Assembly: GCA_015295835.1 (NCBI GenBank)
Contig: DVEG01000007.1
Coordinates: 1-53,290 of the forward strand
DNA length: 53,290 nt
Direction of reading: 5' to 3'
Source of the DNA: Oscillatoriaceae cyanobacterium M7585_C2015_266
GTDB taxonomy: Bacteria > Cyanobacteriota > Cyanobacteriia > Cyanobacteriales > Oscillatoriaceae
A program made the translations under genes and the position numbers. The notes beneath the pieces are model-generated. The model was given only the letters and a program-made list of their open reading frames with translations, had not been told where the DNA came from and searched no databases. Below are positions 1 through 53,290 of this stretch, one piece after another (positions within the stretch are counted from its first letter, which is position 1; each line of letters starts with the position of its first letter).

Positions 1-59
1 ACTGCTACCAGTAGAGCCGCCACCTGCTTGTTCACTGCTACCAGTAGAGCCGCCGCCTG
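1..59 (-). repeat. 33-bp direct repeat encoding a GGGSTGSSEQA linker
   Basis: The block at 1-26 recurs at 34-59 with one mismatch, a period of 33 bp or 11 codons in frame. It encodes Gly/Ser linker repeats in the exported protein. The array may continue beyond the window edge. Confidence 0.8.
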
Positions 60-654
60 AGTTGCCAGCTACGATAGTAGGTACTGTACCTATAGTTTTA
101 CTGCTGAGACTGCGATTGCTACCGGGCAATCCTACACTCATCAGACGAACACCGATAGTAGACTCACTAAAGCAACTTAATTTCAAATCAGTGCCCGAAA
201 TCTTAAAGGTAGTGATTTGATAGTCGTCGCCGTTAGCAATTCCTTGTCTGCCAACTTCCACACCTACATTAAAGCTTTGGCCAGTTCCGTTCAAATTAGC
301 GCTATTGCTAAACTTACTGAAATTACCATTTGTAGAGATATTAGTTAAAGGGCCACCAGAAACAGGAGTAATTTGCAGATTGCTGACGCCGGGAAGGTTA
401 AAGAAGACTCCTCGGAGATCACCGATATATCCGGTTGAGCCAGGTACAACCTTAACTGTAGCGGTAATCGAGCCGGGGTTAGCGGCATCATCCAGAGTCA
501 CCTCAACTGTGGGGTAATTTTGGGTATTAGTATTCGTTACATCTTTGAGGGTAATTTTTACCGTTTCGGCTTTAGCTGGCAGAGAAACTAGAGTAGCTGC
601 CGTGCCCAGAAAACCTGCAACGATTAAAGTAGTAGAGAATTTAGCGCTCTTCAT
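1..654 (-). CDS. exported protein with Gly/Ser-rich tandem repeats, partial (C-terminus beyond window)
   Basis: An open frame of 218 codons starts at ATG 654 and runs off the left edge without a stop. The SD AAGGAG lies about 12 nt upstream. The N-terminus is a classic Sec signal peptide: MKSAKFS, a hydrophobic stretch, then LPAKA before ET, so cleavage is likely after residue 29. The mature part is Thr/Asn/Gly-rich and beta-like, with phrases such as LRGVFF and VGVEVGRQGI. From memory these resemble a domain found in many cyanobacterial secreted proteins of unknown function. The last visible residues are 11-residue repeats (GGGSTGSSEQA), probably a flexible linker before a further domain or anchor. 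It is separated from hypD by over 500 bp, so it is probably an independent unit. Function unknown. Confidence 0.8.
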   Translation of the reverse strand, partial: MKSAKFSTTLIVAGFLGTAATLVSLPAKAETVKITLKDVTNTNTQNYPTVEVTLDDAANPGSITATVKVVPGSTGYIGDLRGVFFNLPGVSNLQITPVSGGPLTNISTNGNFSKFSNSANLNGTGQSFNVGVEVGRQGIANGDDYQITTFKISGTDLKLSCFSESTIGVRLMSVGLPGSNRSLSSKTIGTVPTIVAGNSGGGSTGSSEQAGGGSTGSS

Positions 655-1167
655 AGTATTGAAACTTTCTCCTTAGATACAAACTGCAAAAACGAGTTGG
701 TGAAGCTGAGTCAGGTTGCTTGCTAAGATATCAAATCTTGAATAGCAAGATTTAGAACTATTTTGCCAATTTGAGCTGTCTGTTTAAATCATAAAAGCTA
801 GACCATTTTTTGCTTAATTTTATTTTACTTTTCTCTTTTAGAGGGGAAAGTAGTTATATTTTTTCTTGCCACATTTTTATATTTACATTTCCTTTTTAGG
901 TTGGCAAGAGGCAGAGATGTTTTTTACTGAAAAAAAATATTTCCCAGCCCTTTTTTTAAGATTATATAAAGTTAAGCAAATTCGGTATAATTACGGTTTA
1001 TTAGCTGTTTTTACTAGCAAATAGTTTTATAAAAATACGCCAAATATCTTAGTAATTGCATGCTTGCAGGGTGGGTTAGGGAATGTTTATATAGAAATGT
1101 AACAATATTATCCGTATTTTTACGTAGGTAAACCAATCCCCTAATCCCCTAATCTCCTAATCTTGGC
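655..1167. other. intergenic, leader of the exported-protein gene
   Basis: This is 513 bp of AT-rich DNA upstream of the exported-protein gene and downstream of hypD. It contains poly-A/T tracts and a short octamer repeat at its right end. I see no convincing ORF, tRNA or strong terminator. The promoter of the exported protein should lie here but I could not pick a confident -35/-10 pair. Confidence 0.5.
1133..1164. repeat. 4 x 8-bp tandem repeat (CTAATCCC type)
   Basis: Four consecutive octamers CCAATCCC, CTAATCCC, CTAATCTC and CTAATCTT sit immediately downstream of the hypD stop. They resemble the short tandemly repeated repetitive sequences common in filamentous cyanobacteria. Confidence 0.7.
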
Positions 1168-2253
1168 TCAGCGATATCTATAATAAGCAGCACATGCCCC
1201 CTCAGAAGAAACCATAGGTGCGCCGAGGGGATGCTCTGGGGTACAGCGTTTGCCAAAAGCGGGGCATTCGTAAGGTTTTTTAACACCTTGCAATATCAGC
1301 CCACTGATACATTCTGATTCCTGCAAAGACGAAGTCTGACTGGTTGTAAGACGAAAACGATTCTCAGCATCAAACGTAGCGTATTTCTCCCGTAGCTTTA
1401 AACCGCTGGCAGGGATTTCGCCAATTCCCCGCCACTGGCGCGTTACTACTTCAAATACTTCTTTGATCATTTTCTGTGCATCTTTATTTCCTTCTCGGCG
1501 CACAGAACGAATATATTGATTTTCAACTGAGGCGCGCCCTTCTTCGAGCTGTTTAATACACATGTATATTCCTTGTAGTATGTCTACAGGCTCGAAGCCA
1601 GTGACTACAATCGGAATATGATATTGTGATGCGATCGCTTCATACTCGGTATAACCCATTACTGTGCAAACATGCCCAGCAGCTAAAAATCCCTGTACGC
1701 GACAGTTAGGCGAAGAAAGAATAGCTTGTATGGCTGGAGGCACAAGAACATGAGATATTAATAGAGAAAAGTTGTTAATGCCGAGCTGGCGGGCTTGATA
1801 TACAGCCATTGCTGTTGCCGGGGCGGTTGTTTCAAATCCGACGCTGAAAAATACTATTTGTTTATTGGGATTAGCGCGAGCAATTTCGATCGCTTTTAGA
1901 GGCGAATAAACAATACGAACGTCGCCGCCTGTGCTTTTGACACTGAGCAAATCTTTTTTTGTTCCTGGCACACGTAACATATCGCCAAAAGTACAGAGAA
2001 TAATATCCTGGCGCTCGGCTAATGCGATCGCTTTATCGATAGAAGATATAGGAGTTACGCATACTGGACACCCTGGGCCATGAATTAGAGTTATTTTTTC
2101 TGGCAAGAGTTTTTCTATACCATATTTTATAATAGAATGAGTTTGACCGCCGCAGATTTCCATAATTACCCACGGTTGTGTAGTAAGAGAAGCGATCGCT
2201 TTTTGATATTTTTGCGCAGCTTCAGCACTGCGATATTCATCAACAAATTTCAT
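1168..2253 (-). CDS. hypD: hydrogenase maturation factor HypD
   Basis: HypD is the Fe-S scaffold that, with HypC and HypE, assembles the Fe(CN)2CO unit of [NiFe] hydrogenase. The 361-residue protein has the family signatures CGGQTH (residues 34-39) and GPGCPVC (Cys62, Cys65), the GFETTAP block, and a Cys-rich C-terminus (ECPAFGKRC, then [10 protein letters not shown]) that would hold the 4Fe-4S cluster. I chose ATG 2253 over TTG 2259 because AGGAG sits 8 nt before the ATG but only 2 nt before the TTG. It lies 32 bp downstream of the double-domain phosphofructokinase on the same strand, so the two are probably co-transcribed. Its partners hypC and hypF are 9-12 kb away, and hypA and hypB are about 23 kb away. 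The client is presumably the Hox enzyme encoded further right. Confidence 0.96.
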
Positions 2254-2285
2254 CGACAAAACTCCTGCACTTGCTCTAAACTAAC

Positions 2286-4529
2286 TCAATCGTTTTGATA
2301 AGCTCGGGGAGCAGGCTGAGAAAGAATAGTTGCAATAGGCAACAAATCCATCCACCACTGCTGTTTAGGGCGCTGATAGTTTTTATCTACCATGCGTGGT
2401 AAATCGCTAAAATCAAAAAACTGCACCTGAGAGCCTTGTATTCCCATAAACGCACCTGCAGGTGAAGCCTTTTGTGCTTCTTCAATTAAAAAGTCAAGAG
2501 CTCTAGCAGCGAATCGTGTTGCTTGAATGCGATCAAAAGGAGAGGGATCGCCGCCCTGTTGTAAATGCCCAAGGATAGCTTGACGTACCTGAAAAACGTG
2601 CCGCCCTTCTTCTTCAAATAATGAGCAAATAAAATTGCTATCGTATACGGGATTAGCATTTTCATTACAAATTATTAAACCTACACGTTTGCCACGTTTA
2701 AATCCTGCAATTAAGTGAGAAAGATCACGCTGAAGATTAGCAAGAGTAATGCCTTGTTCATGAGTATAGACTTGTTCGGCTCCTGTGGCTAAACCGCTCA
2801 TCAAAGCTAGATAGCCACAATAGTGCCCCATAACTTTAACAATAAAACAGCGACTAGAGGCTACAGCAGATTGTTTGATTTTATCAACAGCTTGAACTAT
2901 ATTATTAAGAGCAGTATCTGCGCCGATACTAAGTTCAGCACCGGGAAGATTATTATCAATGCTGGCGGGCACGCAAAGAATAGGAATATTAAAAGCAGGA
3001 AAAGTGTCACGTTGGCAATACATTTGATAAGCTGCTTCGTAACCAGCCCAACCGCCAAGTATTAGTAATGCGTGAATATCGTGAGATTCGATATGACGAG
3101 CGAGGGCATAAAAATCCTTAGTTTTAGGAATTTTACGGCTAGTACCTAATTCCGAGCCGCCAGTTGTTGCCCAACCCCTGACTGTAAGCCAATTGAGTTC
3201 TTTAATTTTACCCTCGATGAAACCTCGAAATCCATGTTCGATGCCTAGAATACAATGCCCTTTGTCAATACCTAAACGAGTAAAAGCTCTAACTGCTGTA
3301 TTCATACCAGCGGCGGCAGCACCAGCATTCATAACAGCGAGACGCAGAGGTTTATTATTAGATGAAGGGGGTTGCGGCTTTGCCTGCATAAGAGTAAAAA
3401 GAGTATGGTAAGCTTCTTTGAAGCTACTGCCGCGCAAAGACATAGCTTTATCGTAATCCCCCGCCGAAATAGCACTAGCGACAGCGCGGGTTTGCTCGAC
3501 ACAATACCTTAAAGAAGTTTTGGTAACACGATTACGCCGTATTCCTATGAGTACCGGCTCAGCGTTAGGGGGGGAGGTGAGGATTTCTTCAACGGCAGCG
3601 TAGCCGAGAATGGTACTTAAATTGCGATCGAAAGCACTAGGTGAACCGCCGCGTTGAACATGACCTAGAATAGTAACACGAGTATCTTCTCCGAGACGCT
3701 CTTCTAAAATTTTGCGGATATCATCGCTACGAATAGGATTGCCATTGGCGTCACGGGCTCCTTCGGCAACAATAATGATACTATCTCTGCGCCCCGATTC
3801 CCGCCCTGCTTTAAGAATGGCGCACATATGATCTTGCCAATTATCCATTTCTGGCGGGCGCTCTGGAATTATTACCCAGTCTGCGCCAGTTGCCAGTGCT
3901 GCCATTAATGCTAGATAACCGCAGTTGCGCCCCATAACTTCGACGACAAAGGTGCGCTGATGACTGGCAGCGGTTGAAGAAATGGCATCGACTGCTTCAG
4001 TAATTCTGTGTAACGCTGTGTCGGTGCCGATTGTCATGCTGCTGCCATACATATCGTTATCGATGGAAGCTGGCAAGCCGACTATTTTTAAGTGGGGGTG
4101 GCTTTCGGCGAGTTCTTTGCTGATTTCTCCTTGTTGTGCCAGTTCTGTTACCAGTTCGGGCCATTCTCTGCTAAAAATGTCAGCTCCGGCAAGGCTGCCG
4201 TCTCCACCGATGACGATTAAGCCGTCTATTTCTAATTCTAGAAGGTTGCGGGCAGCTTTCAGTCTGCCGGCGCGTGTGTAGAATTCTTTACAGCGGGCAG
4301 TGCCGATGATGGTGCCTCCCCGGTGTAAAATACCGCCTACGCTATCCCAGTTTAGAAAACGGATGCGGGAGCCTCCTTCTACCATACCTTGGTAGCCTTC
4401 GTATATGGCACACACTTCTGCGCCTTTTTCCAGTGCTGCTCTTACGCTAGCTCTGATTGCTGCATTCATTCCTGGTGAGTCGCCCCCACTGGTTAAAATA
4501 CCTATCCGTTTTGTATAAGTTGTTGTCAT
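2286..4529 (-). CDS. eukaryote-type double-domain 6-phosphofructokinase
   Basis: This 747-residue protein is two PFK domains in tandem, about twice the usual bacterial length. The N-half (about 1-360) looks catalytic: GGDSPG at 15-20, IGGDGS (the ATP-type glycine rather than the PPi-type aspartate), PASIDND with the catalytic Asp, and GHVQRGGSPSAFDR. The C-half (about 390-747) repeats the fold with changed sites: NAGAAAAGMN in place of the GGD loop, LILGGWAGYEAA in place of GGDGS, PASIDNN in place of TIDND, but a kept GHLQQGGDPSPFDR. Catalytic N-half plus degenerate, probably regulatory C-half is the animal/fungal PFK plan, and several blocks (NWDSVGG, GGTIIGTARCK, SIGADTALN) read like eukaryotic PFK. 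An ordinary single-domain PFK lies directly upstream. It is likely glycolytic; effector control by the C-half is inference. Confidence 0.93.
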   Translation of the reverse strand: MTTTYTKRIGILTSGGDSPGMNAAIRASVRAALEKGAEVCAIYEGYQGMVEGGSRIRFLNWDSVGGILHRGGTIIGTARCKEFYTRAGRLKAARNLLELEIDGLIVIGGDGSLAGADIFSREWPELVTELAQQGEISKELAESHPHLKIVGLPASIDNDMYGSSMTIGTDTALHRITEAVDAISSTAASHQRTFVVEVMGRNCGYLALMAALATGADWVIIPERPPEMDNWQDHMCAILKAGRESGRRDSIIIVAEGARDANGNPIRSDDIRKILEERLGEDTRVTILGHVQRGGSPSAFDRNLSTILGYAAVEEILTSPPNAEPVLIGIRRNRVTKTSLRYCVEQTRAVASAISAGDYDKAMSLRGSSFKEAYHTLFTLMQAKPQPPSSNNKPLRLAVMNAGAAAAGMNTAVRAFTRLGIDKGHCILGIEHGFRGFIEGKIKELNWLTVRGWATTGGSELGTSRKIPKTKDFYALARHIESHDIHALLILGGWAGYEAAYQMYCQRDTFPAFNIPILCVPASIDNNLPGAELSIGADTALNNIVQAVDKIKQSAVASSRCFIVKVMGHYCGYLALMSGLATGAEQVYTHEQGITLANLQRDLSHLIAGFKRGKRVGLIICNENANPVYDSNFICSLFEEEGRHVFQVRQAILGHLQQGGDPSPFDRIQATRFAARALDFLIEEAQKASPAGAFMGIQGSQVQFFDFSDLPRMVDKNYQRPKQQWWMDLLPIATILSQPAPRAYQND

Positions 4530-4554
4530 GTTTCTACTCTTTTTACCTATTAAA

Positions 4555-4583
4555 AAACCCGGTTTCTTTGAGAAACCGGGTTT
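4555..4583. repeat. perfect palindrome, AAACCCGGTTTCT arms, 3-nt loop
   Basis: A 13-bp perfect stem (AAACCCGGTTTCT, loop TTG, inverse arm) lies between the two phosphofructokinase genes. A second half-copy (TAGAAACCGGGT) is at 4612-4623. Related palindromes lie near 5920, 19786 and 35280. It could act as a transcript-stabilising or attenuating hairpin, or as a non-autonomous mobile palindrome. Confidence 0.85.
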
Positions 4584-4643
4584 CTGGAATTAGAAAAATT
4601 GTCTTTAATTTTAGAAACCGGGTCTCTTAATCGAGAGCAAAAT

Positions 4644-5888
4644 CTAGCTAGTAGCAAGGGTTTCCGGCAGCACGCTGCTAGACATGCCATTAGCAGGATT
4701 TCCACTGCTACTGTTATTCATGGTTGGTTTTAGTGAATCGCCTACATATATTCCGAGCGAGCGCGCGGTTTGTACCATGAATCCATTTGGATCGACTGGT
4801 GAGGGGCAGCGTTTTTCTTCGTGGCATTTTCTAATCAGCGTAATCACTTGATCTAGGGGCTTACTTTCGACTTTACCTGCTTCCCAAACTACTAAACGAT
4901 TATACTGTTCTTGCTCGATTAAATCTATCGCCTTAATTCCCATTGCTGTTGCTAAAAGGCGATCGAAAGAAGTCGGTGTGCCACTGCGCTGGACATGTCC
5001 AAGAACTGTGACCCGAGTATCTACTTCATCCATACCGCAGAAATGCCGTTGCTCCAAATTGCAGAGCTTTTGGCTATATTCTTTTATTTGATTAGCAAGA
5101 ATTTCCCCAATATTTTTGTCCATTTTCCCTTCGGCATTTCTGACACCTTCTGCCACTACGACTAGGGCAAATTTTCGTTTTTCCTGACGCAAACTCGCTA
5201 GTTTTTCGCAAACTTTTATAACAGCTTCTTCACTAAGTCGCGGTGTCAATTCAGGAATCAATATTACATCTGCACCGCCAGCTATTCCCGCGTGTAGTGC
5301 CAAATGACCCGCATCTCGCCCCATCACTTGCACTACCATTACCCGTTCGTGACTTGCTGCTGTAAAAGTAAGGTTATAAAGCGCATCGGTAACAGTATTT
5401 ACTGCTGTATCAAACCCTACCGCTCGTTCAGTAAAAGGAACATCATTATCGATAGTTTTTGGTACTCCTATCATGTTCCATTTACCTTTGACGGCTAAAT
5501 TGTGGATAATATCTAAACTCCCATCTCCTCCGATCGCGATTAAACTATCTAGCCCCAATATTTTATAACCTTCTATTATTTTTTCAGCTACTTCTGGTTT
5601 TTCAGTATCTCCTTTACTTAGAGAACCCAAAACACTGCCACTTAGGAATTGCAAAACATCAAGCCCCTGAAGTAATCCCGGAATATCATAACCGTGTTCA
5701 TTTAATCTTAAATCTTCTGGTTTTATTTCGCCTTTTGCTACATCTATAAATCCGTCTGTTCCGTAAGGTATCCCGTAAATTTCCCAGCCTTTTCTGGTAG
5801 CGCATTTAACTGCTGCTCTGATGACTGCGTTTAATCCTGGGCAGTCTCCGCCGCTGGTAAGAATTCCAATTTTTTTTGTTTTTTTCAT
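4644..5888 (-). CDS. pfkA: ATP-dependent 6-phosphofructokinase, single domain
   Basis: The enzyme phosphorylates fructose 6-phosphate to fructose 1,6-bisphosphate. The 414-residue protein starts [23 protein letters not shown] and carries AIGGDGS (Gly at the ATP/PPi discriminating position), [10 protein letters not shown] with the catalytic Asp, [10 protein letters not shown], and [14 protein letters not shown]. The Lys in PKTIDND is typical of the clade that also contains PPi enzymes, so the phosphoryl donor is inferred from the GGDGS glycine. I start at ATG 5888, which puts the GGD loop close to the N-terminus; an upstream TTG at 5918 lies in the palindromic leader and is unlikely. From memory, Synechocystis has a phosphofructokinase close to the same dihydroorotate-dehydrogenase-like gene and nifJ, so this grouping looks conserved. 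It is probably co-transcribed with the genes on either side. Confidence 0.94.
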
Positions 5889-5919
5889 GATTTTACATTT
5901 CCTAAAAATATTTCTCAAA

Positions 5920-5950
5920 AAACCGGTTTTCTTTAAAAAGAAACCGGTTT
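5920..5950. repeat. palindrome related to the 4555 element (AAACCGGTTT arms)
   Basis: The left arm (5920-5934) pairs with the right arm (5937-5950) with a single bulged T. It sits in the 75-bp gap between the dihydroorotate-dehydrogenase-like gene and pfkA. The core ACCGGT is shared with the 4555 copy. The transcript would form an A/U-rich hairpin. Confidence 0.8.
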
Positions 5951-5963
5951 TATAATGTTCTGT

Positions 5964-6974
5964 TTACACAAGAATTTTTTCAGGCTTATAACTTTCGATC
6001 GCCTTCACATACTGAGCGCGTTCAAATGCCGATGCATCTGGGCAATTGAGCTGACTCATACTGCCTTGCATTTGTTGAACAGAATTATATTCATTTTCTT
6101 CCATCCATTCTATCATTTCGCGTTCAATTACACGGAGATGAGAAATACCGTGACGCAGCAGAGCCGAGCAAATCTGCACAACTTTTGCTCCTACCATGAG
6201 CATTTTTATAGCATCTTTACCTTTGTTAACGCCGCCAGTAGAAGCTAAATCAGCCTTAATCCGCCCGTAAAGAATTGCAATAAACCGCATAGGCAGTTTC
6301 ATAGCTTCCGGCGTGCTAAGAGAAACTTCCGGCTTTACTTCTAACTCTTCAAGAGAAATATTAGGAGCTTGGAAACGGTTAAATAAAACTAACCCATTTG
6401 CGCCAGCTTCATCTAAACGTTTCGCCATGTTAGCGATATTTGAAAAATAAGGGCTGAGTTTTACAGCTAGAGGAATTGTTACTTCTTGACGAACTTCACG
6501 AACTATTTTAAGGTAGTCTTCTTCTATCTGAGCGCCAGTTAGATCTAAATCCGTTGGTACCCAATAAATATTCAATTCGATCGCATCAGCTCCTGCTTCT
6601 TGCATCAGCCGTGCATATTCCGTCCATCCGCCACTTGAATAGCCATTCAAGCTAGCAATAATTGGAATATTAACAGATTCTTTAGCTTTGCGGATGTGTT
6701 CGAGATAAGTTTCAGGACCTACGTGGAAAAAATCTGGTTCTGGAAAATAAGTCAGTGCTTCGGCGTAACTATCAGTACCGTAACTTAAGTGATGTTGAAG
6801 CTCAAATTTTTCGCGCAACAATTGTTCTTCAAATAGGGAGTGCAGCACCACTGCGCCAGCTCCGGCATCTTCCATACGCTTAACATTGTCGATATCTTCT
6901 GTTAGCGGCTGGGCGGCAGAGGGAACAAGAGGCGATCGCAGTGTCAATCCCAAATAAGTCGTACTTAAATCCAT
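5964..6974 (-). CDS. dihydroorotate-dehydrogenase-like flavoprotein, catalytic motif altered
   Basis: The 336-residue TIM barrel resembles class 1 dihydroorotate dehydrogenases: MDLSTTYLGLTLRSPLVPSA at the N-terminus, an IPIIASLNG strand, PLAVKLSPYF, LVLFNRF and STGGVNKGKDA, with the C-terminal phosphate-binding region GAKVVQICSALL. In true enzymes the ELNxSCPN segment supplies the catalytic Cys or Ser; here the equivalent reads ELNIYWVPTD, so the pyrimidine-pathway base is missing. No Fe-S cysteine cluster is visible. It lies between nifJ and pfkA on the same strand, with AAGGAG 11 nt before ATG 6974. Its link to nifJ, which I also recall from Synechocystis, suggests a flavin redox or accessory role in pyruvate metabolism. 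The real substrate is unknown. Confidence 0.85.
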   Translation of the reverse strand: MDLSTTYLGLTLRSPLVPSAAQPLTEDIDNVKRMEDAGAGAVVLHSLFEEQLLREKFELQHHLSYGTDSYAEALTYFPEPDFFHVGPETYLEHIRKAKESVNIPIIASLNGYSSGGWTEYARLMQEAGADAIELNIYWVPTDLDLTGAQIEEDYLKIVREVRQEVTIPLAVKLSPYFSNIANMAKRLDEAGANGLVLFNRFQAPNISLEELEVKPEVSLSTPEAMKLPMRFIAILYGRIKADLASTGGVNKGKDAIKMLMVGAKVVQICSALLRHGISHLRVIEREMIEWMEENEYNSVQQMQGSMSQLNCPDASAFERAQYVKAIESYKPEKILV

Positions 6975-7017
6975 TCTACAATCTTCTCCTTTTTCAAGAG
7001 TATGTGGGGTAGGGGGT

Positions 7018-7042
7018 GGGGTGTTTTTTCATCAAACACCCC
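7018..7042 (-). terminator. GGGGTGTTT hairpin between nifJ and the DHOD-like gene
   Basis: A perfect 9-bp stem (GGGGTGTTT / AAACACCCC, loop of 7 nt) lies 32 bp after the nifJ stop. No U-run follows in the nifJ direction, so it is more likely an attenuator or mRNA 3-prime stabiliser than a full terminator. Confidence 0.5.
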
Positions 7043-7073
7043 GCCTGATAACTAACTAGAAACTGGCGCACAA

Positions 7074-10000
7074 TTAAGCTTTAGCCGTTTCTTTCATATC
7101 CCCGTCTTGCGTAGATTTATCCTCTTTAACTTGCCCAGAGCCATTGCCTTTGTGTCCATTAGAAACTTCTAGCTTGCGAGCTGCCAGATATTCGTACATA
7201 CTCCAGCGGTTTTTCACATCTTGCTCTGCTTCTTTAAGCAAGCGTTTAGCATCTTCTGGCTTACTCTTAGTTAACATCTTAAAGCGGTTTTCCGCATACA
7301 TATAGTTTTCCAGAGGCAATTTTGGCGTGCGGCAATCAAGTTGCAGCGGATTTTCGCCGTGTTTAGCGCGCTCTGGATTATAGCGATACAACAGCCAACT
7401 GCCAGAATCCACCGCTGCTTTTTGTTGCTGCATTCCTTTCATCATATCGATGCCGTGAGCAATGCAGTGCGAATAGGCGATAATCAAAGAAGGACCATTG
7501 TATGCTTCTGCTTCTAAGAATGCCTTGAGAGTATGTTCATCTCGTGCGCCCATTGCTACACTGGCGACATAAACATTGCCATAAGTCATAGCCATCAAGC
7601 CTAAATCTTTTTTAGGTGCTGGCTTGCCGCCGGCTGCAAATTTTGCTACAGCTGCGCGCGGGGTGGCTTTAGACATTTGCCCGCCTGTGTTAGAATAGAC
7701 GCCTGTATCGAGTACGAGAATATTGACATTGCGCCCGCTGGCTAGAACATGATCTAATCCGCCGAAGCCGATATCATAAGCCCAACCGTCGCCGCCGATA
7801 ATCCAGACGCTCTTTTTAACTAGATAGTCGGCTACGCTGAGGAGTTGTTTAGCTTCTGGAGAGTCGAGTTGTTGCAGTTTTTGTTTGAGGGCGGCTACTC
7901 GCTCTCGCTGCTCATAGATATCCGCTTCGTCTTTTTGCTCTGCGTTGATAATTTCTTCAACGAAACTATCACCTAATTCGGGAGCTAGTTTTTTCGCTAG
8001 TTCGCAAGCAAATTCTGCTTGTTTGTCGATTGAGATGCGGAAACCTAAACCAAATTCGGCATTATCTTCAAACAAACTATTTGACCATGCGGGGCCTAAC
8101 CCTTCAGAATTTTTCGTCCAAGGAGTAGTTGGCAAGTTGCCGCCGTAGATAGAAGAGCAGCCGGTTGCGTTGGCAATTATCATGCGATCGCCGAATAATT
8201 GACTTGCCAATTTCAGATACGGCGTTTCACCGCAACCTGCACAAGCACCGGAGAATTCAAATAGCGGCTCTTGCATTTGTTGCTGACGAATTTGATTTAG
8301 TTTTAATTTACGGCGGTCGGGATTTGGCAAGCTGAGGAAGAAATCCCAATTTTTCCTTTCACTTTCTCTCAAAGGCGGCTGCGGTGCCATATTGAGCGCC
8401 TTCAATTTCGGCTGAGATTTATTTTTAGCAGGGCAAACATCTACACAGATACCGCAACCGGTGCAATCTTCTGGCGCTACTTGGATAGTGAATTTTAGCC
8501 CTTTCCAATCGTGGTCTTTTGCATCTGTAAATTTGAAAGTTTCCGGCGCCTTTTCTAATTCTTTCTCATCGTAAACTTTTTCCCGGATGACACTGTGCGG
8601 ACATACCATCACGCACTTACCGCATTGTACACAAACTTCTGGGTCCCAAACAGGTATTTCCATCGCAATATTGCGTTTTTCCCATTTGGCAGTACCGGTG
8701 GGATAAGTGCCGTCATTTGGTAGGGCGCTTACTGGTAGCAAATCCCCGCACTTGGCAATCATCATTCCTTGTACATCGCGTACAAAGGCTGGGGCCAAGT
8801 CGGGAACCGGCGATCGCAGTCTAATTTCACTTGTGGCCTTTTCCGGTACTTTCACCTCATATAAGTGAGCCAGAGCCTTATCTACTGCCTTTAAGTTCAT
8901 TTGCACAATCTCTTGCCCCTTCTTGCCATAAGTCTTTTGAATAGACTTCTTAATTTCATTGATTGCCTCTTCACGGGGCAACACGCCAGATAGTGCAAAG
9001 AAACACACCTGCATGACTGTGTTAATGTAGCCGCCCATACCACTTTCGCGGGCTACTTTATTCGCGTCACAGACGTAGAATTTCAATTTTTTATTAATTA
9101 TCGTTTCTTGCACTGAACGCGGTAATTTGTCCCATACTTCATCTGGGCCATAAGGGCTATTAAGCAGGAAAGTTGCTCCAGAGGCAGCCAGATGCAACAT
9201 TTCAAATTGTTCAAGGAACTGCCACTGGTGGCAAGCTACAAAATTCGCTTTAGAAATTAAGTAAGTTGAGCGAATTGGATTGGGACCAAAGCGTAAGTGA
9301 GAGACAGTAACTGAACCTGATTTTTTCGAGTCGTAAACAAAATAACCCTGGGCGTAATTATTGGTTTCTTCCCCAATAATTTTGATAGAATTTTTGTTAG
9401 CGCCAACAGTACCGTCGGAACCTAATCCGTAGAATACAGCCCGCACTACGTTATCCGGTTCCGTTGAAAATTCGGGATCGTAGGAAAGACTGGTGTAAGT
9501 TACATCGTCGTTGATGCCAATGGTAAAGTGATTTTTGGGTTTAGCAGCCGCAAGGTTTTCAAAAACTGCTTTAATCATGGCGGGGGTGAATTCTTTCGAT
9601 GATAAACCGTAGCGCCCGCCAACTATTTTAGGCAATGTGCCGTGTTGCCATTCTTCGTGTAAGGCATTGACAACATCGAGATAGAGAGGTTCACCAGCCG
9701 CACCTGGTTCTTTGGTACGATCAAGAACTGCGATCGCTTTGGTAGTAGCTGGCAAACTGGCGGCAAATCGTTTCATATCAAACGGGCGATACAGCCGCAC
9801 TTTCAGCACCCCTACTTTATCGCCCCTGGCATTAAGATAATCAACAGTTTCGTGTACCGCTTCGCAGCCAGAACCCATCAAAACAATAACTCTTTCCGCA
9901 TCAGCAGCACCGTGATATTCGTACAATTGATATTGTCTTCCCGTCATCTGGGCGAATTCATCCATCACTTTTTGTACGATATCCGGGCAGGCATTATAGA

Positions 10001-10706
10001 AAGGATTTACTGTTTCTCGCGCTTGGAAGTAAACATCCGGATTTTGGGCAGTACCCCGTATTACTGGTCGATCAGGTGTAAGGGCGCGCGCCCGGTGAGC
10101 AAATACTAATTCATCTGGGATAAGTTGCCGCAAGTCTTCTTCTGTTAGCATTTCTACTTTCGAGACTTCGTGAGACGTGCGGAAACCATCAAAGAAATGA
10201 ACAAAAGGTACGCGCGCTCTTAGTGTAGCTGCTTGCGATATTAAAGCAAAGTCGTGCGCTTCTTGTACTGAGGCGGAACAAAGCAGGGCAAATCCGGTTT
10301 GCCGAACCGCCATTACATCTTGGTGATCACCGAAAATTGAAAGGGCTTGTGCCGCTAGCGATCTCGCTGCTACGTGAATCACTGCTGCTGTTAATTCGCC
10401 GGCAATTTTATACATATTCGGGATCATTAATAATAATCCCTGTGATGCCGTAAATGTCGTCGTTAACGAGCCTGTCTGTAATGCCCCGTGTACTGCTCCT
10501 GCTGCACCCCCCTCACTCTGCATCTCTACTACACAGGGAACAGTGCCCCATATATTTTTACGCCCTTCTGACGCCCAGGCATCTGCCCATTCACCCATCG
10601 GTGATGCTGGCGTAATCGGATATATGGCAATTACTTCATTCAGTTGATAGGCAACGTGAGCAACTGCCTCATTAGCATCTAACGTTGCAAACTTTCTCTT
10701 ACTCAT
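7074..10706 (-). CDS. nifJ: pyruvate:ferredoxin (flavodoxin) oxidoreductase
   Basis: This single-chain PFOR of 1210 residues oxidises pyruvate with CoA to acetyl-CoA, CO2 and reduced ferredoxin or flavodoxin. Domains in order: the pyrimidine-binding TPP domain (YPITPASPMGEWAD near residue 30, EMQSEGGAAGA), transketolase-C-like domain, gamma domain (GLGSDGTVGANK), two 4Fe-4S motifs (CVQCGKCVMVCP and CTGCGICVDVCP), then the C-terminal TPP domain with CAGCGETPYLKL, NATGCSSIYGG and GGDGWAYDIGFGG. All expected cysteines are present. I start at ATG 10706 (SKRKFATLDANEAVAHVAY); the upstream TTG at 10769 would add a 21-residue tail absent from the family. The C-terminus has a hydrophilic Lys/Glu/Gly tail. 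It is the only intact pyruvate-to-acetyl-CoA enzyme in the window, since pflBA is broken. Reduced ferredoxin could feed Hox. Confidence 0.97.
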   Translation of the reverse strand: MSKRKFATLDANEAVAHVAYQLNEVIAIYPITPASPMGEWADAWASEGRKNIWGTVPCVVEMQSEGGAAGAVHGALQTGSLTTTFTASQGLLLMIPNMYKIAGELTAAVIHVAARSLAAQALSIFGDHQDVMAVRQTGFALLCSASVQEAHDFALISQAATLRARVPFVHFFDGFRTSHEVSKVEMLTEEDLRQLIPDELVFAHRARALTPDRPVIRGTAQNPDVYFQARETVNPFYNACPDIVQKVMDEFAQMTGRQYQLYEYHGAADAERVIVLMGSGCEAVHETVDYLNARGDKVGVLKVRLYRPFDMKRFAASLPATTKAIAVLDRTKEPGAAGEPLYLDVVNALHEEWQHGTLPKIVGGRYGLSSKEFTPAMIKAVFENLAAAKPKNHFTIGINDDVTYTSLSYDPEFSTEPDNVVRAVFYGLGSDGTVGANKNSIKIIGEETNNYAQGYFVYDSKKSGSVTVSHLRFGPNPIRSTYLISKANFVACHQWQFLEQFEMLHLAASGATFLLNSPYGPDEVWDKLPRSVQETIINKKLKFYVCDANKVARESGMGGYINTVMQVCFFALSGVLPREEAINEIKKSIQKTYGKKGQEIVQMNLKAVDKALAHLYEVKVPEKATSEIRLRSPVPDLAPAFVRDVQGMMIAKCGDLLPVSALPNDGTYPTGTAKWEKRNIAMEIPVWDPEVCVQCGKCVMVCPHSVIREKVYDEKELEKAPETFKFTDAKDHDWKGLKFTIQVAPEDCTGCGICVDVCPAKNKSQPKLKALNMAPQPPLRESERKNWDFFLSLPNPDRRKLKLNQIRQQQMQEPLFEFSGACAGCGETPYLKLASQLFGDRMIIANATGCSSIYGGNLPTTPWTKNSEGLGPAWSNSLFEDNAEFGLGFRISIDKQAEFACELAKKLAPELGDSFVEEIINAEQKDEADIYEQRERVAALKQKLQQLDSPEAKQLLSVADYLVKKSVWIIGGDGWAYDIGFGGLDHVLASGRNVNILVLDTGVYSNTGGQMSKATPRAAVAKFAAGGKPAPKKDLGLMAMTYGNVYVASVAMGARDEHTLKAFLEAEAYNGPSLIIAYSHCIAHGIDMMKGMQQQKAAVDSGSWLLYRYNPERAKHGENPLQLDCRTPKLPLENYMYAENRFKMLTKSKPEDAKRLLKEAEQDVKNRWSMYEYLAARKLEVSNGHKGNGSGQVKEDKSTQDGDMKETAKA

Positions 10707-11109
10707 ATCGTCCCATTTTAGTTCGTATTTAAACAACGTTTTCGTTGTTTTTTCTGTTGAAATTAACAAAAGGCTACCCTTTAACTTGTTTTTAACCTCT
10801 ACTGTTTATTTCTGCTTCCTCGCCTATATAATTTAACTCATTTTTTCTAATTTTTGGAGGGTAATTATTTTTTTCTCAAACAGAAAGCTGCCAAACTAAC
10901 TTACTGTAGGATTTTCCAAAAATGTTAAAAATTTTTTAAATTTTTGGCCTACAAAATCGGGATTTATGGATATAATAAATGGAAAAATAAAAAAATATAA
11001 AAATTTTTCAGCTAGTATTAATATATATGCTAGAATAAAAGGGAGGAGGGAGAAAACAAATTTTGTCAGCCAGCGATCGCAAATAGGGGAGAGCGCAAAT
11101 AGGGTATAT
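10707..11109 (-). promoter_or_regulatory. nifJ upstream region
   Basis: This 403-bp AT-rich region lies between hypC and nifJ, both leftward. It holds a HIP1 octamer (GCGATCGC, about 11,074) and a repeated GCAAATAGGG near 11,080-11,105, just after the hypC stop. The nifJ promoter must lie here because nifJ has no close upstream gene, but no clear -35/-10 or NtcA-type GTA-N8-TAC site could be assigned. A poly-A/T tract around 10,920-11,040 may be a curved DNA element. Confidence 0.45.
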
Positions 11110-11352
11110 TTATGTTCCGACTGTTTCTAATTGTTGCAAGTATTCCAAAGTGCGTTCAGCTTCTTCGCGAGAGACAATGCTCAGGGCAAAGCCGACGTGG
11201 ACAATTACATAATCCCCCACCTGTGCTTCAGGAACATAAGCAAGGCTTACTTCAGTAACAGTACCGCCAAAGCTAACTTTACCAACACGCATCAAGGGCT
11301 CGTCATTGTTGTTACTGATACTAATAATTTGTCCCGGAACTGCTAAACACAT
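11110..11352 (-). CDS. hypC: hydrogenase maturation chaperone HypC
   Basis: An 80-residue protein with the diagnostic MCLAVPGQI N-terminus, whose Cys2 binds HypD and the large-subunit precursor, followed by the OB-like beta barrel (VGKVSFGGTVTEVSLAYVPEAQVGDYVIVHVGFALSIV) expected for the HypC/HupF family. The start is ATG 11352 with AGAGG 5 nt upstream. Only 2 bp separate it from the hypF stop, so hypF-hypC is translated from one transcript. It should shuttle iron-ligand intermediates between HypD and HoxH. Length and every family landmark fit. Confidence 0.97.
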   Translation of the reverse strand: MCLAVPGQIISISNNNDEPLMRVGKVSFGGTVTEVSLAYVPEAQVGDYVIVHVGFALSIVSREEAERTLEYLQQLETVGT

Positions 11353-11354
11353 AT

Positions 11355-13703
11355 TTACCTCTTGTGTAATTCTAGTGAAGCTGCTACAATTTGCCCAAGA
11401 GCAATGCCACCGTCATTGGGCGGTACATGCTGATGCCAGTAGGGCTGAAAATTTTCGGCTTGGAGACGATAGATAGTTTTTTCAATTAAATATCGATTTT
11501 GAAAACAGCCGCCAGTGAGAACTATGCGTTTTTCGCCGACAAGTTGAGCAACAGATGCGCTCGCCTCCACCAAAGTATTATGAAATTTTGCCGAAATTAT
11601 TCCCACAGGAAGATTGAAACTTAAATCTTCCAGGATCCCCAACAACATCGGACGCCAATCAATTATAATAGGAAATCCCCCCACCTCAATTTTATAACTT
11701 GCCTCAGTATCAACCCCATCAATAGCAAACTCTAACTGCATAGCAGCTTGCCCTTCAAAACTAGTCCTTTGGCACAGCCCAACCAAAGCAGCAACCCCAT
11801 CAAATAAACGCCCAACACTGGATGTAATAGGCGTATTGAGATTTTTTTGTAACATTACCTGGAGTAGTTTACACTCCTGTGGGGAGAAAGATAGCTTATC
11901 AAGAACTTCTCTATTTTCAAAAAGACTATCTCCAAAAACTTCATAGAGGAGCCCCAAAGCTGCTCGCCTAGGTTCTTTTACCGCTTTATCTCCCCCAGGC
12001 AGAGGAAACGTACGCAAATGAGCAACTCTTTGGAAAGGGAAAGACTGAGTTGAGCAAGAAGCTGGCACTAGCAAAAATTCGCCACCCCAGATAGTACCGT
12101 CAAGCCCGTATCCTGTACCATCCCAAGCTATACCGAGTACTGATTCTCCTAAAATTTGGTTTTCAGCTATACAGGCGAGAACGTGGGCGTAATGATGTTG
12201 TACTAGAATTGTTGGTAAATTTAGTTGACGGGCATAATGACTAGATTTATAATCGGGATGAGCATCGCAGGCGACAGCGACAGGTTGACAGTTATATAAT
12301 TTTAGAAAACTGGCAATAACGCTTTTAAAGGTATCAAAAGCTTGGGGGGTTTCTAAGTCGCCTATGTGTTGGCTGATGAAAACTTGATCATTGAGGGAAA
12401 GAGCGATCGTATTTTTTAAATGTCCCCCGACAGCGAGAATAGGTAGGCGACATCCTTGTAGTTTTATCGGCAAAGGCGCATAACCGCGAGCGCGACGCAG
12501 TATCATTTTTTGCCCCGCGACAATACGAACAACAGAATCATCGACAGGGCGAGCGATTGCTCGATTATGGATAAGGAAAATATCTGCAAGATAACGCAAA
12601 CGCTCTAAAGCTTCTCTTTCGTCAGTGCAAATAGGTTCATTTGAAATATTGCCACTAGTTGCTACAACAGGTTTGCCCAAATTTGCCATTAGCAGGTGAT
12701 GCAATGGCGTGTATGGGAGCATAACGCCTAAGTAAGGATTGCCGGGAGCCACGGCATCAGCAAGGGGCAAGAGCCGGGATTGGGGGATTTGGTTAGTTTT
12801 GCGGTTTAATAATACTATTGGGGATTCAGGTGAACATAGTAATTGTTCTTCGGCAGAGCTAACAAAGCAGTCTTCTTTGATTAATTCCAGACAAGGATAC
12901 ATGAGGGCGAAAGGTTTATCGCCACGACGTTTGCGTGAGCGTAATCGCTGTACTGCTGTTTCATTACCAGCATCTACTATTAAATGAAAGCCGCCTAGCC
13001 CTTTTAACGCAACAATTTTACCTTCGTGAATAGCTTTAACTGTGCTACTTAGTGCCTGACTGTCAACTGCTAGAATATTTCCTTGACAATCCCACAATTC
13101 TAAATGAGGGCCACAAACTGGACAAGCATTAGGCTGAGCGTGAAAACGGCGATTGAGAGGATTTTTATACTCAGCCTCACACTGTGGGCACATTGTAAAA
13201 GTGCCCATAGTTGTATGGCAGCGATCGTAAGGCAGTGCTTGAATAATTGTATAACGAGGACCGCAATTTGTGCAATTAGTAAAAGGATAGCGATAGCGAC
13301 GATTAGCGGGGTTGAAAATTTCTTGTAGACAGTCGGTGCAGGTGGCAATATCCGGTAGCACCACAGCCGTTTTTTCGCCTGTTGCACTAGGGCGAATTTC
13401 AAAGTTAGTATATCCTACCGGCTCTTGCCAAGATACCTCTAAACTATGAATAATAGATAAAGGTGGCTTTTCTTGTTCGATTCGCAGTAAAAAACTTTCT
13501 AATTGCGATTTTTCGCCTTCAATTTCAATAAAGACTCCTTGTGTTGAATTATTTACCCACCCCACTAATTTTAACTCAGTCGCCAGCCGATAGACAAAGG
13601 GGCGAAACCCCACACCTTGAACTGCTCCACGAATAGTAATTTGCAAGCGAAATAGATTTGAGGAAGAAATATAATTTTTTTGTAAACCACTTGTCAAAGT
13701 CAT
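11355..13703 (-). CDS. hypF: carbamoyltransferase HypF
   Basis: HypF makes the cyanide ligands of the [NiFe] site from carbamoyl phosphate and passes them to HypE. Domains in the 782 residues: N-terminal acylphosphatase (ITIRGAVQGVGFRPFVYRLA, with the active-site Arg), paired zinc fingers (CTDC, CTNCGPRYT, CPQC, CPVCGPH), a YrdC-like domain (KAIHEGKIVALKGLGGFHL), and the Kae1-like C-terminal domain with VQHHYAHVLACIAEN, GIAWDGTGYGLDGTIWGGEFL and VLTGGCFQNRYL. The length is slightly above typical because of a roughly 15-residue N-terminal extension. The start is ATG 13703. It is first in a hypF-hypC pair and is insulated from the upstream synthetase gene by a terminator-like hairpin, so its promoter is probably within the 66-bp gap or the synthetase coding end. 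Confidence 0.97.
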   Translation of the reverse strand: MTLTSGLQKNYISSSNLFRLQITIRGAVQGVGFRPFVYRLATELKLVGWVNNSTQGVFIEIEGEKSQLESFLLRIEQEKPPLSIIHSLEVSWQEPVGYTNFEIRPSATGEKTAVVLPDIATCTDCLQEIFNPANRRYRYPFTNCTNCGPRYTIIQALPYDRCHTTMGTFTMCPQCEAEYKNPLNRRFHAQPNACPVCGPHLELWDCQGNILAVDSQALSSTVKAIHEGKIVALKGLGGFHLIVDAGNETAVQRLRSRKRRGDKPFALMYPCLELIKEDCFVSSAEEQLLCSPESPIVLLNRKTNQIPQSRLLPLADAVAPGNPYLGVMLPYTPLHHLLMANLGKPVVATSGNISNEPICTDEREALERLRYLADIFLIHNRAIARPVDDSVVRIVAGQKMILRRARGYAPLPIKLQGCRLPILAVGGHLKNTIALSLNDQVFISQHIGDLETPQAFDTFKSVIASFLKLYNCQPVAVACDAHPDYKSSHYARQLNLPTILVQHHYAHVLACIAENQILGESVLGIAWDGTGYGLDGTIWGGEFLLVPASCSTQSFPFQRVAHLRTFPLPGGDKAVKEPRRAALGLLYEVFGDSLFENREVLDKLSFSPQECKLLQVMLQKNLNTPITSSVGRLFDGVAALVGLCQRTSFEGQAAMQLEFAIDGVDTEASYKIEVGGFPIIIDWRPMLLGILEDLSFNLPVGIISAKFHNTLVEASASVAQLVGEKRIVLTGGCFQNRYLIEKTIYRLQAENFQPYWHQHVPPNDGGIALGQIVAASLELHKR

Positions 13704-13715
13704 ATTAAACAGTTT

Positions 13716-13755
13716 AAAAAAACCTGAATCCAGACGGTAAATAAAACCGCCTGGA
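13716..13755 (-). terminator. Rho-independent-type terminator after the acyl-CoA synthetase gene
   Basis: In the leftward direction a 9-bp stem (TCCAGGCGG / CCGTCTGGA, one G-U pair, 9-nt loop) is followed after 6 nt by seven U. It lies 15 nt after the synthetase stop codon and shares the 13-mer CAGGCGGTTTTATT-type core with the terminator after hoxH. Confidence 0.7.
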
Positions 13756-13769
13756 TATTTTTAAATGAG

Positions 13770-16511
13770 TTATAAATCGATTACAGCTTTGACGACATCA
13801 TCTTCGTGAGAAAGATGAAAGCCAAATTTTTCGCAAAGGCGCTGCATTTCTATGTTTTCGGGAAGAATATCAGCACTGATGCGGGAGAGTTTTTCATCAC
13901 GCCCGACTTGTAATAAACGAGAGAGTAATTCAGTACCTAATCCCCGATGTTGGAATTCGTCAGTGACAAGAAGTCCGAATTCAGCTTCATTGACACCGTG
14001 TAATTTACTCAGACGCCCGAAACCAAGGATGCGGCGCTCGCCAGAGACAGGATCACGGTATTCGCCCACAAGTGCCATTTCCCGATCGTAGTCAATAAAA
14101 CAAATCCGCGCTAAGCGTTCATGAGAGATGCGACGGGAAAGTTTTAGCAAATGGAAATAGCGGAAATAAACAGAGCGATCGCTCAAGCCCTCGTGAAACT
14201 TCACCACCAGCGGTTCATCTTCAGCGCGAATCGGGCGAATAACCACTGGCGTACCATCCCTAAGAACAGCATTAGAAACATATTGACTAGGATAGGGGCG
14301 AATAGCCAGACGAGGTAATTGCTCCTCTGTAACATCAGGCTCGTGAAGCACCACCCTAGCATCTAAAGCAATTAACTGTTCAGAAGACGCCAACAACGGG
14401 TTAATATCAATCTCCTTAATCCAGCGCTGCTCAACCACAAGCTGACTGAAGCGCACCATAAGCTGTTCAAGCGCAGCCAAATCGACCGGAGCCCGCCCCC
14501 GTACCCCCTTAAGAGCAGAATAAATTTTTGTCTGTTCCATCATTCGCCGCGCCAGCGTAGTATTTAGCGGCGGCAGCCCCAGAGCTCGATCTTTAAACAC
14601 CTCCACCAGTTGACCCCCTGTACCGAACAGCAAAACAGGGCCAAATTGCGGATCGAGACTGCTACCGATAATCAATTCATAACCCTCTAGCCTAATCATC
14701 TTCTGAACAGTGACGCCCTGGAAATGTTCTGCGCCCACCTTTTCTGAAACAGAAGATAAAATAGCGCCATAGGCTTTGCGTACCTCATCGGCAGCCATTA
14801 AATTTAAGCGCACCCCGCCAACATCAGTTTTGTGAGTGATAGTTTCCGAAAACAGTTTTAGAACTACAGGATAGCCGATTTCCTCGGCATACTGAACAGC
14901 CTCATCTTCGCTGCTAGCGATGCGAGTAACAACGGTAGGGATACCGTAACAAGCCAGTAATTGCTTAGATTCAAACTCAGTCAACAAAGTACGCCCTGCG
15001 GCGCGACAAGATTGGATGATAGCTTCTGCAGTAGAAATATCGCAAATGCCATTCGAGCAACTCCCGACGTCAGCACCCAATACTGGGGTTTCATAGATGC
15101 CGCGCAAATTGTAGCTGTAGCGCCACATATAGTTAAATAGGCGGGCAGCTGTATCAGGGAAAGGGAAAGTAGGAATATTAGCTTGATTAAGAATTTCAGC
15201 ACCCGCTGCCACTTCATCTCCCCCCATCCAGCTGGCAAGAACTGGCTTGCCCTTGATTTTGGCAAAGCGTTTTAGTTCTAGAGCTGTACCTGTTGGATCG
15301 GTCATTGCCTGGGGCGTAAGGATAACGAGCAAGCCGTCACTTTTCGGATCATTGGCTGCCACCTCTAGAGTTTTGGCATAGCGCTGCGGTTCAGCATCTC
15401 CGAGAATGTCAATCGGGTTGCCGTGGCTCCAGTGTGGAGGCAAAAACTTATTTAGTTCTTCGATAGTTTCTGAAGAAAGTTCTGTCAGCTTGCCGCCTTC
15501 AGTAATTAGGGCATCAGTAGCAATCACACCAGGGCCACCTGCATTTGTAACAATAGTTAGGTTGGGGCCTTTTGGACGTGGCTGTTTGGCTAATACTTCT
15601 GCCATGTAGAAGAGGTAAGAAATATTATTGACGCGCAACACACCGCAGCGGCGGAAGGCGGCATCGAGTACTTCGTCGGAGCCAGTCAGAGAACCGGTAT
15701 GGGAGGCAGCGGCTTTGGCGGCTGCTTCTGTGTGCCCGACTTTGATGACGATAATCGGCTTGCTGAGAGCAACTTCTCGTGCTGCCGAGAGGAAGGAGCG
15801 GGCGTCGCCGACGGATTCCATGTACATAACGATGCTCTCGGTGTTGGGATCGTCTCCGAGATAGTAAATTAAGTCGCCCCAACCGACATCGAGCATTGAG
15901 CCTATGGAAATGAAGGTGCTAAAACCAACGTTTTCCCGGAAGCTCCAATCTAAGACTGCTGTACACAATGCCCCGCTCTGGCTGATGAAGCCAACTTTTC
16001 CAGGCTTGGCCATGCGTGAAGCAAAGGATGCGTTTAATCCGTTTATGGGGTTGATTACGCCTAGACAGTTTGGCCCGATAATCCGCATCCGCCCCCGGCG
16101 GGCTTGTTCAAGTATTTGTCGCTCTAATTCGACTCCGGCTGAGCCGGTTTCTTTGAAGCCGGCTGAGATGATTATTGCCCCTTTGACGCCAGCGTCTACG
16201 CACTCGCTGATTATGCCCGGTACTGTCGGCGCTGGTGTTACTACTACGGCAAGATCAACGGGATCGGGTACAGAGGCTATGTTTGGATAGGCTTTGATGT
16301 TTAAGACGCTGTGTCTATTGGGGTTGACGGGAAATACGGTTCCGCCAAAGGGATTGTTGATTAGGTTTGATAAAAGGGTGCGTCCTACACTGCCCGGTTT
16401 CTCTGTGGCACCGATGACGGCAACGGTTTGCGGCTTGAATATGGCATCGAGGGGTTGTCGTTCGTAGCGCAGTACGTCTCTGTCGGGTTCTGTGGTGGTT
16501 GCGATCGCCAT
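13770..16511 (-). CDS. ADP-forming acyl-CoA synthetase fused to a GNAT acetyltransferase domain
   Basis: This 913-residue multidomain protein starts at ATG 16511. It has an N-terminal CoA-binding Rossmann domain ([14 protein letters not shown], about 30-43), succinyl-CoA-ligase-like domains ([19 protein letters not shown]) and the loop [12 protein letters not shown], in which His271 matches the phosphorylated His of archaeal ADP-forming acetyl-CoA synthetases. An ATP-grasp domain follows ([14 protein letters not shown], second conserved His), then a C-terminal GNAT domain (about 740-910) with the acetyl-CoA loop [10 protein letters not shown]. The layout is that of Pat/YfiQ lysine acetyltransferases. 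From memory those often lack the phospho-His; here both His are kept, so acetyl-CoA + ADP + Pi to acetate + ATP is plausible, alongside protein acetylation. It is divergent from adhE. Which activity dominates in vivo cannot be told from sequence. Confidence 0.88.
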
Positions 16512-17097
16512 TTCTATCGATCTCTCCTTGTTAATTTACCCGGTTAATCCCTAGAGGGGATTGCCCCTATAGATGATTGTAAAAATACAATTTGATAGGT
16601 AACTGGCATTTTTAGATTACTGGCAAAATTTTCTTACTCGTCGCCAAGTTAAGCTTTTTTCAACATTTGTTGAGTGGCCGCTCTTTGCCAATCTAGCCAG
16701 CAGTATTAATCAAATGTCACCCAAGGTACATGATTTTATCTTCTTACTCTTATATTATATATCGGGAGAAAAGTTTCAGTGTAATTTGTAGCAAGCATTA
16801 CTTGAGCTTGGTTTAACAATTTTTGTGTTGTTTAAATTTTTGTTAATAAAAATTGGCCATTCTAGGCTGGTTGGAAGTATAGGGTGTTATAATGTTAACG
16901 AGAAACGCCTAAGTGATCGCAATTTTAAATTTTGTCTATTCTAGCATAAAAAGTAAATATATAAAAAAATAATAAAATTTTCAAAAAAAACAAAAAAAGG
17001 AAAAATGTGTGTTAATATCAAAGAGGTAAGAATAAGTTACTTCTAGTAAGAAGTAAGAAAAAAGTCTATAAACCAGCAGGGGAAAATCAAAATAATT
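16512..17097. promoter_or_regulatory. divergent control region, acyl-CoA synthetase / adhE
   Basis: 586 bp separate the starts of the leftward synthetase and the rightward adhE, the two acetyl-CoA-consuming enzymes. The region is AT-rich with A-tracts at 16,960-17,000. A TATAAT hexamer at 16,888-16,893 could be an adhE -10 box with no good -35 (weak call). The adhE ribosome site is only a loose AGGGGA about 15 nt before its ATG. No ORF or RNA gene is evident. Confidence 0.5.
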
Positions 17098-19776
17098 ATG
17101 AGCGTTACAAATAGTCAAGAACTCGAAGCCCTTATCCAGAAAGTAAAAACAGCTCAGGAAAAATATGCCACCTACACCCAAGAACAGGTGGATCATATTT
17201 TCAAGAGAGCAGCGCTAGCAGCTAACGCGGCTCGTATTCCGCTGGCAAAAATGGCTGTAGAAGAAACAGGGATGGGAGTCGTAGAGGATAAAGTGATTAA
17301 AAATCACTTTGCCTCCGAATACATCTATAACAAATACAAGAACGAAAAAACCTGCGGCGTAATTGAAGAAGATAAATCATTTGGATATCAAAAAATAGCC
17401 GAGCCCGTGGGAGTGCTGGCAGGAATAGTGCCAACAACCAACCCAACATCAACGGCAATTTTCAAAACACTGATTACCCTGAAAACTCGCAACGGAATTA
17501 TATTATCACCACACCCGCGCGCCAAGGGCTGCACCATTGAAGCAGCAAAAATTGTACTGAGAGCAGCAGTAGAAGCCGGCGCTCCCGAAAATATTATCGG
17601 CTGGATTGATGAACCCACGGTGGAATTGTCGCAGCAACTGATGCAGCATCCTGACATTAAATTAATATTAGCAACGGGTGGCCCAGGTATGGTGAAAGCG
17701 GCGTATTCGTCAGGGCACCCTTCTCTGGGAGTGGGTGCTGGCAATACGCCGGCAGTAATTGATGAAACTGCTCATATCAAAATGGCGGTGTCTTCAATTC
17801 TGCTGAGTAAAACTTTTGACAATGGCATGATTTGTGCGTCAGAGCAGTCGGTGATTGTCGTCGATGAAGTCTACGATGCAGTAAAACAAGAATTTATCGA
17901 ACGCGGCGCCTATTTCCTGACGCCAGAAGAAACAGAAAAAATGCGTGCCAAAATAGTTGTAAATGGTCGCTTGAATGCTGAGATTGTCGGGCAACCAGTA
18001 GAAAAACTGGCACAATTGGCGGGAATAACTGTTCCGCCTAATACGCGAGTGCTAATTGGGGAAGTAGAAGAAATCGGCATAACGGAGCCTTTTTCTTATG
18101 AAAAATTGTCGCCAATTTTGGCAATGTATCGCGCCAAAACTTATGAAGAAGCAGTAGACAAGGCGGCATTGTTGGTACTATTTGGCGGGCACGGGCATAC
18201 GTCGGTACTCTATACTGCACCATCAAATTATGAGCGGATTAAGTATTTTGAATCGAAAGTAGAAACGGCTAGGGTGTTAATTAATACACCAAGTTCTCAA
18301 GGTGCGATCGGTGATTTATACAATTTCCGTCTCGATCCGTCACTGACATTGGGTTGCGGCACTTGGGGGGATAACTCAGTGAGCGAAAATGTCGGTCCTC
18401 AACACTTATTAAATATCAAAACAGTGACGGAACGGCGAGAAAATATGCTCTGGTTCCGGATTCCACCAAAGATTTATTTCAAATACGGCTGTTTGGCAAT
18501 GGCCCTTGGGGATTTGAAGGGCAAGAAACGGGCGTTTATTGTTACTGACAAGCCTCTGTTTGACTTGGGGATAACAGATAAAGTAACAGATGTTCTGGAT
18601 GAATTGGGTATTAAGCACGAAGTATTTTACGAGGTAGAGCCGGATCCGACTCTGGCAACAGTTAATAAGGGGCTAGCTAATATTAATATTTTCCAACCTG
18701 ATGTAATAATTGCGATCGGTGGCGGTTCGCCAATGGATGCGGCAAAAATAATGTGGCTGATGTACGAACATCCAGAAACGGAGTTCGAGGGAGTGGCAAT
18801 GCGGTTTATGGATATCCGCAAGCGGGTGTACGAATTGCCGCCTCTAGGAGCTAAAGCAATTATGGTAGCAATTCCGACGACTTCGGGTACGGGTTCGGAA
18901 GTAACGCCATTTGCAGTAGTTACAGATGAGCGTACGGGAATTAAATATCCTCTGGCAGATTATGCGCTGACGCCAAATATGGCAATAGTTGATCCAGAGT
19001 TGGTGATGAATCTGCCGAAGAAATTGACGGCTTATAGCGGTATTGACGCACTAACTCATGCCCTGGAAGCTTATGTTTCTGTATGCGCTTCTGAGTTTAC
19101 AAATGGGCTGGCGCTAGAAGCAATTCGTCTACTGTTTAAATATTTGCCTTCTGCGTATAAAAATGGCGCTCTCGATCCTAAGGCGCGGGAAAAAGTCCAT
19201 TACGCTGCTACAATGGCAGGGATGGCTTTTGCTAATGCGTTTCTGGGAATTTGCCACTCGATGGCGCATAAGTTGGGATCTACTTTCCATTTGCCGCACG
19301 GCTTGGCAAATGCACTGCTGATTTCTCATGTTATCCGTTATAATGCGACGGATGCGCCTCTGAAGCAAGCTATTTTCCCACAATACAAGTATCCAAATGC
19401 AAAGTGGCGTTATGCTCGAATTGCAGATTACTTGGGATTGGGTGGCAAAACGGAAGAGGAAAAGGTTGAAAAGCTTATTGAGGCGATCGAAAATCTTAAA
19501 CGTGAGCTGGATATTCCGCTGACGATTAAGGAGGCTCTCTCCGGTGACGATAAAATTTTCTACGAACAAGTGGAAAAAATGGCAGAGCAGGCTTTTGATG
19601 ATCAGTGTACGGGTTCTAACCCCCGCTATCCTCTGATTCGTGATTTGAAAGAATTGTATACTTTGGCTTATTGCGGCTGCCGCCTAGACTCGGTGCTCTA
19701 TCATACGCCGCCGCAGGAAGAAGTGCTCCAAGGTAATGAAAAGGTACCGGATGTGCTGCAAGCGCTGAAGGGATAA
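17098..19776 (+). CDS. adhE: bifunctional aldehyde-alcohol dehydrogenase AdhE
   Basis: The 892-residue enzyme reduces acetyl-CoA to acetaldehyde and then ethanol with 2 NADH. The N-terminal CoA-acylating aldehyde dehydrogenase domain (about 1-440) has PTTNPTSTAIFK, the GGPGMVKAAYSSGHPSLGVG nucleotide region and the catalytic Cys in NGMICASEQS. The C-terminal iron-dependent alcohol dehydrogenase domain (about 455-880) has AIGGGSPMDAAKIM, PTTSGTGSEVTPFAV, HALEAYVS, and the metal-site histidines in GICHSMAHKLGSTFHLPHGLANALL. Length and order match canonical AdhE, with no lesion seen. It regenerates NAD+ during dark fermentation. It opens the rightward block and is followed by a small palindrome and the Ap4A phosphorylase-like gene after about 100 bp, so co-transcription is possible. 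In organisms with a working PFL, AdhE can also act as PFL deactivase; here PFL is broken. Confidence 0.97.
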   Translation: MSVTNSQELEALIQKVKTAQEKYATYTQEQVDHIFKRAALAANAARIPLAKMAVEETGMGVVEDKVIKNHFASEYIYNKYKNEKTCGVIEEDKSFGYQKIAEPVGVLAGIVPTTNPTSTAIFKTLITLKTRNGIILSPHPRAKGCTIEAAKIVLRAAVEAGAPENIIGWIDEPTVELSQQLMQHPDIKLILATGGPGMVKAAYSSGHPSLGVGAGNTPAVIDETAHIKMAVSSILLSKTFDNGMICASEQSVIVVDEVYDAVKQEFIERGAYFLTPEETEKMRAKIVVNGRLNAEIVGQPVEKLAQLAGITVPPNTRVLIGEVEEIGITEPFSYEKLSPILAMYRAKTYEEAVDKAALLVLFGGHGHTSVLYTAPSNYERIKYFESKVETARVLINTPSSQGAIGDLYNFRLDPSLTLGCGTWGDNSVSENVGPQHLLNIKTVTERRENMLWFRIPPKIYFKYGCLAMALGDLKGKKRAFIVTDKPLFDLGITDKVTDVLDELGIKHEVFYEVEPDPTLATVNKGLANINIFQPDVIIAIGGGSPMDAAKIMWLMYEHPETEFEGVAMRFMDIRKRVYELPPLGAKAIMVAIPTTSGTGSEVTPFAVVTDERTGIKYPLADYALTPNMAIVDPELVMNLPKKLTAYSGIDALTHALEAYVSVCASEFTNGLALEAIRLLFKYLPSAYKNGALDPKAREKVHYAATMAGMAFANAFLGICHSMAHKLGSTFHLPHGLANALLISHVIRYNATDAPLKQAIFPQYKYPNAKWRYARIADYLGLGGKTEEEKVEKLIEAIENLKRELDIPLTIKEALSGDDKIFYEQVEKMAEQAFDDQCTGSNPRYPLIRDLKELYTLAYCGCRLDSVLYHTPPQEEVLQGNEKVPDVLQALKG

Positions 19777-19785
19777 GTCGAGATA

Positions 19786-19802
19786 TAGAAACTCGGTTTC
19801 TA
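19786..19802. repeat. short palindrome TAGAAAC-TCG-GTTTCTA
   Basis: A 7-bp perfect stem with a 3-nt loop lies 9 nt after the adhE stop. The arm GAAAC/GTTTC matches the outer part of the 4555 palindrome, so it is probably a short or decayed member of that family. It has no U-run that would make it a good terminator. Confidence 0.6.
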
Positions 19803-19873
19803 GATTTTGGGGATTTGCTGCTCTCTACTAATCTGGTATTCTGGATGTGGGTAGGGAGCTGCTTTTTTTGTTT

Positions 19874-20818
19874 ATGTCTGAGGAAAATTTGACTTCACGG
19901 GGAATTTTAACTTTAGAACCTGGTACGTTGTGGCTAAAAATTAAGCAGTGTAGCGAGCGCGCTCTCGCTTGCGGTGCTCTCCATCCTATCCCCACAGAAT
20001 CTGAGTTCGTCGAAGAAGCGGGAATTCGTTTTTTGGTTCGCTTATTGTCAAATTTGGCTCGTAAGGAAGAAGCTAAAAAAAAGCAGGAAGAAAAAAGAGC
20101 GACTTCTGGAAAGGATTTTAATCCTTTTCTTCCTTATGATAAAGATTTATTTGTTGCAGATATTTCGGAAACTCATGTTTGTTTGTTAAATAAATTCAAT
20201 GTTGTTGATTATCATTTGCTGCTCGTGACGCGGGAGTTTGAAGAGCAGGAAATGCTGCTAAATTTACAAGATTTTGCAGCTATGTGGGCGGTTTTGAAAG
20301 AATTTGATGGCTTGGCTTTTTATAATGGGGGTAAGTTAGCAGGGGCTAGTCAGCGTCATAAACATTTACAATTAGTTCCACTGCCGCTGGTTGCAAATGG
20401 GTTGAGGTTTCCTGTGGAAGAGGCTCTGTCTAAGGCAGTGTTTTTGGGAGCGATCGCAAATGTTCCGATTTTTCCTTTCCAGCATGCTTTGAGTCGCTTG
20501 GAATTACAGGAAAAATCAATTATGGAAGCGGCAAAAATAACATTAGAATGTTATTATAATTTGCTCCGCGCAGTAGGTTTGTTAACAGGTAATGTTGAAA
20601 GTAACTCGAAACAATCAGGAGCTTATAATCTACTAGCTACGCGGGAGTGGATGCTAATTATACCGCGAGCGCAGGAAAGTTTTGAATCAATTCCTATTAA
20701 TTCATTGGGATTTGCCGGCACTTTGTTTATCCGCAATGAGCAACAATTGCAAATATTAAAAAAATATGGTCCTCTGACTGTGTTAACGAATGTCGCATAT
20801 AAAAAAATTAGGAGCTAA
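19874..20818 (+). CDS. ATP adenylyltransferase (Ap4A phosphorylase) family protein
   Basis: The protein resembles the Apa1/Apa2 family, which splits diadenosine tetraphosphate with phosphate into ATP and ADP. It belongs to the HIT superfamily: the signature block GASQRHKHLQLVPLPL holds the HxHxQ catalytic triad. Upstream elements DKDLFVADISETHVCLLNKFNVVDYHLLLVTREFE also fit. The C-terminal domain (REWMLIIPRAQESFESIPINSLGFAGTLFIRN) is the family's DUF4922-like end. I prefer ATG 19874 (314 residues, SEENLTSRGILTLEPG), though GTG 19847 is in frame and the GGGAG lies between the two, so the start is uncertain. Adjacency to adhE does not indicate a shared role. It could help clear alarmone-like dinucleotides and recover ATP. 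Confidence 0.88.
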   Translation: MSEENLTSRGILTLEPGTLWLKIKQCSERALACGALHPIPTESEFVEEAGIRFLVRLLSNLARKEEAKKKQEEKRATSGKDFNPFLPYDKDLFVADISETHVCLLNKFNVVDYHLLLVTREFEEQEMLLNLQDFAAMWAVLKEFDGLAFYNGGKLAGASQRHKHLQLVPLPLVANGLRFPVEEALSKAVFLGAIANVPIFPFQHALSRLELQEKSIMEAAKITLECYYNLLRAVGLLTGNVESNSKQSGAYNLLATREWMLIIPRAQESFESIPINSLGFAGTLFIRNEQQLQILKKYGPLTVLTNVAYKKIRS

Positions 20819-20884
20819 AGTTTCTTTGAAAGCAAATAAAATTATAAAATTATAATAGTGTTGTATAACCAATCTGCAAACGCG

Positions 20885-23410
20885 ATGAAAGCTGATCCCA
20901 AACAATGCCCCTCTTCCGCCCAAACTAATTTGATACCGCCGGAGTTGCTTGCTCCCGCAGGGAATTGGGAGTGCGCTAAGGCGGCTGTAGAAAATGGAGC
21001 TGATGCTATCTATTTTGGGTTGGAGCGGTTTAATGCACGAATGCGAGCGCAAAATTTTACTGAGGCGGATTTGCCAGAATTAATGAAATTTCTACACCGA
21101 CGGGGCGTTAAGGGTTATGTTACGCTCAATACGCTAATTTTTCCAAGAGAATTAGCAGACGCTGAGCAGTATATTCGCACTATGATTACAGCGGGGGTGG
21201 ATGCAGTTATCACACAAGATGTAGGGATTTGCCGTCTCATCCGCCACTTGTCGCCGGATTTTCCTATTCACGCTTCAACTCAAATGACTATTACAAGCGC
21301 GATAGGGGTAGAATTTGCTAAATCTCTTGGCTGTCAGTTGGTAGTTTTGGCGCGAGAATGTTCCCTGAAGGAAATTAATCAAATTCAAAAGCAATTAAGG
21401 GAAAGAAAAACAACTCTGCCGCTAGAAATTTTTGTTCACGGCGCCCTATGTGTGGCATATTCTGGGCAGTGTTTGACAAGCGAAGCTCTGGGCGGGCGCT
21501 CTGCTAATCGCGGCGAATGCGCGCAAGCATGTCGGATGCCTTATGATTTAATTGTTGATGGGAAAGAGGTAGATTTAAAAGAGCGAAAATATCTCCTCAG
21601 CCCCCAAGATTTGGCGGGGATAGATGTGCTGCCGGAGTTAGTGAAAGCGGGGGTTTTCTCTCTGAAAATAGAGGGGCGTTTGAAAACGCCAGAATATGTG
21701 GCAAATGTTACCCGTATTTACCGGAATGCGCTCGCTCGCGTTATGGCAAATTTAACGGGAAAACAACCACAACAGCAAATTATTTCCCCCCAGGAACGCT
21801 ATAATCTAGAAATGGCATTTTCACGCGGGCTTTATACCGGTTGGCTTCGCGGCATCAACAATCAAGAATTAGTACATGCTCGTTTTGGTAAAAAGCGTGG
21901 GGTTTACTTAGGAGAAGTACTACGCATCTGTAATGAAAAAATTATATTAAAACCGCAAGCACCTGTCAAGCCCGGAGATGGGGTAGTTTTCGAGCGCGGA
22001 AATCCTTCTGAGAAGGAAGAAGGGGGGAGAATATATGCCGTAAAACAGCAAGGTGATAAGGTGATTCTTACTTTTGGGCGAGGGGATTTAAATTGGCGCC
22101 GAGTACGTGTTGGGGATAAGATTTGGAAAACTAGCGATCCAGAATTAGATAAACAATTACGCCAGACTTTTACAGGGGAAACTCCACAATTTCAGCGCCC
22201 GATTAATATAGAAGTGTACGGAGAAATTGGTAAACCTCTAACAGCGATCGCTCGCGATGAATGTGGGCATATCGTACAGGTAGATTCAGCAATGCCACTA
22301 ATTGCTGCTCATACAAACCCCCTAACAAATGAGCGTTTACAAGAATATTTTGCGCGTCTCGGCAATACACCTTTTTATTTGGAAAAATTGAGCAACCATC
22401 TGCAAGAAGCTGTGATCTTACCCGCAAGTGAATTAAACCGAATGCGGCGGGAAATTGTCGCCCAGTTGCAGTATTTGCGTGAGCAACCCAAACGTTGGCA
22501 GTTAAACTCCCTCGCTTCTTTTAAAGATTTACTCCCAGCGCCAGAACCTATTTTGCCCGCTCCTGCCAATTTAATAGTGTTAGTGCGAAATTTGAAGCAA
22601 TTACAAGCAGCAATTTCAGCGGAAATCGAAATTATATACTGTGAATTTGAAGATCCCCGTGCTTATAGGCAAGCTGTGAAACTATTTCGCAACGCAAAAA
22701 TGTCTGCCAACCAAACAATCTGGGTGGCACCGCCGAGGATTACTAAACCGGGAGAAAATTATATCCTCCAGCAAGTACACTCTTCTGATGCCGATGGCTA
22801 TTTAGTACGAAATTATGATCACTTGCAGTTTTTCGCAGGTAAACGCTGTATAGGAGATTTTTCTCTCAACGTTGCTAATCCCTTAACAGCAGATTATTTT
22901 AAGAATCAATTTGGTTTAGAGCGACTGACGGCTTCTTATGATCTTAATATCAGTCAACTGGAAGATTTAATTAATAGTTGCCCCTCTCACTGGTTTGAAG
23001 TGACAATTCATCAACACATGCCCATGTTTCACATGGAACACTGTGTTTTTTGTGCGTTTCTTTCTAATGGAACCGATTATACTAACTGCGGAAGACCCTG
23101 TGAAAAATATGAAGTAAAATTACGCGATCGCGTGGGAACCGAACACCTTCTCCAAGCCGATGCTGGTTGTCGGAATACAGTATTTAACGGCATTGCCCAA
23201 ACTGGAGCCGAATACGTTCAGCATCTCCTTGCCTTAGGCGTGCGTTACTTCCGCATCGAATTTGTCAGCGAACCTCCCGATATCGTGACTCAAACAATTA
23301 ATCGCTATCGCCAATTACTGAAAGGGGAAATAACAGGTGCTCAATTATGGAAAGAATTAAAACTCTTGCCAAAATTGGGCGTAACGCGCGGTTCTCTGGG
23401 GATAAACTAA
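20885..23410 (+). CDS. U32 peptidase family protein (RlhA/TrhP-like)
   Basis: About 841 residues. The N-terminal half is the U32 TIM-barrel domain: PPELLAPAGNWECAKAAVENGADAIYFGL, MTAGVDAVITQDVG and HASTQMTI. It continues with the Cys-bearing signature IFVHGALCVAYSGQC and GRSANRGECAQACRMPY, then SPQDLAGIDVLPELVKAGVFSLKIEGR. Members of this family hydroxylate RNA (for example 23S rRNA C2501 by RlhA or tRNA U34 by TrhP) and use Fe-S-type cysteines. The long C-terminal part has a second barrel-like domain with further cysteines (HCVFCAFLSNGTDYTNCGRPCEKYEV, DAGCRNTVFNG). RNA hydroxylation is more likely than proteolysis, though the substrate is unknown. The start is uncertain: ATG 20885 is chosen over GTG 20858 and neither has a clear SD. 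It lies 66 bp after the Ap4A gene. Confidence 0.9.
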   Translation: MKADPKQCPSSAQTNLIPPELLAPAGNWECAKAAVENGADAIYFGLERFNARMRAQNFTEADLPELMKFLHRRGVKGYVTLNTLIFPRELADAEQYIRTMITAGVDAVITQDVGICRLIRHLSPDFPIHASTQMTITSAIGVEFAKSLGCQLVVLARECSLKEINQIQKQLRERKTTLPLEIFVHGALCVAYSGQCLTSEALGGRSANRGECAQACRMPYDLIVDGKEVDLKERKYLLSPQDLAGIDVLPELVKAGVFSLKIEGRLKTPEYVANVTRIYRNALARVMANLTGKQPQQQIISPQERYNLEMAFSRGLYTGWLRGINNQELVHARFGKKRGVYLGEVLRICNEKIILKPQAPVKPGDGVVFERGNPSEKEEGGRIYAVKQQGDKVILTFGRGDLNWRRVRVGDKIWKTSDPELDKQLRQTFTGETPQFQRPINIEVYGEIGKPLTAIARDECGHIVQVDSAMPLIAAHTNPLTNERLQEYFARLGNTPFYLEKLSNHLQEAVILPASELNRMRREIVAQLQYLREQPKRWQLNSLASFKDLLPAPEPILPAPANLIVLVRNLKQLQAAISAEIEIIYCEFEDPRAYRQAVKLFRNAKMSANQTIWVAPPRITKPGENYILQQVHSSDADGYLVRNYDHLQFFAGKRCIGDFSLNVANPLTADYFKNQFGLERLTASYDLNISQLEDLINSCPSHWFEVTIHQHMPMFHMEHCVFCAFLSNGTDYTNCGRPCEKYEVKLRDRVGTEHLLQADAGCRNTVFNGIAQTGAEYVQHLLALGVRYFRIEFVSEPPDIVTQTINRYRQLLKGEITGAQLWKELKLLPKLGVTRGSLGIN

Positions 23411-23432
23411 ACTAACAATTAGTTATTCACAG

Positions 23433-24081
23433 ATGAAAACTACCTATGAAATTAGAACTCAATCAATTAATCATCCCGCCCAATATCTGCTGATAAAAAA
23501 TGTCAGTTGGCAGATGTTTGAGAAAATATTAGATGAGTTAGGCGAAAATCGGGCAGCTAGTCTGTTTTATAATAAAGGAACATTGGAAATTATGACTCCC
23601 TTGCCTGAACATGAAGTAGACAAGAAAATTATCAGTAATTTAGTTGAAATTCTCCTAGAAGAACTAAACATTTTGGAGTTTGGGTTCTACTACATTTAAA
23701 AACGAAAATATGCAGCAAGCAGTCGAACCCGATGATTGTTTTTACATCCAGAATGAAGCTGTAGTGCGAGGGAAAAAACAAATCGATTTAACCTTAGATC
23801 CGCCGCCAGATTTAGTAATCGAAATTGACATTAGTTCTCGAACTCAGTTAAAGAATTATGAAGCCCTAGGAGTGCGGTAAGTTTAGCGCTATAATGGTAG
23901 TAGGTTGCAAATTAATGTTTTACAAGAGGGAAAATATGTAGAATCTCAGACTTGCCCGAATTTTCCGGGCTTGCCACTCACTGAAATAATTCCACAATAT
24001 TTAGAGCGGAGTATCGTTACAGGTAGAAACGCGACAATGAGAGCTTTTAGAAATTGGGTGCGAGAGCAGGTGTTTCAATAA
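23433..24081 (+). pseudogene. Uma2-family (DUF820) endonuclease-fold protein, decayed
   Basis: The N-terminal part (MKTTYEIRTQ, then LLIKNVSWQMFEKILDELGENRA, LEIMTPLPEHE) is a typical Uma2 start, but the frame ends at 23,697-23,699 after an extra base near 23,681-23,686. Shifting frame restores FGSTTFKNENMQQAVEPDDCFYI and PPPDLVIEIDI, which carry the PD-(D/E)xK-like core. Reading continues to two further stops, TAA 23,878-23,880 and TAG 23,884-23,886, at the usual GVPELWRY site, and then resumes to a natural stop at 24,081. Total length is 649 nt, i.e. 216 codons plus one base. One frameshift and two nonsense codons make a non-functional gene. Uma2 genes are numerous in cyanobacteria, and loss of single copies is common. 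Confidence 0.85.
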
Positions 24082-24137
24082 ATAAAATAAACGAGCCATT
24101 ATTTCCGCATTAACATAATATGCCCAATGCTGATATT

Positions 24138-25001
24138 TTACAGCAATAGCGACATTTCTGACAGTATTTTTTCTCGCTCATTCTCTAGGTAGCTATACCA
24201 CTTATCCATGCCGGCACCCGTGCGGGCTGAGACTTCAAATATTTTTGCCTGCGGGGCAATTTTGCGAATATTTGTCAGCGCCTTTTCTCGATCAAATCCC
24301 ACTACTTCGGCAATGTCAATTTTATTTACAATTATTGTGTGGGCAGATTTGAACATGGTAGGATATTTTAGTGGCTTATCTTCTCCTTCGGTAACGGATA
24401 AGATTACTACTCGTAAGCTTTCACCTAAATCGTAAACTGCAGGGCAAACTAAATTACCTACATTTTCGATAATCAGCAGTTGTAACCCATCCAGATTAAG
24501 CTGTTTTGCGGCTCGCGCTACCATTTCTGCTTCTAGGTGACAGACTGTGCCGGTGGTAATTTGTACAACAGAGGTGTTACCGACGCTGCGTAGACGCTGG
24601 GCGTCGTTGTCGGTTTCTAAATCCCCAACTATGACGCCAATCTTGAGGCGAGCGCCTATATCTTTAATCATGCGTTCCAAAAGCGCAGTTTTCCCAGATC
24701 CGGGGGAAGAAAGTAAGTTCAGTACTAGCAATCCTTTTGCTAAAAAATAGCCACGATTGCGCTCGGCAAGGCGGTCATTTTTGTCGAGAATCGACTGCGC
24801 GATCGCCACCATTCTGCTGCCATTCCCACTTGTTTCGTGATTGTGGTGATGATGTTCGTGTTCGTGCTCGTGGTGATGATGTTCGTGTTCGTGCTCGTGG
24901 TGATGATGTTCGTGTTCGTGCTCGTGATGGTGATGATGTTCGTGGTTATGACTGTGAATTCCTATTTCACCCACCACGCTACAGCCGCAATCTTTACACA
25001 T
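24138..25001 (-). CDS. hypB: hydrogenase nickel-insertion GTPase HypB, His-rich
   Basis: HypB is a SIMIBI GTPase that, with HypA, delivers Ni to the HoxH precursor. The 287-residue protein starts MCKDCGC, the CxxCGC high-affinity Ni site of full-length HypB. A stretch of about 38 residues made almost entirely of His and Glu follows (roughly 17-56, three EHEHEHHHH repeats), which may store nickel. Then come the GTPase motifs: P-loop SSPGSGKT (about 98-105), [19 protein letters not shown] and NKIDIAEV. The start is ATG 25001. It is the last gene of the hox-pfl-hoxW-hypA-hypB array, 95 bp after hypA. Histidine tracts are known in HypB of several bacteria; this one is unusually regular because of a DNA repeat. 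Confidence 0.97.
24844..24924 (-). repeat. hypB: 3 x 27-bp tandem repeat coding His/Glu tract of HypB
   Basis: Three identical 27-bp units (24,844-24,870, 24,871-24,897, 24,898-24,924), with a partial fourth at each side, encode nine-residue EHEHEHHHH repeats in frame. Period and codon identity show recent slippage-type expansion rather than slow divergence. Copy number could vary between strains. Confidence 0.9.
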
Positions 25002-25096
25002 ATTTTATACTTTTGTTTTTTAATTACCACACTTATATTCTTTCTCTATTTTATAAAAAACTGTCTCTTATAAATCTTAATTTTTTATTAAGTTTG

Positions 25097-25441
25097 CTAT
25101 TCTGAAAGCTCCAAAGATGCTAATTCAATCTCTTTTCCCTTCCGTACTTCAGAACTTAGTTCTCCGCACTGTGGACACTCATAAAATAAGTAAGCAGGCT
25201 GAAACTCTATATTACAGTTTGGGCAGTAGCAGACGACGGGCACTTCTTCTATTTCTAGTATAGCACCTTCGGCGAGGGTATCTCGTGTAACGATATCAAA
25301 AGCAAACTCTAGGGCTTCGGGCACAACGCCTGACATTGCACCTATACGCATTTTTAGGCGGAGAATTTTTTGGGCATTTTGTTGGTGGGCATACTCTAGG
25401 GCAAGTTCTAGAGCTTGCTCCATTATACTTACTTCATGCAC
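25097..25441 (-). CDS. hypA: hydrogenase nickel-delivery protein HypA
   Basis: A 114-residue protein when read from GTG 25441 (V/M-HEVSIMEQALELA). HypA needs a free N-terminal Met-His to bind nickel, and this start places His at position 2, so I choose it over an in-frame TTG 15 bp upstream. The zinc site is intact: CPNC (Cys73, Cys76) and CPQC (Cys89, Cys92). The GTG overlaps the hoxW stop (GTGCATGA, 8 nt), implying translational coupling from hoxW. It passes Ni to HypB, whose gene follows. Length is typical. Confidence 0.95.
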   Translation of the reverse strand: MHEVSIMEQALELALEYAHQQNAQKILRLKMRIGAMSGVVPEALEFAFDIVTRDTLAEGAILEIEEVPVVCYCPNCNIEFQPAYLFYECPQCGELSSEVRKGKEIELASLELSE

Positions 25442-25943
25442 GGCTATCGATTTCAAAAGTTAAAAAATTTTCAGATTTCAGCAAACGCCAAATTTGCTCT
25501 AAAGCCTCAGCCACGCCCTGGGAGGTTATGGGGGATAACTCCTCGCCGAAATCAAAGTTTACGGCGGGAATCAGTAGCCACCAAGCAGGAGGGGAGTGGT
25601 GGTAAAGGGTTTGGGAAAGGGCTAAGAGCGCTCGCGGATCACTGACATGTGCTGAAAAATTGCCTGCCTCTTCATTCGGAAAAATGCGCATTATTTTCAG
25701 AGAATTTTCCTGAGCATTTTTATCTACTGGATAGGCATCTATAAAAATTACCAGTTGCGCTTGCGAGATATCTTCGGCGAGTTCGGGAGTTAATTGTTGG
25801 ATAGCGATCGCTCGTGCAAAAGGCAAATTCCAAGCTTCTACTGTAGTTGCCACAATCTGCCCCGCACCGTCGTCACTTCTGAGCGTATTGCCATATCCGA
25901 TCGCTAGAATTTTCTCTTTCTTTTTTACTTTCTCGCTTATCAT
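25434..25943 (-). CDS. hoxW: HoxH C-terminal maturation protease HoxW
   Basis: The 169-residue protein has the hydrogenase-protease N-terminal signature ILAIGYGNTLRSDDGAG (about 12-28), whose acidic residues coordinate Ni in the immature large subunit, and the hydrophobic VIFIDAYPV strand. A HoxW-type C-terminal part follows (HVSDPRALLALSQTLYHHSPPAWWLLIPAVNFDFGEELS). It is expected to cleave the HoxH tail after His449 once Ni is in place. The start is ATG 25943. The stop overlaps hypA. Its position downstream of hoxH, next to hypAB, supports HoxW rather than an uptake-hydrogenase HupW protease, although the intervening pfl genes are an intrusion in the usual order. Confidence 0.93.
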   Translation of the reverse strand: MISEKVKKKEKILAIGYGNTLRSDDGAGQIVATTVEAWNLPFARAIAIQQLTPELAEDISQAQLVIFIDAYPVDKNAQENSLKIMRIFPNEEAGNFSAHVSDPRALLALSQTLYHHSPPAWWLLIPAVNFDFGEELSPITSQGVAEALEQIWRLLKSENFLTFEIDSRA

Positions 25944-25950
25944 CTGAATT

Positions 25951-26705
25951 TTAAATTTTCAATATTCCTGCATTTACACCGTTTTCTTTAAATATCTCGA
26001 CTACTCATTTTACCTGTTCTGGCGTCGGTTCTGGTGTTTCTTTTAGTTGTAATCATACCCTAATTGCTCCCACTTGTATTCTCCCATTTTGTGAAATGGT
26101 AAAATTTCTACTCTTTCTACATTATCTAACTTAGTAATAAATTTGGCAAGCCCTTCGACATTTTCTAAAGCATCGGTTAAACCCGGCACCAAGACAAAAC
26201 GAATCCACGTCGGTTTTTTAATTTCTCTGAGATACTCTGCTAATTGAAGAGTTGGAGCGAGCGCTACCCCCACAACCTTAAGATAAATTTTTGGCTCAAA
26301 AGATTTGATATCCAATAGCACCAAATCCGTATAATCCAACACAGGTTTTGCCGCACTTAAATTAACATAACCAGAAGTATCAAGGGCGGTGTGAATTCCC
26401 AAGGCTTTGCAGCGGCGGAAAATTTCTCTAACAAATTCTGGCTGCATCAACGGTTCGCCGCCACTGACAGTGACACCACCACTAGAAAAGCGCATGTAAG
26501 AGCGATATTTGTGAATTTCTACAATCAATTCGTCAACTGTTATTTCTTTCCCTTCTTCAAAGTTGCGACAATCAGGATTATGGCAGTAAAGACAGCGCAA
26601 AGGGCAGCCCTGAGTAAAGATAACAAATCTAATACCAGGACCATCTACAGTGCCGCAGGTTTCTACTGAGTGAATTTTACCAGCAATGGAGGTTTGGGTT
26701 ATCAT
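25951..26705 (-). pseudogene. pflA: pyruvate formate-lyase activating enzyme, C-terminally frameshifted
   Basis: The intact part encodes 220 residues with radical-SAM motifs: GTVDGPGIRFVIFTQGC, CLYCHNPDC (CxxxCxxC cluster) and VSGGEPLMQPEF. The frame stops at 26,043 after GYDYN. Adding one C restores a family-like tail (LKETPEPTPEQVK, then VVEIFKENGVNA) to a stop at 25,951, but with an internal TGA. The restored length of about 251 codons matches E. coli PflA at 246 residues. So one base deletion plus one nonsense remove the last roughly 28 residues. Residual activity of a 220-residue protein cannot be excluded, but the partner pflB is also broken. Its position between pflB and hoxW is co-directional with both. 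Confidence 0.85.
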
Positions 26706-26777
26706 TGTTTAGGCCGGGATTAAGGATTGACAATAATGGGGATAGCCGCCAACTGAGCTAAATATTAAATTAAATAA

Positions 26778-29058
26778 TTAAATGTGTTCGTGGAAAGTTC
26801 GGTTAATTACGTCGAGCTGTTGTTCACGAGTGAGTTTGATGAAGTTGACGGCGTAACCAGAAACACGGATAGTAAGTTGTGGGTATTTTTCTGGGTGTTC
26901 CATCGCTTCTAAAAGGGTTTGGCGATCAAGAACGTTGACGTTAATGTGATGTCCTCCGTCGTGGAAATATCCGTCGAGCATTCCTATTAGATTGTTGATT
27001 TTATCGGCTTCTGTTTTTCCTAGGGCTTTCGGTAGAATAGAGAAGGTATAGGAAATGCCATCTTGTGCATGTTCGTAGGGAATTTTGGCGACGGAAGCCA
27101 TAGAAGCGATCGCTCCTTTCATATCTCGTCCGTGCATCGGGTTTGCTCCCGGTGCAAATAGTTCGCCTGCTTTGCGTTTGTCTGGCGTGTTGCCTGTTTT
27201 CTTCCCGTATACTACATTGGAGGTAATAGTGAGAACTGATTGAGTAGGCACTGCATTGCGATAGGTTTTCTGCTTGCGCAGTTTGTTCATAAATTCTTTG
27301 ACGAGATTGGCAGCTATCTCATCAACGCGCTCGTCATTATTCCCGTATTTGGGATAATCTCCTTCAATTTGATAATCTACGGCTAAGCCTAGTTCGTTGC
27401 GGATGACTTTGACTTTGGCATATTTCATCGCTGAAAAAGCGTCTGCTACTACTGATAATCCCGCAACTCCACACGCCATCGTTCTTAAAATATCGCGATC
27501 GTGCAGCGCCATTTCAAGACGCTCGTAGCAGTATTTATCATGCATGTAGTGGATAACATTGAGGGTGTTGATGTACAATTTCGCAAGCCACTCAAGTAAG
27601 TGATCAAATTTTGCTTTTACTTCTTCATAATTTAGATAATCTCCCGTGACGGGGGCAAATTCTGGCCCTACTTGTTCGCCGGATAATTCGTCTTTGCCAC
27701 CATTAATGGCATACAGTAATGCTTTTGCTAGGTTAGCACGGGCTCCAAAAAATTGCATCTGTTTGCCTATGCGCATAGCGCTGACGCAGCAAGCGATCGC
27801 ATAGTCATCGCCATATTCCGGACGCATTAAATCATCATTTTCGTACTGTGTCGAGCATGTATCTATTGATACTTTCGCACAGTAGCGCTTAAAGTTAAGA
27901 GGCAAGCGTTCTGACCACAAAATCGTTAGATTAGGTTCCGGTGCTGGTCCTAAATTATACAGGGTATGTAGGAAACGGAAACTATTTTTAGTAACAAGAG
28001 GGCGCCCGTCTACTCCCATACCACCAATGCACTCTGTTACCCAGGTTGGCTCGCCTGAAAATAGCTCATTGTATTCTGGCGTCCGCAAGAAACGCACCAT
28101 CCTCAGTTTGATTACGAAATCGTCAATAATTTCTTGCGCTTCTGATTCCGTAAGAGTACCGTTTTTTAAGTCGCGCTCAAAATAAATATCGAGGAAGGTA
28201 GAAACCCGCCCCAAAGACATCGCAGCTCCATTTTGTTCTTTGACTGCGCCTAAATAGGCAAAGTATGTCCACTGCACTGCTTCTTTGGCGTTGGCGGCAG
28301 GGCGGCTAATATCAAATCCGTAAGCAGCCGCCATTTCTTTTAGTTCTTTCAGAGCGCGAATTTGCTCGGAAATTTCTTCGCGTAGTCGAATAGTCGATTC
28401 ATCCATGACATCGACTTCTAAAAATTCCTGTTGCTGTTGTTTATCTGCAATCAGACGATCAACGCCGTATAAAGCTACGCGCCTATAATCTCCGATAATC
28501 CGCCCCCTCCCATAAGCATCGGGTAAGCCAGTGATAATTCCGGAGTGCCGCGCTTTTTTCATTTCGCGGGTATAGGCATCAAAAACTCCGTCATTGTGAG
28601 TTTTACGGTATTTGGTAAATATTTTTTCTATTTGCGGATCGAGTTTGTAGCCATAAGCTTCTAAACTGGTTTTGACTACTCGAATTCCCCCGAAAGGCAT
28701 AATAGCTCGTTTTAAGGGTTTGTCGGTTTGTAAGCCGACTATTTTCTCTAAGTCGCGATCAATGTATCCTGGTGGTGGGAAGTAATCGTTGAAACGACTT
28801 TTACGTCTGCATCTAAAATTCCTTTGGCTCGTTTTTCTTTCATTAAGTTGCCAACTTTCCCCCACAGTATTTTGGTGCGTTCTGTCGGTTCTGCTAAAAA
28901 TGATTCGTCGCCTTCATAAGGAGTGTAATTTTTTTGTATGAAATCGCGAACGTCTATTTCTTTTGTCCATTTCCCCGGAATAAAACCTTGCCATTGATTG
29001 TCAGCACTTTTGAGGTTTTCAGTTTCAGAAAACTTGGCTGTTCAAGTATTGCTGTCAT
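26778..29058 (-). pseudogene. pflB: pyruvate formate-lyase with two N-terminal frameshifts
   Basis: Most of the enzyme is preserved: [23 protein letters not shown], the twin-Cys active site [10 protein letters not shown], and the C-terminal glycyl-radical motif RVSGYAV followed by NRTFHEHI. The first 95 codons are broken. From ATG 29058 the start MTAILEQ shifts at about 29,038-29,043; the next frame reads [20 protein letters not shown] and VVSTITSH; a second one-base loss at about 28,770-28,780 returns to [21 protein letters not shown]. Total length is 2281 nt; adding two bases gives 760 codons, exactly the E. coli PflB length. The only long frame left lacks a natural start. AGGA lies 6 nt upstream of ATG 29058. 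Functional PFL is unlikely unless these are assembly errors. Confidence 0.9.
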
Positions 29059-29354
29059 AATATCCTTTTCCTATTCTGCCATGAATGTTTATTCTTGTCT
29101 CCTCTCTTAACCTAGCAATTTTTTGATAATTTTTTTATTAATTTTATATTAATTTAATTTTTGGTTTAGAAAAATTATAGAGATTTTATCGATATTGCTA
29201 AAGTAGAGTTCGCCTGAATTAAAGAGCATTTTTTGTAGTACTTATAATTGATTGTGGGGGGAAGCCCGCACTCTTATAATTACTATCTATAAAAAAATAG
29301 GCGGCAATAAAACCGCCTGTATGGTAAGCTAAAAATTATTAGAACAAAGAAATG
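29059..29354 (-). promoter_or_regulatory. pflB leader after hoxH
   Basis: 296 bp between hoxH and the pflB remnant. The hoxH-proximal end carries a strong terminator (separate entry); the rest is AT-rich and must have held the pfl promoter. A TATATTAATTT-like stretch occurs around 29,145-29,160. No ORF seen. Confidence 0.45.
29291..29318 (-). terminator. Rho-independent terminator after hoxH
   Basis: Leftward, the AGGCGG / CCGCCT stem (6 bp, 8-nt loop) is followed at once by seven U (A-run 29,291-29,297). It lies 36 nt past the hoxH stop, so the hoxEFUYH transcript probably ends here and pfl-hoxW-hypAB needs a separate promoter. Confidence 0.85.
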
Positions 29355-30779
29355 TCATTCCCGATACACTTTATTGACAATCGTACCATCTGCAGCGACT
29401 AATTCGACGTATAAAGGCATTTGACCGGCTGCGTGAGTAGAACAGCTTAAACAGGGGTCATAGGCGCGAATTCCGGCTTCTACACGGTTGAGCATACCTT
29501 CAGTAATTTCGTTTCCGTGAATGTAATGCTTGGCAATTTGAGTAACAGTTTTGTTCATTGCCAAGTTATTTTGACCGGTGGCAATAATCAAGTTAACTTT
29601 TTTAATTAAGCCATTTTCGTCTACTTGATAGTGATGGAATAGAGTGCCGCGTGGAGCTTCGCTGACGCCGACACCTTCAAGTTGGTTAATGCCGGCGGTG
29701 GCGCGGGTACGGGTGGAAACAATATCGGGATCTTCTACGAGTCGCTCAATTGCTTCAACAGCGGCGAGAATTTCAATCAAGCGAGCGTAGTGATACATGA
29801 AAGAAGAAGTGGCAATTCTGCCGACGCGATCGCGAAATTCTTGTAATTCTTTATTCGCGTCAGGAGTGCTAATATAGTTACAAACATTGAGGCGAGCCAG
29901 AGGACCTACACGATAAATGCCGTCGGGATATCCCAGAGGTTTATAGTAGGGAAATTTTAGATAAGACCAGGGTTCAATAGCTTCGCCGATATAATCTTGA
30001 TAGTCATCTTCACTGAGATTATCGGCGACAATATTGCCTTCGGAATCTACAAAACGAATATTACCTCCGTAGTGTTCCCATTCGCCATTTTTGCCGACTA
30101 AACCCATGAATAGAGAGGGGAATTTACCGAAAACTTCTACTTCGGTGCTAAACTGATCAAGAAGGCGCTTGAAGAGGGCGAGAGCCATTTCAGTAGTAGC
30201 GCGGGCTTCTGGGAGGCGCTCTCGTATCCAGGCGCGGGATTCTTCAGTTAGAGGCGATCGCACCCCCCCAGGCACTGCCCAAGCAGGGTGAATTTTCTTA
30301 GCTCCCAGTAATTCAATAATTTTCTGCCCAAATTGTCGTAGCCGAATTCCCTTACGAGCCAATTCCGGATCGGCAGACATTAGCCCAAAGATATTACGCG
30401 TAGATGGATTGCTATCCCAACCTAACAGAAAATCCGGACTGCTGAGGTGAAAAAATGACAGAGCGTGCGACTGTAAAATTTGTGCCACATTCATCAGGCG
30501 GCGTAATTTTTCCCCGGCAGGCGGTACTTTTACTGCCTGAATTTTATCTCCTGTTTTTGCCGATGCCAGTAAGTGACTAACTGGACAAATTCCGCAGATT
30601 CTTGCAGTTATTCCTGCCATTTCCCACATTGGGCGCCCTTCACAGAATTTCTCGAATCCCCGAAATTCTACGACGTGAAAGTGAGCGTTTTCTACTTCTT
30701 TTGCATCATTTAAAAAAATCGATATTTTTGCGTGACCTTCTATTCGCGTAACAGGATCTATTACAATTGTCTTAGACAT
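29355..30779 (-). CDS. hoxH: bidirectional [NiFe] hydrogenase large subunit HoxH
   Basis: This is the catalytic subunit of the NAD(P)-linked bidirectional hydrogenase, 474 residues. It carries both Ni-Fe ligand motifs: [10 protein letters not shown] (Cys62, Cys65) near the N-terminus and DPCLSCSTH (Cys443, Cys446) near the C-terminus. Cleavage after His449 by HoxW would remove the 25-residue tail. N-terminal [12 protein letters not shown] is diagnostic. SD GGAGGG lies 7 nt before ATG 30779, the strongest ribosome site in the cluster. It is the last of five hox genes, with a terminator 36 nt downstream. It can produce or take up H2 depending on electron supply. No residue loss seen. Confidence 0.98.
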
Positions 30780-30853
30780 AATAATTCCCTCCTTTTTTAT
30801 CCATATAAAATTAGAGAAGCGCTTTTAGATCGCCTTTCTAATTTTATTTGCGC

Positions 30854-31402
30854 TCAGCCAAACTTAATCATTTCCCTTCCTACCATAGCTGGTTTTTCGC
30901 CGCTGAGCAAAGGAGAAATTGCTGCCCAAATTCTTTCTGCTGAAGGGGGGCAGCCGGGCATAAAGATATCAACGTCCACGACTTCATGCACAGGCTTTAC
31001 GCGTTCAAGTAATTCCGGCACAATTCCTGGAAAATGTGGCAATTGTGCATTTTCATCTCCCAATTCCAGATAACAGCGCTTCAAAACTGGCTCGGTACCT
31101 TTGAGCATATTTCGCATAGCGGGGACGTTGGCTGTTACCGCACAATCACCAAAAGAAATTAATAATTTCGTGCGTTCTCTCACCCGTTTGAGCAAGTGTA
31201 AATTTTCTTCATTTGCCACTGCTCCTTCTATTAAGCAGACATCGACATTTTCGGGATAGTCTTTAATGTCGGAGCCAACCGGGCTATAAACCACCTCTAC
31301 TTTTTCAGCCAAATCGAATAGTAATTCATCCAAATCCAAGAAAGACATGTGACAGCCAGAGCAGCCAGCAAGCCAAATTGTTGCTAATTTTATTTTTTCC
31401 AT
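30854..31402 (-). CDS. hoxY: bidirectional hydrogenase small subunit HoxY
   Basis: The small subunit (182 residues) passes electrons between HoxH and the diaphorase through one 4Fe-4S cluster. Landmarks: [12 protein letters not shown] (Cys14, Cys17), [17 protein letters not shown] and [14 protein letters not shown]. The C-terminus ends soon after [18 protein letters not shown], as in short HoxY, with no Tat signal, so it is cytosolic. The start is ATG 31402 with GGGATAAAAA upstream. It follows hoxU by 29 bp. Confidence 0.97.
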
Positions 31403-31431
31403 TTTTTATCCCCTATCCCGATTAGCGAGAA

Positions 31432-32148
31432 TTACAGAATCCACTCTTTCTTGTGACGTGCTGTAACGAGAAATTCAAGCTTAGAGCGATCGTGAATCAT
31501 TTCTGCTACTGTCGAGCCTTTACGGAAAATCGCACCCGTTGGGCAGGCTTCTACACATTTGCCGCAACTTGTACAGGCATCTACTTCCCCCCAAGGTTGA
31601 TTTAATCCGGTGACTACTTTTGCTTTGGCACCTCGATAAGCTACATCCCAAACGTGAGCGCCTTCAATTTCGTCGCACACTCGCACGCATCGTGTACACA
31701 TAACACAGCGGTTGTGATCGATGCCATATTGTTTGTGAGAAATATCGACTTCGCGAGTGGGGAATTGGTAAGGGAAGCGGGAGTGATCCATTCCCACTTC
31801 GATCGCTAAATCTTGCAATTCGCAATTTTCATTTGACACACACACCGCGCAGACATGATTGCCTTCTGCAAATAGCATTTCTACTATCATGCGGCGGTAT
31901 TCTTTTAACTTTTCGGTTTGTGTGTAGACTTCCATCCCTTCTACTGCCTGAGTTGTGCAGGAAGTGAAGAGTTTATTGCTGCCTTTTAATTCTACTAAGC
32001 ACAGCCGACAAGCGCCGACATCTGTCACGCCTTCTAAATGACACAGTGTTGGAATGCGAATTCCGGCTGCTTCTGCAGCTTTCAAAACTGTCTTGCCTTC
32101 TTCGACTGCTACGGGAATTCCGTCAATGGTTAATGTGATTACTGACAT
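31432..32148 (-). CDS. hoxU: hydrogenase diaphorase Fe-S subunit HoxU
   Basis: A 238-residue protein related to the N-terminal part of NuoG. It carries a 2Fe-2S ferredoxin motif (CHLEGVTDVGACRLCLVE, FTSC), the His-Cys3 4Fe-4S motif (EGNHVCAVCVSNENC), and two ferredoxin-like motifs (CVMCTRCVRVC; CTSCGKCVEACPTGAI). It relays electrons between HoxF and HoxY. I start at ATG 32148 (SVITLTIDGIPVAVEEG) with AAGGAA 6 nt upstream; a GTG or TTG further up would add a tail not found in HoxU. It is separated from hoxF by 119 bp, unusually long for this operon. Confidence 0.97.
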   Translation of the reverse strand: MSVITLTIDGIPVAVEEGKTVLKAAEAAGIRIPTLCHLEGVTDVGACRLCLVELKGSNKLFTSCTTQAVEGMEVYTQTEKLKEYRRMIVEMLFAEGNHVCAVCVSNENCELQDLAIEVGMDHSRFPYQFPTREVDISHKQYGIDHNRCVMCTRCVRVCDEIEGAHVWDVAYRGAKAKVVTGLNQPWGEVDACTSCGKCVEACPTGAIFRKGSTVAEMIHDRSKLEFLVTARHKKEWIL

Positions 32149-32267
32149 AATTTGTTCCTTGTTGTTTTTTTTTTGTTTCAGTTTTTGGTAATGGTTAATA
32201 AGTAATGGGGAATGGGAAAAGTATAATCCCAATAATTACCCATTACTATTTACCGTTCGTTTATTAT

Positions 32268-33905
32268 TTATTTGCCGACAGTAGTAGGCTGAGCTGCGCT
32301 CGCTACTTTACCATTGTCGCTGTGCTGCAAAAGTGCCAAATATTCTTCGCGGAAATAACGCAAAGTACTGAGGATAGGATTAGGCGCCGACTGCCCTAAA
32401 CCGCACAAGCTGGTTGCTTTCACCATATTGCAAAGTTGTTCTAATTTTTCTAAATCGGCTAGGGTTGCTTGTTTGTTAAGAATTTTGGTTAGCGCCTGAT
32501 ACATTTGTATAGTGCCGGCGCGACAGGGGATGCACTTGCCACAGCTTTCTTCACGGCAGAAATCCATATAGAATTTAGCGACTTCTACCATGCTTGTATT
32601 TTGATCCATAACTACCATGCCGCCGGAACCCATCATCGAGCCGAGTTCGATTAAAGATTCGTAATCGACTGGGGTATCAAGCAGGTGGGCAGGGATACAA
32701 CCACCGGAAGGGCCTCCAGTTTGTACAGCTTTGACTTCGCCGTCGGGCACACCGCCGCCCATTTCTTCAACGATTTCGCGCAAGGTTATGCCCATTGGAA
32801 CTTCGATTAATCCGTTATTGCGGATTTTACCGGTGAGGGAGAAGATTTTAGTACCTTTGCTTTTTTCGGTGCCAATGCTGGCATACCACTGAGCGCCTTC
32901 GCGGATGATGGCAGGGATGTTGGCGAAAGTTTCAACGTTATTGATGAGGGTTGGACGTCCCCATAAACCAGAAACGGCAGGGTAAGGGGGGCGGGGGTTA
33001 GGCATACCGCGCCCGCCTTCGATAGATTCGATGAGGGCGGTTTCTTCGCCGCAGACGAAGGCTCCAGCGCCGATGCGGATGTCTATTTTAAAGTCGAAGG
33101 GTGATTCGAAGATTTGGCTGCCGAGGAAGCCGTATTTTTTGGCTTGTTTGATGGCGATTTGCAAGCGTTCGATCGCTAGAGGGTATTCAGCACGAACGTA
33201 GATAAAGCCCTCGCTTGCGCCTACAGCGTAGCCTGCGATCGCCATTCCTTCTATAATTTTGTGCGGATCGCTTTCTAGCACAGAACGATCCATAAAAGCA
33301 CCGGGATCGCCTTCGTCGGCGTTACAGATTACGTATTTTTGCCCTGGTGGCATTTTGGCAACAGTTGCCCATTTCAAGCCTGTGGGATACCCAGCACCCC
33401 CGCGCCCCCGTAAGCCGCTTTTAGTGACTTCTTCTACTACTTCCGCGGGGCTCATATCGTGAATGACTTTATATAGGGATTGATAGCCGCCGACGGCGAT
33501 ATATTCTTCGATGCGCTCAGGATCGATTTTACCACTGTGCTCACGGACGATTTTCAACTGTTTGGTAAAAAATGGGTGTTTACTGTCACCTGCTTTAGCA
33601 GTAGCGGTGCCGCCGTTTATTTCATCGATAATGCTTGCGGCTTGTTCGGGTTTGACTTCTTCGTAGAATTTATCTAGCGGCTCCACTTGTACCAGTGGTC
33701 CTCGTCCGCAGAATCCCATGCAGCCGACTCCCACTACTTGCACGCGCTCGCTCAAGCCTAATTGTTTAACGGCGGTTTCTAGATTTTTCTTTACTGTAAG
33801 CGAGTTTGCTGCTTGGCAACCGGTAGAAGTACAGCAATGTACGCGGATACTTTTTTGAGCGACGCGCTCTTTCTCAGCAATCTCCTTTAATTCTGCTAAA
33901 TCCAT
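32268..33905 (-). CDS. hoxF: hydrogenase diaphorase NAD(P)H subunit HoxF
   Basis: The 545-residue NuoF-like subunit holds the FMN and NAD(P)H sites. In order: thioredoxin-like 2Fe-2S region (VHCCTSTGCQ, GVGCMGFCGRGP), FMN/NADH glycine loop SGLRGRGGAGYPTGLKW, NADEGDPGAFMDRSVLE, GAGAFVCGEETALIESIEG, and the 4Fe-4S ligands ESCGKCIPCRAGT with SLCGLG. It exchanges hydride with NAD(P)H, coupling H2 to the pyridine pool. ATG 33905 directly follows the hoxE block, 60 bp away. All cofactor residues seem intact. Confidence 0.98.
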   Translation of the reverse strand: MDLAELKEIAEKERVAQKSIRVHCCTSTGCQAANSLTVKKNLETAVKQLGLSERVQVVGVGCMGFCGRGPLVQVEPLDKFYEEVKPEQAASIIDEINGGTATAKAGDSKHPFFTKQLKIVREHSGKIDPERIEEYIAVGGYQSLYKVIHDMSPAEVVEEVTKSGLRGRGGAGYPTGLKWATVAKMPPGQKYVICNADEGDPGAFMDRSVLESDPHKIIEGMAIAGYAVGASEGFIYVRAEYPLAIERLQIAIKQAKKYGFLGSQIFESPFDFKIDIRIGAGAFVCGEETALIESIEGGRGMPNPRPPYPAVSGLWGRPTLINNVETFANIPAIIREGAQWYASIGTEKSKGTKIFSLTGKIRNNGLIEVPMGITLREIVEEMGGGVPDGEVKAVQTGGPSGGCIPAHLLDTPVDYESLIELGSMMGSGGMVVMDQNTSMVEVAKFYMDFCREESCGKCIPCRAGTIQMYQALTKILNKQATLADLEKLEQLCNMVKATSLCGLGQSAPNPILSTLRYFREEYLALLQHSDNGKVASAAQPTTVGK

Positions 33906-33965
33906 AGTGTTTTCACCTACTAATCAAGGAGCCTGGAATAGCCTAATTCTCAGCTAATGACAGTC

Positions 33966-34496
33966 TTATTTCTGCTTCATCCATTCTTTGATTTTTTCCA
34001 GTACTGACTCTGGCGTTTGCTTAGGTGCGACAGCACCATCGAATACCACTGCCGGTGCAATGCCACACGCTCCTATACAACGTGCCGTCAGTAGAGAAAC
34101 CTGCCCGTCTGGTGTTGTTTCTCCAGCCTTGATCCCTGTATGTTTCTCCAACGCCGATAGCACTTCGCCGCCGCCTTTGACATAACAAGCTGTACCTAGA
34201 CAGACAATGCAAGTGTGGGCGCCGCTGGGTTTTAGGGAAAATAGGTGGTAGAATGTAGCGACACCATATACTTTGCTCAGGGGTAGTTTTAGCCCCCTGG
34301 CTATATAAATCAGTACGTCTTCTTCTAGGTAACCAAAAGCTTCTTGAGCTTTGTGTAGCACTTCGATGAGCGAATCTTGACGGTATTGATTTCGCTTCAT
34401 CGTTATTTCTAGTGCTTTGAAGCGCTTGTCACCGCTAGGATGTTCTTGAACGTCTGGTTTTGTTTCTTTCGCTTTACTCTTAACAGCAGTTTGCAT
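33966..34496 (-). CDS. hoxE: hydrogenase diaphorase subunit HoxE
   Basis: A NuoE-like 176-residue 2Fe-2S protein and the first gene of the hox cluster. Four cluster ligands are visible in CLGTACYVKGGGEV and CIGACGIAPAV, with the helix-rich N-terminal part (NQYRQDSLIEVLHKAQEAFGYL, KVYGVATFYHLFSLKP) of the family. I choose ATG 34496 (QTAVKSKAKETKPD) with AAGGAT about 9 nt upstream; a GTG at 34526 is less likely. It may be the ferredoxin-interacting subunit of Hox, which would fit electrons from NifJ. Divergent from gap1. Confidence 0.96.
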   Translation of the reverse strand: MQTAVKSKAKETKPDVQEHPSGDKRFKALEITMKRNQYRQDSLIEVLHKAQEAFGYLEEDVLIYIARGLKLPLSKVYGVATFYHLFSLKPSGAHTCIVCLGTACYVKGGGEVLSALEKHTGIKAGETTPDGQVSLLTARCIGACGIAPAVVFDGAVAPKQTPESVLEKIKEWMKQK

Positions 34497-35126
34497 GGCT
34501 ATTATCCTTTTATGCTGTGTTAGCACGGCGGAAGTCAGGGTAGGGCGAGCGCCGTCTCCCGTCTCGTAAACCTTTGAAATTTTTATGCTTTGCGGGCTAT
34601 TTCACCCGTCAGTCTTTCGCTTTTATTTATAAATCTCAATCAAATTAATGATGGGGATCTCCTATTTTTTAAGACTTTGACACGAGTTGTCTTTGTCATG
34701 CAGTAAATTACATGATCTTTTTAGGATTGCTTCACTAACGTTTCCTCTTTTCTTCCCCGATCTTAATATACCCTTTAATAATGCCTGTATGTTCCTGACA
34801 ACATTTTTTGTTAAAAAGTGTAAATATGGCCCGGGCTGGCGACTGGTGTTGTAATCAAGTTTTATCAGTTGAGATTTTCTCCTTTAGCTGCCGCCATCCT
34901 CAACAATAATAAAACCTTAATGACTACAAGAAAAAATTTATAATCTTTTTTTAATATTTTGATGATATTAAAACGGGTAATTGAATAGCTACCGAAACAA
35001 GTATTTTACCATTTTTAATAAATTTATAAACAAAATTATTAAACGAAAATTAACTAATTGACAACAATATCTATGAGGTATGAAGATGTATAAAGCAGGA
35101 AGAGTGGGCCAAGGAAAGGGAGGAAA
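34497..35126. promoter_or_regulatory. divergent hox / gap1 control region
   Basis: 630 bp between hoxE (leftward) and the small ORF ahead of gap1 (rightward), AT-rich in its right half. It must hold the hox promoter. A TTGACA at about 35,057 is followed by TATAAA 24 nt later, too far for a standard promoter. Cyanobacterial hox promoters are known to be LexA and AbrB targets, but no site could be assigned here. No tRNA or ncRNA recognised. Confidence 0.5.
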
Positions 35127-35279
35127 ATGACATGGGCGATCGCAACGGAAACTAAAACTTTTCTAAAGCCTTTTTCCTGTTTTCAAAACTCTTCCAACCT
35201 TTACCTTGACTTGCTTTCAGAGTGCCTGAGCTTTATCGTCGCAGCAAAAATCGGCGGTATTATTCAAAGTGTGACAGCA

Positions 35280-35291
<12 letters not shown>
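35127..35291 (+). CDS. candidate 54-residue leader ORF before gap1
   Basis: ATG 35127 has an excellent SD (AAAGGGAGG, 4 nt upstream) and runs 54 codons to TAA 35289-35291, ending 30 nt before the gap1 start. The peptide begins MTWAIATETKTF and ends in a hydrophobic CLSFIVAAKIGGIIQSV segment that could be one short membrane helix. A HIP1 octamer lies in codons 4-6. I know no homologue. It may be a leader peptide or translationally coupled small protein, or chance: the SD is the best evidence. Its stop sits in the loop of a hairpin just upstream of the gap1 ribosome site. Confidence 0.4.
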
Positions 35292-36344
<1,053 letters not shown>

Positions 36345-36361
36345 TTTGGGGTGAGAATAAG

Positions 36362-36393
36362 GGGCGAAGCATTTTTGTATAGATGCTTTGCCC
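36362..36393 (+). terminator. hairpin downstream of gap1
   Basis: Stem GGGCGAAGCAT / ATGCTTTGCCC (11 bp, one mismatch, about 10-nt loop) begins 18 nt after the gap1 stop. It lacks a U-run, so it is a probable rather than certain terminator, and it would also insulate against the convergent gene. Confidence 0.6.
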
Positions 36394-36452
36394 TTGATTG
36401 AATGTATTAAATGGAGCGATTTTTTTATTTTTTGTTACCGATTCGTTGTTTC

Positions 36453-37439
36453 CTATTGGGAATTGCGGATAGTTTTAGTAGGGAGGTGCGGCGAAATTCC
36501 GCTAAGTTTGAGAACGTCGGTTAAGCTGCTACAGTAGGTAGGCATTCCAAAACTAGCTGGGCTGACAGCATTTTCATAAGTGAAGTGGCGATAGCGCATG
36601 CAAAATCTATCCCAAGGGCTCATCTCAATGCGAAATAGTGCGATTAACAAATCTGCCAGCCAAGGATAAAGTGGAATGCGAAAATATATTTTTTTATTAA
36701 AATAAGCGCAAACTTCTTCAACGGCTTGGTTGACGGTGATGGGAGTTCCTCCTAAAACAAATTGCCGAGGTTGCTGTGTTTGAGGAGGGTGAGCAATTAG
36801 GTAGAGTGTGATTTTGGCAATATCTTGTGCGTGGATAAAGTGGAAGCTTCCGTCTGCTTTGAAAAAACGTATTATATTTATCCACCTAGCAACATCGGGC
36901 AAGCCGGCAGAAAGGTGGGAATAAGGATGGCGCTCATCTCCTCCGAATACGAGGGTGGGAAAGAGGGTGGTGACTTTTTTAGCTATGGGTAATCGCGAAA
37001 ATTGCCGAATGCACTCGTATTTGGAGCGGATATAGTCTGTTCCCAAATGTGCGGCTTCTTTGAGCAGTTGGTTTTTGCGATCGAGAATACTAGCGGTTGA
37101 AAAATAAATTACCTGTTCGCAAACATCCGGATCGAGTAAGTTCATTACTCGCAGTGTTTTGCTGATATTGACATCAAAAACTTCTCGCGCTCCTCCCCAA
37201 GCAGTGGCTGCCAAAATGGCCACGTCCATTGTTTTCAGAAGGTTGGATATGTGGTCAATATCCCGTAAGTCGCCCTCTAGAATGGTTATTCCAGGGCGGG
37301 CTAAACAATCATATTTGATTTTGCTCGGGTTTCTAACTAGCAAAAACAGTTCGTGATTGGTTTGCTTGATTAGGGCTTCGGTGATGTAGTGACCTATACA
37401 GCCACTTGCGCCAGTCACAAAAATCCGCTTGGGGGTCAT
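36453..37439 (-). CDS. NAD-dependent epimerase/dehydratase family protein
   Basis: An extended short-chain dehydrogenase of 328 residues with the N-terminal Rossmann signature FVTGASGCIGHYI (GxxGxxG) and a YxxxK active pair in DYIRSKYE. DLRDIDHISNLL corresponds to the nucleotide-ribose region. The C-terminal part (RIPLYPWLADLLIALFRI, hydrophobic) is less typical and may associate with membranes. Substrate unknown; roles in sugar-nucleotide or lipid metabolism are possible. It faces gap1 tail to tail and is downstream of hemE on the same strand, past a strong hairpin, so it may have its own promoter. Confidence 0.85.
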   Translation of the reverse strand: MTPKRIFVTGASGCIGHYITEALIKQTNHELFLLVRNPSKIKYDCLARPGITILEGDLRDIDHISNLLKTMDVAILAATAWGGAREVFDVNISKTLRVMNLLDPDVCEQVIYFSTASILDRKNQLLKEAAHLGTDYIRSKYECIRQFSRLPIAKKVTTLFPTLVFGGDERHPYSHLSAGLPDVARWINIIRFFKADGSFHFIHAQDIAKITLYLIAHPPQTQQPRQFVLGGTPITVNQAVEEVCAYFNKKIYFRIPLYPWLADLLIALFRIEMSPWDRFCMRYRHFTYENAVSPASFGMPTYCSSLTDVLKLSGISPHLPTKTIRNSQ

Positions 37440-37494
37440 GGATGCAAGCTATAAGGAAAAGTAATACAAAAAAGTAATACAAAATTAATGCGCA

Positions 37495-37542
37495 AAAAGT
37501 GAGAAGGTATTTTAAGTTTTTCGCTTATCACTTCTCACTTTT
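37495..37542 (-). terminator. 12-bp perfect inverted repeat after hemE
   Basis: AAAAGTGAGAAG (37,495-37,506) pairs exactly with CTTCTCACTTTT (37,531-37,542), with a 24-nt loop. It lies 30 nt after the hemE stop and the leftward transcript would end in UUUUU. Probably terminates hemE and separates it from the epimerase gene. Confidence 0.65.
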
Positions 37543-37572
37543 CTATTTGTTTTTCACTGGTTGAGGTGCGGT

Positions 37573-38637
37573 TTAGGCGCTCCCGGCGAGCAATTCATCG
37601 GCATGCTTGGCTGTCTCGAAGAAGAAAGCTACGTTTTCCTCTGGAGTTGTCGGTAAAACCCCGTGCCCTAAGTTAAGGATATGACCGCGTAAGCCGGCTT
37701 TACGAATTGTTTCTATAATCCGATCACGGATAAAATCTTTGGAACCAAACAGGGCGCAGGGGTCAATATTCCCTTGCACACCTATATTAGCCCCTAACCG
37801 AGTCCGGGCTTCCGCCATGTCAACCGTCCAATCGATGCTGACGATATCGACGCCAGATAGTGCCATGCGTTCTAATATTCCTGCACTGCCGTAAATATAA
37901 AGTATTAGCGGCGTATCAGGGTGAATTGCTTTGACTTGTGAGATGACTCGCTGTTGGTAAGGCAGGGCAAAGGTTTCATAATCTTGTGGGCTTAACTGCC
38001 CCGCCCAGGAATCGAAGATCTGTACGACTTGGGCGCCAGATTCGATTTGATAGCAGGTGTAGATGGCGATCGCATCGGCTAGTTTACTTAAGAATTTGTG
38101 CAGTATCGTCGGCTCGTTGAAAGCCATACTTTTAATCACTGTATAATCTTTAGAAGACTTACCTTCGATCGCGTAGGCGGCAAGAGTCCACGGAGCTCCG
38201 ACAAACCCCAGTACTGTTGCGCGCTCGCCCACTTCTCGCCGCAATATTTGCAATATTTCTCTAATAAACGGCATTGAGACTTCCGGTTCTAGAGGGCGAA
38301 GATTTTCAATTTGTTCAAGAGTGCGGATAGGCGGCTGAATGATTGGTCCCTTACTTTCCACGATATCAAAAGGAATACCAATTCCGGGCAGAGGAGTAAG
38401 AATATCCGAGAACAAAATCACCCCATCCGGTTGAAACGCTCGAAACGGTTGCAAAGATATTTCAACGGCGAGATCTACATTTTCCGAGCGTTCGCGAAAC
38501 GAAGGATATTTATCCCGCAATTCTCGATAAGCCTTCATATACCGCCCCGCCTGCCGCATCATCCATACTGGCGGACGATTTAATTTTTCACCACGAGCTG
38601 CCCTTAACAGATAGGGAATCTGCGTTGCTACAGCCAT
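37573..38637 (-). CDS. hemE: uroporphyrinogen decarboxylase
   Basis: HemE converts uroporphyrinogen III to coproporphyrinogen III in haem and chlorophyll synthesis. The 354-residue protein has the family landmarks: [20 protein letters not shown], in which the conserved Arg residues bind the substrate carboxylates, [13 protein letters not shown] with the catalytic Asp, [19 protein letters not shown] and [16 protein letters not shown]. The start is ATG 38637 ([16 protein letters not shown]). It is isolated from its neighbours by more than 130 bp on each side and by a hairpin downstream. Nothing unusual. Confidence 0.97.
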
Positions 38638-38949
38638 CTAAGTTTTCCCTTAATAATTTCTTACACGCCAAGCATCAGCTTACCATTCTAGCTTTCTCAT
38701 TTTTTATTTTCTTAAGAATTTTCCGTTTCTCGTCACCCCTCGACAGCAAACCACAAAATACAGCCCGCTTTCAACCACATTAATTATTGTTACATCTAAC
38801 TCAATAATACTAATTTTATGATATCTACAAACAAACCTACAAACTCTAGCTTATTTTTGTAGCAACGTGGGGGCGTTTGCTGAGGCTAAGGGAGAGATAA
38901 GAAATAGAACAGTATTTTCTGTCTCTTTTCCCCCTATAGTGCTATCCCT
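38638..38949 (-). other. intergenic between pyk and hemE
   Basis: 312 bp between two leftward genes. It should hold the hemE promoter and the pyk terminator. Only an imperfect stem (AGAGATAAGAAA against TTTCTGTCTCT, 38,892-38,926) is visible just past pyk. No ORF, RNA gene or clear promoter found. Confidence 0.45.
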
Positions 38950-40371
38950 TTAGACAGCGTAGCTTTCGCCGATACGGTGAACCTTGATCAAATTAGTAAC
39001 CCCCGTAATCGGCAAAGGTAATCCGGCAATAATCACAACTATATCCCCGTGAGAGACATAGCCGTGCACCACTGCCGCCTTATCTACCATTGCAATCATT
39101 TCATCCGTATTAGAAACCTCTTGCAGCAGCAAGGATTCAACGCCCCAATAGAGAGCTAACCGGCGGCGAACTTCCTCAGAAGTAGTTACCGCAATCACAG
39201 GCAGGGGTTGACGGTACTTAGAAAGTACCCGCGCTGTAAAACCGTGTTCCGTAAAGCAGATAATTGCCTTAGCTTTGAGATTTTCTGCCAGTTGACAAGC
39301 CGCGTGAGCCACAGAATGAGAAATAAAGTGTTCCTTCACCCCATTTATATAACTGGGAGAACGAGTGAGACTGGCTTCAACGGTTTCGGCAATGCGAGCC
39401 ATAGTCTGTACCGCCAGCACCGGATATTTACCTACCGCTGTTTCCCCGGAAAGCATAAGAGCATCGGTGCCATCGAGTATGGCATTGGCGATGTCTGAAA
39501 CCTCTGCCCTTGTGGGCATGGGATTGTTAATCATCGATTCCAGCATTTGGGTAGCGGTAATTACGGGTTTAAGGTGAGCGCTGCAAGATTGAATAATCGA
39601 TTTTTGAATTAGGGGGACTTGTTCGATTGGCAGCTCTACGCCTAAATCCCCTCGTGCTACCATGATGGCGTCGGCGGTTCTGATGATGCTTTCAAGATCT
39701 TCGAGCGCTTCGTGACGCTCGATTTTAGCTATAACGTGTGTTGATTTTTCTTTGCGCCTGACTGCTCCTTTAACTTCTTTGACGTCGGAAGCTTCCCGTA
39801 CAAATGAGAGTGCTACATAATCGACTTCATTATTTAGCCCAAATTCTAAATCTTCAATATCTTTAAGTGTCAGGGCGGGAGCCGAAATCGAGGAATGACT
39901 GAGGTTAATCCCTTTGTGGCTTTTTAGCGGACCACCGTGTATTACTGTGCCGTAGATTTCTGTTCCTAGCACGCGATCTACACGGATGCGAATCAATCCG
40001 TCATTAATGAGAATTGGCTCGCCTTCTTTAACGTCTGATGCTAGCCCCTTATATGTACAACTAAACTTCTCAGCTGTACCCAGGACTTCTGTCATGGTAA
40101 TTATTGTTTTCTGCCCTGGAATCAGTTCTACACCTTCCTGCATCTCTCCTACCCGGATTTTAGGACCTTGTAGGTCTTGAATTATGGCCACGGGGCGTTT
40201 CAGTTCTTCACAGATTTGCCGGAGGGTGTGAATGTTGTTGAGGTGGGTTTTGTAGTCTCCGTGGGAAAAATTGAGGCGGGCTGCGTCCATACCCGCTTCT
40301 ACCATTGCTTTTAGGGTCTCGTAATCGGAACTGGCAGGACCAAGGGTGCAGATTATCTTGGTTTTACGCAT
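38950..40371 (-). CDS. pyk: pyruvate kinase
   Basis: Pyruvate kinase makes pyruvate and ATP from phosphoenolpyruvate. The 473-residue protein shows KTKIICTLGPASSDYETLKAMVEAG, MDAARLNFSHGDY, the active-site block VIAKIERHEALEDLESII with the catalytic Lys, MVARGDLGVELP, TATQMLESMI and DGTDALMLSGETAVGKYP. The C-terminal regulatory domain is of normal length with no extra PEP-utilising domain. The start is ATG 40371; the SD is weak. It supplies the NifJ substrate, though it is 28 kb away from nifJ. Confidence 0.97.
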   Translation of the reverse strand: MRKTKIICTLGPASSDYETLKAMVEAGMDAARLNFSHGDYKTHLNNIHTLRQICEELKRPVAIIQDLQGPKIRVGEMQEGVELIPGQKTIITMTEVLGTAEKFSCTYKGLASDVKEGEPILINDGLIRIRVDRVLGTEIYGTVIHGGPLKSHKGINLSHSSISAPALTLKDIEDLEFGLNNEVDYVALSFVREASDVKEVKGAVRRKEKSTHVIAKIERHEALEDLESIIRTADAIMVARGDLGVELPIEQVPLIQKSIIQSCSAHLKPVITATQMLESMINNPMPTRAEVSDIANAILDGTDALMLSGETAVGKYPVLAVQTMARIAETVEASLTRSPSYINGVKEHFISHSVAHAACQLAENLKAKAIICFTEHGFTARVLSKYRQPLPVIAVTTSEEVRRRLALYWGVESLLLQEVSNTDEMIAMVDKAAVVHGYVSHGDIVVIIAGLPLPITGVTNLIKVHRIGESYAV

Positions 40372-40651
40372 GAGAGGTGTTTTTAAAGTATTTTTTACAT
40401 GTAAAAGGTATTATGCTGAATAACACACCCTGGGTCTGGATTGACTGAAGCATTTTTACAAGTTTAGTTATGTGCTGCCATGCTTACGATTTTAGTGTGC
40501 TTTTTATGGAAATGTCTGTAACCGAGAATACTTGTGGGTGGTTATTTCTATGGCCATAAACTGGTCTACAGGCGGTGCGAATTTATTGTCAGGGGATTTT
40601 TGAGTTCTGATGGGCTATTTTTTGTTTGTTATTTTAGTGGTTAAATTAGCT

Positions 40652-42652
40652 TTAAGAAGGCTGGTGAAGTCTGACGCTGTTTTCTATTAATTCTAATATT
40701 TTGAGAATTCGAGTGGCTGCGTGGTATGATTCTTTGATTAATTCTTCACGCTCTTGTTGGCTGTCTACCATGTTGTCAACTAGCAATTTCAGGAAACCAA
40801 TCATGGGGTTGAGGCGACTGCGCACTTCGTAGGAGGCTTTGACTAGGGCTTTCTCGCGGTTGGTTTCGTCGAGAAATTGCATTGAGTACAAGCGTGTGTA
40901 ATAGCCGCCTTTACGTAGTAGTTCTTCGTGAGAACCTATTTCAACTACTTGACCTCGATCTAAGACGGCAATTTGATGGGCTTTTTGTATTGTTGAAAGG
41001 CGGTGGGCAATTACGAGGGTGGTGCGATCGCGGCTTAGTTCTTCTATGGCTAGTTGTACTAGCCTTTCTGAAACGGTATCTAAGGCGCTTGTTGCTTCGT
41101 CTAGAATTAATATTTCTGGGTTTTGTAATAGAGCACGTGCGATCGCAATTCTTTGTCGCTGCCCTCCCGATAGCAATACGCCGCGATCGCCTATTATTGT
41201 TTCTAAACCCTGTGGCAATTCTTCTATAAATTCTAACGCATTTGCTCGTTGCGCTGCCTCTATAATTTCTTCTTCTGTTGCCTCCGGGCGAGCGTAGGCT
41301 ATATTATTCCTTACAGTGTCATTAAACAAGAAAGTTTCTTGACTTACTATTCCCATCGCATTTCTTAAAGTTTTTATGTCAAATTGCCGTACGTCTATCC
41401 CGTCAATGAGAATGCAGCCAGAGGTGGGATCATAAAATCTTGGTAAAAGATCGGCTAAAGTTGACTTCCCTGCCCCTGAACTTCCAACTAATGCTAATGT
41501 CGTGCCGTATGGCAGAAATAAATTAATATCTCGGAGAACTAATTCTGAATGACCGGGATAAGCAAAGGATACATGATGAAAGCGAATACCTTCTCGCAAT
41601 TTTTTGTAGGGAATCGAACCGTTTTTCATAAATGGTTTGTTATCGCGCCGCAAAAAATCGTAGACGCTTTCTACACTAGCGGTAGTATTTGCTAGTTGCG
41701 ATCGCGCCCCATTTATCTGAGAAACCAGTGGCAGAAGTCGAAATAGCACTAATAAATAAGTGAGAAGAACTGCTGAAAGCGCTTCCACTTCCTCTGCAAA
41801 AAATATTCGACCTAGAAAAACTATTGCCAACAGTGCTATAATGCTAGTAACCTCTGTAACCGGAGCAATTAATCCGTAGGTAGCTTCGCAACGAAAATCT
41901 GCTTTTTCACGAACAGTAATTAAACGTTGTAATTGTTCGTATTCTTTTTCTTCGCTGCCTGTAGCTTTCACCAGTCGAATTCCGTTGAGCATTTCCATGA
42001 GTCTGACTGAATAAGCCGTAGAAGCTTCGGAAAGCTGCTTACCAAAAAACTTGGAAAGGGCGATCGCATACTGATTAACTATTACCACCACAGATAACAA
42101 TAATGTAGACGCTAACGTCAGTTGCCAAGAAATCGCTAGCAAGAGGCAAACAAACACTAAAACGGTGATAGCCGTTATCACTATTTGAATTAGAGTACCA
42201 ATCGCTGTTGCTGTTCGATTAACTTCTGCACCTAAGCGATTGATTAAATCTCCTACTTTCATCTTGGCGAAATAATCCAAGTCTACATCCAATAATAACC
42301 GTACCCCGGCTTTTCGCAAATCGGCAGTAAGCGATCGCGTTAGAGCACTTGACACCACAAGACTTGCATAACTGGCTATATTTTTTAATGCGATCGCAAC
42401 TACAATCGCTAAAGTCATTATTATCAATCGGTAATCTTCTGCCAGCCCTGCAAATGGAAACATCAGCCATTTAATAATATTCGGTGCCCCTTGTAAATCT
42501 AATGATTTATTTAAAAGACTGAGTATAATTGGGACAATCAATGTAGTACTGACACCATTAAAAACTGCGCCTGACAAACCTAAAATAATAGTTAATATAA
42601 TTTTAAACGGATATTGACGTGCAAATTTTAGTATGATTTTTTTTGCCGACAT
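40652..42652 (-). CDS. ABC exporter (MsbA/HepA-like) with histidine-kinase-like C-terminal tail
   Basis: A 666-residue half-transporter with an N-terminal six-helix domain (about 15-320; helices near IILTIILGLSGAVF, LAIVVAIALKNIASY, IVITAITVLVFVCLLLAI, IIALLAIVFLG). The nucleotide-binding domain has Walker A GSSGAGKST, signature LSGGQRQRIAIARALL, Walker B ILILDEATSALD and H-loop VIAHRLST. Unusually it continues after the ATPase with about 60 residues (ASYEVRSRLNPMIGFLKLL, then EEREELIKESYHAATRILKILELIE) that look like a DHp (HisKA) helix pair in which the phospho-His position reads Y or V. AGGA lies 9 nt before ATG 42652. It sits directly downstream of a glycosyltransferase, so lipid-sugar or polysaccharide export is plausible. 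Substrate unknown. Confidence 0.93.
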   Translation of the reverse strand: MSAKKIILKFARQYPFKIILTIILGLSGAVFNGVSTTLIVPIILSLLNKSLDLQGAPNIIKWLMFPFAGLAEDYRLIIMTLAIVVAIALKNIASYASLVVSSALTRSLTADLRKAGVRLLLDVDLDYFAKMKVGDLINRLGAEVNRTATAIGTLIQIVITAITVLVFVCLLLAISWQLTLASTLLLSVVVIVNQYAIALSKFFGKQLSEASTAYSVRLMEMLNGIRLVKATGSEEKEYEQLQRLITVREKADFRCEATYGLIAPVTEVTSIIALLAIVFLGRIFFAEEVEALSAVLLTYLLVLFRLLPLVSQINGARSQLANTTASVESVYDFLRRDNKPFMKNGSIPYKKLREGIRFHHVSFAYPGHSELVLRDINLFLPYGTTLALVGSSGAGKSTLADLLPRFYDPTSGCILIDGIDVRQFDIKTLRNAMGIVSQETFLFNDTVRNNIAYARPEATEEEIIEAAQRANALEFIEELPQGLETIIGDRGVLLSGGQRQRIAIARALLQNPEILILDEATSALDTVSERLVQLAIEELSRDRTTLVIAHRLSTIQKAHQIAVLDRGQVVEIGSHEELLRKGGYYTRLYSMQFLDETNREKALVKASYEVRSRLNPMIGFLKLLVDNMVDSQQEREELIKESYHAATRILKILELIENSVRLHQPS

Positions 42653-42717
42653 GCAGATTTCCTAAATGCTGATTTTTAAACAGAAAAATTTTTTTTATAA
42701 AATATGTTTTATATTTC

Positions 42718-43908
42718 TCACTTAAAAAAGCGGCTGGGCGAGTCCAGACTGGCAAGAACCGGTTCGAGCATTGCAGCCATAGCTCCAATACTATAACGTT
42801 CTATACATCTTTCTCTAGCTTTTTTGCCGCGCTCATTAGCAGAGGCTAAATTTTGAAAAATCAATTCAATCTGCTCCGCGAGTTGCTGTGGACAACTAGG
42901 TTCTACCAAATAGCCAGTTTCTCCTAATATTTCAGGAATATCTCCCACCCGTGTTGCCAAAACTGGCTTAGCCATTGCCATACCATCAGTAAGTTTCAGG
43001 GGAAACTGTGCCCTAGCAATTGGGGTATCTCGCTGGGGAACAACTATAACGTGTGCTGCTGCGATTATTTCCGGCATTTGCTCTACGGGCATAGGCGGCA
43101 ACTTAATAATCCAGCGCCCCCACTTTACCATCAGTTGCTCGTCGTAGTCATCATAAGGATTACCGCCGACAATTACCAGTCTTAAATCCGGTTGATTGAG
43201 GTAATCAAGGGCTATTAAAATATCCTCAATACCTTTGTGGGGGCGAGGAGCTCCTGGAAACATCAGCACTCGATATTGCGAGAGAGCATAATTCTTTCGG
43301 CTGGTGTCTGGATCGAATTTAGCCGGATCAAATAGTTCGGTATCTTTCCCGTTGGGTAGGTATGTGCCCCCGAAGCGTTGTTGTAAAAATTGTGTGTGCA
43401 CTGTAACGGCATCAGCACGGTTTACTAACTTCTCCATCCATTGCAGGTAAAGGGGATGAGTAGGATTCCGCAAAGCACCGTCTTTTTTAAGGATGTCTCT
43501 AGCTAGTTGCTTTAAGGTAGGATGGTACTGCCAGGAGTCGCCCCCGTGCCAACTTAGTTCCCAGTCGTCAATATCGAGGATAACTGGCTTGCAAGCGCTC
43601 AATTTTTTTAGCAAAGCAATACCAAAGCTAGTGGGTAGAGGTTTTACCGCATAGATAATATCGCCGTCAATTTTACCCAGCAGTTGCATTGCCGATACCA
43701 AAATTTGGGGATAATTTCCGCCGCGCACCCAGTCTAGAAATAATTGCTGGGGGGGAAGAGGATATATCCCTCCCTCAAACAGAAATCCCAAAATTTTTAC
43801 TTCACAGTGCAATTTTTGTAAAACTTGACCTAGTAGGTAAGCGCGCTCTATTCCACCTTTGCAAAACGTCGGCGAAAGGATGGTAACTTTTAATTTTTTT
43901 TTATTCAT
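42718..43908 (-). CDS. GT4-type glycosyltransferase
   Basis: A two-domain GT-B glycosyltransferase of about 396 residues. N-terminal TILSPTFCKGGIERAYLLGQVL is the GT4-type acceptor loop. The C-terminal half has RVLMFPGAPRPHKGIEDILIAL, LRLVIVGG and the nucleotide-sugar contact EX7E-like region (LKLTDGMAMAKPVLATRVGDIPEILG). I prefer ATG 43908 (NKKKLKVTILSPTFC) over the TTG at 43929; no clear SD. Acceptor and donor are unknown. The ABC exporter follows after 65 bp, forming a probable two-gene surface-glycan or glycolipid unit. Confidence 0.9.
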   Translation of the reverse strand: MNKKKLKVTILSPTFCKGGIERAYLLGQVLQKLHCEVKILGFLFEGGIYPLPPQQLFLDWVRGGNYPQILVSAMQLLGKIDGDIIYAVKPLPTSFGIALLKKLSACKPVILDIDDWELSWHGGDSWQYHPTLKQLARDILKKDGALRNPTHPLYLQWMEKLVNRADAVTVHTQFLQQRFGGTYLPNGKDTELFDPAKFDPDTSRKNYALSQYRVLMFPGAPRPHKGIEDILIALDYLNQPDLRLVIVGGNPYDDYDEQLMVKWGRWIIKLPPMPVEQMPEIIAAAHVIVVPQRDTPIARAQFPLKLTDGMAMAKPVLATRVGDIPEILGETGYLVEPSCPQQLAEQIELIFQNLASANERGKKARERCIERYSIGAMAAMLEPVLASLDSPSRFFK

Positions 43909-43976
43909 AACGGGCAAAAATACATACAATTAAGTCTCTCTGTCGGCAGGCAACCCCTTTGGTTTGGGCTATAAGG

Positions 43977-44186
43977 CTATAAATCAATGATTTTCATACG
44001 TCTCATTTGGATGTGGTCAAAGATGCGGTTAATTTGACGACGATCATCGTCAGTGAGGTTAAAATCTGAAAGGATGGCAGAAGTTAACTGTAGGTGTTCC
44101 TGACGGGTAATTTCACCGACGGTGAGAATTTTGTCGATCAACTGGGGAATTGTTAAGTTTAATTTACTCTGAGATGTGCGTACCAT
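43977..44186 (-). CDS. small conserved cyanobacterial protein of unknown function
   Basis: A 69-residue helical protein with the phrases LTSAILSDFNLTDDDRRQINRIFDHIQ and a Lys/Arg-rich end. I recognise it as a widespread cyanobacterial hypothetical from memory, without an assigned role. The start is ATG 44186, and it is divergent from gloB. The many charged residues and predicted helices suggest a soluble adaptor or regulator, but nothing more can be said. Confidence 0.85.
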   Translation of the reverse strand: MVRTSQSKLNLTIPQLIDKILTVGEITRQEHLQLTSAILSDFNLTDDDRRQINRIFDHIQMRRMKIIDL

Positions 44187-44379
44187 AGCTCAGTGCTGAA
44201 TTCTGAGTAAGCAGTAGTTATTGCGAAAATCCACTACCCACGCGGTAGGAAGCAATACTCTGTAAGAATATTTTAAGAAGCTCTAACAATCGCAGCGGGG
44301 TTTTTTTCGCCCCCTATGCGCTCGCCCAAAACCAGAATTTTTTACTGCTTCTGCCGCCAGATTCAGGAGGTTGTCAATA

Positions 44380-45153
44380 ATGCAGGTTTATCGACTCAGC
44401 GCACTTACCGACAACTATATTTTTTTATTGCACGATCCCAAAACCAAAAGCGCCGCTGTTGTAGACCCCGCTGAAGCCTCCCCGGTATTGCAGCAATTAC
44501 ACGCCCTGGACGCGGAGCTTGTGGCCATTTTTAATACACACCACCATAGCGATCATGTCGGCGGTAATCGTCAATTGATGCAACACTTCCCGAATGTGCG
44601 CATCTTTGCATCGGCTGAAGATCGGGGAAGAATACCTGGACAACAGGTATTTTTGCAAGAAGGTGCACGCGTCTGTTTCGGCGAGCGCACAGCAGTTGTC
44701 CTGTTTGTACCGGGTCACACTCGCGCCCACATCGCTTATTATTTTTTGCCCACCTCAGACGGAGAAGCTGGCGATTTATTTTGTGGTGACACCCTGTTTG
44801 CTGGAGGCTGCGGCAGACTTTTTGAAGGCACCCCAGCTCAAATGGTAGCCTCTCTGAGCAAATTACGTGCTTTGCCTGATAATACTAACGTCTGGTGTGC
44901 CCATGAATACACTCTGAAAAATCTGCAATTTGCCCTCACGGTTGATGGGCAAAACCCAGATTTGCAAGCTCGCTTTCAGGAAGTCAAGGCAGCCCGCAGC
45001 CGCAATCAACCAACTGTACCCTCCCTCCTCGGCGTAGAAAAGCGCACTAATCCGTTTTTACGCTGGGATGAGCCGGCTGTACAAGCTGCCGCTAATAGTA
45101 CTGATCCTGTACAGACTTTTGCCCGCATCCGGGGCATGAAGGATCGGTTTTAA
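44380..45153 (+). CDS. gloB: hydroxyacylglutathione hydrolase (glyoxalase II)
   Basis: A metallo-beta-lactamase-fold hydrolase of 257 residues that converts S-lactoylglutathione to lactate in methylglyoxal detoxification. Metal motif THHHSDH (residues 53-59), [29 protein letters not shown] and the C-terminal substrate region ([24 protein letters not shown]) all fit the family. AGGAGG lies 9 nt before ATG 44380. Length is typical. Glycolysis makes methylglyoxal, so it fits the dark-metabolism theme but is a housekeeping gene. Confidence 0.95.
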
Positions 45154-45295
45154 AAAATACTAGAATTGGTAGGGTACCGCTGAAATTACTCATGTCTCAT
45201 GCCCTACCTCTTGCGCTCGCTACCTAATTTTAGCTATGATATGATGTTCCGATTTATATTTTAGCTCCCCTCGGAAGAGGAAAACGGTAAAGACC

Positions 45296-45754
45296 ATGCC
45301 AAAACGTATAGAATTAGTTTTGACACAAGATGTAAAAAAACTGGGGAAAACTGGCGACTTGGTTGAAGTAGCTCCTGGATACGCTCGCAATTATCTGATT
45401 CCTAAGGGAATGGCAGTTATTGCTACCCCCGGAATTCTTAAGCAAGTAGAGCGCCGCCGCGAACTAGCTAAGCAACGGCTTCTGGAAGAGAAGCAAAAAG
45501 CCGAAGAACTTAAAAAGGCGATCGAAAACGTCGGCGTCTTTACTATTCAAAAGCAAGTAGGTGAAAAAAATGCCATTTTCGGAACAGTCACGAATCAAGA
45601 AGTGGCAGATGCAATTTTGGCAAACATCAATCAAGAAGTGGATCGTCGGGGTATTACTCTCCCAGATATTCGCAAACTGGGCACCTACAAAGCCGAAATA
45701 AAATTGCATCCCGAAGTAATTGCTGTGGTAGATATTCAAGTGGTGCCTCTGTAA
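45296..45754 (+). CDS. rplI: ribosomal protein bL9
   Basis: A 152-residue L9 with the classic N-terminal domain ([38 protein letters not shown]), long central helix ([21 protein letters not shown]) and C-terminal domain ([17 protein letters not shown]). ATG 45296 follows a purine-rich SD region (GAAGAGG). It precedes dnaB, a common bacterial pairing. It binds 23S rRNA near the L1 stalk. Confidence 0.98.
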
Positions 45755-45767
45755 TATTCTGCGTATA

Positions 45768-45873
45768 ATTTTAGATTTTAGATTTTGGATAAAAAATTGT
45801 CAGTCGCAGGCGGTTGACGACGCATTGCCTCTTCTCGACAAAAAATCTAAAATCTAAAATCTAAAATCTAAAA
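45768..45873. repeat. inverted array of AAAATCT heptamers between rplI and dnaB
   Basis: The left arm (45,768-45,786) is two and a half copies of ATTTTAG; the right arm (45,842-45,873) is four and a half copies of AAAATCT. The arms are complementary, giving a long A/U stem with an internal TGTC/GACA helper stem. It may serve as the rplI terminator or as dnaB leader structure. Heptamer STRR arrays are typical of filamentous cyanobacteria. Confidence 0.8.
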
Positions 45874-45883
45874 GATAAGCACC

Positions 45884-48276
45884 ATGTTGAGCGAATTTAA
45901 TTTCAAAGCAGCCAGCGAGCGCATCCTACCTCAAAATATCGAGGCAGAAGAACTAATTCTAGGCGGAATTCTGCTCGATCCGGAAGCAATTAACCGGGTG
46001 ACAGAAATTCTTCGTCCAGAAATGTTTTCCATTACCGCTCACCAACAAATATATAAAGCGGCAATCGAATTGCATAGCAAGGGAATGCCTACAGATTTGA
46101 TGAGCGTCACAACTTGGTTAAGCGATCGCAGCCTATTATCCACAGTCGGTGGGCAAAGTAAACTCGCACAACTTGTCGCTCGCACTGTCTCAACAGTCAA
46201 TATCGATTTGTACGCTAAATTAATCGTCGATAAATACCTACGCCGCACTTTAATTCAAGCAGGTAATCAAGTCGCAGATTTAGGTTACGATACCGCTACC
46301 GAACTGCCCCTGATTATGGAGCGGGCAGAACAAATAATTTTCAACGTTACTCAGTCACGCCCGCAACAAGGTCTAATTCCTATTTCCGATACGCTTATTC
46401 AAACTTTCCAAGATATCCAAAATCGCAATCAGGGCGCAGTTATGCCCGGATTGACTTGCGGATTTTATGATCTTGATGCCATGACAGGAGGTTTTCAACG
46501 CTCGGATTTAATTGTTATCGCCGGCAGACCTTCAATGGGAAAGTGTTTGACGGCTGATTCTATTATATTACAAGCAGACGGAAGTTTAAGCACAATTGCA
46601 GAAATTTATAATCAGCGGCAAGCAAATTTATTAACGCTAGGGCAAGATTGGAAATTTCATATAACTCAACCATCTGAGTTTATAGATGATGGAATTAAAC
46701 CTGTGTTTCGGGTGACAACGCAACTGGGAAGGGTTCTAGAAAGCACAATAACACACCCTTATCTGACTGTAGAAGGATGGCAACCTTTAGAAAAACTAAA
46801 ACCAGGCGATAAAATTGCCGTGCCTCGGAGGTTAGAAGTTTTTGGAAAAGCAACTATCCGGGAATGTGAGGTAGATTTGCTTGCCTATTTGATAGGAAAT
46901 GGTTGTTTGACAGGTGAGTTACCGCAATTTACTAATAGTAACTCTAAAGTCATAGAGGAATTTAAGCAGGCGATCGCAGATTTTTCACCGGAATTGATTG
47001 TAAAGATAGAAACTCAAAAAGAACGAGCAGCCATTTTGTACACAGTAACTCAGAAAAATAATAATAAAAAGAATCCCCTGATTGAATGGCTACAGTATAT
47101 AGGAATATGGGGTAAAAAAGATACGGAAAAAATAATTCCAGCATTTTTATTTAAATTAAAGCGCTCACTAATCTCTCGCTTTCTCAATCGTTTATTTGTT
47201 ACTACTGGTTATAGTTTAATAGAAAAACTAAAAATAGGATATATTACAGTAAGTAAAAATCTAGCGCAACAATTGCAACATCTTTTACTGAGATTTGGTA
47301 TAATTTCTAGAATTGACAAACAAAAAAATATAGATTTATGGTATTTAGATATTACAGCTGAATCTATAAAAGATTTTATTATTGAAATATCGCGGCAGCA
47401 AATAGAAATAAAAAATGTATTAGAAAATATAGAGAAATTGCCTTTACAGCAACTAACGACAAGTGATATTTACTGGGATGAAATAGCATATATTGAGGCA
47501 GTAGGCTGTAAGCAAGTTTATGATTTGACTATACCAGGAACCCACAATTTTATTGCTAATGATATTTGCGTTCACAACACAGCTATTTCAGTTTCAATTG
47601 CCCGCAACATTGCGATGACTCACAAACAGCCAGTAGCAATTTTTAGCTTAGAAATGTCTAAAGAGCAACTGGTGCAGCGTTTGTTAGCAGGAGAAGCAGG
47701 TATTGAGAGCAATCGATTGCGCTCAGGGCGGATTAGTCAGAATGAATGGGAACAGTTGAGTCGTGCGATCGGGATTTTGTCAGAACTACCTATTTTTATT
47801 GACGATACCAGTAATATCACAGTTACAGAAATTCGCAGTCAGTCGCGCCGCCTAATGGCAGAGCAAGGAGGAACACTGGGACTAATTTTAATAGATTACT
47901 TGCAGTTAATGGAAGGGTCAAACGCTGACAACAACCGCGTGCAAGAGTTATCGAGAATTACCCGTGGTTTAAAAGGTTTAGCTCGCGAATTGAACGTGCC
48001 AGTAATTGCCCTATCTCAACTCAGTCGTGGCGTAGAAACGCGCACAAACAAACGTCCGATGTTATCTGATTTAAGAGAATCGGGTTCAATTGAACAAGAT
48101 GCAGATATAGTTATAATGTTGTACCGCGATGAATATTATTCACCAGATACACCAGATCGGGGAATTGCAGAAATTATTATTGCTAAACACAGAAATGGCC
48201 CCACGGGAACGGTGAAATTACTTTTCGATCCACAATTTACCCGCTTCCGGAATATGGCTATGCCCAATCGGCTATA

Positions 48277-48277
<1 letters not shown>
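45884..48277 (+). CDS. dnaB: replicative DNA helicase DnaB with in-frame intein
   Basis: A 797-residue precursor. The extein is a normal DnaB of 452 residues: an N-terminal primase-interacting domain (LPQNIEAEELILGGILLDPEAI), the RecA-like core with the split Walker A GRPSMGK-T, IFSLEMSKEQLVQRLL, Walker B LGLILIDYLQLM, LSQLSRGVETR, and the DLRESGSIEQDADIVIMLYRDEYY end. The intein (separate entry) lies between Lys220 and Thr566. Without splicing the P-loop is destroyed, so cell survival depends on splicing. The extein joint is K/T, and the +1 nucleophile is Thr. The later ESG/SIEQD site, occupied by the Synechocystis DnaB intein, is empty here. ATG 45884 follows a heptamer hairpin; no strong SD. 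Confidence 0.97.
46544..47578 (+). mobile_element. DnaB intein, 345 residues, with degenerate LAGLIDADG endonuclease
   Basis: Splicing motifs are intact: Cys1 (CLTADSIIL), the block B pair Thr-x-x-His in TITHPYLTVEGW (about 68-71), and the C-terminal GTHNFIANDICVHN ending His-Asn, followed by Thr. The C-terminal phrase resembles the Synechocystis DnaB intein (SDIYWD, VYDLTIPG, HNFIAND). The middle (about 110-260) keeps a homing-endonuclease fold, but motif 1 reads LLAYLIGNGCL (Asp to Asn119) and motif 2 FLNRLFVTTGYSL (Asp to Thr221), so both catalytic acids are missing. The element is AT-rich and uses A/T-ending codons more than the extein. It probably splices but no longer homes. Confidence 0.93.
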
Positions 48278-48314
<37 letters not shown>

Positions 48315-48316
48315 AA

Positions 48317-48344
48317 AAATCGGATTTTTTTAAAAACCCGATTT
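48317..48344. terminator. bidirectional terminator hairpin between dnaB and the FKBP gene
   Basis: AAATCGGATTTTT / AAAAACCCGATTT forms a long stem with one G-U or mismatch and a short U/A loop. It lies between convergent genes and carries internal U and A runs, so it can serve both directions. Confidence 0.7.
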
Positions 48345-48359
48345 ATCAAAAAATGAGAT

Positions 48360-48896
48360 TTAGCCAGCAATTCTAATTAATTCCACGTCGAAAATCAGGG
48401 TAGCATTAGGGGGAATAACACCGCCAACTCCCCGGGAGCCATAACCCAATTCCGGGGGAATAATTAGTTGCCGACGACCTCCGACTTTCATGCTGCTTAC
48501 GCCTTCATCCCAACCTTTGATAACTTGGCCAACACCAATACGGAATTGAAAAGGTTGACCGCGATCGCGCGAACTGTCAAATTTTGTCCCATCTTCCAGA
48601 GTGCCAGTGTAGTGGACTACGACAATCTGGCCAGTTTTTGGCGTTGCCCCAGTTCCCTCTTGCAAGTCAATGTATTTCAGACCAGAAGCTGTAGTAATTA
48701 TTTTATTTTCAGCAATCTGTTCGCTGCTTTCAACAACTGTGGAAACCGTTTCCGTTTGGATTGGTTGCTTTTCAGCTGCGTATAGCGGAGCTATTTTGAA
48801 GGGATTTGTCTCCGGTTTGCCGCTGCTAATTTGAGCAATAACCAGTAATAGTAAGCAACCCAGCATCACCCCCAGGCTGATAAGAATTTCTCGCAT
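48360..48896 (-). CDS. FKBP-type peptidyl-prolyl isomerase, membrane-anchored or secreted
   Basis: The 178-residue protein begins with an N-terminal hydrophobic helix (ILISLGVMLGCLLLLVIA), so it is periplasmic or lumenal, either anchored or cleaved. The C-terminal FKBP domain (about 75-178) has the catalytic-site residues in VVVHYTGTLEDGTKFDSSRDRGQPFQF, VIKGWDEGVSSMKVGGRR, IIPPELGYG and PPNATLIFDVEL. It helps proline isomerisation of exported proteins. The start is ATG 48896, no clear SD. It converges on dnaB, separated by a hairpin. Confidence 0.93.
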   Translation of the reverse strand: MREILISLGVMLGCLLLLVIAQISSGKPETNPFKIAPLYAAEKQPIQTETVSTVVESSEQIAENKIITTASGLKYIDLQEGTGATPKTGQIVVVHYTGTLEDGTKFDSSRDRGQPFQFRIGVGQVIKGWDEGVSSMKVGGRRQLIIPPELGYGSRGVGGVIPPNATLIFDVELIRIAG

Positions 48897-48965
48897 TCAT
48901 TTCTCCTTTTTAAAAAAAATTCAAAAAAAATTCAATGTCAATATAATCTTTTACCTGCTTCAACT

Positions 48966-49289
48966 TCAACGCCAGAGCTTATTTTCCAAATCGCGCACTT
49001 GCCGTTCTAGGCGATCGAGGCGTCCGCGCAGTTCATCTATTTCTGTTTGTCGGGGCACACCTATATCCTGGAGCAAGTTGCGCAATTGCCGTTGCATCTG
49101 CGCCTCCCAGTTTTCTTGCTCTGACTTAATTTGCTTCATCAGCTCGTCGGCGAAATTTTTGGCTTGATCGGAATTGAGCTTGCCATCTTTGACCCACTCT
49201 TCGCTCACTTCCCGGATTTTCTCTGCCACCAAGGAAGTAGTGCCAATACCGATCATCAGTAACTGTTTGAGTAAATTATTGCTATCCAT
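48966..49289 (-). CDS. phasin-like coiled-coil protein
   Basis: A 107-residue mostly helical protein: a short hydrophobic N-terminal part (LLKQLLMIGIGTTSLVAEKIREVSEEW), then KNFADELMKQIKSEQENWEAQMQRQL, and a C-terminal heptad region (EIDELRGRLDRLERQVRDLENKLWR) that should form a coiled coil. The layout matches short cyanobacterial phasin-family (poly-hydroxyalkanoate granule) proteins, but similar coiled coils occur elsewhere, so this is a tentative assignment. The start is ATG 49289. Independent of its neighbours. Confidence 0.7.
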   Translation of the reverse strand: MDSNNLLKQLLMIGIGTTSLVAEKIREVSEEWVKDGKLNSDQAKNFADELMKQIKSEQENWEAQMQRQLRNLLQDIGVPRQTEIDELRGRLDRLERQVRDLENKLWR

Positions 49290-49537
49290 TTGTTTATATC
49301 TCCGCCAGCCTTACTACTATTTATTGTTTATTGTTTTATTGTGTTTATTGGTGGTTATGCATCTATTTATCAGCGTTTATTAAAAAGTTTTAATATTATT
49401 TATCACATTTCTTCACTTTAGGATAATACAAAAGTAATTATCGTCTGCTAGTATGAAATTTTAATTTCGATGCTTTGATTTGAGGATAGAGCTTTCAGGC
49501 GATCGCTAGCTGGTCTTCCCCCGCTCTAGGAATTTCT

Positions 49538-51661
49538 TCACTTAAGTCCACCAGCTGACATTTTTTCTTCTGCTGATACTTTTTTATAAACCTCTTCATA
49601 AGATTTATTTTGGACTGGAGCGCCAGCCTCATCATACACACTTAAATCAAACCAAAAAGTAGTTCCCACCCCTACTTCACTGACTAACTGAATTTTAGTA
49701 TGGTGTTTTTCGATAATATTTCTGACAATAGACAAACCCAAGCCAGTGCCTTCTAGGGTATGAACTCGGTTTTCAACACGGAAAAAGCGATCGAAAATTG
49801 CCTCTTGATCTTCTGGATCGATACCAATACCGGTATCCGAGACTTCAATGCGAACGACTGCCCCCTGAGAAGATGGAACCTTAGTTTGGGAATGTTGAAT
49901 ATTAAAAGTAGAAGATTCTTGAGTTTCTTCTGCCGGAGCCTTATTTTCTTCTGCCGGAGCCTCTTCAGACAGTAAATAAGCACGAATCACCACCCTTCCC
50001 CCTGGCTCCGTGAATTTTAGCGCATTACCCACCAAATTAGCAAACACTTGCAACAGCAAGTCGTAGTGGCCCAGTACTGGCGGCAAGTTAGGCTCAACTT
50101 CTTGAACCAATTCAATCCCCTTATCTCGGGCATTAAGCTGATAAGTGCGCAGAGTCTGCTCAATAGGCTGGGCAATATCCACTGCTTCAAGGTGGTAAAT
50201 GCGGCAAGATTCTAGACGCGACAAATCCAGCACATCATTAACCAAACGAGTCAGCCTATCAGTTTCACGATTAGCAGTTTCCAAAAACTCCCGACGTTCT
50301 TCCTGGCTGAGTTCCTCGCCGAACTCATTCAGAGTTTCTATAAAAGACTTAATATTAAATAAAGGAGTTCTCAGCTCGTGAGAGACATTACTAATGAACT
50401 GACTTTTAGCTTCATTGAGTTCCACCTCACGAGTGATATCCTGCACTGTCATAGCAATGCCCTTAACACTTTCGCGGTACTGATCGAGAACCGTTGCCAG
50501 CATAATCCGAACAGTACGCTTAGCCGGCTCGTTGAGAGGGATGCGAAATTCAATCCCTTCCCGGCTGGGGGAATTGTCTTTATGGAAATTGCCGCTGGCA
50601 ATCTGATGCAGGGGGCGCGTCAGTTCCATTTGTGCAGAAGCTGGCAAGTGATTGAGCACATTTTCGCCGAGGAGATTTTTATTTTCCCAGCCGAAAATCC
50701 GCCTGGCTGCCGGGTTGACTAAAATCACCTGTAGATTGCTGTCGAGCAGTATAGCGCCGTCGGCGATCGTAGAGACGAGGGTTTCTAGCTTAGCTTTTTC
50801 AGCCGTTAGTTCCTCGATATTTTGTTCTTCGTAGCGCTCCAACCGTTCTGCCATTTCATTAAAGCTGGAGATCAGCTCCCCCAATTCTCCCCCCAGAGGC
50901 AAGTCGATGCGCTGCTTGAAGTTGCCAGCGGTGATATTTTTTACTCCCACTAGCAGTTCTTTGATCGGTTTAGTAATTGTTAGAGCATTAAATACTGCGC
51001 CGAGAATCACCATCACCCAGATAGAGACAAAAACGGCGAGGGTTAAATCCCGTGTCAGATTGGAGTACCTAACTAGGTTGGGATTAGGATTGATGCCGAT
51101 CGCCAGCACTCCCAGGTATTTGCCCTCGTGCGTCAGAGGTACAAAGATATCTGTCACTTCTCCATCCGGAGTGCGATGCTGTCGCACTAGGGGGCGCTCT
51201 AAGTTAGTGGCGTAGTTTTCTGGCAGTTGAATCCTGCGCCGAATTGTTAGAGAGTTTTGCACCTCTGACTCGGAGAAGGGAATTCCCAGAAAAATATTGC
51301 CTTCTTCGTCGGCATAGAGCATATAGCGCACACTAGAGGTGCTGTTGTAAAACCGCTGCGAAAATTGGGCCACTTCTGCGCGGTTGTTTTCGGCGATCAG
51401 CGGGGCTACATTGGCTGCTAGTAGTAGACCGAGATCGCGGCCAAAACGTGTGTCGTTTAGACGTGCGTCTTGCTGTATGGTGTTGACAGCCCAGAACGTC
51501 AGCGCGCTCATTAAGAGTGAGAAAACGAGGGCTGCCGCAGCCATCAGCCGCGTCCGCAATGTGATCTTTGACCAAGAGCGAGCGATTATTTCTCTAACTT
51601 GTTTCAGTTGGGAGAACAAGGTTAATCTGCCATCAAAAACTCCGCTTTCGGGTACTGCCAC
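49538..51661 (-). CDS. nblS: sensor histidine kinase NblS/Hik33 type
   Basis: A 707-residue sensor with two transmembrane helices (about 37-60 and 205-225) around a periplasmic sensor domain, then HAMP (ALTITKPIKELL, ITAGNFKQRIDLP), PAS (ETLVSTIADGAILLDSNLQVILVNPAARRIFGW), a HisKA domain with SHELRTPLFNIKSFIETL, and an HATPase with LVGNALKFT, VSDTGIGID and GTGLGLSIVRNI. The domain order and PAS text match cyanobacterial NblS/Hik33 (high-light, cold and nutrient stress). A low-complexity insertion in the ATPase domain (about 595-630, EEAPAEENKAPAEETQ) appears to be a recent duplication. The start GTG 51661 has AAGG about 9 nt upstream; no ATG until residue 40. It is oriented with the ABC ATPase and UPF0367 genes. 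Confidence 0.93.
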   Translation of the reverse strand: MAVPESGVFDGRLTLFSQLKQVREIIARSWSKITLRTRLMAAAALVFSLLMSALTFWAVNTIQQDARLNDTRFGRDLGLLLAANVAPLIAENNRAEVAQFSQRFYNSTSSVRYMLYADEEGNIFLGIPFSESEVQNSLTIRRRIQLPENYATNLERPLVRQHRTPDGEVTDIFVPLTHEGKYLGVLAIGINPNPNLVRYSNLTRDLTLAVFVSIWVMVILGAVFNALTITKPIKELLVGVKNITAGNFKQRIDLPLGGELGELISSFNEMAERLERYEEQNIEELTAEKAKLETLVSTIADGAILLDSNLQVILVNPAARRIFGWENKNLLGENVLNHLPASAQMELTRPLHQIASGNFHKDNSPSREGIEFRIPLNEPAKRTVRIMLATVLDQYRESVKGIAMTVQDITREVELNEAKSQFISNVSHELRTPLFNIKSFIETLNEFGEELSQEERREFLETANRETDRLTRLVNDVLDLSRLESCRIYHLEAVDIAQPIEQTLRTYQLNARDKGIELVQEVEPNLPPVLGHYDLLLQVFANLVGNALKFTEPGGRVVIRAYLLSEEAPAEENKAPAEETQESSTFNIQHSQTKVPSSQGAVVRIEVSDTGIGIDPEDQEAIFDRFFRVENRVHTLEGTGLGLSIVRNIIEKHHTKIQLVSEVGVGTTFWFDLSVYDEAGAPVQNKSYEEVYKKVSAEEKMSAGGLK

Positions 51662-51715
51662 TATAACATACCTTAGTGGTATTAGTTGTTTATTATTAAA
51701 ATTATATAGTGGCGC

Positions 51716-52426
51716 TCACTGCTTTGCTTCTTCCATCGGCTCGGATTGCATCAGTCGCAGCTTGAGACGACTGGGAGAGCCTTGAGCGACTACTTGACCT
51801 TTTTCTAGGAGAAAGGCACCGTCGCAATAATCTAATTCGTCCAATCGGTGTGTTACCCACAGAGCCGTTAGCCCTCTACTTCTGATCAAGTTGCGTACCT
51901 GGACAACTAGATCTAACTGACTGTCTGGATCTAGTAAGGCAGTGGGTTCGTCCAGCAATAAAACTTCGCAATGCCGTGCGATCGCCCCTGCAATAGCAAC
52001 ACGCTGTTTTTGGCCACCACTGAGGGCATAGATAGGTCTTCTTTCTAGCCACAGGAGATTAACAGCGGCGAGGGCTTCTCTTACGCGCTCTCGCACCTGA
52101 GTCAGAGTCAGTTTTTCCTCTACTAGCCCAAAGGCTACATCGGCGCCTACGGTTGGCATTACCAACTGACAATCTGGGTTTTGGAAAACGAACCCTACAG
52201 GTTTAGTGATGTGGATTTGCCCTGCTTGGGGACGCAACAAACCGGCAAGCAATCGTAATAATGTTGATTTGCCGCTGCCATTAGTGCCTAAAAGCATCCA
52301 AAATTGACCTTTAGGCACTTCTAGAGAGCAAGACCTCAATACTTGTTCTCCTTTTGGCCAGCTATAGCACAATTGTCGCACGATGATTGCCGCTTCCTGG
52401 CGAGCGCTCCTTGACACCGCGTTCAT
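51716..52426 (-). CDS. ECF/CbiO-type ABC transporter ATP-binding protein
   Basis: A 236-residue single ABC domain: Walker A LGTNGSGKSTLL, Q-loop VGFVFQNPDCQLVMPTVGADVAFGL, signature ALSGGQKQRVAIAGAI, Walker B EVLLLDEPTALLDP and H-loop WVTHRLDEL. The FQNPDxQ Q-loop and short length are typical of cobalt or energy-coupling-factor importers. No membrane partner is nearby. It overlaps the UPF0367 stop by 4 nt (ATGA), so the two are translationally coupled. Substrate unknown: vitamin or metal uptake is likely. Confidence 0.9.
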   Translation of the reverse strand: MNAVSRSARQEAAIIVRQLCYSWPKGEQVLRSCSLEVPKGQFWMLLGTNGSGKSTLLRLLAGLLRPQAGQIHITKPVGFVFQNPDCQLVMPTVGADVAFGLVEEKLTLTQVRERVREALAAVNLLWLERRPIYALSGGQKQRVAIAGAIARHCEVLLLDEPTALLDPDSQLDLVVQVRNLIRSRGLTALWVTHRLDELDYCDGAFLLEKGQVVAQGSPSRLKLRLMQSEPMEEAKQ

Positions 52427-52695
52427 TCAGCTAATACAGCTGCAAAACCTGGTGCTCTGCCGGAAGCCGCCGCTGTGCTGGCTTTCTGATACACCTGAAC
52501 AGCACAAATCTCACTGCTGAGGAGGCTGACTTTCTTATCCGGCACATGTTCGCAAGTAAGTTCCAGAATCTGGGGACTACCTGAGCGCATCGCTGCGATT
52601 ACTTGTTCATAGACAGCCTGAGCATCCTCGGCTGACTTGCGCTGCACGGACATCGGCATCGGGGTAAGCTTCAAACAGATATCAATGATGTACAT
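52423..52695 (-). CDS. UPF0367 family conserved cyanobacterial protein
   Basis: A 90-residue protein beginning MYIIDICLKLTPMPMSVQRKS, with the phrases LELTCEHVPDKKVSLLSSEICAVQVYQKAS. I recognise the UPF0367 family from memory; its function is unknown and it is specific to photosynthetic lineages. The start is ATG 52695. It overlaps the downstream ABC ATPase by 4 nt, so a shared role is possible. The C-terminal tail is Ala-rich (STAAASGRAPGFAAVLAE). Confidence 0.88.
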   Translation of the reverse strand: MYIIDICLKLTPMPMSVQRKSAEDAQAVYEQVIAAMRSGSPQILELTCEHVPDKKVSLLSSEICAVQVYQKASTAAASGRAPGFAAVLAE

Positions 52696-53019
52696 GCGGC
52701 ATCAAATGTTAATAGCAAAACATTGTTCTCATCTCAAGTTTAAGCTGGACTTACGCCGACTTGCGTCACCCTCTCTTGGATTATTTTATTAATTAAACTT
52801 ATAACAATAAGGCTAAATCTGCATAATACCCGCAGTCAATCTTATACATAGAAGCGATAAACAGGTATGAAAAATCCGAAAAGTTACCCTATAATGAAAA
52901 ACAAGGTAAAGAAAAGTAAAGAATACTCATACTCAGACTCGTTTTCTGCTATGGGCAGTCGCGAGACAAATGAGTAGAGTAAACAATGCTGTAATCATAT
53001 CTATTTGGAGATTCGTGTA
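52696..53019 (+). promoter_or_regulatory. psbD leader and promoter region
   Basis: 324 bp divergent region. A TATAAT at 52,890-52,895 is a good -10 candidate for psbD, with no clear -35, which is common for light-regulated psb genes. If transcription starts about 7 nt after it, the 5-prime leader is about 118 nt. SD GGAG (53,007-53,010) is 9 nt before the ATG. The UPF0367 promoter should also lie here. Confidence 0.55.
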
Positions 53020-53290
53020 ATGACCATAGCAGTAGGACGCGCCCAGACAGAACGAGGATGGTTCGACGTCCTCGATGACTGGCTAAAGCGCGATCGCTTC
53101 GTCTTCATCGGGTGGTCAGGACTTTTGCTCTTCCCCTGCGCCTACCTAGCGCTCGGGGGCTGGCTTACCGGCACCACCTTCGTTACCTCCTGGTACACCC
53201 ACGGTTTAGCCTCCTCCTACCTAGAAGGCTGCAACTTCCTCACCGTCGCCGTCTCCACCCCCCCCAACAGCCTAGGACACTCCCTACTCT
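53020..53290 (+). CDS. psbD: photosystem II D2 protein, partial (N-terminal 90 residues)
   Basis: The sequence starts [34 protein letters not shown] and continues with TM1 ([17 protein letters not shown]), [29 protein letters not shown], exactly the order of D2. The frame is open to the window edge with no stop. The end reads [10 protein letters not shown], where most cyanobacteria have PANSMGHSLL (from memory). Codon use is strongly C-ending (Phe TTC, Asp GAC, Thr ACC, Val GTC), unlike the A/T-rich neighbours, as expected of a very highly expressed photosystem gene. Only 271 nt visible. Confidence 0.97.

Follow-up and report, generated by a model that had tools for sequence, protein, structure and literature searches.

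Probable recent inactivation of pflB and pflA by small frame-changing lesions in an Oscillatoriaceae cyanobacterium

Results

In the cyanobacterial genome analysed here, the pyruvate formate-lyase (PFL) genes pflB and pflA have probably been inactivated recently by small frame-changing lesions. The only copies detected contain three frame changes and an additional stop but otherwise still encode conserved protein sequence, and frameshifts are nearly absent from the remainder of the genome. The window, that is, the whole stretch of DNA analysed, is the entire contig C6 (53,290 bases) of a source genome of 3.98 Mb in 35 contigs that is 98.5% complete. Six other genomes of the family that are at least 95% complete have sizes of 6.4–8.6 Mb, compared with which the small size of this genome may reflect genome reduction.

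Reading frames of pflB and pflA

pflB lies on the minus strand (29058–26778), and two frame changes, both in the first ∼95 codons, are needed to read it; a single full-length frame is absent and three frames are required. The 5′ piece (28954–29058, minus strand) begins at ATG 29058 and stops after 34 codons. Its PflB part is MTAILEQPS only, and these first nine codons agree with the variable N-terminus of the family. The first frame change was located by frame comparison at 29035–29046 (near 29042). The second piece, open for 97 codons (28751–29041, minus strand), carries the conserved N-terminal region (QWQGF...VRDFIQKNYTPY...ITSH). Its homology extends from FSETENLK to ITSH (about 29040–28776), with HMM positions 1–76 at 28769–28996, and no ATG, GTG or TTG was found ahead of the conserved part. 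The second frame change, at 28765–28785 (near 28775), was detected by the homology scan described below as well as by frame comparison.

The main frame of pflB comprises 695 codons when read from GTG 28865 (26778–28865, minus strand); it is homologous from about 28774 (PPGYIDRDL...) and open to 26778. It matched TIGR01255 with 1153.5 bits (curated cut-off 994.2) over profile positions 52–743 of 744, and it contains IACCVS and RVSGY, which we take to be the active-site cysteines and the glycyl-radical motif of PflB, respectively. The main frame has no equivalent of E. coli residues 1–85. A start at GTG 28865 would add about 31 unrelated residues, and inspection by eye revealed no Shine–Dalgarno-like sequence ahead of this codon.

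pflA is also on the minus strand (26705–25951); it is interrupted by one frame change close to the 3′ end and, beyond that, by a TGA in the tail. The frame starting at 26705 runs for 220 codons (26043–26705) and stops at a premature TAA (26045–26043) after KWEQLGYDYN, without the tail that corresponds to E. coli residues 217–245. The family tail QLKETPEPTPEQVK goes on in another frame past this stop. The out-of-frame tail (25951–26042, minus strand) includes the extra TGA (26007–26005) and ends at its own TAA (25953–25951), 7 bases before the ATG of hoxW. The 220-codon frame scored 312.8 bits against TIGR02493 (cut-off 231.75); the in-frame match ends at position 213 of 235, and it extends to position 232 only if the stops are read through. 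PflA is left without its last ∼30 residues.

An earlier note on this DNA had proposed two one-base losses within the first 95 codons of pflB, and a one-base loss together with a TGA that remove the tail of pflA. This description of the two genes proved correct: both frame changes of pflB were seen in the frame comparison, and in pflA we found the frame change close to the 3′ end and the TGA at 26007–26005. The retention of the Cys pair and the glycyl-radical motif that the note described was likewise observed in the main frame of pflB, and the restored lengths (760 and 251 codons by outer coordinates) are close to those of E. coli (759 and 245 residues in the PDB chains), as it had stated. Profile searches of the 3.98 Mb genome detected neither a second pflB, both matches being pieces of one gene, nor another pflA that exceeds the cut-off, three weaker matches falling below it. 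A second functional pfl copy elsewhere in the genome was rejected on these grounds.

Neighbouring genes and specificity of the breakage

The genes on the minus strand follow the order hoxE, hoxF, hoxU, hoxY, hoxH, pflB, pflA, a hoxW-like protease gene, hypA and a hypB-type gene, where the names that go beyond family matches are our own assignments from position and recall. The NiFe hydrogenase large subunit gene in the hoxH position (29355–30779) and the hydrogenase maturation protease gene (hoxW-like; 25434–25943) are open and match their families; hypA (25097–25456) and the gene for a CobW/HypB/UreG nucleotide-binding protein in the hypB position (24138–25001) are open as well, all four being on the minus strand. 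Elsewhere in the window are nifJ, encoding pyruvate:ferredoxin oxidoreductase (PFOR; 7074–10769, minus strand), and adhE (17098–19776, plus strand), both open at full length, together with hypF, hypD, two phosphofructokinase genes and a gene for an acetyl-CoA-synthetase-like/acetyltransferase protein. The latter gene (13770–16511, minus strand) encodes a protein of 913 aa that combines an acetyl-CoA-synthetase-like part (ADP-forming type) with a C-terminal acetyltransferase part; it adjoins hypF, and its relatives are present in several pflB loci. The window also contains a DnaB helicase gene with an intein bearing a LAGLIDADG domain (45884–48277, plus strand) and a psbA-like Photo_RC fragment truncated by the contig end (53101–53286, plus strand).

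The gap between hoxH and pflB holds a terminator-like hairpin with a T run (29299–29318, minus strand), which is a consensus match only, and also a promoter-like site. The totals of terminator-like and promoter-like sites in the region were not clearly above those of shuffled sequences (11 versus 12.6 and 28 versus 23.1, respectively).

The view that the breakage is specific to pflB and pflA is supported by the state of the hox genes, hypA/B/D/F, nifJ and adhE beside them, all of which are open and match their families. However, the statement of the earlier note that every neighbouring gene is intact has to be corrected, as a Uma2-family gene (23433–24072, plus strand) is broken too, by a frame change near 23668 and by two or more stops (23878 and 23884). 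The genome has 25 Uma2 matches, and stops occur inside 8 of them, the copy in the window included.

Background level of frameshifts in the genome

Besides the window itself, we scanned 58 stretches from other parts of the genome (1,117,178 bases); the references were 1,501 open frames, taken from 80 stretches of the one-contig relative G046 and from 42 cyanobacterial pfl loci. The homology scan found no clean frameshift in the 247,362 bases outside the window that were covered by homology of at least 40% identity. It flagged three sites overall, one each in pflB, in the Uma2-family gene of the window and in a stretch (L121) where inspection revealed a patchy remnant. The scan recovered 161 of 283 planted single-base deletions (∼57%) and is blind near gene ends; of the three pfl changes it picked up a single one, the other two coming from the frame comparison. 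With the remnant counted, the upper bound of the background is about 8 per 247 kb, which gives 0.1 expected in 3 kb compared with the three seen. This rate is too low for three changes in 3 kb to have arisen by chance, and the scan together with its sensitivity control led us to reject general sequencing or assembly noise as the cause.

The scan also listed nine in-frame stops: two in the Uma2-family gene, one in pflA (26045), five more in the window and one in the stretch L253. The five window stops (33276, 33411, 33474, 33675 and 26667) each came from one single plus-strand reference frame antisense to hoxF or pflA, genes that are open on their own strand. The stop at position 223 of L253 lies 5 codons into the alignment. 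Of 152 tests for truncated gene ends, 14 gave a flag, 8 of these beyond the window. The 6 flags in the window fell twice on pflB, twice on pflA and once each on the acetyl-CoA-synthetase-like protein, whose C-terminus is 22 residues shorter than that of one relative, and on a dihydroorotate-dehydrogenase-like protein, for which 17 N-terminal residues were counted as missing. As other genes were flagged too, the ∼16 missing C-terminal residues of pflA are not distinctive alone; the evidence for the pflA break is the continuation in another frame.

Photo_RC (psbA-like) matches were located at ends of the contigs C6, C13 and C3; Uma2 matches occur within 600 bases of ends of C9 and C15 and of both ends of C2. 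Contig breaks at these two kinds of repeats suggest a short-read assembly, and under short reads indels in base runs as short as these would be rare. The open hoxW, hypA and hypB genes just past pflA argue against a bad stretch of consensus.

Age of the loss

Identical sequences were collapsed before substitutions were counted, and dN/dS was uninformative because synonymous sites were saturated in most pairs. We observed 2 private changes at otherwise invariant columns in the pflB core (42 distinct sequences; others 0–13, only three exceeding this value) and 1 in pflA (34 sequences; others 0–12). The lineage is not generally slow, because the intact adhE holds 8 private changes (15 sequences; others 0–13), the third highest value. 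pflB has 434 columns that are at least 90% conserved, and the window deviates at 12 of them, compared with a median of 7.5 and a maximum of 19 in the other sequences. In pflA it deviates at 2 of 113 such columns, one of these two being an alignment-edge column, compared with a median of 4 and a maximum of 10. The divergent copy L022 was dropped from these 90% counts and kept in the N-terminal and private-change counts. The out-of-frame N-terminal piece of pflB has 2 private changes at 14 columns that are invariant among the others, the second highest value of 39 sequences, so that this segment shows a weak substitution excess.

Neither the pflB core nor pflA up to the shift shows surplus substitutions, and therefore the genes were either inactivated recently or misread in a faulty local consensus. 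It is probable from these counts that both proteins were under selection until recently. This fits the proposal of the earlier note that the loss looks recent, and the counts of unusual substitutions disfavour an old neutral decay. In neutral decay, substitutions are expected to outnumber indels; three indels without a clear substitution excess make an unusual ratio for such a process.

Alternative explanations

The breaks could be local errors of consensus or assembly, in which case the living strain would have intact pflB and pflA. Such errors would be consistent with the absence of a general sign of relaxed selection in the two proteins, with the position of the three frame changes in or beside short single-base runs, and with the window forming a contig by itself, the read depth of which may not be normal. 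However, no clean frameshift was found across 247 kb elsewhere, the flanking genes are open, and the TGA in the pflA tail would have to be a substitution; moreover, the repeat-broken contigs point to short reads, with which indels of this type should be infrequent. We consider this explanation unlikely.

A further point to be set against inactivation is that the three indels are confined to the outer ∼380 of ∼3,000 coding bases instead of being scattered along the genes. As the indels are all terminal, the 664-codon core is lesion-free and conserved, and a GTG-started frame of 695 codons exists, one might think of a shortened working system, in which a tail-less PflA is functional and translation of PflB begins at a downstream start or relies on ribosomal frameshifting. 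Such a system appears very unlikely, as three separate recoding events would be required, inspection by eye showed no Shine–Dalgarno-like sequence ahead of GTG 28865, and the aligned cyanobacterial relatives conserve the N-terminal part that the main frame lacks. This part was apparently needed until recently, because it is still largely conserved here though out of frame. To our knowledge, there is no recoded pfl. It is highly improbable that the terminal breaks and the intact core reflect continued synthesis of an active shortened PFL and an active tail-less activase, or a joining of the frames by recoding. An operon that died long ago and is retained only for the transcription of hoxW, hypA and hypB behind it is barely credible; pflBA indeed lies between hoxH and hoxW, whose ATG closely follows the stop of the pflA tail frame, but neither the pflB core nor the open frame of pflA shows the substitution excess that goes with old decay.

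Consequences for pyruvate metabolism

Under recent inactivation, the reading that we prefer, no working PFL would be made, the N-terminus of PflB being out of frame and PflA being without its tail. Pyruvate would then be directed to PFOR (to ferredoxin and then perhaps to the bidirectional hydrogenase) and to pyruvate dehydrogenase (PDH), AdhE would serve for ethanol, and no formate would be formed. The early stop of pflA might, as a side effect, leave about 100 untranslated bases ahead of hoxW. The proposal that PFOR would be the sole pyruvate-cleaving route did not stand: a profile search, which covered the E1-alpha subunit of PDH only, found this gene open on contig C24 and over the curated cut-off, and PFOR as the only pyruvate-cleaving enzyme is thereby ruled out. 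Cyanobacteria have PFOR as well as PDH, according to the accessible part of PMC8887894.

The cause is probably relaxed selection on PFL, because the deletion of pflB in Leptolyngbya boryana is nearly without growth defect; the available excerpts of PMC6428710 report no defect in diazotrophic growth and an only slightly lower dark anaerobic heterotrophic growth.

If the breaks are real, PFL fermentation has been lost while PFOR, AdhE and the bidirectional hydrogenase have been kept, and the locus adds a minor, recent instance to the patchy distribution of PFL across the order. The main use of this result is a caution against annotating formate fermentation here, since the strain is predicted to ferment without formate.

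Distribution of pflB in the order

A TIGR01255 match is present in 94 of 291 genomes of the order and is over the cut-off in 89. In 88 of these 89, pflB is in one near-complete frame; the other is the genome of the window. The five genomes below the cut-off are G147, G165, G054, G207 and G139. The match of G207 is cut by a contig end, and that of G139 sits in an 841-codon frame, which we infer to encode another glycyl-radical enzyme. PFOR is over the cut-off in 29 of 60 genomes (that of the window and 59 relatives), 16 of them without and 13 (the window's included) with a pflB match. Nine of the 60 genomes have a pflB match without an over-cut-off PFOR, and four have PFOR and AdhE over the cut-off but no pflB match. 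The case is ordinary in that many related cyanobacteria do without PFL, other enzymes being available to them for its step, and in that broken pflB copies occur in three other genomes (see below).

Among the 80 loci listed, which may not include the genome of the window and those near it, the closest pflB is that of Oscillatoria sp. PCC 10802 (85% protein identity). In the loci of relatives, pflA and then often adhE are found, and hox genes occur near pfl only in L025 and L044 (within flanks of 10 kb, about half of the loci having only ∼1.5 kb). Thirteen contigs of the viral collection IMG/VR (L105–L117), putatively viral, encode PflB relatives 63–67% identical to the query. Among the titles of the literature searched, none dealt with a decaying pfl in a cyanobacterium.

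Comparison with known systems

Broken pflB copies situated away from contig ends, with 1500 bases of contig on each side, occur in G147 (loci L264 and L266), G165 (L262) and G054 (L023 and L024), where the breaks may or may not be real mutations. In the window only the ends are hit, whereas G147 retains a remnant from which about 245 internal codons are gone, the match of G165 stops at about residue 505, and G054 has a mid-gene frame change. With E. coli PflB (TIGR01255; PDB 1h16) the window shares the 664-codon core, the Cys pair and the glycyl-radical motif, but its N-terminal ∼95 codons are out of frame in two steps. Similarly, PflA matches its E. coli counterpart (TIGR02493; PDB 3c8f, 8fo0) up to the break, and its tail is out of frame.

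The available portion of PMC4261827 describes Lyngbya aestuarii BL J as having PFOR and a bidirectional hydrogenase, with no PFL gene detected and no formate detected among the products. As far as this portion goes, BL J shows the metabolic state proposed for the genome of the window, namely PFOR and hydrogenase without PFL; in BL J the pfl gene was undetected, whereas in the genome of the window it is present but broken.
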